This document shows, one piece after another, positions 1 to 60,325 of a stretch of DNA of 60,325 nt; within the stretch, counting starts at the first letter, position 1; every line of letters begins with the position of its first letter. The notes under the pieces are model-generated. The model was given only the letters and a program-made list of their open reading frames with translations. It made no database searches and had not been told where the DNA came from. Origin of the DNA: a virus. Location of the stretch: the IMG/VR virus record IMGVR_UViG_3300030107_001017, positions 1 to 60,325 of that record; one strand, 5' to 3'. The position numbers and the translations under genes were made by a program.

Positions 1-1960
1 GCCGATTGCGACATTAGGTGTTCCAGTAGTACAAGCGTCCCCAGCACCGTAACCCATAAATACATTGTTGTTTCCTGTTGTTACATTATAACCCGCAGCA
101 TGACCAACAAACGTGTTTTGAACTGCCGTTGTTACAGCCTCACCAGCTAAATAACCAAAAGCATTGTTGCCTGTTCCCGTACAAGCAGTTAAAGCCTTAA
201 ACCCCATAGCAACTAGCTGAGATGTAGTGGTAGCTTGAGAAATAGTATCTTTTCCAACAGCAGTATTACTACCTCCAGTAGTTAAAGAGCCGCCAGAGTC
301 ATTACCTATTAAGACATTATTTGACGATGTAGTTACAGCATCCCCAGCACCTTGCCCCACTGCGGTGTTACTGTTTCCAGTACTAGATACTTTGAGTGCA
401 TTGTGTCCAACAGCAGTGTTGTAACCAGCACCTGTATTAGCTTGAAGCGAGTGGGAGCCTACAGACGTGTTTCCCTCGCCCGTCTGATTAGCAGAAAGAG
501 CATCATAGCCAATCGCGGTGTTGTTTGATGCAGTAGTTAAAGCATCTAAAGCCGTTGCTCCAACTGCGGTGTTTTCTGTTCCCGTGGTGTTTGATAAAAG
601 CGCATCTTTTCCAACAGCCGTGTTATTTGCTGCTGTGTTATTTGTAAGAGCATCGTTTCCAACCGCTGTATTTGCGCTATTTGTACTATTAGACTGCAAG
701 GCTCCCTTACCAACAGCCGTGTTCGTGTTGCCTGTGGTTATAGAAGTTCCAGCTTGCTTGCCCACTGCTGTGTTGTTATTTCCCGTGGTGTTGGCTAGAA
801 GCGCACTTTTCCCTACTGCCGTTAAATTTGAGCCTGTGGTGTTAGACTCTAAAGCACTTGCCCCGACAGCCGTATTGTCAGACGCTGTGGTGTTTGCCTC
901 TAAAGCACCCTTCCCGACTGCGGTGTTAGAATCACCATTGCTCGCTCCTAAAGCACTTTTACCAATAGCCGTGTTTGATGCGCCTGTGGTGTTAGCATCT
1001 AATGCACTATGCCCAACTGAAGTATTGTTAGTGCCTGAAGTGTTAGCACCTAAAGCACCATGTCCAATAGCTACGTTAGCATCTGCGGTAGTAGCTGCAT
1101 CTAAAGCAGCAGTGCCGATGGCTATATTTTCGCTCCCCGTTGTAAGCGCACCTAACGAGTTAATTCCGACACCAACATTGTTCGATCCTGTTGTTATAAC
1201 GTCTCCAGAAACTCCACCGATCAAAGTATTTGACGTACCCGTAGTGATTGATGCGCCCGCTTGATAACCAATAGCTACGTTATAACCATCCGTACCAGCA
1301 TTTAATACTTTAAGTGCCTCAAAACCTACTGCAACATTGTTACCATTCCCATCTTCAGTAAGAAGCGCACTAGAGCCGACAGCTACGTTACTTCCCCCAG
1401 TTGTCAATGCGCCACCCGCATTGTCTCCAATCAAAGTGTTGTCAGACCCAGTGGTCAGGGCATCGCCAGCAGCTTCACCGATAGCTACGTTATCTGTACC
1501 TGTGGTAAGCCCTGTGCCAAACGCACCGCTACCAAGCCCTACGTTGCCTGTACCGCCTAGTACGTCGAGTACATCAGTAACCGCTGCTCCTGAACCAGCA
1601 CCGTCTGTAGCAACCATGCGGATACCGCCGTTTGGTATGACCACATTTGCGCCTGTACCTTGGCTTAGTGTAACTGTGTCACCAGCGGAGTTTTGAACCA
1701 CCCATACGTTAGAAAGAGTATTTGGAGCTAACGTGACTGTGCAAGCCTGTGAGAGAGAGGGCCAAAGAGCGAAATGCATCACTAGCACCGTCAGCCATCG
1801 TAATGGTTGCTGTACTAGCGTCCGAAAGAGCCTCGCTTCCTGTCCCAAATTTTTCAGCAATTAGCTCCAAATTAGTGTTCGTTGTTGTGCCCCACGTACC
1901 GCTACCATCTCCTGTAGCCATCTCGTTGAGCCGTAAATCATTTACATATGTGCTGGCCAT
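1..1960 (-). CDS. Tail fibre with YadA-head-like repeats, frameshifted and cut by the window edge
   Basis: The gene starts with ATG at 1960 and encodes a short N-terminal domain rich in Gly/Thr/Asn. That frame stops after 83 codons, but one base further on, at about 1744, the frame continues without a stop to base 1. The continuation reads TGACTVTLAPNT and VWVVQNSAGD, then about 35 copies of a roughly 16-residue unit of the form NTAVGxxALxxNTTG. Such units resemble the left-handed beta-roll repeats of YadA-type adhesins and occur in phage fibres. The protein is inferred to be the receptor-binding fibre. A single extra T in GGCTTGC explains the break (sequencing error, real mutation or recoding). 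The open frame ends exactly on a codon boundary at base 1. Confidence 0.85.
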
Positions 1961-2010
1961 ATCTATAATCCTTTGCTATCTATCGATTATAATACTTTTT
2001 TCATTTATAG

Positions 2011-2772
2011 TTAAGCGACATCTTCCCAGGCTGGGTCTTGATTATCGCTCACAGCTGTCCAACTTGGGTCTTGACTGTCGTTAACTGCCGACCAATTTGG
2101 GTCTTGACTGTCGTCAATTAACCCCCATACGTTGATCATTGGTTCCCCTGCTGTTGCTGATACCCCTGTCAAAGAAACATTAGCGGCAGCGTCAAACGTA
2201 ACTGTACCAACGCTTCCTGTTGCTGATTGTCCTGTTGGAAAGACATTCATACCGAATATAAAGGTGAGGGTGCCTACCGCACCAGTAGCAGCTGATAGTG
2301 TAACTGGAACATTAGCCTCACCATCAACATCCACACCAACTGTGCCGACTGTACCGACCATAGTTGGCAAAACGGCTATCGCTTGACCATTTACCCCAGC
2401 TGTTGGAGCACCTGCTGTGCCTGCTTGACCTGTTGGGGTTACGTTAGCTGCAGCGTCAAACGTGGGGGTTCCGACCGCACCTGTACCTGCTTGACCTGTT
2501 GGGGTTACGTTAGCTGCAGCTGAAGTTGATGTTGTTCCTAGAGCTGAGGTTCCAGACTGTCCTGTTGGGGTTACGTTAGCTGCAGCGTCAAACGTGGGGG
2601 TTCCGACCGCACCTGTAGCAGATACTCCTGTTACAGATACATTGTTTTCAAGTATGAAAGTAAGAGAACCGACCGCACCTGTGGCTGATTGCCCAGTGAG
2701 TGTTACAGGGTTAGGCTCACCCCAAGTGTCAGAGCCCCATGTTCCTCGGCCCCAACCAGTTATACTAGCCAT
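2011..2772 (-). CDS. Repetitive virion/tail protein with GWG-TWG motif
   Basis: The 253-aa protein begins MASITGWGRGTWGSDTWGE and then carries about seven copies of a unit of about 22-27 residues of the form VTPTGQSATGAVGTPTFDAAAN. It ends with three repeats of DSQDPxWxAV, rich in Asp and Trp. The DNA repeats are nearly identical, including a perfect 57-base copy. No enzymatic motif is visible. The position between tail fibre and other structural genes, and the Gly/Thr/Ala composition, suggest an exposed beta-structured tail or fibre-associated protein. The same GWGTGTWG-type motif occurs in the gp10-like tail protein at 55-57 kb. Function is inferred from context only. Confidence 0.8.
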   Translation of the reverse strand: MASITGWGRGTWGSDTWGEPNPVTLTGQSATGAVGSLTFILENNVSVTGVSATGAVGTPTFDAAANVTPTGQSGTSALGTTSTSAAANVTPTGQAGTGAVGTPTFDAAANVTPTGQAGTAGAPTAGVNGQAIAVLPTMVGTVGTVGVDVDGEANVPVTLSAATGAVGTLTFIFGMNVFPTGQSATGSVGTVTFDAAANVSLTGVSATAGEPMINVWGLIDDSQDPNWSAVNDSQDPSWTAVSDNQDPAWEDVA

Positions 2773-2781
2773 AGGCTAACC

Positions 2782-3210
2782 TCAGGCTATTCGTATAATA
2801 GCTGTACTAGCTGCAGCGGCAGGAAAAACTATTGTAAAGTCTCCAGCTGTAGAGGTTTTATCTCCACCAAAATCAATTGTCGCTACCGACTTATTTGAAT
2901 CAGTGCTGTTGTATATCAAACATCCTCTGGCCGTAACTGTAGCTGTACCAAACGTAAGATCAGCAAAATCTGTGAACCCAGTTGTTCCTGAACTAGTTGG
3001 GTCTACTCTAGTCAAAGTTCCACCGCCAGCTGTGTAGTTAGTTCCGGTAACTTGGTTAGTGGTAGCGTATGCTGTTGTGGCCGCTCCCATAGTAGCAGAA
3101 CTAGTGTACAATGCTAATTTAAAAGTGTCTCCACCTGAGTTTTTAAAGTTATGCACTGCTTCTAATAGCTCTTTCTTAAAGCTGGTTGTTAATGTTGATG
3201 TAATGGCCAT
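2782..3210 (-). CDS. Conserved small virion protein (LALYTSSATMG family)
   Basis: The 142-aa protein starts with a short amphipathic helix (SFKKELLEAVHNF) followed by FKLALYTSSATMG and a Thr/Gly/Ala-rich beta segment. I recognise this pattern from environmental marine phage genomes, where it lies among structural genes, but know no assigned function. It follows the 97-aa gene with no gap (stop and ATG adjacent), so it is in the late virion operon. No transmembrane or catalytic motif is seen. It is probably a minor tail or head decoration component. Confidence 0.8.
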   Translation of the reverse strand: MAITSTLTTSFKKELLEAVHNFKNSGGDTFKLALYTSSATMGAATTAYATTNQVTGTNYTAGGGTLTRVDPTSSGTTGFTDFADLTFGTATVTARGCLIYNSTDSNKSVATIDFGGDKTSTAGDFTIVFPAAAASTAIIRIA

Positions 3211-3504
3211 CTATTTTAACTCCGTTAATATTTTAGCTAAATCCTCATGGCCCTGACGAGTCAGGATATTCCGCATAGTGCATCGCTCACTATTGATGCT
3301 CTCTTTAATATAATAAAGTATTGTCGAATAAATAGCTACTCGGAAGGCTTGGGCCTGTTGTCTCACATGGCCCTCAGCATTTTCTGAAATACCACAAATT
3401 CTATCTGTTGCTCTTTCTGCCCAGTACTCTGGTGGGTGTCCTCGGTTTTGTTGTGTATCCACGATAACGCTTCCGATACTACTCACTGTGTCTATTTCTA
3501 TCAT
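3211..3504 (-). CDS. Conserved hypothetical small helical protein
   Basis: The 97-aa protein has the pattern NRGHPPEYWAERATDRI followed by a helical stretch (RQQAQAFRVAIYSTILYYIKESI) and a C-terminal segment GHEDLAKIL. I recall this pattern from many marine phages but know no function. It lies one base downstream of the 245-aa gene and abuts the next structural gene, so it is translated with the virion module. It is predicted to be soluble and mostly alpha-helical. Confidence 0.8.
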   Translation of the reverse strand: MIEIDTVSSIGSVIVDTQQNRGHPPEYWAERATDRICGISENAEGHVRQQAQAFRVAIYSTILYYIKESINSERCTMRNILTRQGHEDLAKILTELK

Positions 3505-3505
3505 A

Positions 3506-4243
3506 TTAATACCTTTTCGCTTCAGGAGGAGTACTTAAAATCGGTACTAATTCGGCTGTTTTTCGATTCTCCTCTTCTATTGCTTCGGTGTATTCTATAA
3601 ACCCTGTTTTATAAAACTCATTTGTTTCAGGATTGAGTAAAATCATTGGTGGGTTATTCAACCTATGATACCCGTAGATTTTATCTTGTATAGGAACATC
3701 CGTGTCAAGCAAGCCAGACCTAGGAGCAACACTCACAACTATTCCCGAAGTTATACACTTAGACAACCAAAACTCAACACAAGCGCGACCTGCTTCTGCA
3801 AAATGCAGATTACCTTTGTATGTAAAATCTACGCCGAACATATTGATTCTACCAACTTTGTTATACATAGCAAAAGCAATAGCAAAACAAACAGTGTTGT
3901 TTAAGTAAGAACTTCCAGTGGCTTCGACAACCTCTAAAAGAGGGAACTCAACTAAGTTTTCACATCGTTCGTCTAGTTCACATGTATAGATTGGACCAGG
4001 ATGAGTTTTTAATACTTTTCTCATCAATTTAGTCTGGCTACCTGCATCATCTGTGTCAAGAAAGCGACTGGCTGGGTCCAACATAAAGGTTCGATCTACT
4101 TGTCTAGCAATCCCTGCCATAGCATTGATTGCCCAGACTTCATCAAATTCGTTTCCGTGTGATATCGCTAGGTGGTAATCGAGTTGACTCTCGCCCATAG
4201 CGACGATGGCGATATTCGCCCCGTCAAGTTTTTCTATTCTCAT
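3506..4243 (-). CDS. Conserved hypothetical protein, Rossmann-like N-terminus
   Basis: The 245-aa protein begins with a hydrophobic strand, MRIEKLDGANIAIVAMGESQ, then FDEVWAINA, DRTFMLDPASRF and INMFGVDFTYKGNLHFAEAG. The order of strands and the MG(E)S loop suggest a Rossmann-type fold of the kind seen in DUF115/MAF-like or glycosyltransferase-like proteins. This is a fold guess, not a recognised family. ATG at 4243 overlaps the end of the adaptor-like gene by four bases. Its place inside the tail module makes a virion-associated modifying role possible but unproven. Confidence 0.75.
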   Translation of the reverse strand: MRIEKLDGANIAIVAMGESQLDYHLAISHGNEFDEVWAINAMAGIARQVDRTFMLDPASRFLDTDDAGSQTKLMRKVLKTHPGPIYTCELDERCENLVEFPLLEVVEATGSSYLNNTVCFAIAFAMYNKVGRINMFGVDFTYKGNLHFAEAGRACVEFWLSKCITSGIVVSVAPRSGLLDTDVPIQDKIYGYHRLNNPPMILLNPETNEFYKTGFIEYTEAIEEENRKTAELVPILSTPPEAKRY

Positions 4244-4890
4244 GCCTGTGGTGTTCTCCTTACTTGGTCATATCTATATTGATCTCGGGTAGATTTACCT
4301 TCCCCGAGATTTTTCATCAAAGCTAACGCTTCTTGAAATCTTGTCTCATAGATTGGTGATGTCTCGTAATTTTTTAGATACATCATGGCTTCTACTAAAG
4401 CACCATACAGTAAAGCATTAGGAGCGTTAGTTGACAACCAAGTTGTACCGGAATCACCTGCCGAAGTAAGGGATGATGGCCTATAAAAATAGTGTAACTC
4501 AAAAGTGTAGTTTGAATTTGGCGTAGGAGCCAATATAAAAGTATTTTCGTCGAACTCTGCGTAATACTTTGGTGTCCCTGTTGTAGAGGATGCGGGTGTG
4601 TAATCCCGAATAAAACTTGGGTGCTTTAGTAATAGGTAATTATAGTTAGAACTACTATCTATAACGGCTAAACTAAAGGGGGATAGGAAGTCAGTAGGTG
4701 CTCCTAAATATGCAGAACTAGCTGTCGCTGTGCCTGTTACGTTTTTTATAAAGTCGTCTAGCTGAACGGCTTTTAAAATACGTTCTTCCGATGTTTTTAT
4801 AAAGTCGTCTAAGTGTGTAACAAAAGTCGACTCCGTGGACTCAGAATAATCTTGTATTGCGGTTTTTAATGAAGAATATGTCCAACTCAT
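4240..4890 (-). CDS. Head-tail adaptor-like protein
   Basis: The 216-aa protein begins MSWTYSSLKTAIQDYSESTE, continues FIKTSEERILKAVQLDDF and has a beta-rich centre with TGTPKYYAEFDENTFILAPTP, YTFELHYFYRP and then WLSTNAPNALLYGALVEA. This order is typical of a widespread adaptor family of podo- and siphophages (the SU10-adaptor type, by memory). It would sit between portal/adaptor ring and tail. It lies between a zinc-ribbon protein and a Rossmann-like protein within the virion operon. The family assignment is moderately sure. Confidence 0.75.
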   Translation of the reverse strand: MSWTYSSLKTAIQDYSESTESTFVTHLDDFIKTSEERILKAVQLDDFIKNVTGTATASSAYLGAPTDFLSPFSLAVIDSSSNYNYLLLKHPSFIRDYTPASSTTGTPKYYAEFDENTFILAPTPNSNYTFELHYFYRPSSLTSAGDSGTTWLSTNAPNALLYGALVEAMMYLKNYETSPIYETRFQEALALMKNLGEGKSTRDQYRYDQVRRTPQA

Positions 4891-4894
4891 CTCA

Positions 4895-5257
4895 TCAACC
4901 CGTGGTTACTGTGACAGTGCCGACGCTACCTGTCACTTCTTCCATGTAAAAACTTGATCCTATAACATCATTATGGGCTACATCCATAGAAAGTCCTGTG
5001 ACTCCATCAGCGTTCTTAGTGTTTCCAGACCGCACAATTCCATATCCCGCAGTGGGAGCAGATTCTGTGGGTCTAGGTTGTTTTAACGCCTCGGGGTCTG
5101 CAGGTACATTCGAAGGTTGTAACTGTGGCTGTTTAGGCTCGTAACAGTCAGGGCAAACTTTTAACCCGTTCCACTCCATTTTCATTTCTAAATACTTATA
5201 GACAAATCCACATCTATCGCATTGAGCTTGTGAGTATTTTCCGACCGCATAAGCCAC
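4895..5257 (-). CDS. Zinc-ribbon virion-associated protein
   Basis: The 120-aa protein has an N-terminal zinc ribbon: CDRC at about residues 14-17 and CPDC at about 35-38, separated by GFVYKYLEMKMEWNGLKV. A YEPKQPQLQP linker follows, then a low-complexity C-terminal half ending in VTGSVGTVTVTTG. The pattern is common next to adaptor genes in marine phages. The gene overlaps the stop of the gp4-like gene by one base. A structural role in the connector/tail is inferred; the zinc site is seen directly. Confidence 0.8.
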   Translation of the reverse strand: MAYAVGKYSQAQCDRCGFVYKYLEMKMEWNGLKVCPDCYEPKQPQLQPSNVPADPEALKQPRPTESAPTAGYGIVRSGNTKNADGVTGLSMDVAHNDVIGSSFYMEEVTGSVGTVTVTTG

Positions 5258-5931
5258 TAGATATAGCTCCTAGTCGGGACAAAATGTAGAGAAGTTCTAT
5301 TACGATCTTCATCAGCTGCAAGTTTAAAGTCTTGTTCGTATTGAGTTTTTAATATCGCTGCTTTTTCTGGGTTGCGTTTTAATGCGATATAGTAGGCCAA
5401 CCCACTGGCCATGCAAGGCATAAACCTTGAAGGAATTTCTGGATCCTGTGCAGAAGCAGATGCATCATCTATTCTTTGAATGGTGTTAGCAACCAATCTG
5501 TATGTGTATGTGCTGTCTGGGGTAGGCCACAACTTAACAACAGGCGTGGTTTGTCTATCTAAAAACAACTGGTTTGGTCTTCCTGTAGAAGATTTATCTG
5601 GTATGTTTAGATATTCTGTTCTACCTATTCTTGTGAGTTGAAGGTCTGTTGTAGTGGATCCGTCTATTTGTCGTATAACTGCGGATACTATGTCTATATC
5701 GTAAGAGTTCAGTGTGTAACTATTAGTGCCTGCGGTGAGGTTTGTGGTTACCTGCTCTATTGTCCAGAGGTTAACCCCTCTGTTAGACCAGTCTGCGAAC
5801 ATAATATTCAAAGACCTTCTAGCAGTCTCCGCGTCATATCCCGTTCTAAGTTCTAAACCAGCTAACTCATAGGCTTCCTCTATCGTATCAGCTATTGTTA
5901 GCTGAAATGTTTTAGTGCCAGAGGTAGCCAT
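5257..5931 (-). CDS. P22 gp4-like head-to-tail adaptor
   Basis: The 224-aa protein starts with the pattern TIADTIEEAYELAGLELRTG and ARRSLNIMFADWSNRGVNLW, an N-terminal helical segment typical of P22 gp4-like adaptor/tail accessory proteins. A central beta region (DLQLTRIGRTEYLNIPDKSS, YTYRLVANTIQRI) and a C-terminal helix follow. Members form a dodecameric ring below the portal. The neighbouring adaptor, gp10-like tail hub and P22-like portal of this genome support a short-tailed virion. The family assignment is by motif memory. Confidence 0.75.
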   Translation of the reverse strand: MATSGTKTFQLTIADTIEEAYELAGLELRTGYDAETARRSLNIMFADWSNRGVNLWTIEQVTTNLTAGTNSYTLNSYDIDIVSAVIRQIDGSTTTDLQLTRIGRTEYLNIPDKSSTGRPNQLFLDRQTTPVVKLWPTPDSTYTYRLVANTIQRIDDASASAQDPEIPSRFMPCMASGLAYYIALKRNPEKAAILKTQYEQDFKLAADEDRNRTSLHFVPTRSYI

Positions 5932-5934
5932 GAA

Positions 5935-6342
5935 TTAGTATTCTTTAATTACTGTCAAAACAATAACGTAAGAATCTCCGCTGGCGTGTCCCGTAGTTGT
6001 TAGCTTAATGTCACCCGTTTTCCCACTAGCGGCAGCGGTGTTTTGCAAGCCGCCCATGTAAGAAAAATCAACATCATCACTGAAGTCAGAGTTTAAATCC
6101 CAACATATTGTGTTTGTAGTAGCGTTCCACAAAAGTTTAATACTCATACCGAATGTTGAGTAATTTATTCTTTCTACTTTGCAACCTGTGCACGCAGCTC
6201 CATCTGAGCTGCGTGCGGCGAGAGCACTTACATCTACCTTAGTGACAGCCGACTCACCTGTGCCATCAGATGTGTTGGTTAGCTGTATGACAGCTTTTCT
6301 ATCATCATCAACTATAGTTGTTGAAGTTACTGCATCAGCCAT
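5935..6342 (-). CDS. Small virion protein, unknown
   Basis: The 135-aa protein is beta-rich (ADAVTSTTIVDDDRKAVIQL, MSIKLLWNATTNTICWDL) and ends in YVIVLTVIKEY. It has two cysteines in AACTGCKVERI. No catalytic motif is evident. It lies between the capsid-proximal beta protein and the gp4-like adaptor, so a decoration or head-completion role is likely. I do not recognise a named family. Confidence 0.75.
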   Translation of the reverse strand: MADAVTSTTIVDDDRKAVIQLTNTSDGTGESAVTKVDVSALAARSSDGAACTGCKVERINYSTFGMSIKLLWNATTNTICWDLNSDFSDDVDFSYMGGLQNTAAASGKTGDIKLTTTGHASGDSYVIVLTVIKEY

Positions 6343-6355
6343 GGTTTACTCCTAA

Positions 6356-6862
6356 TTACGCGTCAGCAAATGGTGTTACTAAGGTTCCAGAACCTAATGT
6401 TATGCCTTCTATCGCATACTTAGCGGAAGCTATAGCTGTTACCCTGATTATGCTACCAGCTAGGCCACCCTTAGTTGAACCGTTTAAAGTGACAACATCA
6501 TTAGACGCACCTGATATAAATGTCTTACCTGTGGCATTGTTAACACCAGTGTAAATACCACCTACAAATTTATCCGTGCCGTCTGTTAAAATGTCCATGT
6601 CTGTGGCAGCTGTTTCCACTACAAACAAGAAACTTGCACCTAAATTATTGAGCTGATTCGGATCGTCATCTCGTCCAGGAGCAGTGGCTACAATACTAGG
6701 TAAAGTGAATTTACCGTCTGCATCATTACATGTTAATACTTTACCAGCGTGTGAAGCCACAGTTAAAGAAGTGTCCGCTGTTAGACTAACCACTACAGCG
6801 TTACCAGCAGAAATAAAACCTGCTAGTGATTTAACTGGACCTGAGAAAGTTGATTTTGCCAT
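6356..6862 (-). CDS. Putative head decoration protein
   Basis: The 168-aa protein begins MAKSTFSGPVKSLAGFISAG and is rich in Val/Thr/Ala/Gly with alternating beta segments (VSLTADTSLTVASHAGKVLT, GGLAGSIIRVTAIASAKYAI). It lacks charged helices. The small beta-rich protein lies directly after the capsid gene, as decoration proteins often do. It is separated from the capsid by an intrinsic terminator and has AGGAGG at a good distance from its ATG, so it may be expressed at a different level from the capsid. Function is inferred. Confidence 0.75.
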   Translation of the reverse strand: MAKSTFSGPVKSLAGFISAGNAVVVSLTADTSLTVASHAGKVLTCNDADGKFTLPSIVATAPGRDDDPNQLNNLGASFLFVVETAATDMDILTDGTDKFVGGIYTGVNNATGKTFISGASNDVVTLNGSTKGGLAGSIIRVTAIASAKYAIEGITLGSGTLVTPFADA

Positions 6863-6960
6863 TTTTCCTCCTTGGGAAACTCTATAGTCTTGGCGTTGTC
6901 TGCTAGGTCAGTCTATAGAGCAGTAGTTGATACCTAGAAAAAATATTCTATAGTAGATAT
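6863..6960 (-). promoter_or_regulatory. Spacer with three CTATAG boxes, possible promoter region
   Basis: The 98-base spacer between the capsid terminator and the decoration gene contains CTATAG at 6882-6887, 6913-6918 and 6948-6953 (spacing 31 and 35). The stretch is AT-rich and includes AATATTCTATAG. A new promoter here would explain expression behind the terminator. No clear -35/-10 pair is seen, so this is a suggestion only. Confidence 0.3.
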
Positions 6961-6995
6961 TTTAAAAAAGAAAGGGATCCGAAGATCCCTTTCTA
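6961..6995 (-). terminator. Rho-independent terminator with UUCG loop behind the capsid gene
   Basis: On the minus strand an 11-bp perfect stem (AGAAAGGGATC / GATCCCTTTCT, 6969-6994) closes a TTCG tetraloop and is followed by six T residues. A C(UUCG)G loop is unusually stable. It lies 23 bases after the capsid stop codon and should end or attenuate capsid transcripts. Confidence 0.9.
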
Positions 6996-7017
6996 ACCAG
7001 TTTACAAGGAAACTGTA

Positions 7018-7926
7018 CTAGGCACCAGGAGATCCGTAGATTCCACGCCAATCACTGAATCCGAAAGAGTATCTTTCTCTCGCCTTGTATCGAACGTTAC
7101 CAGTTTCGAAGTCTCCTTCCATACCAGTGGTCATAGCAGCTCTTTCGAAGTGCTTCAACCCGTTCGGTGCATCGGTTTTGATAAAGAATGCATCTGTATC
7201 AGTCAGATAATGGTTAACGGTATAGCCTTCTGGCAACATCCCCATGTTTCTCATGGCGTTGATGTCGTTGTCTGAAGTCGCCACTCTACCAGGAGAATTC
7301 AATATCCTGTCTGCTACAAATTGTAGCTGAGGGGGAATAATCAGTTTTCTAGCTTGTACGTTGACCTTTATACCTCTTTCATCTTTGAATGCAGAGATGT
7401 CGATCAGTGCGTTTTCTAACGAAGTTTCGTTCAAATCCGCAGCGGTGCTAGGCTCATTAGAAAGATCACCAGCCGTTAGGGTTGGGTGATCAGTTGTCAT
7501 GAGTGGTTTACCGTCGCCTCCTGGGAAGGAGGTTGAAAAACCATTGTTAAGCACGTTAGCAGCTTTTACTTGCTTCGTGTTAGCCATTGATCTAGCTAAA
7601 GCTCTTGTGTATCTAGAGGAAAGCGTATCGTAGAGATTGTCTTCGATAGCTTCTTCTGTCAAAGAGAAAGCCAAAGCTATAGTTTCGTGAGTGTAACGAG
7701 ACGTGAAGGTTTCTTGTGCTGTATCGTAACTTACCGCCGCACCTTCTCCTTTAACAGGAGCTTGTGCGAAGCCTGATAACATCACTTCTTCCTCGAAAGC
7801 ACGGTCTGAAGTTTCTGTGTCGAAAATTTCAGCATGCTCGTTCTCGTAACGGTTATACTCGAGACCAAAAAGTGCATTCAGTCCTGGCTCGAGTTCCTTT
7901 ACCAGTTGTGCTCTATTAATAGCCAC
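7018..7926 (-). CDS. Major capsid protein
   Basis: The 302-aa protein resembles Mu gpT-type HK97-fold capsid proteins. An N-terminal helix is followed by a segment with YNRYENEHAEIFDTETSDRA, then ALAFSLTEEAIEDNLYDTLS, a middle domain with LNNGF and PLMTTDHPTLT, and a C-terminal beta domain ending in RYKARERYSFGFSDWRGIYG. The order scaffold, 157-aa gene, 180-aa gene, capsid, and a strong terminator right after, fit a highly expressed capsid gene. The length is within the usual range. The role as major capsid is fairly sure; the subfamily is less so. Confidence 0.9.
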   Translation of the reverse strand: MAINRAQLVKELEPGLNALFGLEYNRYENEHAEIFDTETSDRAFEEEVMLSGFAQAPVKGEGAAVSYDTAQETFTSRYTHETIALAFSLTEEAIEDNLYDTLSSRYTRALARSMANTKQVKAANVLNNGFSTSFPGGDGKPLMTTDHPTLTAGDLSNEPSTAADLNETSLENALIDISAFKDERGIKVNVQARKLIIPPQLQFVADRILNSPGRVATSDNDINAMRNMGMLPEGYTVNHYLTDTDAFFIKTDAPNGLKHFERAAMTTGMEGDFETGNVRYKARERYSFGFSDWRGIYGSPGA

Positions 7927-7939
7927 TTCTAATCACCTC

Positions 7940-8482
7940 TTAGTCGTTACCGTAAGTAGAAGCTGGGAATATGAAATACCCACGAGCGTATTGCGCATTA
8001 GCGGTATTATCTGGACGGTCCACATAAGCCACTAACTTCGCTATACCACTAGCGGTAGTCGTAGTCACACCTTCTTTCGAACGGTTGTTGTTGGTATCAC
8101 CTGCAGTTGTAGAGATAGTGTGTACTTTTCCTACATCTGCTTGTGAAGGAGTCCCAGTGAACTGGGCTTCATAAACAATGTTGGGATCAGCATACACATA
8201 TGCTTTTACGTTTGCAGAACCTAGAGTTGTTGTACCAGAGACAAATCTTCTTGTGAAGATTACCTCCCCGGAAGTGTTTTGGTATTCACAGCCACCAAAT
8301 ACGCCTAGTGGAGCATCAGTTGCTCCTCCTTGAAGTACATATCCACTTGTGAGCTTTACGACGTCACCTGAAAAGATATCGCCAGTAGCACCACTTTGAA
8401 TAGGAAACTCAGAAGGGCGTATGGTGCCTCCAGACATATGGTATGCTGGTGTGAATCCATTTGGGTCGTTGACATTCGCCAT
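7940..8482 (-). CDS. Head-associated beta-rich protein
   Basis: The 180-aa protein starts MANVNDPNGFTPAYHMSGGT and contains GDIFSGDVVKLTSGYV, APLGVFGGCEY and YVYADPNIVYEAQFTG, a beta-barrel-like pattern seen just upstream of capsid genes in marine phages. It ends RGYFIFPASTYGND. A capsid decoration or head fibre function is likely. It is 13 bases upstream of the capsid start and is co-transcribed with it. Confidence 0.8.
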   Translation of the reverse strand: MANVNDPNGFTPAYHMSGGTIRPSEFPIQSGATGDIFSGDVVKLTSGYVLQGGATDAPLGVFGGCEYQNTSGEVIFTRRFVSGTTTLGSANVKAYVYADPNIVYEAQFTGTPSQADVGKVHTISTTAGDTNNNRSKEGVTTTTASGIAKLVAYVDRPDNTANAQYARGYFIFPASTYGND

Positions 8483-8515
8483 TTAATTCACCTTAAAAGC
8501 CAATTATAAAATTAA

Positions 8516-8531
8516 CGGTTCTTAAGAACCG
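8516..8531. repeat. 16-bp perfect palindrome at a gene end
   Basis: CGGTTCTTAAGAACCG is a perfect palindrome that covers the stop codon of the 157-aa gene (8522-8524) and lies 33 bases before the next ATG. An AT-rich stretch with TATAAT follows on the minus strand. It could be an operator or an RNA hairpin between the two cistrons. Confidence 0.5.
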
Positions 8532-8995
8532 CCTCCTTTACCAAATGTGACTTGAGTTCTCCTCTCAGGGTTGCTGAGAGGCATTCTATTGTCACTTTCT
8601 CGCATTAAATTTGAGTCGACGGCTTCCATCTGTTGTGTAGCCATTTGATTGTAGTAGGCACGTCGTTGTTCGACGGTTTCGACTGGCATTTTTGCGAGTA
8701 ATAACCCACCCACTCCGATTACACCAGCATGTCTACCTTCGTCTATAGTCGGTGCTTCAAACTCAGGGTGGTCCTCTGATCGAACAGGTTCCCATCCTTC
8801 ACGGATACGTTTAGACATATTCGCTTTGTCATCTTGTCCTACCATAGATTCGCGCAGCCATCTGTATACAAATCCTGGGGGTGGCGTTGGTGCGTCTAAT
8901 AAAGACGGTGGTCGCCATGGTTTTGGGCGAGCTTCTTTAGCTCGACTATCAGCAGATCGTGGAGCTCGATCTGTAGCGGTATTTTTATCTACCAT
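8522..8995 (-). CDS. Conserved virion-module protein, proline-rich N-terminus
   Basis: The 157-aa protein starts with a charged segment and RPKPWRPPSLLDAPTPPPG, then FVYRWLRESM and KRIREGWEPVRSEDHPEF, followed by GVIGVGGLLLAKMPVETVEQRRAYYNQ. I recall this arrangement between scaffold and capsid in marine phages, but no function is known. The gene is nine bases after the scaffold start side of the operon and ends in a palindrome. It is predicted to be soluble. Confidence 0.8.
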   Translation of the reverse strand: MVDKNTATDRAPRSADSRAKEARPKPWRPPSLLDAPTPPPGFVYRWLRESMVGQDDKANMSKRIREGWEPVRSEDHPEFEAPTIDEGRHAGVIGVGGLLLAKMPVETVEQRRAYYNQMATQQMEAVDSNLMRESDNRMPLSNPERRTQVTFGKGGGS

Positions 8996-9003
8996 TTTAT
9001 CTC

Positions 9004-9933
9004 CTATCTTTTGACGTGTTTAGCGTATTCTTCAAGTGGCACTCCGAGTCTTTTTGCTATTGCAACCTCACTCGGTGTTAACTTGACTGTGCGTCCTTTT
9101 CCTGTTCCACTTCTAACTCCTCTGCTAGAATTAACAACATTCTCTTGAACGTTCGTTACTGGTGAGTCTTTTCCTCCGTATTTGTGGGGAAAAGCCTCTG
9201 CCATTCTTCTATCAACTTCTTGATAATAATCATCAGAAGCTGGATCAAATCCTTCATTTTCAACCAACTGCCTATGAAACGCGAAAGCACTCGTAGTCAT
9301 AGCCAAATCGTTACCGAACCACTCATTTTTCTTAGCCCATTCCTGTGCTTTTGAATCAGGTTGCGGCGGTGGTGCTTGCACTTGGGGTTGCGGCTGTTGG
9401 GCAAACTGTTGTTGAGGTTGTTGAACTTCAACAAGTTGCTCAGCTTTTTGTTGTTCGGGTTTAACCCGATTTAAACTTTCAAGCTCAACAGCAAGCGTTG
9501 CCACATCCTTCTGCGCAGCCAACATTTCATCTGTTTCCCCGAGATCGTGTGCTTTTTTATAACGATCTTCGGCAGCTGCAAGTTGGCTTTCAACTCTTGC
9601 ACTGTACTCATCATATAGGCTTTTATCTTTTTGTGAAAGTGATGCCTGAGTAGTGTTTAATTTTTCTTGAACATTCTTAGCATATTCAATCGCAGCTTGT
9701 TCTCTTCTTTCCGCTTCACGAATCTTATATGTCAGCTTGTTGATTCGTTTTTTAACAGACTCGCTATAGTCTGCTATTTCTTCTTCTTCAGATTTTTCTG
9801 CTACTGGTTGCGGTGCGGTTTGAACTTCAGCCTGTGATGTTTCTAGTTCAGGGGTTTGCTCTTCTGTTTCTTCTGTTTCAGTAGGTTCTAGCTCTATCTC
9901 TACTGATTCTTCTGCTTGCATGGGGTCAGCCAT
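9004..9933 (-). CDS. Capsid scaffolding-like protein
   Basis: The 309-aa protein is very acidic at the N-terminus (EESVEIELEPTETEETEEQT), then has a coiled-coil-rich middle (RINKLTYKIREAERREQAAI, LEEY-type heptads), a Gln/Pro-rich linker and a basic C-terminus. This order (acidic, coiled coil, basic capsid-binding tail) is typical of scaffolding proteins, and the position one gene before the capsid-associated genes agrees. AGGAGG precedes the ATG. The assignment is by composition and context, not sequence identity. Confidence 0.75.
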   Translation of the reverse strand: MADPMQAEESVEIELEPTETEETEEQTPELETSQAEVQTAPQPVAEKSEEEEIADYSESVKKRINKLTYKIREAERREQAAIEYAKNVQEKLNTTQASLSQKDKSLYDEYSARVESQLAAAEDRYKKAHDLGETDEMLAAQKDVATLAVELESLNRVKPEQQKAEQLVEVQQPQQQFAQQPQPQVQAPPPQPDSKAQEWAKKNEWFGNDLAMTTSAFAFHRQLVENEGFDPASDDYYQEVDRRMAEAFPHKYGGKDSPVTNVQENVVNSSRGVRSGTGKGRTVKLTPSEVAIAKRLGVPLEEYAKHVKR

Positions 9934-9957
9934 GATTAGCCTCCTTTAATTGCGTGA

Positions 9958-10383
9958 TTACTGTACATCCTCTGGGTTACTTATAACCGCCAGTACTTCA
10001 TCATCGTTTAGTAAGCGCAAGTCACCACCATCTATTTTGATTCTGGCTCCTGCGTATCTGCCAAAAATAATCCAATCTTTTTCCTTACACCATGGGCCAT
10101 TAGGAAATTTATTTTCATCTTTGTAAGCATCTGGCCCTAAGGATATTACGAAACCGACATTCGTAGCTAGTCTTTCTTTTTCAACGTAAGACTCAGCTAA
10201 GTGGATTCCACCTTTAGTTACTGTTTTTTGGCTGAAAGGAAGTATCAACAACCTGTACCCTGTAGGGCCAGGCAACTTAGTTATTTCTTCATGAACGGTT
10301 TCTGGATTAAACTCTTTTTTGGCTTCGACGTTCCTAACCATCTCTACGTGATCTGGTATCGGTTTTGGTGCATCAACTGACAT
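9958..10383 (-). CDS. GroES-like co-chaperonin
   Basis: The 141-aa protein has a Cpn10-like core: YRLLILPFSQKTVTKGGIHL, a mobile-loop-like segment, then GFVISLGPDAYKD, DWIIFGRYAGARIKIDGGDL and RLLNDDEVLAVI. These match the beta-barrel GroES pattern, with an N-terminal extension of about 40 residues. Phage GroES homologues (T4 gp31 is the model) help host GroEL fold the capsid protein. The gene lies directly before the scaffold, which fits that role. It overlaps the preceding 66-aa gene by 11 bases. Confidence 0.85.
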   Translation of the reverse strand: MSVDAPKPIPDHVEMVRNVEAKKEFNPETVHEEITKLPGPTGYRLLILPFSQKTVTKGGIHLAESYVEKERLATNVGFVISLGPDAYKDENKFPNGPWCKEKDWIIFGRYAGARIKIDGGDLRLLNDDEVLAVISNPEDVQ

Positions 10384-10573
10384 CTTCTTGCTCCTTGATG
10401 TTTTGCAGGTCTATTATTATTCTCTCGGCTGAACTAAGACCTGATAGTTCACCCAAAATTTTCTGATAGGCTTCCCAGTCCTTTACTCCTCCAGTCACTA
10501 AGATTTCTGTTAGGTCCTCTTGTCTTTTTCGTAGTTCTCTTAATACTTTATCTACTATATAAAGTGGATCCAC
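10373..10573 (-). CDS. Small coiled-coil protein
   Basis: The 66-aa protein MDPLYIVDKVLRELRKRQED is a single long amphipathic helix with a short hydrophilic gap (GGVKDWEAYQKILGELSGL). This type is common next to structural genes in phages and may be a head-completion or assembly protein. Its ATG is one base after the previous stop and it overlaps the GroES-like gene, so translation is probably coupled. Confidence 0.7.
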   Translation of the reverse strand: MDPLYIVDKVLRELRKRQEDLTEILVTGGVKDWEAYQKILGELSGLSSAERIIIDLQNIKEQEDVS

Positions 10574-10849
10574 CTAACAGTTCCAGTCTCTACGTGCCCA
10601 GTAATTAGCACTACACCTATCGCTTTTTATGCCGCCGCTGCGAGCACAATAAGATTTTTTACGTTTTTTGTTTTCTTTGTGCATGCCTAAGTTAGCGTCA
10701 CCAAACGTAATACGTTTAATTCTGTTACCGTCACTGCTGCATTTAGAAACAAAAACAACTTTGCGTTTTTTACCGTATCCAGGTTCACCTTTACGAATAG
10801 CTCTCGGTCTATTGAGCGTTACTTTTTTACCTTGATATTCAGCCATCAC
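10574..10849 (-). CDS. Basic cysteine-containing small protein
   Basis: The 91-aa protein has the pattern YQGKKVTLNRPRAIRKGEPG, then KRKVVFVSK, RIKRITFGDANLGMHKENKK and a cysteine-rich end (SYCARSGGIKSDRCSANYWA). I recall the FGD…RKS-x-C/F-R…YW arrangement from phage structural regions. The four cysteines may bind zinc. It overlaps the upstream gene by four bases (ATGA) and is strongly basic, as are its neighbours. Function is unknown. Confidence 0.7.
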   Translation of the reverse strand: MMAEYQGKKVTLNRPRAIRKGEPGYGKKRKVVFVSKCSSDGNRIKRITFGDANLGMHKENKKRKKSYCARSGGIKSDRCSANYWARRDWNC

Positions 10850-11154
10850 ATCATCCTTGTTTTTCTCAAACGGTTCTTCAGGACTATGCCGTTACCTCTA
10901 GAAACAGCTCCACCAAACTGCATCTTTTTCTTTTTCTTTTTGCCTTTTATTAAATCAGAGTCAGCCTTTCTTGCTCCACCTTTACCTGTAGCAAAACTTC
11001 TTACTCTTCCACAGCCCCAGCTGTGTGAACTTTGTCCGGGTCTGGAACCTGAACTAAAAAATGCACCCTGACCACGCTTATATACTTTATTGAGAGTGCT
11101 TTCTGATTTACCGCTGCTTTTAGCGTACTTTTTAACGCATGCTGGAGTTCCCAT
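10846..11154 (-). CDS. Basic protein, possible DUF5824-like module
   Basis: The 102-aa protein contains KRGQGAFFSSGSRPGQSSHS, then WGCGRVRSFATGKGGARKADSDLI, a pattern I associate with DUF5824-type proteins of phages and large viruses. It ends in a separate segment, QFGGAVSRGNGIVLKNRLRK, that looks like a second short phage module. It is lysine/arginine-rich. The start shares one base with the stop of the previous gene and its end overlaps the next gene by four bases. A DNA- or RNA-binding or capsid-interior role is possible. Confidence 0.7.
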   Translation of the reverse strand: MGTPACVKKYAKSSGKSESTLNKVYKRGQGAFFSSGSRPGQSSHSWGCGRVRSFATGKGGARKADSDLIKGKKKKKKMQFGGAVSRGNGIVLKNRLRKTRMM

Positions 11155-11366
11155 TACTTTTTCCTCTTTTTCGGTTTTTTCTTAGCGTCTTTAGCTCGTG
11201 ACTTTTCTACAGCCTCGTAATCGGCTTTAGTCATTTTACCGGAAAGATACTTTTTTCTGGTTCGTAGTATTTCTTTTTCTCTCGCGCTGGGATTCTTAGC
11301 TCCAGCGAGGTATGCTCTAGGAACGCCTTTTTTAGTCTTACTAACTTTTGGAAATTTACGACGCAT
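11154..11366 (-). CDS. Very basic 70-aa protein
   Basis: The protein MRRKFPKVSKTKKGVPRAYL continues with GAKNPSAREKEILRTRKKYL and ends KKKPKKRKK. Nearly 40% of its residues are Lys or Arg, and there is a central helix. It has one-base stop/start overlaps on both sides. It could be a packaged DNA-condensing protein, but no family is recognised with certainty. Confidence 0.7.
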   Translation of the reverse strand: MRRKFPKVSKTKKGVPRAYLAGAKNPSAREKEILRTRKKYLSGKMTKADYEAVEKSRAKDAKKKPKKRKK

Positions 11367-12034
11367 TAATCTTCGTACAAATTATTAAAAGTTATAGCAG
11401 GGTCGAGATAACTTTCATGGCCCTCAGCTGAGTGAATATACTGAGAAGGTGTGAAATCTGGAGCTCCTTCTCCTGTCACCCACAGAGCTGGGCTGGTCGC
11501 TCTGACTCTGTTGTTCGGTAATGCTACTAAATTTCCTTTCCATTTACAATCTTCTGTGATGTACATAACGTGGGACTGTTTGTGTTGGGCAGGATCATCA
11601 GCTATAGAGTTATCTGTGTAGTCTACAGTGAACATGTATTTCGCTCTGTAAAAGTCACCGTCTATTTTAGCTAACCACGGTGAAGAACTCACCCTATCCA
11701 TAACTACTACAGAGTGGTGTCTAGATTCACAATCCCACGGTTGTGCTAAATGATCTTCCATGGGTTCTCCCCACTCGTCAACTGGGATATCGGCTATTAA
11801 CCCCTGTATAGGCATTCTTGCCCACATGGCACCACCATGAAGATTCTTTTCTTTTGTTCCTTGAACTTCTGCGCCTGTGAAAACAACTTGAAAACTGAGA
11901 GATCGGTCGGGTATAGTGTTAACGGCTATAGCTAAAGCGTGTAGGTATTCTTGGTGGTAATCTTCATGATTAGCAGTAAACTCCTTCCTCACCCAGCATT
12001 TAAAGTGAGGAATGTTACTAATCAGGTATGGCAT
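11366..12034 (-). CDS. Conserved hypothetical protein in the head module
   Basis: The 222-aa protein begins MPYLISNIPHFKCWVRKEFT and contains LSFQVVFTGAEVQGTKEKNL, GGAMWARMPIQGLI, HHSVVVMDRVSSSPWLAKID and GEGAPDFTPSQYIHSAEGHE. It is soluble and mixed alpha/beta. I have seen this layout in uncultured marine phages between portal and capsid but know no function. It starts one base after the stop of the preceding basic protein. Confidence 0.75.
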   Translation of the reverse strand: MPYLISNIPHFKCWVRKEFTANHEDYHQEYLHALAIAVNTIPDRSLSFQVVFTGAEVQGTKEKNLHGGAMWARMPIQGLIADIPVDEWGEPMEDHLAQPWDCESRHHSVVVMDRVSSSPWLAKIDGDFYRAKYMFTVDYTDNSIADDPAQHKQSHVMYITEDCKWKGNLVALPNNRVRATSPALWVTGEGAPDFTPSQYIHSAEGHESYLDPAITFNNLYED

Positions 12035-12364
12035 CTAGCAGTGTTTAGTGGTCTTTCTTCTATCCGGCATCACCGCACCGCAACCGCGATGCTTAGATTT
12101 TCTAATTTTAGCTTCGCCACCTGTGTTCATAAAACCCATACGGTTTCTTACTTCTTTGGGTAGCTTACGAAGACCTTTATTATCTTTAGGTACTTCTTTC
12201 AAAACTTCACCGCCACGGTTTTTACCCTGAGCTGTTTTTATTTGTGCTTCTGTTGGAGCACCTTTCTCGCCTTTTTTACGCATTCGTTCACCGCTTCCTG
12301 CAGCGATTCTTTTACGTTTAGCGTTAATGTTGGCCCAGAGTCCGGGTCTTTTTGTTTTAGCCAT
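12035..12364 (-). CDS. Basic protein with LWANINAKRKRI motif
   Basis: The 109-aa protein begins MAKTKRPGLWANINAKRKRI and continues AAGSGERMRKKGEKGAPT, a motif recurring in small basic proteins of phages. The C-terminal part (EVRNRMGFMNTGGEAKIRKS, then KHRGCGAVMPDRRKTTKHC) resembles a second recurrent module. Its ATG shares the last A of the stop of the 47-aa gene (TAATG). It is strongly basic, suggesting nucleic-acid contact in the virion. Confidence 0.75.
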   Translation of the reverse strand: MAKTKRPGLWANINAKRKRIAAGSGERMRKKGEKGAPTEAQIKTAQGKNRGGEVLKEVPKDNKGLRKLPKEVRNRMGFMNTGGEAKIRKSKHRGCGAVMPDRRKTTKHC

Positions 12365-12507
12365 TATCTTTTGGCTCTTCCACCTTTTTTCATACCTGTG
12401 CGCTTACCGCCTGTGGTTTTGTACTTAGTCTTTTTAGCACCACCACCCATCATCATACCTTTGCGCTTACCGCCTGTGGTTTTGTATTTACTTGTTTTCT
12501 TGTTCAT
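12364..12507 (-). CDS. Tiny basic protein with an internal duplication
   Basis: Reading the gap between two basic-protein genes shows a 47-aa frame with TAATG overlaps at both ends (ATG at 12507, stop 12366-12364). It reads MNKKTSKYKTTGGKRKGMMM, then GGGAKK and a second copy, TKYKTTGGKRTGMKKGGR. The DNA of the two copies is almost identical. The tight coupling, the composition like its neighbours and the lack of any gap support a real gene that is below usual length cut-offs. Function is unknown. Confidence 0.7.
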   Translation of the reverse strand: MNKKTSKYKTTGGKRKGMMMGGGAKKTKYKTTGGKRTGMKKGGRAKR

Positions 12508-12704
12508 TATCTTGCTCCGCTAGGACTCGTGTTAAATTTTGTGCCTTTTGTAGCAGCACCCTTACCTTGGACTGTTTTTTGCCCAAGACCAAAAACGCTT
12601 TTGCTGGTTGAGTTAAGAATTGTTGTTCCTTTAACTGGTTCAGCTAGATTAATCTTTTTAGGAGCAGGAAAGCTCACACTTTTGTATTTAGTTGTATCTT
12701 TCAT
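12507..12704 (-). CDS. Small hypothetical protein in the head module
   Basis: The 65-aa protein starts MKDTTKYKSVSFPAPKKINL and is rich in Lys, Thr and Ser. It begins directly after the portal stop codon and its own stop overlaps the ATG of the 47-aa gene (TAATG). The opening TTKYKSV resembles the TSKYKTT of its neighbour. No domain is recognised. Confidence 0.65.
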   Translation of the reverse strand: MKDTTKYKSVSFPAPKKINLAEPVKGTTILNSTSKSVFGLGQKTVQGKGAATKGTKFNTSPSGAR

Positions 12705-15104
12705 TTACGCACCTTTTGTTGTAGAGTCGGATGATCGAACATCTCTCAATATTTGACCATACGTTTTATTAATATCTCCTTGGGCTCTGAGCAGGGCTTC
12801 TTCTCTATCTTGAGCTACTTTCATTTCTGCTATTGACTCTTGTGATTCTATTTTAGCTAAATCTACTTCGCTTCGTAAAGCGTCGGCTTGAGCCTTCTGA
12901 GCAAGTTCTTGTTGCTTCAACTGAACTATTGGGTCTACTTGAGCATTTTGTTGAGCTTGTATCAATGCTTGTTGTTGGCCTGTTACCTGTTGAGCAGCAT
13001 TAGCCGCAGCTAGTGCTATCTCATTCATTAGTTGTTGAGCTTGTTCTGGCGGCATTTGTTGCATTTGATCAAGGGGTGGCAACTGTTGGCCGAGGACTTG
13101 TTCAATCTGTTGTTTATACCCCATGGCTGTGTGTTCTTGTATGTTAGCTGAAATAGCTTGAAGAGCCACAGGGTTTTGCTGCATTTGTGGGTTTTGTAAA
13201 AACGCACTGTGGGCACCGATGTACGCATCATGATTTTGAAACTCAAACGCTTTTATAGGTTGTCCCATTATTGCGGCTTGCTGTTCGCTTATTGGGTCTC
13301 TTGGTGGAACCTCAGCTGGTTCAGGTAAGAGTAGCTCAATATTTTTGACCTCTAATGCTTCGTACATTCTTTTGTACGCTTCTCGTAAATTGTGTATATC
13401 CGGCGCGGCTTGAGCCATCTGTAGCTCTTGTTGAGCTAACATCACACGTTGTGCCATACTGAATATATTAGGGTCACTAACCGGAAGTATATCTATACGA
13501 TCATCGAAGTCTACTTGTTTGATCTCTTGACTGGCGTTAGCTACGGGGTAAGGATAGCTAGGGGGAAGGGATCTTGAGAATACACCAGCCAAGAGACGAA
13601 ACTCTTTTCTTTGAGCAAAATGCAACCGCTTATGTATAGCTGACATAACTTTTGTGCCGCGCTCTAACATTGCCACGGTAGTACCTACTGGTAATTGTTG
13701 GCTGCCGATATCGCCAACTTGCATGTCGGCTATGCTAGCGAACCTTCTGCCTGAATCAATCAATATTCCTAATAACTGACTAAGAACACTACTTGGTTCT
13801 TTATAGGGCAGCGGCATTAACGCATCTCTAATAGCACCACCAGGAACATCTACATCCCTAAATTCTCCGGGTCTTAACGGCTCATCTTCTCCTTGCACCC
13901 GCATACCACGTGCCTTGAACCCTGCAGGAAGGTTACTGAGCGTACCCGCATCAATCAACTGACGTAAAATAGAGGTCGTTGACTTAGTCAACCCGCCAAT
14001 CATGTGAATCAAGCCGAAACCATAAAAACCGAGTCCTGGAAGGAACTTATAGTGCACAAAATACTCTTTTTTACGGAATAATTCGTCGTTTATGGCCCAG
14101 TTTCGACGTATACTGAGGACTTCATTTGAGTCTTCTAGCATAGTAACTATGTATGGAACAGCAAAATCATACTCATCTACACCTTCTAACTCTAAATCGA
14201 CGTGTATTTCTAGTAACGTATACTCGTTATAGTCGCTACTAGGCTTACTGAGTCCTTGTAATTCGTCTATTTTCTCTTTTGCTTCGTCATATTCGACTTC
14301 TCCGGCCGAACCAAGCGGAATATCTCGGTAAATACCGTTTAATTGCATTTTTCTGATGTCATTTCCGGTCATATTAATGACATGAGTAATTCTTGGCGAC
14401 GTTTCTAGGTTAGTTGTGTCATAACTGACGACTAAATTCTCCGCTTTTACAAAAGCCGAAGTTGCGCGGCCTAATAGTGAGTCAAAATAGACTTTTTTGA
14501 AGGCAGAACCCGCCAAAGGTAGGTAAAAAAGCAAACTATCCATGTCTGGATCGTATTCTTGCATCACTTCTGTGATTTGGTAGTTCATAAACTCCTTGAC
14601 ACGTTGAGATTGTGCCATTATTTCGGGAGTTTCTAGTCCTACGATCTTTGTATTGACTGGACCGTTGGGTGGTAACAGCTCTTTATACGCTTGGGCTTGA
14701 AATTGAGTGGCTGCTTCTGACAATAATGGGTGGGTTACCCCACTAGCACCAGGAAAAGGCATGTCACGGTCTTCTGATTTTATACCTAAAAGGTCTAAAC
14801 CGTCACTGAATGTGGTTAGCCACTCGTGTCTTGACTCCTTATCCTCTTCAAAAGAGCCCATAAGTTCTGATGAAATCTCATTTAAAGAACTATCATCTAG
14901 CACCATGGCTAAATTCATGTTGTGTTCTTGTTCTTGCATTGCTGCCATTTCTGGCATGGGCAGCATTTCACCATCTTGCCCTACTTGGAACTCAACACCA
15001 CCTTCCGAGTCTTCCTCATCCGGCAGTTGTACTATTAGTTCCTCCTCTTCTTCTACGAGAAGAGGACTACCTTGATTGGGAAATCTTTGAACTTCTATTG
15101 CCAT
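12705..15104 (-). CDS. Portal protein (P22-like, large)
   Basis: The 799-aa protein has an acidic N-terminal tail, then SRHEWLTTFSDGLDLLGIKS and MPFPGASGVTHPLLSEAATQ, typical of P22-type portals. Further on it has SLLFYLPLAGSAFKKVYFD, GLGFYGFGLIHMIGGLTKST, LRQLIDAGTLSNLPAGFKA and a long Gln-rich, helical C-terminal barrel region. The length matches P22-type portals. The dodecameric portal is the DNA gate and packaging motor dock. TerL lies 19 bases upstream and the head genes follow. Start ATG 15104. Confidence 0.9.
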   Translation of the reverse strand: MAIEVQRFPNQGSPLLVEEEEELIVQLPDEEDSEGGVEFQVGQDGEMLPMPEMAAMQEQEHNMNLAMVLDDSSLNEISSELMGSFEEDKESRHEWLTTFSDGLDLLGIKSEDRDMPFPGASGVTHPLLSEAATQFQAQAYKELLPPNGPVNTKIVGLETPEIMAQSQRVKEFMNYQITEVMQEYDPDMDSLLFYLPLAGSAFKKVYFDSLLGRATSAFVKAENLVVSYDTTNLETSPRITHVINMTGNDIRKMQLNGIYRDIPLGSAGEVEYDEAKEKIDELQGLSKPSSDYNEYTLLEIHVDLELEGVDEYDFAVPYIVTMLEDSNEVLSIRRNWAINDELFRKKEYFVHYKFLPGLGFYGFGLIHMIGGLTKSTTSILRQLIDAGTLSNLPAGFKARGMRVQGEDEPLRPGEFRDVDVPGGAIRDALMPLPYKEPSSVLSQLLGILIDSGRRFASIADMQVGDIGSQQLPVGTTVAMLERGTKVMSAIHKRLHFAQRKEFRLLAGVFSRSLPPSYPYPVANASQEIKQVDFDDRIDILPVSDPNIFSMAQRVMLAQQELQMAQAAPDIHNLREAYKRMYEALEVKNIELLLPEPAEVPPRDPISEQQAAIMGQPIKAFEFQNHDAYIGAHSAFLQNPQMQQNPVALQAISANIQEHTAMGYKQQIEQVLGQQLPPLDQMQQMPPEQAQQLMNEIALAAANAAQQVTGQQQALIQAQQNAQVDPIVQLKQQELAQKAQADALRSEVDLAKIESQESIAEMKVAQDREEALLRAQGDINKTYGQILRDVRSSDSTTKGA

Positions 15105-15123
15105 AGTATTGGGTTCCTATGTC

Positions 15124-16635
15124 TCAATAATAACTTATTTTCTTTCGGTATAAAACTTCTTCCTCGTAGTCACTAGGTAGCTTAATAAACCCGCCTTGTC
15201 TAAAACGCATGAGTGCTTGAGTGGTTGAGTCAACCAAATCATCGTGGTCTCCCGCAGGAAACGCTGCGCATTCTTCAATAACATCATGTGCCCAAGTGGT
15301 ATCGGGGTGCCAAACCATACCAGATTCAAACAACGGTGCACAACTATTGACTCTTGCAACCTTATCACTGCCTTTAGAGGGCGTGAAGTTTTGAACCGGA
15401 ATACCTACGTTGCGTAGTTCTTGGGTTAAGGGCATACCGGATGCCTTACCTTCTATTATCACTACGTCTGGTGACCAGTGCTCATATTGTTTGAACGCTT
15501 GCCCCTTGAGTTCTGGGAAGTTGTACTTACCCTTAACCACGTCGAGTAAAATAATGTGCGGTGCGTCTCCGTTGTAGATCTCGTCACCGCCTAGTCTACC
15601 TTCTGGGTAAAACACTCCCCATGTGGTTATGGCAGAATAGTCAGCCATCTCTGACTTCAAGAATGCTGTGTCGTAACTTTGAATAATATATTCACAGTTA
15701 GGTGGCTCATTATTTGGCCACTCCATCCACCACTCTCTTTTTATAAGTGCGCCTTCTTCTGAGGTGGGGTTCTGCATGTACTGAGCGTGCCATTTCGGGC
15801 CACCTCGTAAACTAGCCTTAACACTTTCTAGTTCATCTATCTCCCAGTATTCTGGCCAAAGTGGTTTACCGCTAGGCAATATAGCAGGTAACTCTATTAA
15901 CTCCCACTGATCGGCTTTAGGATCTCGGGCTGCATCTTTTAATAAACGGCCTGTTAAATCATTGACGTTCCACCTTGTCATTACTATGACAATGGACCCT
16001 CCTGGCTGAAGTCGCTGCCGTGGTCCAGAGGTGTACCACTCGTAAGTATCTTCCATGGACTTTGGGTTAAGTGCATCTTGCTCTGAGTGGGGGTCATCAA
16101 TAATAAATAGATCCGCGCCGCGACCCGCTAACGCACCGCCCACACCCGCCGCATAATACTCACCTTTGAGCTTGGGGTTTTTAGTATCTTGGGTTTCCCA
16201 TTTACCTGCTGCTTTTGAATCAGGGTTGATGGCTACGGAATCAAATATTCTTTGATAGTCTTCGGTTAACATCAAGTCACGAATTTTACGGCCGAACTTT
16301 ACCGCTAGGTCTGCAGTGTGCGTAGCCTGTAATATCTTGAGAGATGGATTACGGCCCACGAGATACGCTGGAAACATATGGCTAGCAAACTCAGACTTCG
16401 TGTGTCGTGGAGGCATGTTAATGATTAATCGCTTGACCTTGCCTGTAGCGATACGGTCAAATGCCTCGGCCATGGTTTTATGGTGTGCGCCTTGTATAAA
16501 ACTAGGCCACTGAGATTTTACAAAACCTAAAAAATCTGTTTGAGCGGTTTCTATCTCTTGTATTTCTTTTAGCCTTTCAGCTAACTCTAGGTGCTCTTTG
16601 AGAACATCCTCAGGCAGTTGATCCAGTTGGTTCAT
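15124..16635 (-). CDS. terL: Terminase large subunit
   Basis: The 503-aa protein has an ATPase domain with a Walker A-like PPRHTKSE at 75-82, Walker B LFIIDD at 176-181 and a coupling motif VMTRWN. A C-terminal RNase H-like nuclease follows, with IQSYDTAF, VVIIEGKASG and GDHDDLVDS carrying the acidic metal-binding residues. This is the large terminase that drives DNA into the head and cuts concatemers. ATG shares a base with the previous stop (TAATG). The small subunit is not adjacent but about 9.3 kb away in the early region. Confidence 0.95.
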   Translation of the reverse strand: MNQLDQLPEDVLKEHLELAERLKEIQEIETAQTDFLGFVKSQWPSFIQGAHHKTMAEAFDRIATGKVKRLIINMPPRHTKSEFASHMFPAYLVGRNPSLKILQATHTADLAVKFGRKIRDLMLTEDYQRIFDSVAINPDSKAAGKWETQDTKNPKLKGEYYAAGVGGALAGRGADLFIIDDPHSEQDALNPKSMEDTYEWYTSGPRQRLQPGGSIVIVMTRWNVNDLTGRLLKDAARDPKADQWELIELPAILPSGKPLWPEYWEIDELESVKASLRGGPKWHAQYMQNPTSEEGALIKREWWMEWPNNEPPNCEYIIQSYDTAFLKSEMADYSAITTWGVFYPEGRLGGDEIYNGDAPHIILLDVVKGKYNFPELKGQAFKQYEHWSPDVVIIEGKASGMPLTQELRNVGIPVQNFTPSKGSDKVARVNSCAPLFESGMVWHPDTTWAHDVIEECAAFPAGDHDDLVDSTTQALMRFRQGGFIKLPSDYEEEVLYRKKISYY

Positions 16636-19600
16636 TAATATTTAAGATTCATCAATGGTCGATTGACTGTGCCACCACGAGCATAACCACCGAGTGGTCT
16701 TGAACCTCCAGGCATGGTGGAATCTTTTATCTGCATTCTTCCTCCTGGTTGTCTTATGGGGGCACCTTCTGGGATGCCGTCTATCGCTATTTTTCTTGAA
16801 GTTCCTGTAGTTTCGTTTACGAGCATTACTGAACCGTCGGCTCCTTGAATATATACATCGTCTGGGTGTGGACCACCCTGAATATATCTTCCACCGCCAC
16901 TGACACCTTGAGATTGAGACAATTGTGCACCTTGTGATCTTGGGTCGGGTATGGTGATTGAACGTTGAGGGTTTTCTATTCCTCCAGGAACTTGGGCTTC
17001 AGCTTCTTTTATTCTTCTAGCTAGGTCTTGATACTGAGCGGTTTCCCCTTGTATGTTGGGGTCCAACTTAAAACCTCTGTATGCATGATGGCCTGTGTCC
17101 TGTACACCATAGTCTCCTCTACCCCTAACCTTACCGAGATATTGTCCTACTGATTTTTTACCTAATGTCCCGAGAGCACCTATGCCTGGGATCAAACCAA
17201 CTATGGACAACGCTGACATGATGCTTGGTGCAAGGGCGTCACCATATTGTCCAGCTACTACAGATCTTACTGCGTCTCTGCCATATTTAGCTGCACTGGC
17301 GACATCGGCCGCGAATCCTGCTGGAGTTTCTCCGGCTATTATCTGAGCTATGATGGGGGCTTCTTCGTAGGCTTCTACACCACGGTCTAGTAAATCTTTT
17401 GATTGTCCCCCTTTATCAAAGTATTGAAGGGGCATCATTGGTCTATTATTCACTTCTCCTCCTTTATTCATAAGCACTTTTTGGAATGCTTCGCGTATTT
17501 CGGGAGTCATTTGTATTTCTAAAAATTTGTTGCGGTTATCGTCCGTTATTTGTTTAGCATTGAGTTTAATGCCGTACTCAGCTTCTATTCTTTTTATACC
17601 CTGTCTCGTTTTTTGATCATATTGACGTCCTCTACGAGCGGATGTTTTTCCTGGACTTAATCGGAGACGTGCATCATCATCGCCTAGCTCGTGGCTAAAC
17701 TGCTGCATTCTTGCTGGGGCTGTGCCTTGATCCATACCTGTTTGTCTTTGCAAGGCGTAATCATTAATAGGGAACCAAACAGCATCAATACGAGGGTCTA
17801 CCGCTGCATCATTCATCGACATCTTCATATGCATGGGGAACCAATCTTCAAACATGTGTAACTTCGCGTCACCCGTGTCTTGCTTAACAACCATTGCTTG
17901 TAGGTTAGGAGAGAAGGCTTGTATTGCGGCTTGCTTCATCGTGTTTCTTTCTCGTAGTGCTAATGCTGTTCTACTGTGTTGTTTGTCTATTGGATCGAAT
18001 AAAGCGTGAGCTTCTGAAATACCATCATTGTACTGCTGGTCTGTGATAAAACCTCCCTCTAAATCTGCCGCTAGCTGATCCATTATACGGGATCTTTTAC
18101 GATTTACTTTATCGTAGTCGTAATCCATTCTTTTTACAGCGCGTTGATAGACTTCTTCAGAAGTTAGCTCTCTACCTAATTCTTGGTTATACTCTTTGGT
18201 GTTAAAACCGAACATGTTGTTAATTTGGTTGTTTTGAGTTTCTATGTAGTCCCTGTAGTTTTGTACCTCTTTTTTCCAATCATCGACTGTGTATCCTGGT
18301 TTAAGGTTTGGCTCTACTACTTGATCTAAATACTCTCCGGCATCTGCGTCCATACTTGAGTAATGTCCGGAAGCAGAACGTTGAGTTCCAGAACCACTAA
18401 AGTCCATACCGAAATCGAAATAAGTGTCTTCGGGCCTTGTTGTGCCTAAACGATATGCGATGTCATTACCTCTAACCGTAAAACCAAGCGTTTCCTGAAG
18501 GTTTTCTGCGTTATCACCAGCAGAAATTTTTTGTAAAACTTCGTCTTTTCTTTCAGGTCCTAACATACCGTACATCCCAGATTGGCCCTCGGCTGGGATT
18601 AAAACACGTTTGCCAGGTTCGTTGGGGTTAGTGCCGGAACCGAGAGGAGCCTTTACCTGATACACACCACTGCGTGTATGGAACACACGGTTGACCGCAT
18701 TTGAATCTCTGGGTGTATTTCTTATGTCTAGTGACCGTACCCCTGCGCCAACCTCTGGGTGTCCACCGTCAGGTAATACAAACTCGAACTTTTCTGGTGA
18801 GACGCTTACATTCTTTTCTGTGTATCTTAACAGCGGTAAAGTTCTGGCGGCTTCGGATATGCTTCTGGGGTTTTCGTCTGTGGGAATCATTGGCATATAG
18901 GTGGTGCCGCGCGAAGTGTCCAGTGCGTTTTGATCCTGCCCCCATATGTCAGTTCTTAGTCCGTCATCTACTTCTTCGGATGCTACTTGCATACTTGGTC
19001 TTGAGTCGACTTGCTGATGTATTTTGGGTTTATTGCGGCCGATCTCATCTAATACTTCTTGTAGGGTGGCCTTACCTTCTTTCATCTGCTCTGGGATCCA
19101 CTCATTAAACTGACGCTCAAGGTTCGCACGAGCTGCACCAGGAACAGAGTCTAGTGTGCTTTGTATCAACCCTCTTACGTTGTACTTTTTGTATGGGTTT
19201 TGAAACTGCTTATTATTGAGTATGGACCTTTCGGCCATGGTCTCTATTGTGAATGGTTGACCTGTTATGTCCACTTGGTCCCAATATTCTTCAGGAAAAC
19301 CCTGTTCATATGCGTCTTCTCTTGCTTCGTAGTTGTATGCTGCTCCTCTTGGGCTGGTGTCTTCGATTGTGTATTGTGTGGGGGTGACTCTGAGCTTTGC
19401 GGCTTGTTCTCTTAAAAAATCAGTACCTTTCCTAGTCACTGAACCAGGGACAAAGGGCAATGCGCCAAGGGCCGCGATCCCTGTTCCAATGTACGGCGAC
19501 CCTCCTTCAGTGGCTAGGTGATAACCTTCACGGATACCTTCTATGTCCCCGTAACCAGGGATCATGTCTATTGTGTCGACTATTCCTTGGGAGAGGCGAT

Positions 19601-19703
19601 TGGCTCGGTAGCGATCGTCCATGTAACCGAAAACATTCTCCGCGATCCACTGCTTGCGTTTTTCAGACGGCGAAGGCTCATACGGTAAGATTTGTGTAGC
19701 CAT
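16635..19703 (-). CDS. Large virion protein with two similar modules
   Basis: The 1022-aa protein opens the late unit. Its N-terminal part has GIVDTIDMIPGYGDIEGIRE and IAALGALPFVPG. A second hydrophobic GLIPGIGALG segment lies near residue 840. Motifs of the form NKGGEVNNRPMMPLQYFDKG (about 744) and ARGGTVNRPLMNLKY (C-terminus) end each part, suggesting fusion or duplication of two related modules. The middle is long and charged. No lysozyme or protease motif is recognised. It is probably an internal head or ejection protein, by length and place. The leader (19704-19955) holds its promoter. Confidence 0.75.
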   Translation of the reverse strand: MATQILPYEPSPSEKRKQWIAENVFGYMDDRYRANRLSQGIVDTIDMIPGYGDIEGIREGYHLATEGGSPYIGTGIAALGALPFVPGSVTRKGTDFLREQAAKLRVTPTQYTIEDTSPRGAAYNYEAREDAYEQGFPEEYWDQVDITGQPFTIETMAERSILNNKQFQNPYKKYNVRGLIQSTLDSVPGAARANLERQFNEWIPEQMKEGKATLQEVLDEIGRNKPKIHQQVDSRPSMQVASEEVDDGLRTDIWGQDQNALDTSRGTTYMPMIPTDENPRSISEAARTLPLLRYTEKNVSVSPEKFEFVLPDGGHPEVGAGVRSLDIRNTPRDSNAVNRVFHTRSGVYQVKAPLGSGTNPNEPGKRVLIPAEGQSGMYGMLGPERKDEVLQKISAGDNAENLQETLGFTVRGNDIAYRLGTTRPEDTYFDFGMDFSGSGTQRSASGHYSSMDADAGEYLDQVVEPNLKPGYTVDDWKKEVQNYRDYIETQNNQINNMFGFNTKEYNQELGRELTSEEVYQRAVKRMDYDYDKVNRKRSRIMDQLAADLEGGFITDQQYNDGISEAHALFDPIDKQHSRTALALRERNTMKQAAIQAFSPNLQAMVVKQDTGDAKLHMFEDWFPMHMKMSMNDAAVDPRIDAVWFPINDYALQRQTGMDQGTAPARMQQFSHELGDDDARLRLSPGKTSARRGRQYDQKTRQGIKRIEAEYGIKLNAKQITDDNRNKFLEIQMTPEIREAFQKVLMNKGGEVNNRPMMPLQYFDKGGQSKDLLDRGVEAYEEAPIIAQIIAGETPAGFAADVASAAKYGRDAVRSVVAGQYGDALAPSIMSALSIVGLIPGIGALGTLGKKSVGQYLGKVRGRGDYGVQDTGHHAYRGFKLDPNIQGETAQYQDLARRIKEAEAQVPGGIENPQRSITIPDPRSQGAQLSQSQGVSGGGRYIQGGPHPDDVYIQGADGSVMLVNETTGTSRKIAIDGIPEGAPIRQPGGRMQIKDSTMPGGSRPLGGYARGGTVNRPLMNLKY

Positions 19704-19749
19704 AAAAAATTTTGCAAAAAATTTTGGAATAGGTCTTTTATCTCGTCCT

Positions 19750-19778
19750 AGTGTAGTTCACGGTCTGAAAAAAGTAAA
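19750..19778 (-). promoter_or_regulatory. Late promoter, TTTACT-N17-TACACT
   Basis: On the minus strand TTTACT (19778-19773) and TACACT (19755-19750) are spaced 17 bases and lie 47 bases before the ATG of the first late gene. The same TTTACT box at the same spacing precedes four other transcription units in this window, which supports it. Confidence 0.65.
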
Positions 19779-19907
19779 ATCCTATTCCAGTGTATCTGAA
19801 AAACTTAGCCTTTAGTAGTTACTATTAGCGTTAACGTATAAGGGGGCAGGGGGTCCATCGGATCGGAAGTTGGGTGGTGGTCAAAAAAGCAAGTTCAGAC
19901 GGTGGTC

Positions 19908-19938
19908 GTAAAAAAGCCACCGCCAACTTGGCGGTGGC
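19908..19938 (-). terminator. Rho-independent terminator after the 79-aa gene
   Basis: A nine-bp perfect GC-rich stem (GCCACCGCC / GGCGGTGGC, 19916-19938) with a five-base loop is followed by six T residues on the minus strand. It lies 17 bases behind the stop codon and separates early transcription from the late promoter at 19.77 kb. Confidence 0.9.
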
Positions 19939-19955
19939 CCACGGGACGGGACCCG

Positions 19956-20195
19956 CTACTTAGTAGCGGGGGATTCTAAGGTGATGAAGCCCTTAGCGAT
20001 ATCGTACTTGATATCGGCGGCGTTAACGAGGCGGGATTCTAGCGCAGCGCGGACCGTTTGACCGTTGAGCGTAGTATGACGGTCGGCGTTATGCTGAGCG
20101 CGAGCTACCTTACCGGTAGCGGTGTAGATAGCGTTGAGGTCAAGATTGCCGCTATTGATTTTGACGGCAGGTTTTTTATTAGCTTTAGTAGACAT
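19956..20195 (-). CDS. Small basic protein of a three-member family (copy A)
   Basis: The 79-aa protein has an Ala/Lys start, then INSGNLDLNAIYTATGKVAR, AQHNADRHTTLNGQTVRAAL and ADIKYDIAKGFITL. The same sequence order recurs in the 100-aa gene at 23319-23621, and the final DIKYDI-K-GF motif ends the 195-aa gene at 28478-29065. It stands alone as a promoter-gene-terminator unit. The basic N-terminus and the HNAxRH segment suggest nucleic-acid binding, but no known domain is recognised. Confidence 0.8.
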   Translation of the reverse strand: MSTKANKKPAVKINSGNLDLNAIYTATGKVARAQHNADRHTTLNGQTVRAALESRLVNAADIKYDIAKGFITLESPATK

Positions 20196-20244
20196 ATTTA
20201 AATTCCTAAGTTAGTTAATGACTTACTACCTAAGTAGTGAAACT

Positions 20245-20273
20245 ATTATCTCTTAAGTAAAGTTAGAAGTAAA
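20245..20273 (-). promoter_or_regulatory. Promoter TTTACT-N17-GATAAT
   Basis: On the minus strand TTTACT (20273-20268) is 17 bases from GATAAT (20250-20245), about 50 bases before the ATG of the 79-aa gene. A second TTTACTT lies within the spacer. Confidence 0.65.
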
Positions 20274-20302
20274 GCACCGTGTCATACTGTTTAGTTATAA
20301 AC

Positions 20303-20331
20303 ATATAACTAGAAGTAAAGTTAAAAGTAAA
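20303..20331 (-). promoter_or_regulatory. Second, weaker TTTACT promoter or duplicate element
   Basis: A near copy of the previous element (TTTACTTTTAACTTTACTTC) lies 58 bases further upstream. TTTACT is at 20331-20326 with TTATAT or TATATG 17-18 bases on. The doubled TTTACTT boxes in both copies may be a regulator site rather than a -35 alone. Confidence 0.4.
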
Positions 20332-20412
20332 CCTAAAATCAGATCACAACGCCTGTTTAATAATTCAGATCACACTGCCATCGCAATCGGACCATGCACA
20401 ACGGATCATGGT

Positions 20413-20575
20413 TTACAGAAGATTACGCATGATCACATTGCGATCAGACTTCGGACTTCTGATCATGCGCCATGGGCCAGGAGCCATGGTGCGATCAGAT
20501 CATGTAAAAAGGTTCATGGCTTACAGAGGATTATGATGGCAAATAACAACGGATTTATTCTTACAGAGGATCATG
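20413..20575. repeat. Three direct repeats TTACAGARGATYAYG
   Basis: Copies start at 20413, 20521 and 20561. The first two are also preceded by TCATGGY. They lie in the GATC cluster and may be iteron-like protein binding sites. Confidence 0.6.
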
Positions 20576-20985
20576 GTCCAAGGTATAATAGAACAGGGAC
20601 CATGTTCTATTGGCTTATTGACCACCACCCCCAGATCTGATGATCATGGTGCTTGTTCCAGGGACTTTTGTCCGTAGCACAAGGACGGATCAAAAGTAGG
20701 TTCTATATATAGTGTCACAATTCTGATAAATATCGTTCTAAAAGTCTTTCAGACGTTTTATGTCGACTATCTACTGTTACCAGCACAGTACCACGAACCA
20801 CGTTCCATGGTCCATATTACATAGTCCCAGCTAATAGGTCGCTAATAGGTTAGCCAATAACCACGTTAAAGGGATCTAGATAGAGGGTTCCAGACCTTAC
20901 CCTATTGGCTTATTGGCTATTGTGAGATATTTTACGAAAACAAAAACGTAAAATTCGTGAGAGCTAATATAGAAACAGCTTACTG

Positions 20986-21246
20986 TTATTCATAGCCCTC
21001 TACCCATTGAAGGAGGGTGGGTTCATCCACAGCAGCGAAGGCTTGACCAGCAGTATCAAATGTTTTATAGGTGCCCCACTTCCTATCTCTATAGTTGTAG
21101 TTTGTGTTATTGAGCAGCACATAGGTTCCATCAGACAATATGGTCAGTGTACGGGTTTCATCAATCACCCAGCTACGTGCTTCTGTCATGGGGTCGATGC
21201 TGTTTAAAACATCGACAGCTCTTTCTATCGTATATTGTTCACTCAT
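20986..21246 (-). CDS. Hypothetical early protein, 86 aa
   Basis: The protein begins MSEQYTIERAVDVLNSIDPM and has a beta-rich middle (TRTLTILSDGTYVLLNNTNY) and an acidic end (LLQWVEGYE). It is the last gene of a nine-gene leftward early operon and overlaps the 143-aa gene by four bases. No family is recognised. Confidence 0.75.
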   Translation of the reverse strand: MSEQYTIERAVDVLNSIDPMTEARSWVIDETRTLTILSDGTYVLLNNTNYNYRDRKWGTYKTFDTAGQAFAAVDEPTLLQWVEGYE

Positions 21247-21674
21247 ATTCTATCTCGATCGATGTTCTTCCATCTAAACCTCACATACTCAGTAAGCGCA
21301 GACGACAGGTTACTGCCGTTAAGGCTGACGGCTAAGTACCAGTAATCGTTGAACTCTGGATGAGGTGTCCTAGCTATTTTAATGACATTGTAAATGTCTT
21401 GGTTACCGAGACGGTACACCTGACTACTGTCGTAGACATAGTTCCACTCTAGACCCGCTAGGTATTCTTCATAGCGATCGATTATGCCGTCGTCTTCGCT
21501 AAAGTAGTAGCCAACCTCGTCGATGTCTACGAGTAATTCCTCAAGCAAGCTAACCACACGATTAGTCTCATGAGGAGTGTGGTTGGGGTCTTCCAGTATC
21601 TGCTTGCTTTCTTCTATGTAGGAGGAGACCATTACAGGCCTCCATGTGAAAGTGTCAACTTCTTTGAGTTCCAT
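21243..21674 (-). CDS. Hypothetical early protein, 143 aa
   Basis: The acidic 143-aa protein reads MELKEVDTFTWRPVMVSSYI, then a helical part (ETNRVVSLLEELLVDIDEVG) and a beta-rich end (EFNDYWYLAVSLNGSNL). It overlaps the downstream gene by four bases. The pattern is typical of small accessory early phage proteins; function is unknown. Confidence 0.75.
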   Translation of the reverse strand: MELKEVDTFTWRPVMVSSYIEESKQILEDPNHTPHETNRVVSLLEELLVDIDEVGYYFSEDDGIIDRYEEYLAGLEWNYVYDSSQVYRLGNQDIYNVIKIARTPHPEFNDYWYLAVSLNGSNLSSALTEYVRFRWKNIDRDRI

Positions 21675-21676
21675 AT

Positions 21677-21883
21677 TTATTCCTTATACTTAAAGCCGAA
21701 AGGCTGATCAATTTGAGTAAGGCCGAGAGCTTCAATAATTACACTTTGAGCATGCTCTAGCTGTTCGTTACCGTTAGGCGTGAGGTTCTCTATTATGAGT
21801 TTTACAGCTTCCGGAACTGCGTTAGGATTTAGTTGAAGGTCTTTATAAACTTCCCACTGCATGGACTGATTATCTTTAGGCAT
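21677..21883 (-). CDS. Hypothetical early protein, 68 aa
   Basis: The acidic protein MPKDNQSMQWEVYKDLQLNP has a central helix (AVPEAVKLIIENLTPNG). It lies two bases upstream of the 143-aa gene in the early operon. An alternative start at the internal Met8 is possible. No domain is recognised. Confidence 0.7.
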   Translation of the reverse strand: MPKDNQSMQWEVYKDLQLNPNAVPEAVKLIIENLTPNGNEQLEHAQSVIIEALGLTQIDQPFGFKYKE

Positions 21884-21931
21884 TTTGCCCCCTTAGTTAT
21901 TTAACTTAACTAAGTATAAGGGCGAACGTAT

Positions 21932-22147
21932 TCAATCCTTAGCAACGTTCTTATTATTGGGGTGTTCACCGTAATAGTCTATCACAAACTGATCAATGGA
22001 AGCTGGCAACCCTTTGAGCAATACCTCATTCTTCCACTCTTCAGGTTGGTGAAGGCTCGTAACAGTAAAACGTAAACCGTGCTTGTCTGCCAACTCTAGC
22101 ACACGGTCCACTTTCTTATCATCAATATTATTTAGCGTGAGTTCCAT
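21932..22147 (-). CDS. Hypothetical early protein, 71 aa
   Basis: The protein MELTLNNIDDKKVDRVLELA continues DKHGLRFTVTSLHQPEEWKN. A good ribosome site (AGGAG, seven bases before ATG) supports this start even though it overlaps the upstream gene by 16 bases. Function is unknown. Confidence 0.75.
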   Translation of the reverse strand: MELTLNNIDDKKVDRVLELADKHGLRFTVTSLHQPEEWKNEVLLKGLPASIDQFVIDYYGEHPNNKNVAKD

Positions 22148-22338
22148 GGTTTGTCTCCTTCTGGGTTAAGCACAAGTCTTTCTTTGTGAAAGCCATTCCT
22201 GTTCCTGCTGGTTAGACCGAATACTTTTGTCTTTTCACTGAGCGAACGTTCAGTGCTAACACCACCAGGAATCTGTTTTATTTTGCCTCCTTTTTTCAAG
22301 AAGGCTTCGATGTCTTTGTTGATGTCGTCAGAGTCCAC
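22132..22338 (-). CDS. Small protein with FLKKGGKIKQIPGGVS motif
   Basis: The protein starts with GTG at 22338, supported by AGGAG seven bases before it. It contains DIEAFLKKGGKIKQIPGGVS, a motif common in short phage proteins (pattern F-x-K-x-GG-K-I-x-x-I-P-x-GVS). The rest is basic. A regulatory or nucleic-acid-binding role is possible but not shown. Confidence 0.75.
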   Translation of the reverse strand: MDSDDINKDIEAFLKKGGKIKQIPGGVSTERSLSEKTKVFGLTSRNRNGFHKERLVLNPEGDKPWNSR

Positions 22339-22569
22339 CTACATACTCCTGTGTTGTTTTTTCCGTTCTTGACTAAAACGACGATACTTAACAGCGTTGT
22401 GCAACGTCACCCAGTCATTGTGGCTCATGGACTTGGCCATTGATAAGATTGGGGTTTTATCGGTAAACCCATACTTCTCCTTCATCTTTTCCCATACGGC
22501 TACGTGCTTATAGTCTTCGTGTAGTCGCGCGTCGTAGTCGCTGAGCTCGGGATAGTTTATGTCATTCAT
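22339..22569 (-). CDS. Hypothetical early protein, 76 aa
   Basis: The protein MNDINYPELSDYDARLHEDY has charged helices (VAVWEKMKEKYGF) and a basic end (RRFSQERKKQHRSM). It overlaps the upstream gene by eight bases and is followed directly by the GTG-started gene. No family is recognised. Confidence 0.75.
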   Translation of the reverse strand: MNDINYPELSDYDARLHEDYKHVAVWEKMKEKYGFTDKTPILSMAKSMSHNDWVTLHNAVKYRRFSQERKKQHRSM

Positions 22570-22777
22570 CTTTTTTCCTTGTATCTGTGTAGTCTAGATC
22601 CTCGATGGCACACGTTACTCGGTCAAGCACAGCTGAGCAAGTTTCAGGTTCGTGAGCACATTCGGGGTCAAAGATCTTGAGCGTGTTATTCATTATAGCA
22701 TCGGCGATGAGCACTAACTCATCCATGTTAAACGAAACCTCTATTTTTCCTCCGTCATTCATATCATCAGTCTCCAT
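22562..22777 (-). CDS. Acidic hypothetical early protein, 71 aa
   Basis: The acidic, helical protein (METDDMNDGGKIEVSFNMDE) contains LVLIADAIMNNTLKIFD and ECAHEPETCSAVLDRVTCAI with three cysteines. It overlaps both neighbours by 8-11 bases. Function is unknown. Confidence 0.75.
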   Translation of the reverse strand: METDDMNDGGKIEVSFNMDELVLIADAIMNNTLKIFDPECAHEPETCSAVLDRVTCAIEDLDYTDTRKKDE

Positions 22778-22979
22778 TATTCAAGCTCCTACATTCCCAG
22801 AAAAGCACTGAGAACCAAGCGGTCCATAAGGATAAATTGATAATCACGATAGTGAAAGGAGACCAATCAGTCTCCGTGTTTAAGTAATAGCTGACCCCGC
22901 CACTAGCGGAGGCCGTAACAGCCACCGTCAGTAACAGGAAAACAACCACGGTAAGTAAGTGTCTAACAACCCAGCTCAT
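22767..22979 (-). CDS. Small membrane protein with two transmembrane segments
   Basis: The 70-aa protein has a hydrophobic segment at about 8-28 (LLTVVVFLLLTVAVTASASG) and another at about 42-60 (FTIVIINLSLWTAWFSVLF). It is an early membrane protein of unknown function; superinfection exclusion is one possibility. It overlaps the upstream zinc-ribbon gene by four bases (ATGA). Confidence 0.75.
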   Translation of the reverse strand: MSWVVRHLLTVVVFLLLTVAVTASASGGVSYYLNTETDWSPFTIVIINLSLWTAWFSVLFWECRSLNNGD

Positions 22980-23194
22980 GCGTCGTCCTTGACGATGCTA
23001 CGGTTGAGGTGAGAAGCTAGAAATCGCATGGGTAAAACCTTCACGTCTGCGCAAACGTCGCAACAGCGACCCTCGTCAGCCATGGGCCACGGGTCATTAC
23101 CCGTAGTCCAGTAAACCTTACCCTCAGCAGTGCGTTTATGCTCAATAGGGCCGTCGCATAAACAGCAGGTTAAAACTTCATGTACATCAGTCAT
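22976..23194 (-). CDS. Zinc-ribbon-like early protein
   Basis: The 72-aa protein has cysteine pairs CCLC (about 10-13) and CCDVC (about 44-48) separated by a short hairpin-like segment, consistent with a zinc ribbon. It is the first gene of the nine-gene early operon, with AGGAG before its ATG. An inverted repeat lies just upstream. Confidence 0.75.
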   Translation of the reverse strand: MTDVHEVLTCCLCDGPIEHKRTAEGKVYWTTGNDPWPMADEGRCCDVCADVKVLPMRFLASHLNRSIVKDDA

Positions 23195-23226
23195 ACGTGC
23201 TCCTAGTAATTAACTATAACTAGGTT

Positions 23227-23245
23227 ACTAACGATCACCGTTAGT
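23227..23245. promoter_or_regulatory. Inverted repeat, possible operator
   Basis: ACTAACG-ATCAC-CGTTAGT forms a seven-bp perfect inverted repeat 33 bases before the ATG of the early operon, flanked by CTAGG sequences. It may be an operator or a leader hairpin. Confidence 0.4.
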
Positions 23246-23271
23246 CCCTAGGAACGTTCTTTATAATGGGT

Positions 23272-23312
23272 ATAAAAAAGGCCCAGTGACGCAAGGGGTC
23301 GTCAACTGGGCC
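23272..23312 (-). terminator. Rho-independent terminator after the 100-aa gene
   Basis: On the minus strand GGCCCAG / CTGGGCC (23312-23306 and 23286-23280), extended inside by TGACG/CGTCA, is followed by a run of six T. It lies seven bases behind the stop codon. Confidence 0.9.
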
Positions 23313-23318
23313 AAGGGG

Positions 23319-23621
23319 CTAAGGCATCATATACATGAAGCCTTTCTTCAAATCGTAACGAATGTCACGAGAGTCAACTAGTCGGGTAGCTAGTGCTTCC
23401 CTTATTGTCTTACCGTCTAGTGACTTATGACGCTCAGCATTGTGCGTAGCACGAGCTGTCTTCTCAGGGTTATCTTTTAAAACCGCGTCAAGGTTAAGAC
23501 CACCGGAGTTAACTTTGGCAGTCGTGGTGCTCGCTATGTCGCCTAAAGATTTAGACGCCTTAGGAGCGGTTGGTGCAGTCGCCTTAGGACTAGCTTTTTT
23601 GGCTGTAGTAGACTTAGTCAT
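23319..23621 (-). CDS. Small basic protein of a three-member family (copy B)
   Basis: The 100-aa protein has an Ala/Lys/Thr/Pro-rich N-terminus, then KVNSGGLNLDAVLKDNPEKT, ARATHNAERHKSLDGKTIRE, ALATRLVDSRDIRYDL and KKGFMYMMP. It aligns along almost the whole of the 79-aa protein at 19956-20195. It also stands alone between its own TTTACT promoter and terminator. The AK-rich tail suggests DNA binding; the family is not recognised. Confidence 0.8.
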   Translation of the reverse strand: MTKSTTAKKASPKATAPTAPKASKSLGDIASTTTAKVNSGGLNLDAVLKDNPEKTARATHNAERHKSLDGKTIREALATRLVDSRDIRYDLKKGFMYMMP

Positions 23622-23672
23622 CTAACCATCTTCCTTTGTTACGGGTCACCTTAATTAGTAACCTTGCAAACT

Positions 23673-23700
23673 AGTATATAGTGAAGTAAAGCGAAGTAAA
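23673..23700 (-). promoter_or_regulatory. Promoter TTTACT-N16-TATACT
   Basis: TTTACT (23700-23695) and TATACT (23678-23673) on the minus strand are 16 bases apart, about 50 bases before the 100-aa gene. TTTACTTCGCTTTACTTC here mirrors the doubled boxes of the 79-aa gene. Confidence 0.65.
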
Positions 23701-23707
23701 GTTATAA

Positions 23708-23881
23708 TTAAGCATGATCAAGTTTTCTTTTTGTCCACTCTTCCCAAACTTTGACTGCTGTAATTCGATCAAGGTCAAAAAAATCTTGTAGCACTTTAGG
23801 TGCACCAAACATGTTGATAGAGCCAGATTCTTTGAGTTCGTCTAAAAACTGCAACAGCTCTTGTTTCTCTTTTTCTTCCAT
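23708..23881 (-). CDS. Conserved small protein, 57 aa
   Basis: The start is placed at the internal ATG 23881 (MEEKEKQELLQFLDELKESG) because GGAGG lies seven bases before it; a longer frame up to 23908 would overlap the membrane-protein gene without a ribosome site. The sequence SGSINMFGAPKVLQDFFDL followed by AVKVWEEWTKRK matches a short protein common in marine phages. It is predicted to be helical; function is unknown. Confidence 0.75.
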   Translation of the reverse strand: MEEKEKQELLQFLDELKESGSINMFGAPKVLQDFFDLDRITAVKVWEEWTKRKLDHA

Positions 23882-23882
23882 T

Positions 23883-24020
23883 TTAGAACCTCCTGTATGT
23901 AATGGCATCTTGAATGTATTCGTAAATATAATAACCCACTAAACCCCAAACTCCTGCAATAACGCACCACTTGAACAGAAACCACGGAAGCGTCAGAACA
24001 AACCATAGAATATCGATCAT
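23883..24020 (-). CDS. Small single-pass membrane protein (45 aa)
   Basis: A 45-codon frame fills the gap: MIDILWFVLTLPWFLFKWCV then IAGVWGLVGYYIYEYIQDAI. Its ATG overlaps the previous stop as ATGA and the next gene starts one base after its stop. The hydrophobic core spans most of the protein. The tight couplings on both sides make it a likely real gene below common length limits. Confidence 0.7.
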   Translation of the reverse strand: MIDILWFVLTLPWFLFKWCVIAGVWGLVGYYIYEYIQDAITYRRF

Positions 24021-24217
24021 ACTTCTTCTCCTTCTTTAAATGTATCTTCTAACTTGTCAGACATCAAAAAGGCAACAGTTTTGCCAGAAACTATGAGCCA
24101 ACCGTTAGGACTAACTTCGTACACGTTTTCACCTATGAATGTTCTTTCCTCAAAGTATGCCTCGAGGAAAAAATCTAAGTCGTCAAAGGTGTCAAACTTG
24201 ACTGTGTTAAACTTCAT
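24017..24217 (-). CDS. Hypothetical early protein, 66 aa
   Basis: The acidic protein MKFNTVKFDTFDDLDFFLEA continues with GENVYEVSPNGWLIVSGKTV and AFLMSDKLEDTF, alpha/beta in pattern. It overlaps the YubB-like gene by 11 bases and the membrane-protein gene by four. No known family. Confidence 0.75.
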   Translation of the reverse strand: MKFNTVKFDTFDDLDFFLEAYFEERTFIGENVYEVSPNGWLIVSGKTVAFLMSDKLEDTFKEGEEV

Positions 24218-24785
24218 CGTCGCGCGTCACCTCACCGTTGAAGTTATCGTCTTCATCAACGAAACGCCAGCGCATCTCAAGGTCTTTGTCGAATCCTGGC
24301 TGAGACAGGTAAACCATAAGCGCACGCATAATAGGCCGAGGCTCCATCCACGCTGTAAAAAACGTATAGGTAATCTGGTTACGGAGCTCATCTACAGCGG
24401 TCAGCTTATACTCTACTTCGTAAGCATTCCACTTAGTACCCCAGTTTTGTACGCACCAGTCGTACCACTTAGCTGTACCGTATTGACGCTCAAGGCGTTT
24501 TATCGTAAAAGAGTCTAGACCGTGCTTTTCTACCCACTCTAGTCGTGGAAAGTCAAAAGGTTTTTTATCAAGGTTACAATCAGCAGAGCTGTGCCACTTA
24601 GTAGCCGAATAATAGTGGGTAGTGCCGCCTGAGTCGAGATACTGTACGTCGTTAAGCTCTTCAGGCATGGGGACTAGTTGGTTAAAGTCGAACAAGGTGT
24701 CCTCATTAGCTAGAAACTCCATGATATTTAGGATATCAACAGAGCACGAGCGTATGGTCACTTGATTAGAGCAATGGTTGGGCAT
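24207..24785 (-). CDS. YubB/DUF1281-like protein
   Basis: The 192-aa protein starts MPNHCSNQVTIRSCSVDILN, then FDFNQLVPMPEEL, AKWYDWCVQNWGTKWNAYEV and TYTFFTAWMEPRPIMRALMV. These blocks match DUF1281/YubB ferredoxin-like-fold proteins of plasmids and phages, whose function is not established. The end overlaps the 66-aa gene. Family assignment by motif is fairly sure. Confidence 0.8.
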   Translation of the reverse strand: MPNHCSNQVTIRSCSVDILNIMEFLANEDTLFDFNQLVPMPEELNDVQYLDSGGTTHYYSATKWHSSADCNLDKKPFDFPRLEWVEKHGLDSFTIKRLERQYGTAKWYDWCVQNWGTKWNAYEVEYKLTAVDELRNQITYTFFTAWMEPRPIMRALMVYLSQPGFDKDLEMRWRFVDEDDNFNGEVTRDDEV

Positions 24786-24812
24786 ACGAGCCTCCTTAGT
24801 ATTAATATAATA

Positions 24813-25409
24813 CTACTTTAAAGGCCCACGCTTTTTATCTATAGGAACTATCTTATTATTCTTAACAAGGTAGCGTTCTTGTTTTCTTTTATTTTGTAGC
24901 CTGCTACGAGGACTCCAATAATCTCCAGGACCAGCTACTGAACCAGAACCATTCCACAGTGACCAACTGCCGCCTCTATTGCCGCCTCTTTTGCTTGGTT
25001 TTATCCCGAGGTGTTCGTGTATTTTTAGACGTCTTTTATTGTACTCCGTGATGTCTTTTATGCCGACTGCTTTCAAGTTTTGTAAAAATTTATGGTGCTT
25101 TCTTTGGGAATACTCTTTTTGATATGTTTTTGCTGCCTCTTTTAAGACTGCAAAAATTTTGGTGATGTCCTCTACAACACGCCAGTCGTCAGCATTATTT
25201 TCTGCAGCTTCGTAGACGCCTTCTGGAAGATTACAGATAGGTATGCCACCGTATCCAACCGAATCGGGCCATGAGTCATGATCATCCGGGGAAACTGGCG
25301 GTGGTTTTTTGGTCGTGGTGTTACGGTAACAGCCTGTAGAGCAGTAATTTCCCATTCCTTCGCCAAGATTATATTTTGTACCACAAACAACACATGTTTT
25401 AACTTCCAT
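24813..25409 (-). CDS. Zinc-finger protein with basic C-terminus
   Basis: The 198-aa protein has an N-terminal CVVCGTKYNLGEGMGNYCST zinc-ribbon (C-x2-C … C-x3-C), a helical middle (AENNADDWRVVEDITKIFAV) and a very basic, Gly/Ser/Arg-rich tail (RSRLQNKRKQERYL). It may bind nucleic acid. The ATG at 25409 overlaps the end of the 56-aa gene by 11 bases. No enzyme motif is visible. Confidence 0.7.
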   Translation of the reverse strand: MEVKTCVVCGTKYNLGEGMGNYCSTGCYRNTTTKKPPPVSPDDHDSWPDSVGYGGIPICNLPEGVYEAAENNADDWRVVEDITKIFAVLKEAAKTYQKEYSQRKHHKFLQNLKAVGIKDITEYNKRRLKIHEHLGIKPSKRGGNRGGSWSLWNGSGSVAGPGDYWSPRSRLQNKRKQERYLVKNNKIVPIDKKRGPLK

Positions 25410-25569
25410 TAAAACACTCCAGCGGTGGAATTAGCCCTTTGTATGAAAACCCGAGCTGGATTGGCCCTAGCTCAGTCGCGGTGTCGGGCGTCACACACAT
25501 TCCACCTGGATACGCCACCTGGAGATACCGCAGCGTTAGGAAGACAACCGCTCTACAAATACTGTTCAT
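25399..25569 (-). CDS. Small hypothetical protein (56 aa)
   Basis: Reading the apparent gap gives an open frame from ATG 25569, which overlaps the previous stop as ATGA, to TAA at 25401-25399. It has a hydrophobic N-terminus (MNSICRAVVFLTLRYLQVAY) and then CVTPDTATELGPIQLGFSYK and IPPLECFNG. The coupled start and full use of the gap support it. Function is unknown; a membrane-anchored or secreted protein is possible. Confidence 0.6.
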   Translation of the reverse strand: MNSICRAVVFLTLRYLQVAYPGGMCVTPDTATELGPIQLGFSYKGLIPPLECFNGS

Positions 25570-25796
25570 TTTTCTTTCTCATCATCTACTACTAAAACCT
25601 CTTCTAATATTCCTTTTGCGTTTACCCTGATTGAGTGAGAGAGTGCATCCTTAAACACAGCGTGAAAAACCTTACTCGCTTCTTCAATCGTGTAGGGTTT
25701 TTGACCATACTCGTCTCGCTCCTCAGAGTTTAAGACAAACCATTTTTGAAAGTTCTCGTCGTAGGATAAGTTATTGTTATACTTAAAGTTTTCCAC
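25566..25796 (-). CDS. Hypothetical early protein, 76 aa
   Basis: It starts with GTG at 25796, supported by AGGAGG five bases before. It reads MENFKYNNNLSYDENFQKWF (GTG as Met), then AFKDAL-like helices (SKVFHAVFKDALSHSIRV) and an acidic end (VVDDEKEK). It is the first gene downstream of a TTTACT promoter. No family is recognised. Confidence 0.75.
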   Translation of the reverse strand: MENFKYNNNLSYDENFQKWFVLNSEERDEYGQKPYTIEEASKVFHAVFKDALSHSIRVNAKGILEEVLVVDDEKEK

Positions 25797-25822
25797 AGAA
25801 CCTCCTTTTAGCTTATACTTAA

Positions 25823-25851
25823 ACCATAGGTTGCGGCTATTTGAAAGTAAA
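25823..25851 (-). promoter_or_regulatory. Promoter TTTACT-N17-TATGGT
   Basis: TTTACT (25851-25846) and TATGGT (25828-25823) on the minus strand are 17 bases apart, about 27 bases before the GTG start of the 76-aa gene. It fits the recurring pattern of this window. Confidence 0.6.
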
Positions 25852-25934
25852 CTAAAAGTTTAGGAATCTAGGGAACAGCCCGTTGAGACCACTGGTGGGC
25901 TAACCCAGGATGGAAAGGATGACTAATCCTCGGT

Positions 25935-26402
25935 CTAATGCTCTTCGTATTCCCCCTCTATCAAAGTTCCGGGAGGAAGAACCCCGCCTGTCTCATGATA
26001 TAATTCTTGCATCCGTGCTAGGACTTCATCCTTTGACATAGTGTCTACTCTGTTAACAGTTAGTTCACTCCTGTTAACGTAAAGACCCGCTGCCTTACCC
26101 CTAGCCACTTCAGCAGTTACCGCAGCGGACCACGCTCCATTGCGCATGGCTCCGTCACGAATCTCTTTTAGGTCAACTAGGTGAGTACCGAGAGTGAGTT
26201 CTGCTTTGTCAGCAGCTTTAGTTTGCAGTTCGTGTATGCGGTTTTTGACCAGAGGGTTTTGATCACTAGACAACACAGTCCCAGCTCTACCTGCATTCTT
26301 TTCGCTGTACCCTGCTTGCTGAGCAGCGTCTTTTTTACGCATACCTTTAGCAACGTTCTGAGCAAACTTTTCTTGCTTAGGTGTCAGCTTTTTCTCACTC
26401 AT
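25935..26402 (-). CDS. terS: Terminase small subunit
   Basis: The 155-aa protein has the TerS-type start LTPKQEKFAQNVAKGMRKKD and AAQQAGYSEKNAGRAGTVLS (helix-turn-helix), then LVKNRIHELQ and an oligomerisation region, ending in an acidic tail (GTLIEGEYEEH). The small subunit recognises packaging sites and activates TerL. It is unusually placed: in the early/middle region about 9.3 kb from terL. It overlaps the upstream 81-aa gene by four bases. Confidence 0.85.
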   Translation of the reverse strand: MSEKKLTPKQEKFAQNVAKGMRKKDAAQQAGYSEKNAGRAGTVLSSDQNPLVKNRIHELQTKAADKAELTLGTHLVDLKEIRDGAMRNGAWSAAVTAEVARGKAAGLYVNRSELTVNRVDTMSKDEVLARMQELYHETGGVLPPGTLIEGEYEEH

Positions 26403-26644
26403 TCTTTTCTCCAGACTTTTACAACATAGTCGTTAGGAGGAATCTCTATTTTTCTAGTGACAAATTTTTTATTGTTTCTTCTGCCATAGTTACAGGCAGC
26501 AACTCTCAATCGTTGTACGTCTCCAGGTTCACAGTCTTCAATAGTGAAGTGCTGTCCCACACTCATCTTATGAAAATCATACTTATTATTTCTAGGCATG
26601 ACTTCAGGTATGGGTGTACCTTCTTCAATGGGTGATACTTTCAT
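26399..26644 (-). CDS. Hypothetical protein, 81 aa
   Basis: The protein starts MKVSPIEEGTPIPEVMPRNN and contains KYDFHKMSVGQHFTIEDCEP, then a basic region (AACNYGRRNNKKFVTRKIEI) and ends VVKVWRKE. It resembles short phage proteins with a beta-hairpin and basic arm. It is coupled to terS by a four-base overlap. Function is unknown. Confidence 0.75.
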   Translation of the reverse strand: MKVSPIEEGTPIPEVMPRNNKYDFHKMSVGQHFTIEDCEPGDVQRLRVAACNYGRRNNKKFVTRKIEIPPNDYVVKVWRKE

Positions 26645-26654
26645 AGGCTCCTTA

Positions 26655-27023
26655 TTAAGTAGTAACTAAAGTTAGGTCAGGTTTCTTGGGTTGTGCTGGG
26701 GGAACTTTTTCAAATGAATCCCAAAGATGCATATCACAGTCAATTATGACACTTGACAGCTCTGGAAAATAAATAGTGATTCTCATGTGTGGCTCACACG
26801 GTTTACCAGCCTTGTGCTCGTGTATCATAAGCTCTCTAGCCGGAAAATAAATTTCGTCAAATTTGCGGTAACCCATTGATTTTATTTTCTTTTTAGCGTC
26901 TTTCTTTAAGCGTTTGAGATCTAAGCGTCTGTTAAAACCTTTTCTGTCGGCAACTTGTTGTATTGTTTCTATGTCTTTCCAGACAAGCCTCTTCATATCA
27001 GACAGGCTATTTTCCATGATCAT
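26655..27023 (-). CDS. Hypothetical protein, 122 aa
   Basis: The protein has a basic helical first half (MKRLVWKDIETIQQVADRKG, RRLDLKRLKKDAKKKIKSMG) and a beta-rich second half (MRITIYFPELSSVIIDCDMH). It may bind nucleic acid. GGAG precedes the ATG. No known family. Confidence 0.7.
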   Translation of the reverse strand: MIMENSLSDMKRLVWKDIETIQQVADRKGFNRRLDLKRLKKDAKKKIKSMGYRKFDEIYFPARELMIHEHKAGKPCEPHMRITIYFPELSSVIIDCDMHLWDSFEKVPPAQPKKPDLTLVTT

Positions 27024-27093
27024 ACAACTCTCCTTATTTATATAAAGGTTAACTTTAATTAACTTATAAAAAATAATAAAGCATAGATGCTTA

Positions 27094-27516
27094 TTATGCT
27101 AGATGTTGATCTTCTATTATTCTTTTTCTTAGGCTCGTTGAAGAAAATCCATGCTCTCTTTTATTATAGTACAAGGTGCCATCTTCTATGCTACAAAGTG
27201 CGCTACCTGTGAAGTTTCTACCAGAATAATCTTGACCGATTATTCTGATGTCCCACCGCACAGTCTTTAGAATGTCTAGCAGTTCTTCTTCAGTGTTGTA
27301 TAGAATAATTTCATCAACGTATCTGCAACCTCTGAGCTGAACTTGTCTTTCGACTATGCTCTGCACTGGTCTATTTTTAGTCGTAGGTCTATCTATTGTA
27401 GGGTCACTTTGTAACCCTACAATCAAATAGTCACAAACAGTTTTTGCTTCCTCAAGCATGAACACATGCCCAGCATGAAAAAGATCAAAAGAACCAAAAG
27501 TGATTCCTATCTTCAC
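27094..27516 (-). CDS. Cytidylyltransferase-like nucleotidyltransferase
   Basis: The 140-aa protein has GSFDLFHAGHV with the HxGH signature at 14-17, then YLIVGLQSDPTIDRP, RPVQSIVERQVQL, YVDEIILY and FSSTSLRKRI (the ISSTxLR-type motif). This is the fold of glycerol-3-phosphate cytidylyltransferase/ADP-heptose-type enzymes that activate a sugar or alcohol phosphate as CDP- or ADP- derivative. The substrate cannot be told. It could supply a donor for the glycosyltransferase at 34598-35383; that link is speculative. Confidence 0.85.
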   Translation of the reverse strand: MKIGITFGSFDLFHAGHVFMLEEAKTVCDYLIVGLQSDPTIDRPTTKNRPVQSIVERQVQLRGCRYVDEIILYNTEEELLDILKTVRWDIRIIGQDYSGRNFTGSALCSIEDGTLYYNKREHGFSSTSLRKRIIEDQHLA

Positions 27517-27698
27517 TAGGCCATGTCCTCATAACGACCATCAAGCATGGCTGTTATTTCATCTTCAAAGGCGTTTATTTCTTTAAGCACCTCTTGAGTT
27601 TTGTAGTGAGCACCTAATTTAGCCCTGACTATTCCTCGAACTCTGTCGAGTATGTCTTCGTAACCATCGTAAGATTTTATTTCTGTTTTATGTTTCAT
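27516..27698 (-). CDS. Small hypothetical helical protein (60 aa)
   Basis: The start is set at ATG 27698 (MKHKTEIKSYDGYEDILDRV) because GGAGGT lies five bases before it. A longer frame to 27806 would run inside the upstream oxygenase without a ribosome site. The protein is helical and charged (RAKLGAHYKTQEVLKEINAF) and stops next to the nucleotidyltransferase start. Function is unknown. Confidence 0.7.
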   Translation of the reverse strand: MKHKTEIKSYDGYEDILDRVRGIVRAKLGAHYKTQEVLKEINAFEDEITAMLDGRYEDMA

Positions 27699-28401
27699 TT
27701 CCACCTCCGTATAACCAGAATACCAATAAATATCGATCACCGTCTTCCTCAACAGGTAGTCCACGGTGCATGTGTGTAAAGCTAGGAAAGAACAAAGCGT
27801 GACCATTCGGTAATGGTTCTACCGTGGTTCGGCCATGAAACTCAGTGCCACCACCAGTGTAGTTTCCTGTGTTCAGAGGAACAACCATACTGATGTCAGC
27901 AGTTTGATCATGATGCCAAGCCCCCTGCTTTTTATCTTGTATGTTGTAGTTAGCAATCTGTATGCTTGCTGCTGCGTTGCTATACCGTTGCCAAATTGAC
28001 ATAAAGATTGGGTTCATTACATTAAAAACTACGCCAAGCATCGAGTTGAATAACTCAGGGCATTTTTCATGTAAAACGATTTCAGGTATTTGTCTCAGCT
28101 CGTCCTCACCCTCGTTAGGGGCAAAGGAAAACTGAGCCTTCATATTTTCTATTTCATCCAACATTGTGGAGCAAAACTCTTCCGTAAACAAAGGGACTGA
28201 GTATATATCGTGACCATGGTCAGTGACATATTCTTGTAGTATGTTTTCTACACTGAGCTGACCGTCACTTTCCTGAAACGCCTTCAAGCTGTCCATAGAA
28301 TCTCTGGTTAACTCAAGAGTAGTCTTATCAAGCATCCACTCTGCTTTTATGGTTAAAATAAAGTTTTTTACTAGATACGGTGGGGTTGGAGGGGGCTGCA
28401 T
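27688..28401 (-). CDS. 2OG-Fe(II) oxygenase (prolyl-4-hydroxylase-like)
   Basis: The 237-aa protein has a cupin-type core: SIQIANYNIQ, HHD at 163-165 (H163-x-D165), a distal His at 210 or 212 in FPSFTHMHRG, and Arg223 followed by YLLVFWLYG. The iron ligand triad and the 2OG-binding Arg are thus in place. The substrate is unknown; the P4H-like core may hydroxylate a protein or small molecule. GGAG before ATG 28401 supports the start. Confidence 0.8.
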   Translation of the reverse strand: MQPPPTPPYLVKNFILTIKAEWMLDKTTLELTRDSMDSLKAFQESDGQLSVENILQEYVTDHGHDIYSVPLFTEEFCSTMLDEIENMKAQFSFAPNEGEDELRQIPEIVLHEKCPELFNSMLGVVFNVMNPIFMSIWQRYSNAAASIQIANYNIQDKKQGAWHHDQTADISMVVPLNTGNYTGGGTEFHGRTTVEPLPNGHALFFPSFTHMHRGLPVEEDGDRYLLVFWLYGGGNET

Positions 28402-28477
28402 TTACGCTCCACTAAATTCTTTAGGTTAGGTAGGGTAACTATAAGGCTAGTTAAAAACACGCTCCAGCGGCCTTGCA

Positions 28478-29065
28478 TTACGCCAGTATTTCCGCGTATC
28501 CACACTTGATATCGTATTTGATATCAGCTAGTGTTATCTCGGGGTGTTTTTCTAAAATCGTACTGAGCTTAGACCTCCTATACAACGCGAGACGAGCAGC
28601 GTTTTTCTCAGACTTAGGCTGTTTACCTGTTGCTGCTATCTTTGAGCTAGGGTCTATGGTGACTCTGGTGCGCTTAGTTGGTTCTGGTTTTTTCACTGTA
28701 GCGGCCATCTTTTCTCCTGTTTTAGTTTCAGTTTGTTTTTCTTCAGGCTTCCTTAGATGAGCAGCCTTGCCAAAATCTTTTTCTTCTGCGGGTTTCACGA
28801 AAGGTCTAAAATAGTTCCAAAAAATATTGTGGGCTTCTTTTCTACTTTCAAATGTTTTTCTCTCGCCTGTATGCAGTTCGTAAATTTCCGTGGCTTTTTG
28901 TGTAGATAGCCAAGGAGGAGCGGAGTACTTAGCAGGGTCACTAAAGTATGCTGAACCTGCTATCAGGTCACCTATCTTTGAGTTGTCGGTTAAAACTATT
29001 CTAGTCCAGTCGATGCCATCGGGGGTGTTAGCAACAAAAACTAAAGTCTCTACAGGGTCGTGCAT
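28478..29065 (-). CDS. Protein with C-terminal module of the DIKYDIK family (copy C)
   Basis: The 195-aa protein has an N-terminal domain (METLVF-like start MHDPVETLVFVANTPDGIDW) with a strand/helix pattern, a middle KKPEPTKRTRVTIDPSSK linker and a C-terminal part with NAARLALYRRSKLSTIL, then EKHPEITLADIKYDIKCGYA. The last block matches the C-terminal motif of the two small basic proteins at 19956 and 23319. It lies after the DUF932 terminator. Function is unknown. Confidence 0.75.
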   Translation of the reverse strand: MHDPVETLVFVANTPDGIDWTRIVLTDNSKIGDLIAGSAYFSDPAKYSAPPWLSTQKATEIYELHTGERKTFESRKEAHNIFWNYFRPFVKPAEEKDFGKAAHLRKPEEKQTETKTGEKMAATVKKPEPTKRTRVTIDPSSKIAATGKQPKSEKNAARLALYRRSKLSTILEKHPEITLADIKYDIKCGYAEILA

Positions 29066-29130
29066 GTGGTCCTCTTAATCTTGTTTCTCGTTTCTTATTT
29101 AACCTGAGTTAAGGTTAAAAATCAAGGACA

Positions 29131-29174
29131 GAAAAGTAAAGGAACAGTGTCAATAAGTTTGACACCGTTCCTTT
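29131..29174 (-). terminator. Intrinsic terminator or long hairpin after the DUF932 gene
   Basis: A 16-bp inverted repeat (arms 29138-29153 and 29159-29174, one G-U pair, five-base loop) lies seven bases after the stop codon. It is followed on the minus strand by ACTTTT, which is a short T-run, so it may be a terminator or an mRNA stabilising hairpin. Confidence 0.7.
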
Positions 29175-29180
29175 GGTGGT

Positions 29181-30209
29181 CTATGCAGCTTCGGCGTACT
29201 CTATTGCCTTGTTCATAGCCTTTTGCTTGAGGGAGGCACGGTTACCGAACCATGCGTTATGGAGGGAAGCGTCGCGGTCATGACCCCACTTATGGTCAAC
29301 CACAAACGTAACAGCATTCATAGCCCCCCACCAAGTACCTTTAGAGGACTTGAGGGTAGCTCCGGGCTGTTCATCTATAGCTTGGTGTACCATGCTAGGG
29401 ATACGCTTAAACTCATCAACCATAGATTGACGGGTAGCGATGGCGCGAGTGTCACTCATCGTTTCTATTTCCTTCTGGGCTTTTAGTAAGTCCGGTTGAA
29501 ACAGGTCAGCGATATAAGTAACGACTGAGTTTTTGTTAAACTTCTTAGAGCTAAGAAACTCTGCGCTTTCTTTAAACTCTTTCATTCTCTCACCCGCTAG
29601 GCCGAGGGCTTCTTCAGCTGCGCCGAAAACCTCACTGTCTAACGCTTTAACATGAGGCATCTTAAACCCTACTCTAGTGCGGTCAGCTAGAGCCATGGTC
29701 AGCGTATTGTTACAAACTACGCGAATGGGCGTAAACCGTATCTCATTAGACTTACCCCACTTATGAGACACGCTCACTAGTAAATAACCCAGCACACGGT
29801 CGTCGCCAGGAAGGGTAAAATCTTTACTGACGTTAGCTAACCCCCACACCTGCTCGCCTCCTTTGAGAGAGCCTGCAGTTTCCATGGTCATTTGGCCAGC
29901 GTCGGTAAACTTTTTGAAAAATTCAAAAGCGTCCCTGTTTTGACTGGGTACGAACCGTTTACCACATGGGCCAAAAGTTTTGTTATCGCTGTCCCTGACT
30001 AACACGTAGTAGTCCTCTACACCGATTAAATCGTTAGAGGCGTTTACGTCGGGGTCCGCGTGTGTAAATAAATGACGCTTACTTACTGTCCAATCAAGCT
30101 CAGCAGCAATCAACATTTCTTCAGGCGTTAGGTTATCCTCAACCTTAACACCCAGGCCATGCCAAGGTACTTCTCCAGCATAAGCCATTGTTTCTACAGC
30201 AGCAACCAT
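29181..30209 (-). CDS. DUF932 / TIGR03299-type phage-plasmid protein
   Basis: The 342-aa protein starts MVAAVETMAYAGEVPWHGLG and contains LTPEEMLIAAELDWTVSKRH, YYVLVRDSDNKTFGPCGKRF, FEFFKKFTDAGQMTMETAGS and RFTPIRVVCNNTLTMAL. These match the DUF932/TIGR03299 family found in many phages and plasmids, of unproven function, possibly nucleic-acid related. GGAG lies before the ATG and a strong hairpin follows, so it is a separate, likely well expressed unit. Confidence 0.85.
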   Translation of the reverse strand: MVAAVETMAYAGEVPWHGLGVKVEDNLTPEEMLIAAELDWTVSKRHLFTHADPDVNASNDLIGVEDYYVLVRDSDNKTFGPCGKRFVPSQNRDAFEFFKKFTDAGQMTMETAGSLKGGEQVWGLANVSKDFTLPGDDRVLGYLLVSVSHKWGKSNEIRFTPIRVVCNNTLTMALADRTRVGFKMPHVKALDSEVFGAAEEALGLAGERMKEFKESAEFLSSKKFNKNSVVTYIADLFQPDLLKAQKEIETMSDTRAIATRQSMVDEFKRIPSMVHQAIDEQPGATLKSSKGTWWGAMNAVTFVVDHKWGHDRDASLHNAWFGNRASLKQKAMNKAIEYAEAA

Positions 30210-30314
30210 AAGTTTCTCCTTTCTTTATTTAGTAGCGGTTAGCTGTATGCTTGGCCTATAACTACTAAATATAGGGCTATGATATATTGGTTAACTTAAG
30301 AGTATAGGATAATC

Positions 30315-30707
30315 TTAAAGAATATTAGCAACAATGTCTAGCCAATCTTCAAAGGTTATCACAGCGGTTTTTGTCAAGTCTCTTTCACCGCTTGTTAGAA
30401 CATAGAGGGGAAGACAAACTCTGATTGGCTGGTGGTTGTACTTCCATATCAGAACAGGAATAGTTTCTCCACACGCAGCAGTTACCTGTTCCCACCAAAC
30501 ATCTCTATACCAGTTCCCATTTTGATATCGTTTACACTCTATTGTGTGCTTGGGAATATTTAAATCGCCTAAATCTTTTTCTTGATACTGCTCTAGGTTT
30601 CTTTTGACTTTGTAATCAATTCCTTTTTCTTCAAAAAATGTATTGAGTTTATTCGCAATGTCTCTTTCAAAACTTGCACCTTTGTTTCTTGAATTTATTT
30701 TTCCCAT
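30315..30707 (-). CDS. Hjc/PD-(D/E)XK-type resolvase-like nuclease
   Basis: The 130-aa protein starts MGKINSRNKGASFERDIANK with an early acidic residue (E14), then QEKDLGDLNIPKHTIECKRY, where D48 or so, the E and K of ECK form the PD-(D/E)XK core. The size and pattern match archaeal-type Hjc or phage resolvase/repair nucleases. It would process Holliday junctions or branched replication intermediates. It sits just after the HTH protein and polymerase genes. Confidence 0.75.
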   Translation of the reverse strand: MGKINSRNKGASFERDIANKLNTFFEEKGIDYKVKRNLEQYQEKDLGDLNIPKHTIECKRYQNGNWYRDVWWEQVTAACGETIPVLIWKYNHQPIRVCLPLYVLTSGERDLTKTAVITFEDWLDIVANIL

Positions 30708-31003
30708 TACTTTTTAGTCTTTATCAGTCTGATCTTTTTAAGTGACATCCAATCACGCATCAACTCGTTAAGAGTTTTAACATTCGCATCTGGGAACTCC
30801 TCTCTGTAGCTTTTGTACACATTATTGTATTCTTCAAGACCTTTATAGTAGTTACCGTTGCCGAGTTTACAGAACCGAATAATCTGCCAAATCCTCTGTT
30901 TAGTAAGACCATACTTCAGTCCGAGATCCTCCATCGTAATGTTGCTATTTGTGTAGGTCATGTGGACATTAAAGTATAGATCTTTTAACTCACGTCTTGT
31001 CAT
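30707..31003 (-). CDS. Helix-turn-helix protein
   Basis: The start is placed at ATG 31003 (MTRRELKDLYFNVHMTYTNS), which has GAGGA nine bases before it; the frame extends upstream to 31033 into polA without a ribosome site. The segment EDLGLKYGLTKQRIWQIIRF resembles a sigma-70 region 4 or other HTH recognition helix. The rest is helical and basic. A transcription regulator is likely; its target is unknown. Confidence 0.7.
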   Translation of the reverse strand: MTRRELKDLYFNVHMTYTNSNITMEDLGLKYGLTKQRIWQIIRFCKLGNGNYYKGLEEYNNVYKSYREEFPDANVKTLNELMRDWMSLKKIRLIKTKK

Positions 31004-32876
31004 TGAAATAGTCCTCGTAGTGTATAACATCACCCCAGTTTTTACCTATCTCTGCGTCTACTTTATTAGGTACTTTTAATTCAACGCAGTCTCTCATAAT
31101 CTCTATGGCTTTTTCACAATCTTTCTTATCGCTTACAGAAATGTTTAGCTCGTCGTGCACCTGAGTGTGAGCTAAGAAACCTTCCTTAGCCAAGTCAACC
31201 ATGGCTTTTTTAGTCATGTCTGCTGCTGAACCTTGTATTAAACGGTTCATTGCTTTATAGGTGTAGGCTCTTTTTAATCTGCCGCCATATTCATCCATAG
31301 CGCGTTCTAACGGTAACGGCAGCTCCCTGCGGTCAAACGGTTCATAGAGGTTAAATCGGCATTTACGGCCCAATAAAGTTTTAACAAAACCCCTGTTAGA
31401 ACCCATACGAGCCGCAGAGTCGCGTAGGCCACGGATAAACGGTACACGCTCATGATACTGGTCAAATAATATTTCAGCCTCCTCTGGGCTGATTCCTAGC
31501 TGAGTGGTTAGCTTATCTTTACCCATACCGTAGCTCAGTCCTAGGTTGATAATCTTAGCTTCCTTACGACTTATGTTAGCCATGTCCGCTACAATCTGGT
31601 GAAAATCTGCGTCATCATAGGCATACTCCAGAGCAGCTTCTTCCGCACCTTCCTGCTGAGTAAGAACAGAGTAGTGAACCGTAAGGCGTGGTTCTTGTTG
31701 AGAGTAATCAAAACACCCCCAATGAGAATCTTGTTCCGGTATAAAAAGACTGCGTATTAATTTACCAATCATAGGGTCACGTGCAGGGACTTGCTGAAGG
31801 TTAGGGTTAGAGCAACTGAACCTTCCTGTAACTGTGCCTCCGTTATCAGATCTTAGTGGGTGTAGCTCACCGTGTATTCTGCCGTCAACAAGATGCTCTA
31901 GTATCATCTTATCTATGAATGTAGTTCTGGCTTTGTTAAGTTTTCTAGCTTTGGCGATAGCCATGGGAAGTTTATGGTCGTGTTCCTCTAGCCAATTAGC
32001 AACAAAACTAGGTGCCTGAGTCTTAGGTGTTTTAGGGTAGTCTAGACCAGCTCTATCAAAAACTTGAGCTAGAGATTGAGCTGCCCATAGGTCAGGTTCT
32101 ACTCCATACCACCGTTTAATTTCTTTTGTTATTTTATTCTCTTCTCTTTGCAGCTGTTTCTTTACCTGATCAGCTTTATCTACATCTATCCTCACCCCCA
32201 TGCTACGCATGTTTATGAGTATGGGTATGAGAGAGGTTTCTAGTTTATAGATGTCTGCAACGTCTTCTGTTGCCACACCTTCTTTTAATATTTGCCACAG
32301 TCTATAGGTCAGGTCGGCATCCTGTTCTGCATAAGCTCCTACATACTTAGCCTCGAGTTTATACATCTCAGCTTTGGGATCAACACCAAAAGCCTGTGCA
32401 GCTTCGTCCAGCATAGACTCATCTTTTTCTTCACGGAGGTATAGCTTACCCAGCGTATTTAAAGAGTAGCTGTACTGGTTCTCATTCAGTAGAGGCGCAG
32501 CCATCATAGTATCGTGTATGGTTCCACTTATCTCGTAGCCTGCACGTTTTAACCAGCCTACATCGTACTGAGCGTTGTGGAATATTTTTTCACTAGGAGC
32601 GTCTAGCTGTTTTTGAAACCATCTACGCACTACCTCCCCGTCTAGATTACCACCAGCTGTGTGAGCAATAGGAAAGTAACCCTTGTACCCTTCAGTAGCT
32701 ACGGCTATGCCTATGATATCTCCTCTGTCCTTGAACGCCCACCCTGGACCATGAGACATAAGCCACGGGTCACAAGTCTCTAGGTCAATGGCTAACTCTT
32801 TTACGTTAGTCAAGTCAGGAAAAGAGGTTGGTGGTTTCCAGTCAGCCTCGGGTGGGAACAATAGTTCTTGAGTCAT
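30990..32876 (-). CDS. DNA polymerase I (family A), Leu at position 762 equivalent
   Basis: The 628-aa protein has a 3'-5' exonuclease with IDLET (D31, E33), NAQYD (D105) and YAEQD (Y182, D186). The polymerase has motif A FDYSQQEPRL (D390), motif B RKEAKIINLGLSYGMG (R437, K441, Y449) and motif C QVHDELN (H574 D575 E576). There is no 5' nuclease. At the position of E. coli Phe762 there is Leu445; in sequenced viruses this residue is Phe, Tyr or Leu and affects fidelity and dideoxynucleotide handling. It overlaps the HTH gene by 14 bases. It is the replicative polymerase. Confidence 0.95.
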   Translation of the reverse strand: MTQELLFPPEADWKPPTSFPDLTNVKELAIDLETCDPWLMSHGPGWAFKDRGDIIGIAVATEGYKGYFPIAHTAGGNLDGEVVRRWFQKQLDAPSEKIFHNAQYDVGWLKRAGYEISGTIHDTMMAAPLLNENQYSYSLNTLGKLYLREEKDESMLDEAAQAFGVDPKAEMYKLEAKYVGAYAEQDADLTYRLWQILKEGVATEDVADIYKLETSLIPILINMRSMGVRIDVDKADQVKKQLQREENKITKEIKRWYGVEPDLWAAQSLAQVFDRAGLDYPKTPKTQAPSFVANWLEEHDHKLPMAIAKARKLNKARTTFIDKMILEHLVDGRIHGELHPLRSDNGGTVTGRFSCSNPNLQQVPARDPMIGKLIRSLFIPEQDSHWGCFDYSQQEPRLTVHYSVLTQQEGAEEAALEYAYDDADFHQIVADMANISRKEAKIINLGLSYGMGKDKLTTQLGISPEEAEILFDQYHERVPFIRGLRDSAARMGSNRGFVKTLLGRKCRFNLYEPFDRRELPLPLERAMDEYGGRLKRAYTYKAMNRLIQGSAADMTKKAMVDLAKEGFLAHTQVHDELNISVSDKKDCEKAIEIMRDCVELKVPNKVDAEIGKNWGDVIHYEDYFNDKT

Positions 32877-33557
32877 TTACGCTGCAGCCTCCCTACACAT
32901 ATTTTGTTTACCGAAATAACACCACTTACACTTGAACTTAGAAGGGTTGGCAGGAAACTCTTCAGCCGTGGTCATAGCGAGTGCTCGTTGATTAAGTTTT
33001 TCTTGTTTGGCTTTTATGCTTTGTGGTGTGTAGATATACCTATCTATCTTACCATGGTCCAAGTACCACATTTCTGTCTGGATACTTTCTAGTTCTGGAT
33101 AACGGTTTAATGCTACGGCACCGTAAAGCTCACACTGCTCTCTGTGTGTTTCTTGATTACCGTCGTAACGTCCTGTCTTAAAATCAATAACACGAGCCTC
33201 TTTAGAGATTCCTTCCTCGTACACAAAGGCGTCTACTTTAGCTCTACCCCATGTGTCTTCTTCAAACCAACCAGTTTTCTGCCAGTTTTTATCTACAGCC
33301 CAGTCACTTTCACAAAACACATGGCCGTGAATGTACAAGTCTCTTAGAACTTCAAACGCCTCTTCAAACTCTTTGAGCTGAGAAGGTATCTCTTCGTAAT
33401 TACCTCTGATATATTCTTCACAGAGTTTGTGCATATCCTTTCCTCTATCCATTGCTGGACTTCCAGGTTCTTTTATCTTTTTGATAAACTTAAACTCTGC
33501 TTGTTTAGGGCACTTTTCAAAACAGCTTAGTCGGCTGTAAGACCATTGTTCAATCAT
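32877..33557 (-). CDS. RecB/Cas4-like PD-(D/E)XK nuclease
   Basis: The 226-aa protein starts WSYSRLSCFEKCPKQAEFKF, then GRAKVDAFVY and EARVIDFKTGRYDGNQ, the D-x(n)-E/D-x-K nuclease core, and a C-terminal cysteine cluster CKWCYFGKQNMC that, with the N-terminal Cys, may bind an Fe-S cluster as in Cas4/AddB-type nucleases. It likely trims DNA ends or takes part in recombination. It lies directly before polA, with one codon between them. Confidence 0.85.
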   Translation of the reverse strand: MIEQWSYSRLSCFEKCPKQAEFKFIKKIKEPGSPAMDRGKDMHKLCEEYIRGNYEEIPSQLKEFEEAFEVLRDLYIHGHVFCESDWAVDKNWQKTGWFEEDTWGRAKVDAFVYEEGISKEARVIDFKTGRYDGNQETHREQCELYGAVALNRYPELESIQTEMWYLDHGKIDRYIYTPQSIKAKQEKLNQRALAMTTAEEFPANPSKFKCKWCYFGKQNMCREAAA

Positions 33558-34611
33558 GACTACTCCAGGTATATTCGTTGTCTTTCATTCGTCTACTAAA
33601 CCAATCCCAGCATACTTTTCTCCAGTCGCTGGCTTCACACTTGGCTATTTCTAGTATAGCTTCTTTCTGTTCGTCCAACTTCCAGTGCCACCAAGCGTCC
33701 TGTATAGGCACAGCTACATCTGAGAAAAATGGTTCACTGTATTCAATATCCTTTTGAAAAGGAGTCCTGCCCAAGAATTTTAATAAGTCTAAATCCCAGT
33801 CCTCTATGGTGGCGTTCACCATAGGGTAGTATGTTTGGTTTGTGCGGTATGGGTTTGAGTTGATGAGTTCTTTCATTGTGAAAAAATCAAACGCATCGAT
33901 TTCTGAAAACTTGTCCACTAGTTTATTAAACACATCTGTGTAGGCGTGATAGTTGTCGCTCACTTGATAATACTTACCGACACCCACACGCAAAGCCCCA
34001 GCCATGTACTCTTGCAACATTGACATGTGTACAGCGTTGGCCCCATACGCTCCCCAGATGATATCGTTTGACCTATTACAGACCGTCATCTGTAGACGAT
34101 TATCAGCATCAATCTTGAAATAGATAGAAGTATTACACGGTACATCCTTACCGTCTCTGTCTAAATCTGATACTGCGTCCCACATCTGTAAAACACAGCG
34201 TCTATCTGTTGGGTCTTCTTTTAGTCTTTTTATGATTATACTGAGTTGGTCTATGGACTGATCATTTGTCCGGTCTGTCCAGTACTCTCTCCATCTCCAG
34301 CCATACGCACCCCACAGAGTTTTACCGTCATCGCTGTACCGCTTCATACCCTTGTTGAATTGGTAGACATAGTCCAAGTCATGTCTACCCCCAAGCATCC
34401 ACAAACTCTCCATAAAATGAAAGAATGGGTTAGCATCTCTCTGCTCCCAAAACAACACTCTTTCTTGTGGTCTGTGGTATACCGTAGTGACGGGACACTC
34501 AGACTCTCTCACCGGACCATTCCTACTGTCTCTAGTTATACCATGAACCTCGAGAAGTTCTAACCCTCTCAGTAGAGCATCGTGTACGTTTCTTACCTCA
34601 ATTACTTGCAT
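33550..34611 (-). CDS. Thymidylate-synthase-like enzyme, possibly dUMP hydroxymethylase
   Basis: The 353-aa protein has the TS-type arrangement: catalytic DVPCNTSIYF (C159), CNRSNDIIWG (R180-S-N-D183) and GANAVHMSMLQEYMAG with Asn192 at the uracil-recognition position (Asp would suggest cytosine). The N-terminal part contains HFMESLWMLGG and LWGAYGWRWREYW. It is longer than E. coli ThyA and in the phage TS/dNMP-hydroxymethylase branch. It therefore could make dTMP or 5-hydroxymethyl-dUMP. The modification genes beside it favour a hydroxymethylase, but sequence alone cannot decide. Confidence 0.85.
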   Translation of the reverse strand: MQVIEVRNVHDALLRGLELLEVHGITRDSRNGPVRESECPVTTVYHRPQERVLFWEQRDANPFFHFMESLWMLGGRHDLDYVYQFNKGMKRYSDDGKTLWGAYGWRWREYWTDRTNDQSIDQLSIIIKRLKEDPTDRRCVLQMWDAVSDLDRDGKDVPCNTSIYFKIDADNRLQMTVCNRSNDIIWGAYGANAVHMSMLQEYMAGALRVGVGKYYQVSDNYHAYTDVFNKLVDKFSEIDAFDFFTMKELINSNPYRTNQTYYPMVNATIEDWDLDLLKFLGRTPFQKDIEYSEPFFSDVAVPIQDAWWHWKLDEQKEAILEIAKCEASDWRKVCWDWFSRRMKDNEYTWSSHD

Positions 34612-35383
34612 TTTCTACCCCTTCTTTATATGCTTTTTTCCAACCTATAACCACGTCTTTACGGGGCAAGCCGTTCCAAGCTGTTTTAGTTTGTTTTTCT
34701 ACCACCTTTACACAGGTTGGGTGAAGCTCGTTCAGCCTTTCCGCTCCTGCATTATGTACATCTATCGTTCGCCATTCACTACACCCACCGTCGGCGTTAG
34801 AGGATTTTTGACCTTGTGCGTAGTAGTAACTTACCTTACACGCTTTCCCTCTTCTAAGAAGCTGTAGAGAAATATCAAAATCTTCCATCACCTGTGTTCG
34901 ACCCCACTCTACATCAGAGGGGAAGGCGTCAAGGTTATACCCCAGCACTCGCATATATCTGGTATTCTCAACCGATAGAGTCTCTACACGATTATTACCT
35001 TCTCTAGCACTTACCCCAACATGAGCATAACCTTGATCCATCCACTCATCTAATAACCCGAACAAGGCAGGATACTCACTAGAATCTAGATACCTCAAAT
35101 GCCAGTCTGTCGGGTTTTTACGAATATAAAAACGTAAGTCATCATCTAACATGACAATGCGTGGATCGTCTGTGTTCTCCACTATGTACTTCCTCTTTGG
35201 GCCTATACCTGTCATCCCTTCAGGAATAACCATCTTAGGTGTGTCTGGGTAGTTGTGGTACTGGTCCAGTTCATCTGGGTCTACGACTAGAACCACAGAG
35301 CCGTCAGTTTGCATGCTTTTAGGAAACCAGTTCAAGGTCTCCTGATTATATGCTCTACCCCTTGTGGGGATGTATATCTTCAT
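34598..35383 (-). CDS. GT-A glycosyltransferase, TET-associated (TAGT)-like
   Basis: The 261-aa protein starts MKIYIPTRGRAYNQETLNWF, has a nucleotide-binding strand VVLVVDPDELDQY, then the DDD metal motif in IVMLDDDLRFYIRKN (about 78-90). A later VMEDFDISLQLLRRGK supplies acidic residues for catalysis. This arrangement matches the TET-associated glycosyltransferase family, which attaches sugars to 5-hydroxymethyl pyrimidines in phage DNA. Position between TS-like and dUTPase genes agrees. The sugar donor is unknown. Confidence 0.8.
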   Translation of the reverse strand: MKIYIPTRGRAYNQETLNWFPKSMQTDGSVVLVVDPDELDQYHNYPDTPKMVIPEGMTGIGPKRKYIVENTDDPRIVMLDDDLRFYIRKNPTDWHLRYLDSSEYPALFGLLDEWMDQGYAHVGVSAREGNNRVETLSVENTRYMRVLGYNLDAFPSDVEWGRTQVMEDFDISLQLLRRGKACKVSYYYAQGQKSSNADGGCSEWRTIDVHNAGAERLNELHPTCVKVVEKQTKTAWNGLPRKDVVIGWKKAYKEGVENASN

Positions 35384-35844
35384 TACTTTTCTCCTGTGCT
35401 GCCGAAGCCGCCTTTGCTTCTGTTAGTTGTTTCACTGAACTCTAATACAGGGGTCCAGTGAACATTCACCACAGGTATAACCACCAGTTGTGCTATTCTT
35501 TGGCCCACTTCTACATGAAACGATTGAGTGCCGTTGTTAGTTAGAGGGACAATCAATTCCCCTTGATAGTCCGAGTCTATTATACCAAGTGTATTAGTCA
35601 GGTGTATCTTTTTTATACCCAAGCTAGAACGAGGGACAAGTAATCCACACAACATAGGGTCATTTAGAAAAATAGCCAGACCAGTGTGGAAAGAGTGAGA
35701 CTCTCCTGGTTTCAGGATATACCCTTCCCCCGAACGTAAGTCCAATCCTGCTGAACCTGAGGTAGCGTAGCCAGGCAGAATCTCTTGACCACACTTATCT
35801 GGTAACTTTGTGTCAATTAGCTTGATTTCTATTTTACTTTGCAT
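35383..35844 (-). CDS. dut: dUTPase
   Basis: All five trimeric dUTPase motifs are present: GSAGLDLRS (motif 1), PRSSLGIKK (2), NTLGIIDSDYQGEL (3), GQRIAQLVV (4) and RSKGGFGSTG (5). The enzyme hydrolyses dUTP to dUMP, feeding the TS-like enzyme and limiting uracil in DNA. The start is set at ATG 35844, which lies one base after the previous stop and gives 153 residues, the usual length; a longer frame to 35901 would overlap the Nmad1-like gene. Confidence 0.95.
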   Translation of the reverse strand: MQSKIEIKLIDTKLPDKCGQEILPGYATSGSAGLDLRSGEGYILKPGESHSFHTGLAIFLNDPMLCGLLVPRSSLGIKKIHLTNTLGIIDSDYQGELIVPLTNNGTQSFHVEVGQRIAQLVVIPVVNVHWTPVLEFSETTNRSKGGFGSTGEK

Positions 35845-35845
35845 T

Positions 35846-36211
35846 TTAGTTCTCTTTTCTTGTTGATGGAAACTCAGGCTGATCTGGGAACATAGGTTCA
35901 ATTGGTTCTTTTTCCCTTTTTACTAACCGATTTTTAGTTGTATAAGACTCAACTAAAAGAAGATACCTTCTCAGATCTCGTATGTCGTCTAGTATCCCTG
36001 TGTCGCTGGAATCTTGAGAGATTGTGTGGAATATATCCCAACCATCTTTTTTAACCTGATTCTCAATCCTATCCCATTTACGAGCCAGCATCATAAATGC
36101 GCCTACCCCACCACGGTCACGCCAGCTGTCGCCATAGCTTGTTTCTGCTTTCTTCAATTTTTGTACATCTATATCTGCCAATGATTGAATGTCTCTAAAA
36201 TTTGCTGGCAT
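35846..36211 (-). CDS. Nmad1/DUF1599-like nucleotide-modification-associated protein
   Basis: The 121-aa protein has LKKAETSYGDSWRDRGGVGA, then FMMLARKWDRIENQVKKDGW and LDDIRDLRRYLLLVESYTTK. YGDSW and RKWDR are typical of the DUF1599/nucleotide modification-associated domain 1 family (by memory). Members occur with DNA base-modification genes; biochemistry is not known to me. Here it stands between the HMUDK-like and dUTPase genes. It is two bases after the HMUDK-like stop. Confidence 0.75.
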   Translation of the reverse strand: MPANFRDIQSLADIDVQKLKKAETSYGDSWRDRGGVGAFMMLARKWDRIENQVKKDGWDIFHTISQDSSDTGILDDIRDLRRYLLLVESYTTKNRLVKREKEPIEPMFPDQPEFPSTRKEN

Positions 36212-36212
36212 A

Positions 36213-37091
36213 CTATCCTCCTTTGTACTTATATTTTGCTCTGGGTCTGCCTTCTCCTAGCCTTACCCTTTCATACTTATCGTATTCACAGAGGCAGTGT
36301 TCAATATCTCTCATCTCTAGTCCGTCTATCCAATATGCTAGATACCTGAGGTGGTCTTGCATCCCCTCCTCAGAAGGATAGGTCTCGATTTCTGTTGAGA
36401 GGTCTAATAAATCTTTCATCTCTTCTGTTAGCTGATGGGTTTTGATAGTTTGATTGACGGGCCTACCGTGTATTCTGTTCAACCCTCTCTGAGCTCCTGG
36501 ACCTGCATTAGCCCACGAGTATATATCGTCCGCGTTTTGTAGGTGCACAGTCCACCTTAGATCACTAACTACCTCATAAGCCATAAACCCACTAAACCCA
36601 GCGTATGGTAGGTATTCTCTCCAGGACTTTTCTAAGGAGTCTCTGTGTAGTGTGGGTTGGTTTTTATAGAGTGGGGTAAGTATCTTATCTACAGTCTGTT
36701 CCACTTTAGTACCGCCCAACGTACCAGTGAGCATATACGCTCCTGTGTAGACCTTATCTCCTCTATCCATTCTTGCCTGCATTATAGACTTGACTCTTTC
36801 AGGCTCCCACTCTTCAGGAAACCCTATCTCCTCTAGTGTTTCTGGCCAGTTAATTTGACGAGCTACCGCCATAGAGAACGGTAGGTTAGGGTGATCCGCA
36901 TAAGGCTCTCGCCAGTTATTCTCTATCCATTGAGTGACTGTATCTAGTTCACGGAACACGTTACAAAAACTATAGGTCTGAAGTATCTCATCATCAGTCC
37001 ATGGCCAACTGTGGCCTTCCTCGCGTTTAAGGTATATTCGGTGTCTTTCATTTATGTAGTAAAAAAACCTTTTTAAATTTTCTTGTACCAT
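36213..37091 (-). CDS. Stand-alone HMUDK-helical / thymine pyrophosphorylase-type protein
   Basis: The 292-aa protein has FYYINERHRIYLKREEG (about 10-26), WPWTDDEILQTYSF (29-42), NVFRELDTVTQWI (44-56), KVYTGAYMLTG (113-123), GFMAYEVVSDLRWTV (168-182) and NAGPGAQRGL (195-204). The blocks match the helical, DNA-glycosylase-related domain of the alpha-glutamyl/putrescinyl-thymine pyrophosphorylase and 5-hmdU DNA kinase family. No P-loop kinase motif is present, so this is the stand-alone version. It would act on hydroxymethyluracil in DNA; exact chemistry is open. Confidence 0.75.
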   Translation of the reverse strand: MVQENLKRFFYYINERHRIYLKREEGHSWPWTDDEILQTYSFCNVFRELDTVTQWIENNWREPYADHPNLPFSMAVARQINWPETLEEIGFPEEWEPERVKSIMQARMDRGDKVYTGAYMLTGTLGGTKVEQTVDKILTPLYKNQPTLHRDSLEKSWREYLPYAGFSGFMAYEVVSDLRWTVHLQNADDIYSWANAGPGAQRGLNRIHGRPVNQTIKTHQLTEEMKDLLDLSTEIETYPSEEGMQDHLRYLAYWIDGLEMRDIEHCLCEYDKYERVRLGEGRPRAKYKYKGG

Positions 37092-37540
37092 ACAGGTATC
37101 TCCCTTTTAGTCCATTGGGCAAAATGCTTCTCACCGTTATAATAATTACGGTAAGCTGTAACAGGGTCGTCAGTAACTTTATACTGGTCGGGCATACATT
37201 GTGGGTGTTGTTGTAGCCCTTTACTTTCTATCAAAGGAGGAGGTAGAGACTTAACTATATCAGCTGATTTATGGTTAGCTGACCTACCGTACCGCCAGCA
37301 AAACTCCTCATTTAAACGTAAGGCTAACTCCTTGAGCCATAGCCAGTTATCAAGACTAGCTCCAGACCATAGGGTACACGGGTGTTTGGCGTGTACTGGC
37401 TTATACGGGGCAGTCTGGTTATTAGACCATAAGGCGGTACAAAGCATCTGAGCAGACTCTAATATCATCTTTGATACGTGCTTATCACAGTGTACTTGGG
37501 CACATAATTTAGGTGTGGTATCTAATTTAAATATATTCAT
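37073..37540 (-). CDS. Putative pyrimidine-dimer DNA glycosylase-like protein
   Basis: The 155-aa protein has MNIFKLDTTPKLCAQVHCDK, then HVSKMILESAQMLCTALW, KHPCTLWSGASLDNWLWLKE and VTAYRNYYNGEKHFAQWTKR. This matches a phage family often annotated as pyrimidine dimer DNA glycosylase, although the activity of members is not well proven. It would suit a sunlit marine virus. It overlaps the HMUDK-like gene by 19 bases, so the two are probably co-translated. Confidence 0.65.
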   Translation of the reverse strand: MNIFKLDTTPKLCAQVHCDKHVSKMILESAQMLCTALWSNNQTAPYKPVHAKHPCTLWSGASLDNWLWLKELALRLNEEFCWRYGRSANHKSADIVKSLPPPLIESKGLQQHPQCMPDQYKVTDDPVTAYRNYYNGEKHFAQWTKREIPVWYKKI

Positions 37541-37600
37541 ACGAGTTTAGTTTACTTTACTTGTAAAGGTAAAGTATAGGAATTTTGTTAAAAATTTTTG
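37541..37600. promoter_or_regulatory. AT-rich spacer with CTTTAC/GTAAAG inverted repeat
   Basis: CTTTAC-TT-GTAAAG (37555-37568) is an inverted repeat between the AlkB-like gene and the 155-aa gene, followed by GTAAAGTATAGG. It resembles the TTTAC boxes of the promoters and may be an operator; on the minus strand no convincing promoter pair with good spacing is seen. Confidence 0.35.
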
Positions 37601-38179
37601 TCACAAACCTGTCCTAAACGTCAGGCTAATTCTCCTACCTGACCCCTCTATAGGTGGCACTGAATGGGTAGTCTTCATTTGAGAATGTCCATCAAACAAT
37701 ATGGCGTCACCATCCTCCATAATGTAGTTATATTCTTTCACCCATTTACTGGGAGTTTTAGTATCACTGGTGTTGGTGTGTTTCTTTACATTGTACTGAT
37801 ACTCTCTAAAGTTAATTAGTCGAGGAGCACCGAAAGAAACGCTCAAAACAATATCATCGAGTGTGGGGACTGTGTCAGAGTGGTGAGGTATCCACTCTTC
37901 TCCTGTTTCGTACAGACCGCAAAGGCAGAAAGTAAATTTTAACTGTTTACCCAAAGTTTGATTAACATACGCTTCTGCGACACTTTTTTCATGAAGTAGT
38001 TGAGTGGTCCATGGTTCAGGTTCGTATTTTTTACCTGCGTATTCAAAGACAGACGTGCCATAGCCCTTTGTTTTTCTACCTTTGACCACCTCACCGTTAA
38101 ACACCCTGTGAGTGGGGTTATCCCAACTGAATATTTTAGGACTGTGGCCAGTAAAAAGACCTTTAGTAAATTTAATCAT
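37601..38179 (-). CDS. AlkB-like 2OG-Fe(II) dioxygenase
   Basis: The 192-aa protein has an AlkB core: FTFCLCGLYETGEEWIPHHS with H100-x-D102, VLSVSFGAPRLINFRE, DGDAILFDGHSQMKTTHSVP with His172, and GRRISLTFRTG with the R-x5-R pair (183, 189). AlkB enzymes remove alkyl groups from bases; a role in base modification rather than repair is possible here. The ATG overlaps the helicase stop by four bases. Confidence 0.85.
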   Translation of the reverse strand: MIKFTKGLFTGHSPKIFSWDNPTHRVFNGEVVKGRKTKGYGTSVFEYAGKKYEPEPWTTQLLHEKSVAEAYVNQTLGKQLKFTFCLCGLYETGEEWIPHHSDTVPTLDDIVLSVSFGAPRLINFREYQYNVKKHTNTSDTKTPSKWVKEYNYIMEDGDAILFDGHSQMKTTHSVPPIEGSGRRISLTFRTGL

Positions 38180-39672
38180 ACAAATAAAAACTCCTTGCGT
38201 GTCTTGCCTCTAACTAAATGCAGGTTGTTTTTAGTTCTTGTTACGCCTACATAAAATGCCCTGCATTCATTATCAGGGTTTTTATACAGCTCGTCCCATG
38301 TTTTAGTGGCTAGGTCTGTTAATAACACAACGTTCTCACATTCACCGCCTTTAGCTGCGTGTATAGTGTTCAACCTGATTTGAGAAGACATAAGTTTTTC
38401 ACCATGTCTAAGACACGAAATCACATACTCCCTTTGAGTATTACCGATCAAATCAAAACATTCATGCCATATGCTATCAACTAGTAGACCATGGTCCTCC
38501 TTTAATTGTGCTAGGTTGAGAAGCATATCGTCTTGTACAGTCTTAAGAGTTTTATATCCTCTTTTTACACCTCTATCAACCTTCATGTAGTTATAGATTT
38601 TTCTTATTCTACCAGCCTCTATAGACTTACCTTTACGAAGGTTTTCCCAGTCTCGTATGGCATTTATCAAAGTCTCGGATACTGATGGCTTATTGCCTTT
38701 TAAGTAAACACGACCATTAACCTTTAAATGTTCTTCTACCGCATTTAACAGATAATTATTTCTAGCTAAAAATAACCAGTCTCCCTTACTTATGTCTACA
38801 TGTTCAAAGCTGGTGTGGTGACTGACTGTTCCTTCCTCTTCCTTGGGTTCCCAGACCTTCTCTTTTCTGTTACCTATACGTTTCACGACACCGAGTGCGA
38901 TATCATGTACTTTTCTAGGTACACGATAAGACTGCTTCAAATACGTGTTGTTACCCTTTAAATTGATAAAATGCTCGACGTCTGCACCAGCCCAACGATA
39001 GATAGCTTGATCGTCATCACCAGCTATGTACACATGCTCGACATTTTCAGCTAGTTTCTGTATACACCGCCACTGAAGAGCAGACAAGTCTTGTGCCTCA
39101 TCAACTATCAATACCTCTAAACTAGGTGAACCTCTAGACTGTAAAAACATCTCTAACATGTCTGTGTAGTCTATTAAGAAGTTAGCTTCTTTGTAGTTTT
39201 TGTAGTTCTTGATAAACCAGTCAAAGTGAAGCCATGATATATTTGAGTTAGAACCGTTCCACTGCTCTCTGAACCCAACGCAACGGTTTCTTGCCATGTT
39301 TTCTAGAAATAACATGGTGTCACCCTTACTAGTCAAAGCCAGTAAATTTTCACCGTCCCAAGCTGAACTGATTCTTTCGCCGACGCTCTTACTAAACTCT
39401 CTCAGATTACCTCTATCCATAACATCACTTCTAGATAAAGACAGCCAGTGGTAGCAGAGAGAGTGTAGTGTTCTAAAATAAGTTAGCTCTTCGACATCGT
39501 AACCGAACTTCTCAACTGCTCTAGTAAGAGCCTCGTTCGCGGCTTTTTTAGTAAACGCTACATACCCCAGCTTTTCAGGCCTCACACCTGACTCTAAAAA
39601 TTGCTCAACTTTGTCTAAAAGATACGTAGTCTTGCCCGTGCCAGGAGGGCCAAGTACCACGTTCCACGTCAC
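38176..39672 (-). CDS. UvrD/PcrA-like SF1 DNA helicase
   Basis: The 498-aa protein has Walker A GPPGTGKTT (8-16), YVAFTKKAANEAL (Ia), VLIVDEAQDLS (II), GDDDQAIYRWAGA (III), QSYRVP (IV), LNTIHAAKGGE (V) and FYVGVTRTKNNLHLV (VI). It is a short SF1A helicase without large insertions. It probably unwinds DNA in replication or recombination with the nearby primase and polymerase. It overlaps the primase gene by four bases. Confidence 0.9.
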   Translation of the reverse strand: MTWNVVLGPPGTGKTTYLLDKVEQFLESGVRPEKLGYVAFTKKAANEALTRAVEKFGYDVEELTYFRTLHSLCYHWLSLSRSDVMDRGNLREFSKSVGERISSAWDGENLLALTSKGDTMLFLENMARNRCVGFREQWNGSNSNISWLHFDWFIKNYKNYKEANFLIDYTDMLEMFLQSRGSPSLEVLIVDEAQDLSALQWRCIQKLAENVEHVYIAGDDDQAIYRWAGADVEHFINLKGNNTYLKQSYRVPRKVHDIALGVVKRIGNRKEKVWEPKEEEGTVSHHTSFEHVDISKGDWLFLARNNYLLNAVEEHLKVNGRVYLKGNKPSVSETLINAIRDWENLRKGKSIEAGRIRKIYNYMKVDRGVKRGYKTLKTVQDDMLLNLAQLKEDHGLLVDSIWHECFDLIGNTQREYVISCLRHGEKLMSSQIRLNTIHAAKGGECENVVLLTDLATKTWDELYKNPDNECRAFYVGVTRTKNNLHLVRGKTRKEFLFV

Positions 39673-41180
39673 AGAGTTTTCTCCTCAAAGTCTTTAGCTT
39701 CTAGCCCACCGTCATCTTCTCTATACTCAAACTCATCTATGTACCAGACATTAGTTCCTCGACCTTTGATGTTAAAGAACTTATGCTTGGCTTTGAGGTC
39801 TCTCAACTTAGAAGCGACTCGGTTAGTCTCCATGTCTGTGAATCTATGCTTAACTAAATACTCTTTAAGGTCTTTTATCCTAAAGTATGTTTTACCATCT
39901 TCTGTGTAAGGTTTACCCAGGAGTATCTCATCTCTTGTATTAGCTTGAGCCATATCAGTACAGAAAGATTCAAGCAACTCCATAAACTGGCCCTCTATGG
40001 TTACATCTTCACTGACTTCAATAACCTCCATACCACTATCCATTAAAGTCTGTATGAGGTTTTGCCAAGCTCTATCGTTCATGCGTGGAGGCATCATATT
40101 GAGTAATTCCATGCATGCACGTTGAAATTTTAGCTGATTCTGGAGCTGTTCTGTATTTAATTCAAGACGTTTATCGTTAATAGATAAGAACCAGAGTGGT
40201 GGTTTTGTGTCTAATTTAGATAAACTAGAGAAAGTGGGCATAGTATTCCCGCCACCAACACCGAACTTACACATCCTGCACTTAGATACATTACAGTATG
40301 ATTTAATAGGCTCGTCACTACACTTGTAGTTATAGTCTTTCTTCTTTAAAGTGCTTATCAAAGTAAGCACCTCTTGAGCAGGTAGGGGAGGGTGAACGTA
40401 CTTACGATTGTACTCCTCTATCTCAGTTTCCCAATTTTCAGGGTCTGACTTTTTAAGATAGACACCTACATTAAATAAACCGTTGTTTCGTGTACCTTCA
40501 GGGAATCCCTGCTCTAACAAAACCTGAAGACACGGCGGTCCTTCTAGCATGTCATTCACTATCGGGACTTCTAACTCAATTAATTCTTGATGGCTTATAC
40601 AACGCTTTTCTACAAACTCTATGAACTTACTCAATGTAAGAGCTTTTCCTTTAATGTCAAAGCCATATCTCAGGGACTCATCTCCTTCGAAATATGGCAT
40701 GTTAAGCCAACTACCTATGTCACCTCGCTCGACTAAAACTTCTCTTTGTTTAGGAAATATCTCTACTCCCCCGTAACCCAGTCCTGCTGCTATTTCTCTT
40801 AATTTATCCTGCATGTCAGCAGCCGGAACTTTTTCCCTAAGGAAACAAAAAACATGTGCGCCACCGCTTTTACTGCGACAAACCACCAGCGGTAGTTTAA
40901 ATTCCTCTATTTTAGCTACTAGCTTTTCTAGGTCTAGTGAGTAGACATCTATGTCTATAGCTCCCCACTTGACTGAATTTTCTTCGTCTATCGGTATGAC
41001 CCCTAGACCCTCTACCCCTGCTACATGGTCTTGCCAATGTTTTAAACTGGCCCCAGCAGTTTTAATTGTTTTTGCTTTTCCTTGTGTTTTCTGTCCTAGC
41101 GAAGCACTTTCTACTTTAAAACTTCCGTGAGCTCGACTCGAGCCATGGAATATTTCATGCAGTTTTTGTGCTATATCCAA
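39669..41180 (-). CDS. AEP-type DNA primase (TOTE primase-like)
   Basis: The 503-aa protein has the archaeo-eukaryotic primase signature: KWGAIDIDVY (D76, D78), LPLVVCRSKSGGAHVFCFL (about 97-114) and YGGVEIFPKQ. A middle cysteine cluster, CSDEPIKSYCN…CRMCKFGVG, is probably a metal site, and the C-terminal part is a winged-helix-like segment (LKEYLVKHRFTDMETNRVAS). The start is TTG 41180 with GGAG eight bases before. It would prime DNA synthesis. Confidence 0.85.
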   Translation of the reverse strand: MDIAQKLHEIFHGSSRAHGSFKVESASLGQKTQGKAKTIKTAGASLKHWQDHVAGVEGLGVIPIDEENSVKWGAIDIDVYSLDLEKLVAKIEEFKLPLVVCRSKSGGAHVFCFLREKVPAADMQDKLREIAAGLGYGGVEIFPKQREVLVERGDIGSWLNMPYFEGDESLRYGFDIKGKALTLSKFIEFVEKRCISHQELIELEVPIVNDMLEGPPCLQVLLEQGFPEGTRNNGLFNVGVYLKKSDPENWETEIEEYNRKYVHPPLPAQEVLTLISTLKKKDYNYKCSDEPIKSYCNVSKCRMCKFGVGGGNTMPTFSSLSKLDTKPPLWFLSINDKRLELNTEQLQNQLKFQRACMELLNMMPPRMNDRAWQNLIQTLMDSGMEVIEVSEDVTIEGQFMELLESFCTDMAQANTRDEILLGKPYTEDGKTYFRIKDLKEYLVKHRFTDMETNRVASKLRDLKAKHKFFNIKGRGTNVWYIDEFEYREDDGGLEAKDFEEKTL

Positions 41181-41205
41181 TTATCACGCTCCGATTTTGA
41201 TTTGA

Positions 41206-41223
41206 GTGGAGGTTTCCCTCCAC
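41206..41223 (-). promoter_or_regulatory. Intercistronic GAAA-loop hairpin
   Basis: On the minus strand GTGGAGG-GAAA-CCTCCAC is a seven-bp stem with a GNRA-type loop, between the SSB-like stop and the primase TTG start. No T-run follows, so mRNA processing or stability is more likely than termination. Confidence 0.5.
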
Positions 41224-41239
41224 CCATAACACCACTCTA

Positions 41240-42022
41240 CTAAAAAGGAGATTCTTCCTCAGCTTTTCCAAAACTAGCGTCAAAGTTTATGCTTTCTTTG
41301 AACTGTTTGGCGGCTTCGTAGAGAAACATCTCTTCGTCACCTAACTGACCCAGAAGCTCAATGTTCCAGCCGAACCAGTTACCGAGGTCATTAGACTCTG
41401 GTACTGTAGTCAGCTTGTACTTATGGCTATAAATCGGTGGTGTAAACACCCTACCGTCTCCCGCTTTTACCTTGAGCGTAGAAGCCACTGAGTTCCAGGC
41501 TCTCGACTTTTTGAGTTGTGTACCGGACATTGGTATCATAACTGTTTGAAAAGAGTCACCGTCAACAACTAAAGCGTAATGCGTAGCCGACGTCTGGATG
41601 TAATTACCGTTCTCTAACACATCCTGATTCTTATCGTTTTTAGTGGTCTGTTGAAGTATGGCTTGATCAGTGTGTTGTTTTACTAAACCACCACCGTCTT
41701 CTCTAGGTTGCCACTCTAAGTAGTACCTCTTATAAGTAACAGGTATCACTTCACAGCCCTTTTCGCCTTGGAAAAGTTCACGTGTTACCGTGTTAGTTAT
41801 ATCTCCCGCTGCAGAGTCTTTGATGTATTTACCATCACGACTGTTGACTTCAGGGCTAAGTGCCTGTAGTATTTTCAGTCTGGGTACAGTCACATCCTCT
41901 GCACCGATATTCTCTAGGCCACTACCAGCGTCCTCTTCGAACACGGACAATGCTGTTAAGGCTGTAGAGGATTTCTCTGCTACTTCGTTAGTTTTTTCTT
42001 CGTTAGTTTTTTCTTTGGTCAT
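41240..42022 (-). CDS. ssDNA-binding protein-like (phage SSB type)
   Basis: The 260-aa protein has an acidic N-terminus, DVTVPRLKILQALSPEVNSR, then a beta-rich core (GCEVIPVTYKRYYLEWQPRE, YNYIQ-type strands) and ends FGKAEEESPF, an acidic tail with terminal Phe as in phage SSB proteins. It lies in front of primase and helicase genes. This family is often annotated as ssDNA-binding in marine phages; the evidence is context, tail and length. It overlaps the 182-aa gene by four bases. Confidence 0.7.
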   Translation of the reverse strand: MTKEKTNEEKTNEVAEKSSTALTALSVFEEDAGSGLENIGAEDVTVPRLKILQALSPEVNSRDGKYIKDSAAGDITNTVTRELFQGEKGCEVIPVTYKRYYLEWQPREDGGGLVKQHTDQAILQQTTKNDKNQDVLENGNYIQTSATHYALVVDGDSFQTVMIPMSGTQLKKSRAWNSVASTLKVKAGDGRVFTPPIYSHKYKLTTVPESNDLGNWFGWNIELLGQLGDEEMFLYEAAKQFKESINFDASFGKAEEESPF

Positions 42023-42567
42023 TTTGTCACCTTTATTTTTTGCCCTATATAGACATTAAAGGTTTCTAAAGGCAGGGCGACACCTTTTTCCACCTGCTCC
42101 TTGACAGTAGCTTTGAGAGTCATGGGTTCTACCCACTTCTTCTGTACGAGGTCGTGTCCTTCCTCTTCTAGCTTTGCCATGAGTTCCTGTGCAGCATCGT
42201 TTTCTTCTCTACCGAAACTAGCCGATACTGTATTCTTTATAATATCTCCTAACTCGTTTTCCTGTAGCCATTTGAAAGCTGCATCACGAGTCTCGTCTGT
42301 TATTCTAGCTGAGTAATAATTAGTAACAGAGAGGGTCGTACCATCTGTCAGTTTGATTTCACTGAGTCCTTGCTCTAGGAGAGCGTTAGGCAGTGTGTCC
42401 TCACTTAATTTTCTACGGTCATCTTTCCACAATTTAAGTTCTGCCTCTAGCCTCTCTATCTCTTCGTCCATTTGTGTCAGCTTTCTACTCAGCTGACTAA
42501 TGTTAGTCAGGTCATCTACTTTTATGTCTAACTGACTCTCTTCTTCCATCTCATCTAAGATGCTCAT
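42019..42567 (-). CDS. Conserved phage protein with coiled-coil and C-terminal WVEPMTLKA motif
   Basis: The 182-aa protein has a coiled-coil (TNISQLSRKLTQMDEEIERL), then LPNALLEQGLSEIKLTDGTT, YSARITDETRDAAFKWLQEN, IKNTVSASFGREEN and WVEPMTLKATVKEQVEKG, FNVYIGQKIKV. The pattern is frequent near replication genes of phages; function is not established to me. It is the middle of three overlapping genes (104-aa, this one, SSB-like). Confidence 0.8.
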   Translation of the reverse strand: MSILDEMEEESQLDIKVDDLTNISQLSRKLTQMDEEIERLEAELKLWKDDRRKLSEDTLPNALLEQGLSEIKLTDGTTLSVTNYYSARITDETRDAAFKWLQENELGDIIKNTVSASFGREENDAAQELMAKLEEEGHDLVQKKWVEPMTLKATVKEQVEKGVALPLETFNVYIGQKIKVTK

Positions 42568-42878
42568 ATCTTTACCTCCAGCGGATAGTATTTGTATTGA
42601 CGGTTATCCCACTTTAGGAATTTTACACGTCCTTGGTTATATTCGGCAGCTACAGCAGTGCATACGCCTATCGCTGCAGGATCCCCTATAGGTAACAAAA
42701 AGTCCTCGTCGTTAAAACCACGTAATGAATAACGTATGATATGAACCACATCATCAGGGTTCCAAGTGATATTAGGGGATCTATCGTCTAGTATGAAACT
42801 AAAGTCACCATAGTCTTGTGCAGATACGATGTTTTTCTTAGGGTCGGGTTTTTGTACAATATATACTGTTGGATCCAT
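42564..42878 (-). CDS. Hypothetical protein at the head of the early operon
   Basis: The 104-aa protein MDPTVYIVQKPDPKKNIVSA continues DYGDFSFILDDRSPNITWNP, LRGFNDEDFLLPIGDPAAIG and VKFLKWDNRQYKYYPLEVKI. It is alpha/beta and soluble. I recall it near SSB genes in marine phages but not its function. It is the first gene after the 382-base divergent spacer. Confidence 0.75.
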   Translation of the reverse strand: MDPTVYIVQKPDPKKNIVSAQDYGDFSFILDDRSPNITWNPDDVVHIIRYSLRGFNDEDFLLPIGDPAAIGVCTAVAAEYNQGRVKFLKWDNRQYKYYPLEVKI

Positions 42879-43260
42879 CTCTTGTCTCTTAGTTCTTACT
42901 AACCTTCTCGATTTTACCTACTTAATATATAGGCGTATATAAAAAGTTAGGCATCAATAGGACGGTGTGCCACTGCCAAGGCTTTCACATAATAGGCGTC
43001 ACCGTCAACACCTTATCTACTACCCTATTTATTATAAGGTAATTTAATTTTCGTAATACCAACTATGCTTAAATTTTTAAAAACTCTCAATAAACTAATA
43101 GGCCATGGTCAAAAATATATGTAAAACAGTGCGTTGGGAAGTTATTGGTAATCGTATTAGGTGGGTATTAGCTATTAGTTCTTAATTATGCTAAAACATG
43201 TATTTATTTTGCTACTTTACTATTAGATACTATCTAGAGCCTTATTAAGAAACGAGAAAC
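42879..43260. other. 382-base divergent spacer between early operon and helicase gene
   Basis: No convincing gene is seen. It contains inverted repeats GACGGTG (42961-42967) / CACCGTC (43000-43006) and ACCTTAT (43010-43016) / ATAAGGT (43034-43040), CCATGG and AT-rich stretches including TATATACGCCTATATATT. It should carry the promoters of both directions, but no pair with good boxes and spacing was identified. Confidence 0.5.
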
Positions 43261-44703
43261 TTGAACGACTTTATATTTAAAACTCTACCTTATCAGCACC
43301 AGCTAGACGCACTAAAAGAATCACACGACAGGAAGGTGTTTGCACTTTTCATGGAGATGGGTTGCGGTAAGTCTAAGGTAGCTATTGATAATTTCGTACA
43401 CCTACATAGAGAAGGAAACATAAACGGTGTGTTAGTGCTAGCTCCTAAGGGGGTCTATGATACTTGGTTTAGTAAAGAGATACCTAACCATATACCAGAT
43501 CAAGTAGACTACCACGTAGTCAAATGGTCTAACTCAACTTCTCAGAAAAATTTAAAATGTCTTCAAACTTTATTTGAAGAGCCAGACCGACTCAACATAT
43601 TAATCATGAACATAGAGGCTTTGAGCACGAAAAAAGGCACAAGGTTTGTCACTGACTTTTTATTTAAAAGAAAGTGTATGTTTATAATAGACGAGAGTAC
43701 AACGATAAAAAACCATAAAGCTAAAAGAACTGTCAATGCTGTAAGGCTCGGTAAATATGCTCACTATAGAAGAATATTGACAGGTTCTCCTGTGACAAAA
43801 AGTCCACTAGACTTGTACAGTCAAGCATACTTTCTAGATCCAGCTTTACTCGGGTACAACAGCTACTTCGCTTTTAGAGCTAGATACGCTAATTTAGTTG
43901 ACCGTTCTGCTAGCGGTAGGACGTTCAAGCAGGTACTAGGGTACAAAAACCTTACAGAATTAAACCAGAGTCTCCTTAAATTTAGCTGTAGAGTACTAAA
44001 AAAGGATTGTTTAGACTTACCTGATAAAGTTTATCTTAGAAGAACTATTCAAATGACAGATGAACAAAAGCGGGTATACAAAGAATTACAAAAGCAAGCG
44101 AGGGCTTCTCTAAGCAAAGGCACAGTAACAATTACTCATTTGATAACTCAAATCATAAGACTTCATCAGGTTTCTTGTGGGTTTGTTGGTCTTGATGGTG
44201 GTGGTGTGGATGAACTACCTAGCCATAGATTAACCGAGCTAATGGAGATACTAGAAGAGACTGACGGTAAGGTTATCATTTGGGCTAACTACAGGCACGA
44301 CATACAAAAGATTCAAGATGAACTTACTCGTGTGTATGGAGAAGAATCAGTGGGAACTTATCACGGAGATGTTACACAAGACCGCAGAGCAGAAGTCATT
44401 AATCAGTTTCAAGACCCGGATAGTTCACTTCGGTTTTTCGTTGGTAATACACAGACAGGAGGATACGGCATCACATTGACTGAAGCTAATACAGTTATTT
44501 ATTATTCAAATAACTACGATTTAGAAAAGAGGCTGCAGTCTGAGGATCGTGCACACAGGATAGGTCAAACAGATAAAGTCACCTATGTAGATATAGTTTG
44601 TGAACGCACAGTTGATGAGAAGATAGTTAAGTCTTTAAGACAAAAACAGAATATAGCGCAGACTGTACTAGGTGAAGAAAAATGGAAAGATTGGTTAACC
44701 TAA
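43261..44703 (+). CDS. SNF2/DEAD-type SF2 helicase, only plus-strand gene
   Basis: The 480-aa protein has LPYQHQLDALKESHDRKVFA, Walker A MGCGKSK (33-39), FIIDESTTIKNH (a DEST version of motif II), LTGSPV (III), then VIIWANYRHDIQ, GTYHGDVTQDRRAEVINQF, GNTQTGGYGITL and SEDRAHRIGQTD (V/VI). These are SNF2-like helicase motifs. The start is TTG at 43261, the only start codon in the open frame after the TAA at 43246. The stop overlaps that of the opposite gene. Confidence 0.85.
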   Translation: MNDFIFKTLPYQHQLDALKESHDRKVFALFMEMGCGKSKVAIDNFVHLHREGNINGVLVLAPKGVYDTWFSKEIPNHIPDQVDYHVVKWSNSTSQKNLKCLQTLFEEPDRLNILIMNIEALSTKKGTRFVTDFLFKRKCMFIIDESTTIKNHKAKRTVNAVRLGKYAHYRRILTGSPVTKSPLDLYSQAYFLDPALLGYNSYFAFRARYANLVDRSASGRTFKQVLGYKNLTELNQSLLKFSCRVLKKDCLDLPDKVYLRRTIQMTDEQKRVYKELQKQARASLSKGTVTITHLITQIIRLHQVSCGFVGLDGGGVDELPSHRLTELMEILEETDGKVIIWANYRHDIQKIQDELTRVYGEESVGTYHGDVTQDRRAEVINQFQDPDSSLRFFVGNTQTGGYGITLTEANTVIYYSNNYDLEKRLQSEDRAHRIGQTDKVTYVDIVCERTVDEKIVKSLRQKQNIAQTVLGEEKWKDWLT

Positions 44704-46190
44704 CCCCCAGCGTCCACTGGATCAGTTTTCTTGCCTCCTCCAGCGACGCCGCCAGTAAAACCGCCACCGCCTATTGAACCGCCACCACCGCCCATTGAAC
44801 CGACAGTGCCACCACCTGTGCCCGCACTGGTTATCATTGCATCAATAGCTCTGTCCATAAAAGTTTGAGTAGGTGCGTCATAATCATAAACCATACCAGA
44901 CTCAACAGTTCCAGGTTGACTAGGCAAGTTTCTAAGAGAACTATCCCACCTTCCTGTTATGGCGTCATCCCCTACACCGAATGGAGTAATACTAGAAGCA
45001 AAAGGACTACTCCCCAATAAAACTCCGTCATATGTTGGTGAACTTAAAGAATCTACAAGAGCATCGACGCTTTGTTGTGTGTCCATTATTGTCGGGTCAA
45101 CGATCTGTTGTGTGTCTAAAAGATCTCTTAAAAATGCGTTAGTTGCAACATCTGTGTCTGAAAATTGATTCACTTCGTCTGCAACTGATTGGGCAAGTGA
45201 TTGTGGAGACAAAGAATCCATTATGTTATCTACTTGATTTAAATTTTCTGAGAAATCAATATTTCTAGCCCTTTCCATAGAAGCTCTAACATTCCAAGGC
45301 ATGCGATCTTGTAGATCAGTTATCGCTTGTCTTATTGGATTATCAACAGTTTTATCATCAACTCTTTCCAATAATGCCCCCGTTATCCCTAACGGATTAA
45401 CGGAATCGTCCACAAATTTTTCTATAGGAGCTGCTCCTCTGTTGAGAACATCACCTATTCTGCTAGTAATTGCTCCTACTCCTGGTATTTTGTTGACTAG
45501 GTCACCTAAATTGGAAAAACCTTTGCTAAAAACATTAGCAAATCTTTCACCGAATTCTGGTATGTACCCTAGACCTGTGTAAAGAGCTAAAGCATCTCCG
45601 GCTACGTTTGCTGCTGGCCCGATATTAGGATCATACTCAAAAGCACCTATTCCTTCGTTTGTTTGAAAACTAGAATAAGGGTTATAGTTTAGATTGTTCA
45701 TAAACCCAGCGTTACTGATTGGCATTGTTCCCATGTCTTGGTACGCAAGATTCCCCATTTGACCTTCTGTCATTGGGACTATGCCTGCTTGACCGCTAGT
45801 TACGGCAACGGGATTAGCTTGGTCTGTAGCAACTCCACCAGTGAAACTGTTATCTTCTACAGAATCATCATCTTCGGTTGAATCATCACCTGCGCTTGGG
45901 TTACCAGTTAAATATGGAAGAAATGTATCCCGCTGCATCGCCATCATTGCTGCTCGATCGTCTGCGCCACCTGGATCAGTCATTGCTGGGTTTATAAGAG
46001 ATTCTAAACCGCCTTGACTAGCAGGGCTACGATTGTACATTCTTATCAATGGGTTGATAGCTGGTACTTGTGGATTAGTCATATCTATACGCAATAAAGG
46101 CTTATTGTACGCGGATCCTCCTTGTTGAGGAGCTTCATACACCCTCATAGGCATGCCTGTTCTTGGATCAATTAGTTGATCAGTCGACAT
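44700..46190 (-). CDS. Gly-rich internal virion protein, last of the late block
   Basis: The 496-aa protein begins MSTDQLIDPRTGMPMRVYEA with an acidic middle (EDDDSVEDNS) and a Gly-rich tail (GGGTVGSMGGGGGSIGGGGF). FTGGVA occurs in both halves. No enzyme motif is visible. It is two bases after the 995-aa gene and is probably a minor virion or ejection component. Its stop overlaps the end of the convergent helicase gene. Confidence 0.7.
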   Translation of the reverse strand: MSTDQLIDPRTGMPMRVYEAPQQGGSAYNKPLLRIDMTNPQVPAINPLIRMYNRSPASQGGLESLINPAMTDPGGADDRAAMMAMQRDTFLPYLTGNPSAGDDSTEDDDSVEDNSFTGGVATDQANPVAVTSGQAGIVPMTEGQMGNLAYQDMGTMPISNAGFMNNLNYNPYSSFQTNEGIGAFEYDPNIGPAANVAGDALALYTGLGYIPEFGERFANVFSKGFSNLGDLVNKIPGVGAITSRIGDVLNRGAAPIEKFVDDSVNPLGITGALLERVDDKTVDNPIRQAITDLQDRMPWNVRASMERARNIDFSENLNQVDNIMDSLSPQSLAQSVADEVNQFSDTDVATNAFLRDLLDTQQIVDPTIMDTQQSVDALVDSLSSPTYDGVLLGSSPFASSITPFGVGDDAITGRWDSSLRNLPSQPGTVESGMVYDYDAPTQTFMDRAIDAMITSAGTGGGTVGSMGGGGGSIGGGGFTGGVAGGGKKTDPVDAGG

Positions 46191-46191
46191 T

Positions 46192-49179
46192 TTATTCTCC
46201 GTATCCGTACTTTAATGGCACACCTAAGTTTCTAACCACGTGACCGCCTCGATTAAGTGTCGGCCTGAGTTGTTCATCTGGCCCAAACATAATAGATTCC
46301 ATCGGGGTCATATCGGATTGTAGTGTGGGTTGATCTATTTCTTCTCTGTAAAATAATCGACCTAACTCTCTCACTGCTCCCCGCACTGCTGGGTTTTTCT
46401 GCCACCTGTCTTTCATTATGACATCGTATAGTTTGTCAGGGTCGGACAGTAGTTGAAGTTGTTTTCTGGCAGCGTTACCACCGTAAATAGTTTTAACCGC
46501 TGTAAGAACACGACCGGGAGTTGTAAACAAGCCCACATAAGCACGAGCTAAAGAATTTATACTATTGAGTAAGAAATGATCTTCTTCAGATAATTTTGCT
46601 GTGCCTAGATTATCGTAGGGTTTTAGTTTCTGAGTAATATCGTTTAACTGAGCTACGAATTTTTTACCGAACCAGACTTCCATAGCGTCACCATGGTTGT
46701 CTAAGTATTGTTCCATTCTAGAGGCGTTAAAAATATCTTGATTCAAAGAGCCTTTAGTTTGTGTTTTTTCCATAAAGTCTTTAAAAATATAAGACTTATA
46801 AGAATCAAGTAATTCTTGGTTACCGTGTGTTGTGACTGCGTCGAACAGTTCTCTCGTCGGTGTAACTTCTCCAGGCTTCCATGTGTCTCTGAATATTAAT
46901 TCAGGTTTATTCAGGTTCGCAGCTATAGGAGCTAAGTTAGTTGAACTGTTTATTTGATCTCTTGTTTTTGCTAGACTTATTTCATTTTGTTTGAAAGTCT
47001 TAGCAAAAGCTTCCGCACTATCAAACTGAGCTAGTTCGTCTTCGGTGAAAAACTTTCGTAAGATCGCACCATTTCTAGCCATAAAGTTATCAAAGGCTGT
47101 TGCTGATTTAGGCTTTAATACACCGCCCTGCTCAGTTAGCACTTTTTCTTTGAACTCGTTTTTTAAACCAGCTTTTAGACCTATCAATCCATCCGCGTTT
47201 TGGGGGTCTAGTAATATCTTGTTTATGTACTCAGGAGAGTCTAATGTGCCGTCAGCTCTTTCAGTGATGTTAGAACGGAAAAAATTCACTAAACCTTCAT
47301 AGGCTTGTTTATCACCTTGAGCATATTTATCTGCGCTAACATTTTGAATTTTCAACATGTTATTCAAGAGTCTATTGTTAAAGTCTTCGTTTAATTGTCT
47401 GTACGAAGCTTCCGCTGCCTCAAACGCAGCTAATGCACCTTCTCCTCCTTTTCGTTTGAGAGCGTCTCTACGAATACTCAACATACTGTCTCGTATGGTG
47501 ATTAAGTCATCTACGTTTTTTCCTAGGTCACTTTGTTGTCTTATTATTGATCTAAGCTCACTCAAGTCGTTCACAAAAACACTGTGAGGCTTCATTTTAC
47601 CATCGTTGATTGATTTTAAAATAGCCTGTAGTCTTTTAGCTTCTCTAGGATCTGCGAAGGCTTGTTGTTTAACGATGTTTTCCATACGTCTGACAGGTTT
47701 CAGTAATTTACTGTAGTCGTAAGGTTTTATATTTCCTTTGAATCCTGCTGCTGTGGCGGCTTCATCGTATGCATCATCTACTTGCTGAAGTGCTGTATCT
47801 TTCGCTTGTTGAAAAGTAGCTCTTATACTAGAACCAGCTGTAGCAGGGTCCATGGACCCTTCAACTAGTTCCCCGAATATTCTATCTGACTCAAGGTTTA
47901 AGTTTTCTAAATCCCTTTCTGCTTGAACCATTCTAGGGTTCGTATCTAAAGCCTCTTGAGCAACTTCTCTAAACTCCTGTCCTCTTACAGATCTTGCTGC
48001 TGCACCACCTTCCTCTCCGACTAACTCCCTAGTTATTCCTTGAGTTTCAAACGGCTCAACAGCACTCTCCATGGCTTCTCGTTCTTGAGCACCATACAAA
48101 GACCTAAGTTCTTCGCCCACATCTGTGGCTTTTTCTGCCTCAGCTCTGAGAGCTTGTTCTGCTCCTTCTACTTGACTAGATGTTATGGGTACGCCTTCAT
48201 CGGCTGCAGCTATCATAACTTGGGGAGAAGTCATTTGAGAAGTATCACCAGATATTTTATTGTATGACTCAATGAACTCATTTTCATCAAGCGGGAAAGC
48301 TCTTCCTGGACTCGCTACACCAAAAGCCATCTTAGCCAGTTTAAATAACCCAACGCCACCAATACTGAAAAGAGCTGTCATCCCAGCTTCTTTCATAGCT
48401 TGTCCATTTATATCATAGTCTTCTGGTAGATAACCTTGACTGTCTAACCAGTTTAAATTCTGTAAACGCCAGACATAAGTCGCTAAAGTTTCAGCTGCCA
48501 TGGCTGCTCCACCAGCAGCTACGGGATTACCGCCAGTGACGATTCCAGCCGTTAAACCACCAGCTATACCAGCCCCGACTTCAGCAACTAACGGCTCAGC
48601 AAACGCCAGCAGTTCTCCTCTATCTATTCCTGGAGGATTAACCACGGTGGGTTGGTTATTGTTCAATGGGTCGTTGAATATTAATTCATTCGTGTTGGGT
48701 TCTACTCTTACATTATAATCGTAAGTGGGAGAAATACCATGGTCCTGCGCATAATTTTTTTGAACCACTCTCTGCACATAGTTCGGGTCGCTGCCTACGT
48801 CAGAAGGTAAAAAAGAAATTTGACGGATTATGTCTCCCGTAGCACCGCCCGTAAAATCCACACCTGTGTATTCCGCTCTAATTTGAGGGTCAGCAGTCGG
48901 TAGGTATTTTTCTATGAAGTATGGGTCATCCGCTTTGATGCCAGCTTCTATGGCTTGTTGTTTCCTACGTCTATCCTCCATAAAAGTCCCGACTGAAGAA
49001 AATGGACTCGGGTTAAACCCTTGCTCAGTCTGGGGTTGGTAACCGAACTGAGTCAACTTTTGTAAATCTAGGTCTGCTAATGCTTGTTGTTGAGCTTGTG
49101 ATGATGCAGCTTGGCCTAGTAACCCAGCTTCATAGTCATCTAAAAGAGCATCAATATCTATTATATCGTTTTGAGCCAT
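46192..49179 (-). CDS. Large internal virion/ejection protein, 995 aa
   Basis: The 995-aa protein has a hydrophobic middle at about 195-285 (VGAGIAGGLTAGIVTGGNPV, MTALFSIGGVGLFKLAKMAF), long charged coiled-coil-like stretches and a C-terminal LNRGGHVVRNLGVPLKYGYG, similar to the RGGTVNRPLMNLKY end of the 1022-aa protein. No lytic domain was recognised. Size and hydrophobic patch fit T7/P22-type ejection proteins. ATG overlaps the previous stop by one base. Confidence 0.7.
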   Translation of the reverse strand: MAQNDIIDIDALLDDYEAGLLGQAASSQAQQQALADLDLQKLTQFGYQPQTEQGFNPSPFSSVGTFMEDRRRKQQAIEAGIKADDPYFIEKYLPTADPQIRAEYTGVDFTGGATGDIIRQISFLPSDVGSDPNYVQRVVQKNYAQDHGISPTYDYNVRVEPNTNELIFNDPLNNNQPTVVNPPGIDRGELLAFAEPLVAEVGAGIAGGLTAGIVTGGNPVAAGGAAMAAETLATYVWRLQNLNWLDSQGYLPEDYDINGQAMKEAGMTALFSIGGVGLFKLAKMAFGVASPGRAFPLDENEFIESYNKISGDTSQMTSPQVMIAAADEGVPITSSQVEGAEQALRAEAEKATDVGEELRSLYGAQEREAMESAVEPFETQGITRELVGEEGGAAARSVRGQEFREVAQEALDTNPRMVQAERDLENLNLESDRIFGELVEGSMDPATAGSSIRATFQQAKDTALQQVDDAYDEAATAAGFKGNIKPYDYSKLLKPVRRMENIVKQQAFADPREAKRLQAILKSINDGKMKPHSVFVNDLSELRSIIRQQSDLGKNVDDLITIRDSMLSIRRDALKRKGGEGALAAFEAAEASYRQLNEDFNNRLLNNMLKIQNVSADKYAQGDKQAYEGLVNFFRSNITERADGTLDSPEYINKILLDPQNADGLIGLKAGLKNEFKEKVLTEQGGVLKPKSATAFDNFMARNGAILRKFFTEDELAQFDSAEAFAKTFKQNEISLAKTRDQINSSTNLAPIAANLNKPELIFRDTWKPGEVTPTRELFDAVTTHGNQELLDSYKSYIFKDFMEKTQTKGSLNQDIFNASRMEQYLDNHGDAMEVWFGKKFVAQLNDITQKLKPYDNLGTAKLSEEDHFLLNSINSLARAYVGLFTTPGRVLTAVKTIYGGNAARKQLQLLSDPDKLYDVIMKDRWQKNPAVRGAVRELGRLFYREEIDQPTLQSDMTPMESIMFGPDEQLRPTLNRGGHVVRNLGVPLKYGYGE

Positions 49180-51722
49180 TATGGTGCTGAGCTCGCTCGT
49201 TTAATGTAATCAACTATCGCTTTATACTCGGGTGAATTTAGGCCCAATGACTTTCTTAAATTAGCAGTGTAAGCAAGTCGTTTATCCTTGTCTAAGGTCA
49301 TATAGTGTTCATAAACTTGATGAAGTGTTCTCTGGCCATCACCGGAAAGCGCGTCGCCTCCTGGCAACGGTTTGCTAGCAGTTCCTGTTGGAGCAGAAAT
49401 AGTTTTATCGACCCCACCGTCCGTGGACACTTGTCTCCTGCTTCGTAGGCGTTCTCTTCTTTGGCCTATGGTTTCTGACCCCTCGGTCGGTGCGTAATCA
49501 TTATCTTTGGTTACGATATCCCTAAATTGATATTCCAGTATTGGTACTGTTCCTTCTCCATCTGGGTTTTTCATTTTAGCAGAGCTTAACCGTAAATTAG
49601 AATCCACATACTTATCAACATAGTCTATCGCATTAAACTCAAGGTTATTTAGAAGGGTTCTAAACTCTCTTTCTGATGTGGCGTAGGCACCTGCTCTTGT
49701 CATAAATCGTTTAATATCTTCATTAGATATGTCACGACCTTTTTGTCCCTCTAGCATCGCACTCGTAAGAGCTAATTGAAACACTAAAGTTTCTGCTTCT
49801 TTTTTCTTCAAACCTGAGTTAACTAAAAACTTACCGAAGCCGCTTTCTTCTACATAGTCTCCGAGACCAAGACCGTCTTTAAGTTTATCATAGCTAACAG
49901 TCTGACCGTCCTGTATGAATCGCCAGCCTTTGTCTTTTCCTGAGAAAATTTTACTGAGCTGATCAACTTCGTTTATAACCCTACGGCCACCAGCTGTCAA
50001 AGTTCCAGCCACACCGAAAAACAGAGGTGTACCTTGTTGAGCACCTGTGTCTAAGACAGATTTTATTTCATCTATTGTGGAGAGTATTCGGTTTCTATTA
50101 AAGTTTGCGGCTTTATAGTTTGTTTCAAATTCTCTGACAACTCTTGAAACATCTTTTTGACTTAATAACCCTGTGATAAAATTAGCGTTGCCAATAACAG
50201 GTAAACCTTTTTCGTCAAAAGCAATCAACATTTGATCGTCTATGGGGATATATCTGGCAGTACCTGCTTTAGCTTGGTCTCTGAGCACACTAGAGTCAAC
50301 ATAAACATTTTTATTGAGAACGGTATCGAATGCTGTTTTTAATGAAGAATTCTTAGCAAGGTTGATCTTTTTACCTTCCTGTTGAAGAGCTTTAGCCTCT
50401 ACTGGCCTAAGCATTTGATTAACACCGTCCACGTTGTAAAGTTTATACTCGCCCATCGTGTTTCCGACTTGAATATCGTCATAAAGACCTGAGTCAATCA
50501 AAGTTTTAGCTGCTTGGTCTGTTAGTGCTTTAACCACTTTATTACCAGCACCATCAGTAATTGTGAAGTTTTTTAAGACTTGACCTGTTTCGGTCCATTT
50601 ACCAGTGATTGGCAAACCATTCACAAAACCTTGTTGTAACTGTGCATCGGTAAGAGGAACAGGGAGTTGATACCCTTGTACTTTATACAAGTCTACATTA
50701 GGCTGCTTGGTTGCTAATGCTCTAGCCATGGCTCTTTGGTCTTTTAGATCCGCTATATACATGTTAGTAGCAAAATCCATGATACCTTTTTTCTCTGCTA
50801 AATCTAGACCTAATATTTTTTCTTTGTATTTTCTCTCTTCTTTATTTCTGGCCATGCCGTAGTTCAAAAACGCTTTAGATAAAGCACTACCCCAGCTCTC
50901 ACCTTTTTCACCGGACTGAATCAAAGCTGCACCCGCAAGCATGAATGGCAATGATTTATCTGGTTGAGGTATCAACTCTTTAAGATCGTCTACGTCATAG
51001 AATATTTCAGCTGCTTGTTTATATATTTCCAGCTGCTTCTTTAAGTCTTCAGGGTTGCCTGGATCGAATAAACTGTTCATACGTGTCATCGTATTCATAG
51101 TCTTTACAGCGTCTTCGTCATCCACACCGTTAGCAGAAGCTCCTACCATAGAAGCTAAAGCAGCTCTTTTAGACAAATCGTTCTCTATGTCTAAACCGTC
51201 TGTATCTTGATCCTCTAAATCTACACCATTATTTTCCATGGCTCGATGTATCGCTGCTTCTTCTAGATATCTACGAGGGTTGACTGGGTCTTCTAAAGTT
51301 ATTGTGTTAGAAACAAGATCAGTCATGGTGTTACCCTGATCTACAAAACTATCTAGTTCAGGAGACTCCTGTACCAACGATTCAATGCCTATCGGTGGAG
51401 GAGTTTGTTCTGGTAAATACGGTTGTCTTTGTGGATTAGCCATGGCTGAGGCATTATCCGGAAAACCGAACTCAGTAGTTGGTGCTGGTTGTGGTGCTCT
51501 TGGTCCGAGAATTTGAACAATTGTATCGGGTGCAACACCAGTCATTTGAGAAATCTCGTCTAAGGGTACACCCTCTCTACTCAATCGAATAATTGTTTGT
51601 TCGATAGATTGTTCTCTTTCTCTAGTTGGTGTTAAATCTAAAGAAGTACCAAAAGGATTAGGACGATTGATAAAATCGTCACTCATTCCGAGTCCCCTTA
51701 GTAATTCTTCTCTAGTCGCCAT
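49179..51722 (-). CDS. Large internal virion protein, 847 aa
   Basis: The protein starts MATREELLRGLGMSDDFINR and has a HTH-like region (EQTIIRLSREGVPLDEISQM), an acidic segment and a long mixed region. No transmembrane segment is evident. It is linked by TAATG overlap to the 563-aa gene and to the 995-aa gene. Similar proteins recur in marine podovirus-like genomes as virion components; function is inferred. Confidence 0.7.
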   Translation of the reverse strand: MATREELLRGLGMSDDFINRPNPFGTSLDLTPTREREQSIEQTIIRLSREGVPLDEISQMTGVAPDTIVQILGPRAPQPAPTTEFGFPDNASAMANPQRQPYLPEQTPPPIGIESLVQESPELDSFVDQGNTMTDLVSNTITLEDPVNPRRYLEEAAIHRAMENNGVDLEDQDTDGLDIENDLSKRAALASMVGASANGVDDEDAVKTMNTMTRMNSLFDPGNPEDLKKQLEIYKQAAEIFYDVDDLKELIPQPDKSLPFMLAGAALIQSGEKGESWGSALSKAFLNYGMARNKEERKYKEKILGLDLAEKKGIMDFATNMYIADLKDQRAMARALATKQPNVDLYKVQGYQLPVPLTDAQLQQGFVNGLPITGKWTETGQVLKNFTITDGAGNKVVKALTDQAAKTLIDSGLYDDIQVGNTMGEYKLYNVDGVNQMLRPVEAKALQQEGKKINLAKNSSLKTAFDTVLNKNVYVDSSVLRDQAKAGTARYIPIDDQMLIAFDEKGLPVIGNANFITGLLSQKDVSRVVREFETNYKAANFNRNRILSTIDEIKSVLDTGAQQGTPLFFGVAGTLTAGGRRVINEVDQLSKIFSGKDKGWRFIQDGQTVSYDKLKDGLGLGDYVEESGFGKFLVNSGLKKKEAETLVFQLALTSAMLEGQKGRDISNEDIKRFMTRAGAYATSEREFRTLLNNLEFNAIDYVDKYVDSNLRLSSAKMKNPDGEGTVPILEYQFRDIVTKDNDYAPTEGSETIGQRRERLRSRRQVSTDGGVDKTISAPTGTASKPLPGGDALSGDGQRTLHQVYEHYMTLDKDKRLAYTANLRKSLGLNSPEYKAIVDYIKRASSAP

Positions 51723-53413
51723 TATGAAAATCTATTAAATGCACCATATGCGGTTAAAGCTGTGCCTAGACCTTGCATTAATGGGTTAGTGTCATTACCT
51801 GTAGAACCTTGTGCTACTGTTTGTCCTCCTAAAGCAGGAGCAAAACCTGCGCCCAGGCCACCAATCTGGGCGAATGTCTGTAGCGGCTGGTTGTATTGAC
51901 CGACAAAATTCTGGTAAGCTAGGTCTAGACCTCTTTGATCCATTCCTCTTTGCATACCGCCCATACCCATCATTCTATTAATGTCTTGGCCTTGTAGTGC
52001 ACTTACACCTTGACCGAACCCAGCCATCTGTTGACCAGCACCACCGTACAGCTGCCCTAAACCAGATCCAGCCCTAAATAAATCAGTACCAGCACCACCG
52101 TATATGTTGGCTAAATTACCGCCCAAACTGCCTATACCGCCAGCTGTACTACCGTAAACTCCAGCTAAATTTTGGCCCATTCCAGCTAACTGAGTACCCA
52201 TTCCAGCCCTTTGACCTGCCATCCGACCTAAAGCCCCAGCCTGAGCTAACTGACCTCTTTGTCCTGCTAAACCCAGACCACCTAACGCTTGACCAGCTGC
52301 TAATTGTTGTTGACCAGAGGCTAAACCAAGACCACCTAACGCTTGACCACGTTGCATTTTTTGAGCTTCGGTCGATAGTCCTAGTCGGCCTAATTGGGAG
52401 CCTATGCTGGCTTGTTGTGCGCCTAGTCCTGCTAATAAATTCGCTTGACCTGCTTGGCGAGCTTGTTGATTTTCAAAAGCGGTTTGAGCTCTTCTTGCTG
52501 CGTCTTGATAACCGCCCGAACGTATCGCCCCTATTTGAGAAGCGGCACCTCTGGCTGCTGCATCAGCTAATTCCCCTGCTTGAAGCCGACTGCGAGAACC
52601 TCCAAAAGATCCTGCACCAACCTCACTAGCTCTACGAGCTATATCGCCTTGAGCCAACCCTTTCCGAACATCCTCCATGGTTTGTTGAACGACTTGTTCT
52701 TCAAATGGATTGTAGAAACTTTCTATACCTGCAGGGTCAAAACGGCCAGTAGCCCCATATCCAGTCATGGCCGATTCACCGAGACGACCACTTGCACCCT
52801 GTAGCATGCTTCTAGCTTCACGAGGGTCAAACTGAGCCGACCGAATATCTCCATACGCTTCTGAAAGATTTGCTGGAGAACCTCTAATCATTCCTTGAGC
52901 TTCACTTAAATCTGCGCCAGCTCCTGTTGCTAGATTAAATGCTTGATTTAACTGACCACCTGCTTGACCAATTTGTCCCACACCAGCATCATAAGCTGAG
53001 CGAGCTATCCCAGGAGTTTGTCTCAACAAAGCCTGAGCCTCGTCTGTGCTCATTTGTCCGGCAGACACAGCTCGGTTAATGTAGTCTCGAGTTTGGTTAT
53101 AGGCTCCGGTGGCTTTATCCAATCCTTGTTCGGTTAGTTGTTCACCCCTTTGATAATACGGTAAATAACTCCCCATACCTTCCGCTGTCATGCGGAAACC
53201 TTCTTGTTCTGCTGGTGTGAACCCAGCTATACGTTGTCCGGAATATGTGTACGGATTAGCTCCTTCTACACCAAAAGTGCTTAATCTATTAACAAGCTCT
53301 TGATTCAATAGGGGCATTATTCCAGGAACGCCCTCTTGACCTCCAGCAAAAAATTGTGCTAAGTAATTAGGAGGGAGCTGCTCTACTCTTTGGTATGTAT
53401 TTTCTGTTGACAT
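51722..53413 (-). CDS. Gln/Ala/Gly-rich repeat virion protein, 563 aa
   Basis: The protein has an N-terminal helical region and a long repeat-rich C-terminal half with units such as GGLGLASGQQQLAAGQALGG and MGTQLAGMGQNLAGVYGSTA. Degenerate, alpha-helical repeats of Gly/Leu/Gln/Ala suggest a rod or pore-like internal protein. Found between the 847-aa and 419-aa genes. Position and composition support an ejection-core role; no direct motif does. Confidence 0.7.
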   Translation of the reverse strand: MSTENTYQRVEQLPPNYLAQFFAGGQEGVPGIMPLLNQELVNRLSTFGVEGANPYTYSGQRIAGFTPAEQEGFRMTAEGMGSYLPYYQRGEQLTEQGLDKATGAYNQTRDYINRAVSAGQMSTDEAQALLRQTPGIARSAYDAGVGQIGQAGGQLNQAFNLATGAGADLSEAQGMIRGSPANLSEAYGDIRSAQFDPREARSMLQGASGRLGESAMTGYGATGRFDPAGIESFYNPFEEQVVQQTMEDVRKGLAQGDIARRASEVGAGSFGGSRSRLQAGELADAAARGAASQIGAIRSGGYQDAARRAQTAFENQQARQAGQANLLAGLGAQQASIGSQLGRLGLSTEAQKMQRGQALGGLGLASGQQQLAAGQALGGLGLAGQRGQLAQAGALGRMAGQRAGMGTQLAGMGQNLAGVYGSTAGGIGSLGGNLANIYGGAGTDLFRAGSGLGQLYGGAGQQMAGFGQGVSALQGQDINRMMGMGGMQRGMDQRGLDLAYQNFVGQYNQPLQTFAQIGGLGAGFAPALGGQTVAQGSTGNDTNPLMQGLGTALTAYGAFNRFS

Positions 53414-54660
53414 TATGCTCTCCCTAGGCCCATCATTGCAGCTTTATCTTCATTCATAGCCATCATGTTATACAAGGTCCGAATACCCTCTGAATGATTC
53501 CCATTACCCACTCCTTTGACAGCTTGTTTAGTCATGACAAACTCTCCGTCAGCTAACATAGCGGGTATTGTATCTTCGTCACCAGAACCACCAGAATCAG
53601 AAACACCACCCCCAGTCTTTCTTAAATCTAGTTCTGGTATTTCACTTCCATCTTGTATCCTTCCTCCGTTTTTGACATTAACTCTTTGAAATTGTGGGAA
53701 AAGTAATTCGCTATACTCTTTATTTCTCATAGCCTCTTCTATTTGTTGGGCGGTTGAGGCTGTAGTTCCGAGACTTGGACTGGTTGTCGCTACATACGGA
53801 TTCATTGCAGATACAGAACTGCCAGCAGATTGATATTGCTGTGGTATGGTGGCTGGTCTAAGTGGTGCTTGCAGATATCCACCTAATTGACCAGATGGAT
53901 CAGGCATTCTTGATTCGTCTTCTCCAGGTTCAAAACCACCGAGGGCGGCTAGTCCTAAACCAGCAGCCCCCATTTTTTGAAATGTGCTTAATTTATCAAA
54001 CGTGTCACCTATCTTTGGAATAGTTGTTCCAGGAGCTGTTTGTCCAGGAGCTATCATATCACCAAGATTAGCACCGACATTTTGGAAAAGTGCGCCAATA
54101 CCTTTAGCTTGTGTTGGGTTAGCACCAAAAGTGTACATTGAGTTTTGACTGAAAGGATTCAAAGAAGCTATTCCTTTTGAAAATCCTTGGCCGCCAGTTA
54201 ACCCCATTCCTTGGGCTATATTCCCACCGATATACCCCTGTGCAGCACCTTTTACCGCGCCACCGACGTCTCCTTCTTTAACCGCACCGCCAATACCTCC
54301 ACCAATAGCAGCTCCAGCAGGACCACCTATAGCAAAACCTACAACTTGACCAATGACAGGGGCAGCTTTTTTAAGAAATTTACCAATCTTTTTAAAAAAC
54401 CCGAACTCTGGGACTCCGGTCAATGGGTTGATAGAGTTTTCAAAATGGCCTACTTGATACTGATATGGGTTTAATTCATGTCTCTCGAATGCATCAAACA
54501 GCTGTCTTTTTAATACAGGGTCATCAGCGATAGGGCGAGGAAGTACCATTTCTCCAGGAGTTAGGTGTCCTATGGTGGTATCGCCATAGCGACCGTGAAT
54601 CGCTAAAGCATGACGTGCATCAGCTAAATCTTCTAAACTTTGTATACCTTGAGTCTGCAT
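53413..54660 (-). CDS. Internal virion protein with GGP-rich hydrophobic core
   Basis: The 415-aa protein contains TTIGHLTPGEMVLPRPI, then VPEFGFFKKIGKFLKKAAPV, IGQVVGFAIGGPAGAAIGGG (hydrophobic Gly-rich) and a C-terminal DGEFVMTKQAVKGVGNGNHS. Similar ones lie among ejection genes of marine phages. The start is ambiguous: ATG 54660 or TTG 54672; AGGAG abuts the TTG, too close for it, so the ATG is preferred. Confidence 0.7.
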   Translation of the reverse strand: MQTQGIQSLEDLADARHALAIHGRYGDTTIGHLTPGEMVLPRPIADDPVLKRQLFDAFERHELNPYQYQVGHFENSINPLTGVPEFGFFKKIGKFLKKAAPVIGQVVGFAIGGPAGAAIGGGIGGAVKEGDVGGAVKGAAQGYIGGNIAQGMGLTGGQGFSKGIASLNPFSQNSMYTFGANPTQAKGIGALFQNVGANLGDMIAPGQTAPGTTIPKIGDTFDKLSTFQKMGAAGLGLAALGGFEPGEDESRMPDPSGQLGGYLQAPLRPATIPQQYQSAGSSVSAMNPYVATTSPSLGTTASTAQQIEEAMRNKEYSELLFPQFQRVNVKNGGRIQDGSEIPELDLRKTGGGVSDSGGSGDEDTIPAMLADGEFVMTKQAVKGVGNGNHSEGIRTLYNMMAMNEDKAAMMGLGRA

Positions 54661-54727
54661 AGCTATGTTCAACTCCTGTAGCCATTAAGTTTAACTAATC
54701 CAAACAACATTGTATATTCTTTACAAA

Positions 54728-55057
54728 TCATAGAGTAATCGTGGTTGCACCGTTAAGTTTAAGTGTCACTTTTCCTACAGCCCCCGTAGCATACAGACCT
54801 CGATCGTTTTGAGGAGTACTGATAGCTAACCAGTAACTACCTGTCCAAACCTCTAAAGACTCATTGTTGGTGTTCCAGACTATACTTCCTTCGTTAAACC
54901 CTAGTTTTCCTTTTTCTGTGTCGTCGATCTGTCGTATGTTATCTGGATCAAACTCACCTAGGTTAAGTTCTAATACTCGAACTAAACGATTATACGTGTC
55001 ACTACTAACAGACTGCTCTTGTTCTAGTGGAAGTCTTGTTACGAGCAGTTTACTCAT
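54728..55057 (-). CDS. Small tail-associated protein, 109 aa
   Basis: The protein MSKLLVTRLPLEQEQSVSSD continues RLVRVLELNLGEFDPDNIRQ and EGSIVWNTNNESLEVWTGSY, WLAISTPQ, similar to N-terminal parts of phage tail-fibre or hub-associated proteins. It overlaps the hub gene by four bases. Function is inferred. Confidence 0.7.
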   Translation of the reverse strand: MSKLLVTRLPLEQEQSVSSDTYNRLVRVLELNLGEFDPDNIRQIDDTEKGKLGFNEGSIVWNTNNESLEVWTGSYWLAISTPQNDRGLYATGAVGKVTLKLNGATTITL

Positions 55058-56919
55058 CTTCTGCCGTCTGGTCTAATATCCAAACGAGTAGCTCCGAGTC
55101 GCCAACCTGTTTCTGTATTAGCTGGTACGTTATCATCGTCTGATTCTAACCTAACCACTGCCTGTCTAGCTCTTGCCCTGACGTGGTTTTGTTTAGTAGA
55201 GCTAGAAATGACAGACGTGCTGTTAGTGCTCAAATCTTCTCCGGGAAAATTACGGGTTTTCAAAACCATATTGACCTGACCACCGCTACTGTTGCTTAAA
55301 AACCTAACATCAGGGATGATTTTATTTATGAAAGCGAATTGTTCTCCATCACCTATATCAAAATCTGAAGATTCAATGTAAACATTTGTCATTGGGCTAC
55401 CGTCTGCATCAAACCCTGTTTCTTGTTCATAAAGATAACCATCCAAGGTGGCTCGTGGGTAGGGTTCTACTCCAGCATCTAGCCAAGCGTGTCGTTCTAA
55501 AAGACCATAAGACCAAACTTGCTCACTGTAATTATAGACAACGTATTTATCTATTTCGGTAGAACTAGCCGAACAATAAAACCAACCGACTTCATCAAAC
55601 TGTGTGTTGCTAAAAGCATGGACTTTAAACGCTTGAGATGAATTAAAATCGTCAAAAACATAGGTCAAAACAGAACAAGGTATTTTCTTGATCGATCCTG
55701 TGTAAACATAAAAATTATCGTAACCCATCCAAAAAACACCAGTCGGGGCGGTGACTGCACCTTTAGGTGACATTAATCCTGTGTTTTCATTTATCAGGTT
55801 GATTCCGAATGTATAAGGTGGGCCAATAAACTGCATACTGTATAGAGCTGTGTCAGTCCATATTAAGATTTCTTGTCTTGCTTTTACGGCTCCGATGATT
55901 TGACTACCGGAGGAAAGTCTCAGTTCTCCTGCTGTGTTAGTGCTGCGTGCCTCAAAATCTAATGCGTTTTCTTGATCACTAAATGCAACTAACATTGGGT
56001 CACTTTCACCGCTGCGAGAAGAGTTTTCCATAGGATCAGCACCTAAAACTATTAAGTGTCTGTCTTTTTCTGAAGTTAACACCTGTAAACCTATGGTGGG
56101 TACATCAACAGCTCCTGCTATTCCTGCAAGTTTTATAGCTCGTACTGAAGTTCCACTGTTCTCAACCCATTTGTAAATACTCCCCCCACGAGGACAAATC
56201 ATCAAATCTTCACCGAAATGATCTTGAGACCATAAACGTAGTTGGTTACTAGAAGACAGTGCACTGGAGCTGCCCCACGTGCCAGCTCCCCACGTACCAG
56301 TTCCCCAACCAGTACCTGCGACAAATACGTCAAGTCCGACTGTGATCTGATACGTGCCTACCGTGCTACCGCCTCCGTTGCCGCTATCGCTCGCGTTAGC
56401 GGTTACAGTGGCTCCAGAAGTATCTTTAGCTTCTATAGTGTATGTACTCGTGCTGGGAACTGTGGATATTTGATACTCTTGATTCAAGACCGCTGCTGTT
56501 ACATTACCTCCCAGACTGGCTGCTCCACTAAAGGTAACAAAATCATTGGCTGCTGCTCCGTGGCTTGTGTCTGTTACAGTGATTGTTGCGTCACCGTTTG
56601 TAGCAGAAAATGTTACGTCCCCAGCACTAGTTGTACTTCGTATCGGAGTGATGTCATCAAAATCATCACCCGCTTTTATGTAAAATTTCCAGGTTGTTCC
56701 CACACCAAGATATTTTGTGCCACCTAAAGAGACCCAACCATGCAGTGATCGTGCTTTTCCTAAAAAAGTATTTAATGTGTCTTTAGCCCACCCACCTATT
56801 TTTTGAGGTCGACCATTTTTAAAACGAATAAGGTTAGCGTCAAACCACCCACCTTCGTTATCATAATCGGTTCCCTCTCTGTTTATTCCAGGCCTGAATA
56901 CAAACTTATTTAAAGGCAT
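55054..56919 (-). CDS. P22 gp10-like tail hub / tubular protein
   Basis: The 621-aa protein starts MPLNKFVFRPGINREGTDYD and GWFDANLIRFKNGRPQKIGG, typical of P22 gp10-type tail hub proteins, followed by beta-propeller-like repeats. It contains GWGTGTWGAGTWGS, which resembles the start of the 253-aa tail protein, and an inserted beta domain (TFSATNGDATITVTDTSHGA). It is the main hub of the short tail. The family match is by the start and length. Confidence 0.8.
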   Translation of the reverse strand: MPLNKFVFRPGINREGTDYDNEGGWFDANLIRFKNGRPQKIGGWAKDTLNTFLGKARSLHGWVSLGGTKYLGVGTTWKFYIKAGDDFDDITPIRSTTSAGDVTFSATNGDATITVTDTSHGAAANDFVTFSGAASLGGNVTAAVLNQEYQISTVPSTSTYTIEAKDTSGATVTANASDSGNGGGSTVGTYQITVGLDVFVAGTGWGTGTWGAGTWGSSSALSSSNQLRLWSQDHFGEDLMICPRGGSIYKWVENSGTSVRAIKLAGIAGAVDVPTIGLQVLTSEKDRHLIVLGADPMENSSRSGESDPMLVAFSDQENALDFEARSTNTAGELRLSSGSQIIGAVKARQEILIWTDTALYSMQFIGPPYTFGINLINENTGLMSPKGAVTAPTGVFWMGYDNFYVYTGSIKKIPCSVLTYVFDDFNSSQAFKVHAFSNTQFDEVGWFYCSASSTEIDKYVVYNYSEQVWSYGLLERHAWLDAGVEPYPRATLDGYLYEQETGFDADGSPMTNVYIESSDFDIGDGEQFAFINKIIPDVRFLSNSSGGQVNMVLKTRNFPGEDLSTNSTSVISSSTKQNHVRARARQAVVRLESDDDNVPANTETGWRLGATRLDIRPDGRR

Positions 56920-56921
56920 TA

Positions 56922-57362
56922 CTAATATCCCAACATTTTGTCTCTTAATCTTTCAGCTCTTTCTCCAACTTGCTCAGACCAACGACTATCCATCATTTCT
57001 TCAGCTGCCGTTTCCCAGTCCTCAAGCTCTAAAGCTGCTAAAAAGTTTTTAAAACCACGGAGTCTAGGGTAACCTAAATTAAAACACATATTAGCCAGAA
57101 CTCTCTGTCTGGTTTCTGGTAGAGTTCTCCACCAAGGGAGATTTTTATCTAGTTCCTCACAAACTGTGTCAATATCTTCGTTAAAACATTGTGTCACTCG
57201 TTCTTCAGAAACTGGTGTGCCGAGAGGTTGTCCGTGCTCTTCATCTGATTTTTTGACTAAGTGACCTATACCAAAAGTGGCGTAACCTAAATGATCTTCA
57301 TATACTTCGTATACACAACCCTCATCTAGTTTAAGTTCTTCTTCTAATTTAGCTCTATCCAT
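56922..57362 (-). CDS. T4-type lysozyme (endolysin)
   Basis: The 146-aa protein has KLDEGCVYEVYEDHLGYATF with the E14-D23-T29 triad (equivalents of E11, D20, T26 in T4 lysozyme), GIGHL and a C-terminal helical lobe (RQRVLANMCFNLGYPRLRGF). It cleaves peptidoglycan. No signal peptide is seen, so a holin would be needed. It lies directly after the spanin-like genes and overlaps the lipoprotein gene by eight bases. Confidence 0.9.
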   Translation of the reverse strand: MDRAKLEEELKLDEGCVYEVYEDHLGYATFGIGHLVKKSDEEHGQPLGTPVSEERVTQCFNEDIDTVCEELDKNLPWWRTLPETRQRVLANMCFNLGYPRLRGFKNFLAALELEDWETAAEEMMDSRWSEQVGERAERLRDKMLGY

Positions 57363-57771
57363 CTTCAGCCTCTTGTTGAGTATCTTGTTCTCTATAATAT
57401 TTTAAAATACTCAAGACCTGACGCAAATACCTTTTTACTTCAGCCATGTTAGTAGAAAGGTTCTCGTACCCTTTAGTCGTTAAGGCATACCATGCATTGG
57501 TGGGGGCTTTACCTTCGTTCAAGTCATCGAGATATTCTTGCATAAGTTCTGGATTTAACACCGTCCATTCTACAGGAACAGGTTCTATTTGATTGGGCAG
57601 TGGGGGGTGATAAGTAGGTGCTTTCTTTACCACTGTCACTACTTCTACAGGTTTTACTTCAGGAATGTCTCGACCTGAACCGAGTATAGAGCAACCGCTA
57701 ATCAGCAGCAGGAACAGAAATATTAATGTTTTCATCAAATTGTGTTTCATCGGTAATGGTTTTAAGATCAC
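57355..57771 (-). CDS. Putative o-spanin lipoprotein (Rz1-like)
   Basis: The protein has a lipoprotein signal MKTLIFLFLLLISGCS with lipobox ISGC, a Pro/Val-rich linker (EVKPVEVVTVVKKAPTYHPP) and a helical C-terminus. The start is probably at Met8 or Met13 of the 138-codon frame (57750 or 57735). It overlaps the helical membrane protein upstream by about 74 bases, the arrangement typical of Rz/Rz1. Confidence 0.7.
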   Translation of the reverse strand: MILKPLPMKHNLMKTLIFLFLLLISGCSILGSGRDIPEVKPVEVVTVVKKAPTYHPPLPNQIEPVPVEWTVLNPELMQEYLDDLNEGKAPTNAWYALTTKGYENLSTNMAEVKRYLRQVLSILKYYREQDTQQEAEDG

Positions 57772-58141
57772 TTAGCACTGACTTGGTGCCACGGTTGATA
57801 ATATTCTCGATAAGTTTCGGCTTCCTGATGGACAACACATCCATGGAGTGCCGTGAGAACTTTTTTCTGATATCGGTTACCTCGTTTTGAGCCATCATGT
57901 TTTCTTTCTGTAGACGTTCTACTTGAGCAAGCATAAGGTCATGGTTTTGAATAGTTTGTTTTAGGTTGTCGTTTTGTTCTTCTATGGTGCGCTCTAGGGT
58001 TTTTTGGTTCTGGATTGATTGTTCTAACCTTATATGAAACGCATCAATCTCAGCCTGAGACTTGTCATAATACATTTTGAAAGACCCTGCTAGAAAAACA
58101 AGGGCGATACCTAAACCAATACTTAATTTAAATCCCATCAT
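57698..58141 (-). CDS. Putative i-spanin (Rz-like)
   Basis: The 147-aa protein has one N-terminal membrane segment (FKLSIGLGIALVFLAGSFKM) followed by a long periplasmic coiled coil (RLEQSIQNQKTLERTIEEQN). Its end overlaps the lipoprotein gene. This fits an inner-membrane spanin that links to the outer-membrane lipoprotein at lysis. Assignment is by topology and overlap. Confidence 0.7.
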   Translation of the reverse strand: MMGFKLSIGLGIALVFLAGSFKMYYDKSQAEIDAFHIRLEQSIQNQKTLERTIEEQNDNLKQTIQNHDLMLAQVERLQKENMMAQNEVTDIRKKFSRHSMDVLSIRKPKLIENIINRGTKSVLSDLKTITDETQFDENINISVPAAD

Positions 58142-58602
58142 TTAAAAATCAATATGACCCCTCCAATCAAGATAAATGCACAAAGTAACCCTATTGCTGT
58201 TACTCCCATAATCAACCATATCTGTTGAATCATTTTCTTTCGGGCGGCGGCTCTGGCCTTAATAGCCTCCATCTGTCGTTTGTGGTTGGCTTTCTGCCTC
58301 GCTTTAGCTTCGTCCCATCTTTGCAACAAAGCTGGATCATGGATAACTAACATATCATGCAGTGATTTTTCCCATTGATCACGACGGTGTTTAATGCTTT
58401 CTAGTTTCAATAACTCTTGTGAACTAAGATTGTTGATTATTGAGTCTTTCTTTTCACGCTCAAAAGAATCTAGCGCATCACTAAATCCTTGCATCAATTC
58501 AACTGCTTTCGCAGCCCCGTCGCCAACCTCATTTAATTTATTGATGGCGGTGGATATAGTAGACAGGATTGCACCCGCCGCTGCTACACTTTCAATTATC
58601 AT
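58138..58602 (-). CDS. Helical protein with C-terminal membrane anchor
   Basis: The 154-aa protein has an N-terminal helix (AAAGAILSTISTAINKLNEV), a charged middle (KHRRDQWEKSLHDML) with AIKARAAARKKM, and a C-terminal hydrophobic segment (IWLIMGVTAIGLLCAFILIG, then GVILIF). Such tail-anchored proteins occur next to spanin genes; a holin or antiholin role is possible. It overlaps the i-spanin-like gene by four bases. Confidence 0.7.
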   Translation of the reverse strand: MIIESVAAAGAILSTISTAINKLNEVGDGAAKAVELMQGFSDALDSFEREKKDSIINNLSSQELLKLESIKHRRDQWEKSLHDMLVIHDPALLQRWDEAKARQKANHKRQMEAIKARAAARKKMIQQIWLIMGVTAIGLLCAFILIGGVILIFK

Positions 58603-58611
58603 TGTAAACCT

Positions 58612-58944
58612 CTACGGTTTACGCGACATATAGGCTGTCGCTCCGAAATACAGACCTATGATGCTGGCTTGACTAAGGAACAACATATCGCTCAGTGAAG
58701 ACAAGGTTGATAAACGTTCTTCTGGTACAAAAGGTAATAGCGGCAATAGTGAGTATAACACCATAGAAGACATAGCTACCCAAGCAATACGCCTTTGTGA
58801 ATCTTGCTTTTCTTCTCTTAAATCTAATTCTAACATTTGAGTAGCGCGTTCAAGTTCTTCGTCACTAACAGTGCCGTCTTGGTCTATGTCATATTTAGCC
58901 CAAACAGAATTTTCTTGTAACTTCTTAACCATAACTAATCCCAA
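58612..58944 (-). CDS. EF-hand-containing membrane protein, putative holin
   Basis: The protein has DIDQDGTVSDEEL (an EF-hand loop of the DxDxDG type at about 20-32), then a charged helix and two hydrophobic segments (IAWVAMSSMVLYSLLPLLPF and MLFLSQASIIGLYFGATAYM). The true start may be Met5 (MVKKLQENSV). Two-helix proteins of this type lie in lysis modules of marine phages; a calcium-binding holin is a suggestion. Confidence 0.7.
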   Translation of the reverse strand: MGLVMVKKLQENSVWAKYDIDQDGTVSDEELERATQMLELDLREEKQDSQRRIAWVAMSSMVLYSLLPLLPFVPEERLSTLSSLSDMLFLSQASIIGLYFGATAYMSRKP

Positions 58945-59162
58945 AACTTTTGGTTGGCTCCAGCCATCACTGGCTTGCAGTAAGCGGTTATGTTGTGTTG
59001 TTTGATGCCCCCTCTACAACGGACATCTCGACAATTATGTTCTATCCAATATGCAAATTGCTGACATCTATGGATGTCTCTAAATAACATTTGCTCCGAA
59101 CCTTGCGTTACGTTGCCTTCTATGACTGTAACTAACATAAAGGCCAGTATTGTGCCTTTCAT
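58935..59162 (-). CDS. Small secreted Cys-rich protein
   Basis: The 75-aa protein has a hydrophobic N-terminus (MKGTILAFMLVTVIEGNVTQ), then RDIHRCQQFAYWIEHNCRDV and TAYCKPVM with four cysteines. It may be secreted to the periplasm. It is a short protein recurrent in lysis regions of marine phages; function is unknown. Confidence 0.65.
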   Translation of the reverse strand: MKGTILAFMLVTVIEGNVTQGSEQMLFRDIHRCQQFAYWIEHNCRDVRCRGGIKQHNITAYCKPVMAGANQKFWD

Positions 59163-59165
59163 TTC

Positions 59166-59375
59166 TCATAAAAACTTTGCAGCCACTATAGTAGCCACCA
59201 TGAATGGATATACGCCCCAAATCATCATTTCTAGTTTTTTAAACTTTTCAGAACCCTCATTCAACCGTTCCTCTATTCGTTCGTATCTTAAAGCGCACTC
59301 TCTTTGGTGGGTTTTTAATTCGGCTAGGGTTTGCTGAGAATCTGAAACTTTAGCTTGGGTTCTTTTAGCAGCCAT
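59166..59375 (-). CDS. Small tail-anchored coiled-coil protein
   Basis: The 69-aa protein has a charged coiled coil (KTHQRECALRYERIEERLNE) and a C-terminal hydrophobic segment (MMIWGVYPFMVATIVAAKFL). Topology is like small holin/antiholin-type or spanin-associated proteins. It has one-base overlap with the 77-aa gene. Function is inferred. Confidence 0.7.
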   Translation of the reverse strand: MAAKRTQAKVSDSQQTLAELKTHQRECALRYERIEERLNEGSEKFKKLEMMIWGVYPFMVATIVAAKFL

Positions 59376-59608
59376 TACTGTTGCTCCGCATTAGCTGCTT
59401 CTAGCTGTTGTGAGTACCAGTTAAATGCTGCTACATAGGTGTCTAGTTGCTTTTGATTAGCATTGATTAAATTAGTAATCTGACCAATCTGCTCTCTAAG
59501 CTCGTCCATACGAGCGGTTAACATCTCAGGGGTAGGAGGAAGTTGAGCAACCTCTGCCTCTTCTACAACCTCTGCGTCTACGATTTCTTCAGTGCCTTGT
59601 TCCGTCAT
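59375..59608 (-). CDS. Acidic coiled-coil protein, 77 aa
   Basis: The protein starts with an acidic segment (EIVDAEVVEEAEVAQLPPTP) followed by a coiled coil (LTARMDELREQIGQITNLIN). It may be a virion assembly or lysis-accessory protein. It overlaps the upstream oxygenase by 20 bases and the downstream gene by one. Function is unknown. Confidence 0.7.
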   Translation of the reverse strand: MTEQGTEEIVDAEVVEEAEVAQLPPTPEMLTARMDELREQIGQITNLINANQKQLDTYVAAFNWYSQQLEAANAEQQ

Positions 59609-60290
59609 CTTCTACCTTCCAAACATTCAAATTTGCGGCAACAGTACGCCGTTCACCTTCGCCCTCAAACGGGTAAACCATGTGTGTTAGCCAGCTAGGA
59701 AACATCAAGAACTTCCCTACTTCTGGCTTGATTACAAAACTTTGCGGAGGAGCTAACCGCTCTACATCTAATAAACTATTACGACCATAACTGAATGCCA
59801 GACACCCATCTGCATTTCCACTAGAGTTATACAGACTATACTCAGGGCTTCCCGCTGTGGGCTGATCTAGGATTTGTTGGGGTACTTTTGTCCAACAGGT
59901 GCAGGAGACTCCCATAATGGTTTTAGTGCCATGATCGTGCATTGGGTTGTAATCTCCCTGATAACTATGCACCGACCACAACTCGTCTGTAAGAACCTCT
60001 CTTTTACCTTTTAGTGGGTTACCAGAGTGAGCGCAGAACTGCTTGACGTAATCCATCGCCAGACCCTGAATCGTCCAGTTAAAGTCTTTTAACTCTTCAC
60101 AATGATGATCCATCGTAAGCTGTTGTCCGTGGGCTATCTGCCCGACTAATGTACCCGCATGGCTCTTGCGTTCTTGATCTACCATTAACTTATCTAGGTA
60201 GTCATTAAGAGTCCCTACCATACTTTCCGATAGCTGTGCTTCCAGCATAAACACCGCTGGTAAAGAATGAAGCGTAAAGTGTTGCTCCAT
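59589..60290 (-). CDS. 2OG-Fe(II) oxygenase-like protein after the tail fibre
   Basis: The 233-aa protein has YNPMHDHGTK with H118-D-H120, then SFVIKPEVGKFLMFPSWLTH (His203) and ERRTVAANLNVW (Arg214/215). These are the iron and 2OG ligands of a TIGR02466-like oxygenase, of a kind often located beside marine phage tail-fibre genes. It may modify the fibre or a host molecule; the substrate is unknown. Its ATG is in a TAATG overlap with the inferred tail-fibre stop. Confidence 0.8.
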   Translation of the reverse strand: MEQHFTLHSLPAVFMLEAQLSESMVGTLNDYLDKLMVDQERKSHAGTLVGQIAHGQQLTMDHHCEELKDFNWTIQGLAMDYVKQFCAHSGNPLKGKREVLTDELWSVHSYQGDYNPMHDHGTKTIMGVSCTCWTKVPQQILDQPTAGSPEYSLYNSSGNADGCLAFSYGRNSLLDVERLAPPQSFVIKPEVGKFLMFPSWLTHMVYPFEGEGERRTVAANLNVWKVEDDGTRH

Positions 60291-60325
60291 TAGCTAGGGA
60301 TTACAAAGTTGTTATTAGGTACAGG
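60290..60325 (-). CDS. C-terminal 11 codons of the tail fibre, if the genome is circular
   Basis: Read on the minus strand from base 60325, one frame gives PVPNNNFVIPS and a TAA (60292-60290) in a TAATG overlap with the next gene. It is in phase with the open frame that ends at base 1, so the fibre gene probably crosses the window boundary. Missing sequence between the ends cannot be excluded. Confidence 0.55.
   Translation of the reverse strand, partial: PVPNNNFVIPS

Follow-up and report, generated by a model that had tools for sequence, protein, structure and literature searches.

The DNA of Pseudomonas phage M6 contains 5-NedU, a base derived from 5-hmdU (PMC6449724). The M6 pathway comprises a dUMP hydroxymethylase (dUMP-HMase), a 5-hmdU DNA kinase (PF18748), an HMUDK_hel protein, and an amino acid:DNA transferase (ADDT; PF18724). 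In HTVC023P-type pelagiphages, the part of the published description consulted places a TS gene, an aG/PT-PPlase1 gene and, in some of these phages, a TAGT-family glycosyltransferase gene near the polymerase, and also lists a 5'-deoxynucleotidase, which is not among the seven genes discussed below (PMC9599517). Brevibacterium phage LuckyBarnes was described as having a dCMP-hydroxymethylase and two glycosyltransferases (PMC6588365). The TAGT of T-even phages places a further sugar on cytosine that is already glucosylated, and in a 2026 survey 288 of 753 phage genomes were left with a TAGT that lacks an assigned substrate and is not accompanied by either of the T4-type glucosyltransferases (PMC13216743).

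Gene content of the locus

The window, i.e., the whole stretch of DNA analyzed, is a 60,325-nt record from a marine virus of bacteria. As the initial annotation had described, it contains seven adjacent ORFs at 33550–38179, all on the minus strand; they are arranged head to tail and the majority overlap or abut. Five of the seven proposed identities held in family searches (TS family, TAGT, dUTPase, stand-alone HMUDK_hel, and AlkB-like), whereas the Nmad1 and photoproduct glycosylase labels are weak.

The first core gene (33550..34611) encodes a 353-aa TS-family enzyme (PF00303, E 1.6e-21; phrog_5131, E 4.5e-116) that is a predicted dUMP 5-hydroxymethylase. It is closest to the M6/YuA-type enzymes (47–48% identity; 48% to the M6 TS). 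The catalytic Cys159 is present in 124 of 124 relatives, and Cys159, Asn192, and Asp156 are each conserved in at least 99% of them. At the position of ThyA Asn177, the window enzyme has the Asn associated with dUMP rather than dCMP; this residue is found in all 124 relatives as well as in the M6 and SPO1-type dUMP-HMases, whereas the T-even dCMP-HMase differs. At the position of E. coli ThyA Leu143, the window enzyme and 123 of the 124 relatives have Asp, which is common to every phage hydroxymethylase compared (including the T-even dCMP-HMase and the SPO1-type dUMP-HMase), whereas ThyA has Leu. These dUMP hydroxymethylase residues predict, but do not prove, hydroxymethylation. The position of ThyA Trp80 was also considered as a hydroxymethylase marker but, as it aligns ambiguously, was not retained.

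The TAGT (34598..35383; 261 aa; core) scored 91.4 bits against PF20691 in the profile search (E 9.8e-26; curated cut-off 27.5). Its Asp80–82 motif is intact and 99–100% conserved among 85 relatives, and Asp168 is 99% conserved. The enzyme appears catalytically intact and is predicted to glycosylate a 5-hydroxymethylpyrimidine in DNA. A T4-type alpha-GT (PF11440) was not found in the window record by a search that detected its positive control; the search for the T4-type family PF09198 was run without one. The third core gene (36213..37091) encodes the stand-alone HMUDK_hel protein, also named aG/PT-PPlase1 (292 aa; PF18723, E 8.7e-48; 40% identity to M6 ORF055). Foldseek relates its AF2 model (pLDDT 93) to the helical domains of 5-hmdU DNA kinases and to ADDT proteins.

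The remaining four genes lie outside the core. The dUTPase (35383..35844; PF00692, E 4.7e-30; NF001862 above cut-off), for which ATG 35844 is a better start than the listed TTG 35901, occurs only in the subclade of the window and at one distant locus. The AlkB-like 2OG-Fe(II) oxygenase (37601..38179; PF13532, E 1.1e-14) is an optional neighbor that many relatives lack. For the small all-helical protein (35846..36211; 121 aa), the Nmad1 label was rejected, as no family match rose above threshold: Nmad1/DUF1599 (PF07659) has no match in the window record, the protein itself has no PHROG or NCBIfam match and no significant Pfam match, and 0 of 49 homologs match PF07659 or give a convincing Pfam match. 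Its likeness to DUF1599 is a weak profile similarity to one protein in single-sequence hhalign (probability 75). Fourteen of the 49 homologs weakly match a PHROG named 'replication protein', a PDB sequence search gave nothing meaningful, and Foldseek leans to MazG/DCTPP-like all-alpha pyrophosphatases with all E-values above 2. The protein is homologous to the C-terminal extension of the LuckyBarnes/Montesquieu TS (hhalign probability 96, E 4e-9). The common but optional Pyr_excise-like protein (37073..37540; 155 aa) was proposed to be a photoproduct glycosylase. It falls below the PF03013 cut-off (E 0.028), although one homolog lies above it (2.4e-7), and 97% of the homologs have Asn as their second residue; T4 endonuclease V has Thr2. 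The label is a weak one and the predicted activity is uncertain.

A PD-(D/E)XK nuclease gene (32877..33557; PF12705), which in this clade is usually directly downstream of TS, separates the locus from the gene for family A DNA polymerase (PolA; 30990..32876), and a UvrD-like helicase gene (38176..39672) lies upstream, all on the minus strand. In relatives without the cassette, the helicase adjoins PolA and HMUDK_hel is absent; these two genes are the borders of an insertion slot. Promoter and terminator scans gave no more sites than in shuffled sequence, no exact terminal repeat of 11–200 bp was found in the window, and megablast of the gene block detected no closely related phage.

A conserved core and the exclusivity of TAGT and kinase

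A search for the same neighborhood found the arrangement in about 100 viral contigs and, because it recurs so often, it is not a product of chance. Among 73 TAGT-seeded viral loci, HMUDK_hel, TAGT, and TS form a contiguous triad in 71, and the other two loci are cut off. The triad loci adjoin replication genes. Only these three genes are constant. The small ORF is usually near the core but changes position, and it, the dUTPase, AlkB, and glycosylase-like genes are variably present or relocated among loci. Rather than the single seven-gene set first proposed, the locus is a core of three genes with optional, mobile, or subclade-limited neighbors.

The kinase was found in none of the 73 loci from the independent TAGT scan. 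Among 66 HMUDK_hel clusters, the counts of which depend on the search seeds and which are not fully independent, 24 have TAGT, 22 have the kinase, and none has both (Fisher p 4.5e-6). Likewise, no kinase or ADDT was found in whole TAGT records and no TAGT in kinase records, and neither PF18748 nor PF18724 was found in the window record. Swaps between TAGT and kinase are repeated on the tree, with at least five label changes forced by well-supported branches. Because kinase and glycosyltransferase are mutually exclusive, these patterns suggest that HMUDK_hel, despite its name ('5-hmdU DNA kinase, helical domain'), is not kinase-specific.

Other combinations exist. Cyanophage Pam3 carries the M6-type version, and in one eight-cluster HMUDK_hel clade no kinase, TAGT, or TS was recognized in the DNA examined. 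MW202897 has a TAGT and a pyrimidine hydroxymethylase without HMUDK_hel; therefore, HMUDK_hel is not always needed. No HMUDK_hel was found in Goe9, a phage of the SPO1 type; the DNA of its relatives contains plain 5-hmdU.

Predicted pathway and alternative explanations

The cassette probably directs a thymine hypermodification based on 5-hydroxymethyl-dU, with a glycosyltransferase taking over from the kinase route, a chemistry that we infer. The TS-type enzyme would convert dUMP to 5-hydroxymethyl-dUMP, and the dUTPase, where present, would supply dUMP and exclude dUTP. Host or phage kinases would then produce 5-hmdUTP, which the phage PolA may incorporate as a partial or complete substitute for dT. 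With a nucleotide sugar as donor, TAGT would glycosylate the 5-hydroxymethyl group of the base once it is in DNA, generating a base-J-like base. HMUDK_hel may aid this transfer by recognizing or presenting 5-hmdU in DNA, a role it would also play in kinase-bearing phages for their 5-hmdU DNA kinase. The purpose of the modification may be protection from restriction. Thymine hypermodification, possibly as glycosylated 5-hydroxymethyluracil, had been proposed initially and is the best-supported reading, given the M6-type TS with its Asn and Asp, the intact TAGT, and HMUDK_hel as a known companion. The M6-type version in Pam3, the cassette-free relatives, and the lack of HMUDK_hel in Goe9 also speak for it. 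A point against it is that the T-even TAGT acts on glucosylated cytosine, and direct action on 5-hmdU is a prediction; MW202897 and the eight-cluster clade count against it as well. A broader proposal, which we put forward tentatively, is that HMUDK_hel is a general reader of 5-hmdU in DNA for tailoring enzymes that are interchangeable, namely the kinase, TAGT, and GT-B/GT4 glycosyltransferases, and that these TAGT phages have 5-hydroxymethyluracil with an O-linked sugar as their equivalent of base J.

Alternatively, HMUDK_hel may itself be an enzyme of the same cassette, one that modifies 5-hmdU or its glycosylated form by adding or exchanging a group, such that the final base is glycosylated and carries something else. 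Models of viral ADDT proteins match it in Foldseek, and the top-ranking fold in the PDB is that of the 5-PmdU glycinyltransferase PUGT (TM 0.44, E 0.93, not significant). However, hhalign found no sequence-level relation to the M6 ADDT, and the PUGT match is therefore only a lead; a PDB sequence search gave no match. The family has many invariant polar residues (R16, R47, D50, R78, K129, D177, D189, and C268), but these also fit DNA or base recognition, and its partners are chemically different: the kinase in some loci, TAGT in others, and elsewhere glycosyltransferases of GT-B or GT4 type. We consider this explanation unlikely.

Cytosine modification, with the TS-type enzyme as a dCMP hydroxymethylase and TAGT glycosylating 5-hydroxymethylcytosine, is very improbable. 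It agrees with the T-even TAGT substrate (PMC13216743) and with the published annotation of the LuckyBarnes TS (PMC6588365), but the window enzyme, its LuckyBarnes counterpart, and every relative have the Asn that the T-even dCMP-HMase lacks, HMUDK_hel is a component of 5-hmdU systems, the TS is most closely related to M6-type enzymes, and the window record lacks a detectable alpha-GT. Least credible of all, the TS might only make dTMP for replication, as many phage TS genes do and as the pelagiphage report presumes for TS without aG/PT-PPlase1 (PMC9599517), while TAGT glycosylates something else (e.g., a protein or surface glycan) and the two are adjacent through hitchhiking in a replication block; the near-invariant adjacency with HMUDK_hel, the exclusivity with the 5-hmdU kinase, and the hydroxymethylase-type residues of the TS all argue against it.

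Comparison with known systems

The T-even TAGT (beta-glucosyl-HMC-alpha-glucosyltransferase) and the window TAGT belong to one Pfam family and have the Asp triad in common, but the former acts with alpha-GT on cytosine in dCMP-HMase phages, where HMUDK_hel is absent. Base J of kinetoplastids (JBP hydroxylase and JGT) and the glucosylated dihydroxypentyluracil of Bacillus phage SP-15 are glycosylated thymine derivatives, as is predicted for the window. For base J, JBP acts on thymine that is already part of the DNA. The SP-15 base is made by other genes (PMC5977210), and searches of this phage detected no HMUDK_hel and no TAGT. A glycosylated 5-hydroxymethyluracil of the predicted kind has no phage report in the literature searched.

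The locus is laid out as in M6: HMUDK_hel and an M6-type TS stand beside PolA in the window, and the homologous genes for TS (48%), HMUDK_hel (40%), and PolA (36%) are collinear with those of M6, but TAGT replaces the kinase and ADDT. The nearest relatives are the HTVC023P-type pelagiphages; the window PolA is about 50% identical to those of HTVC023P and 023Pt_psg01, and the core genes are the same, with a TAGT-family glycosyltransferase in some of these phages (PMC9599517). Because co-location of the core is reported there, the initial suggestion that the set was undescribed is weakened and is right only in part. The part of that source consulted reports neither exclusivity with the kinase nor a product name for these phages. 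The kinase/glycosyltransferase exclusivity is what the present analysis adds, and the cassette offers some of the unassigned TAGTs of the 2026 survey a testable substrate, 5-hmdU in DNA. The triad also exists in a cultured phage, LuckyBarnes, which has a contiguous TS-TAGT-TAGT-HMUDK_hel arrangement that differs from the window in its two TAGTs and in a TS that bears the small-ORF-like domain as a C-terminal extension.

The cassette and its genomic setting

The window record is a 60.3-kb virus with a G+C content of 42.7%, and its family A DNA polymerase (PolA) and portal are approximately 50% identical to those of the HTVC023P-type pelagiphages (HTVC023P, HTVC027P, and 023Pt_psg01) and phage DSL-LC04. 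All seven genes named in the initial annotation were found at 33550–38179, tightly packed on the minus strand between a UvrD-like helicase and PolA. Family searches confirmed the thymidylate synthase (TS)-type enzyme (33550–34611), the TAGT glycosyltransferase (34598–35383), the dUTPase (probable start at ATG 35844), HMUDK_hel (36213–37091), and the AlkB-like protein. The small ORF (35846–36211; 121 aa) had been labelled Nmad1-like, yet none of its 49 homologues matches the Nmad1 family, and the photoproduct-glycosylase label of the gene at 37073–37540 is uncertain. Scans of the window for promoters and terminators gave no more sites than shuffled sequence, a result that is consistent with, and does not prove, a single transcript for the cassette. 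In 023Pt_psg01, DSL-LC04, and HTVC023P, the helicase and PolA are separated by small ORFs at most and no HMUDK_hel was found. Thus, the cassette is a unit gained or lost at a single site.

Elsewhere in the window, three consecutive genes adjoining the primase (41240–42878) match Pfam families named for gp32–gp34 of Pseudanabaena phage Pam3. An SNF2-type helicase (43261–44703) lies on the plus strand within an otherwise leftward gene block; a relative is present in one fetched locus (L001), and in DSL-LC04, a HepA-type helicase of opposite orientation occupies a comparable position. In addition to the AlkB-like protein, two more 2OG-Fe(II) oxygenases (27688–28401 and 59589–60290) match the expansion reported for pelagiphages (PMC9599517).

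Core and accessory genes across loci

Among loci fetched with the window HMUDK_hel and TAGT as queries and surveyed with home-built profiles, HMUDK_hel, TAGT, and TS nearly always occur together, in a block placed between helicase/primase and nuclease/PolA. A separate TAGT-seeded scan, which shares contigs with the first survey, recovered all three in 71 of 73 new loci. In the two exceptions, TAGT starts about 110 bases or less from where the contig stops, which explains the absence of the HMUDK_hel side. Most loci also have the small ORF, which lies within the block in some and adjoins PolA in others. Neither AlkB nor the glycosylase-like gene is a fixed member, and dUTPase is confined to the window's subclade and one distant locus.

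The small-ORF protein is all-helical. By profile, it is related to a region that extends the C terminus of TS in LuckyBarnes (L002:5601–7154) and Montesquieu (L137:7992–9542) phages; its similarity to a DUF1599 protein is weaker. This natural fusion suggests that the small ORF functions together with TS; from weak fold matches, our guess is that it may be a nucleotide pyrophosphatase.

Predicted chemistry

The window TS has the catalytic Cys and the equivalent of Asn177, which points to dUMP. At the Leu143 position it has an Asp that is also found in T-even dCMP-hydroxymethylase and in an SPO1-type dUMP-hydroxymethylase and differs from ThyA (reference sequence checked against PDB). Its best PDB sequence match is a CMP 5-hydroxymethylase, with ThyA ranking behind. 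LuckyBarnes was described with a dCMP-hydroxymethylase and two glycosyltransferases (PMC6588365); the Asn in its TS and that of Montesquieu suggests dUMP, not dCMP, as the substrate. The window TAGT keeps its Asp triad, and no T4-type alpha-glucosyltransferase was found in the window record. The simplest predicted product would be 5-hydroxymethyl-dU bearing one sugar. Phage SP-15 carries glucosylated dihydroxypentyluracil (PMC5977210), and a search of SP-15 found no match to TAGT or HMUDK_hel.

Across the whole window, the ratio of observed to expected occurrences is 0.45 for CCGG, near 0.7 for CGCG/GCGC, and 0.8–1.0 for most T-containing 4-base palindromes. These counts, which are confounded with CpG depletion, are suggestive of unprotected GC-only sites.

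HMUDK_hel and its partners

A broader HMUDK_hel scan gave 66 clusters at 80% identity, of which 24 have TAGT, 22 have the 5-hydroxymethyl-dU (5-hmdU) DNA kinase, 20 have neither, and none has both (Fisher p 4.5e-6). The amino acid:DNA transferase (ADDT) was never found with TAGT in these clusters or in TAGT records. In the HMUDK_hel tree, which has several long branches and parts of uncertain topology, the TAGT and kinase labels must each have changed five times or more on branches with good support, indicating from these sequences that partners were exchanged repeatedly.

The AlphaFold2 model of HMUDK_hel is confident and mostly helical. Its structural matches are the helical domains found in 5-hmdU DNA kinase proteins, among them the fused kinase of SP10, and, at greater distance, ADDT proteins; its top PDB structure match, a 5-PmdU glycinyltransferase, is not significant by itself. 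Because one family pairs with either the kinase or glycosyltransferases, recognition of 5-hmdU in DNA would account for where HMUDK_hel occurs better than a role tied to the kinase. Against such recognition, MW202897 carries TAGT and a hydroxymethylase but lacks HMUDK_hel, and in a well-supported HMUDK_hel clade (L186, L194, L208, L209, L212, L214, L215, and L223) no kinase, TAGT, or TS was recognised in the available surrounding DNA. Five other loci (L158, L167, L183, L190, and L225) have HMUDK_hel and TS without the kinase or a clear TAGT. The slot holds a GT-B glycosyltransferase in L183 and a GT4-like glycosyltransferase with a PIG-L-like protein in L158; L167 has a PIG-L-like protein, and L225 a sub-threshold TAGT match and a radical SAM/SPASM protein. 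Further thymine modifications are possible in these five.

M6, Pam3, Sonora, MW2, and other phages share the gene order ADDT ... kinase, HMUDK_hel, (Nmad5), TS, PolA. Unlike these M6-type loci, the window has TAGT, and neither kinase nor ADDT was found in the whole record. The main addition to prior knowledge is this exclusivity between TAGT and the kinase as HMUDK_hel partners.
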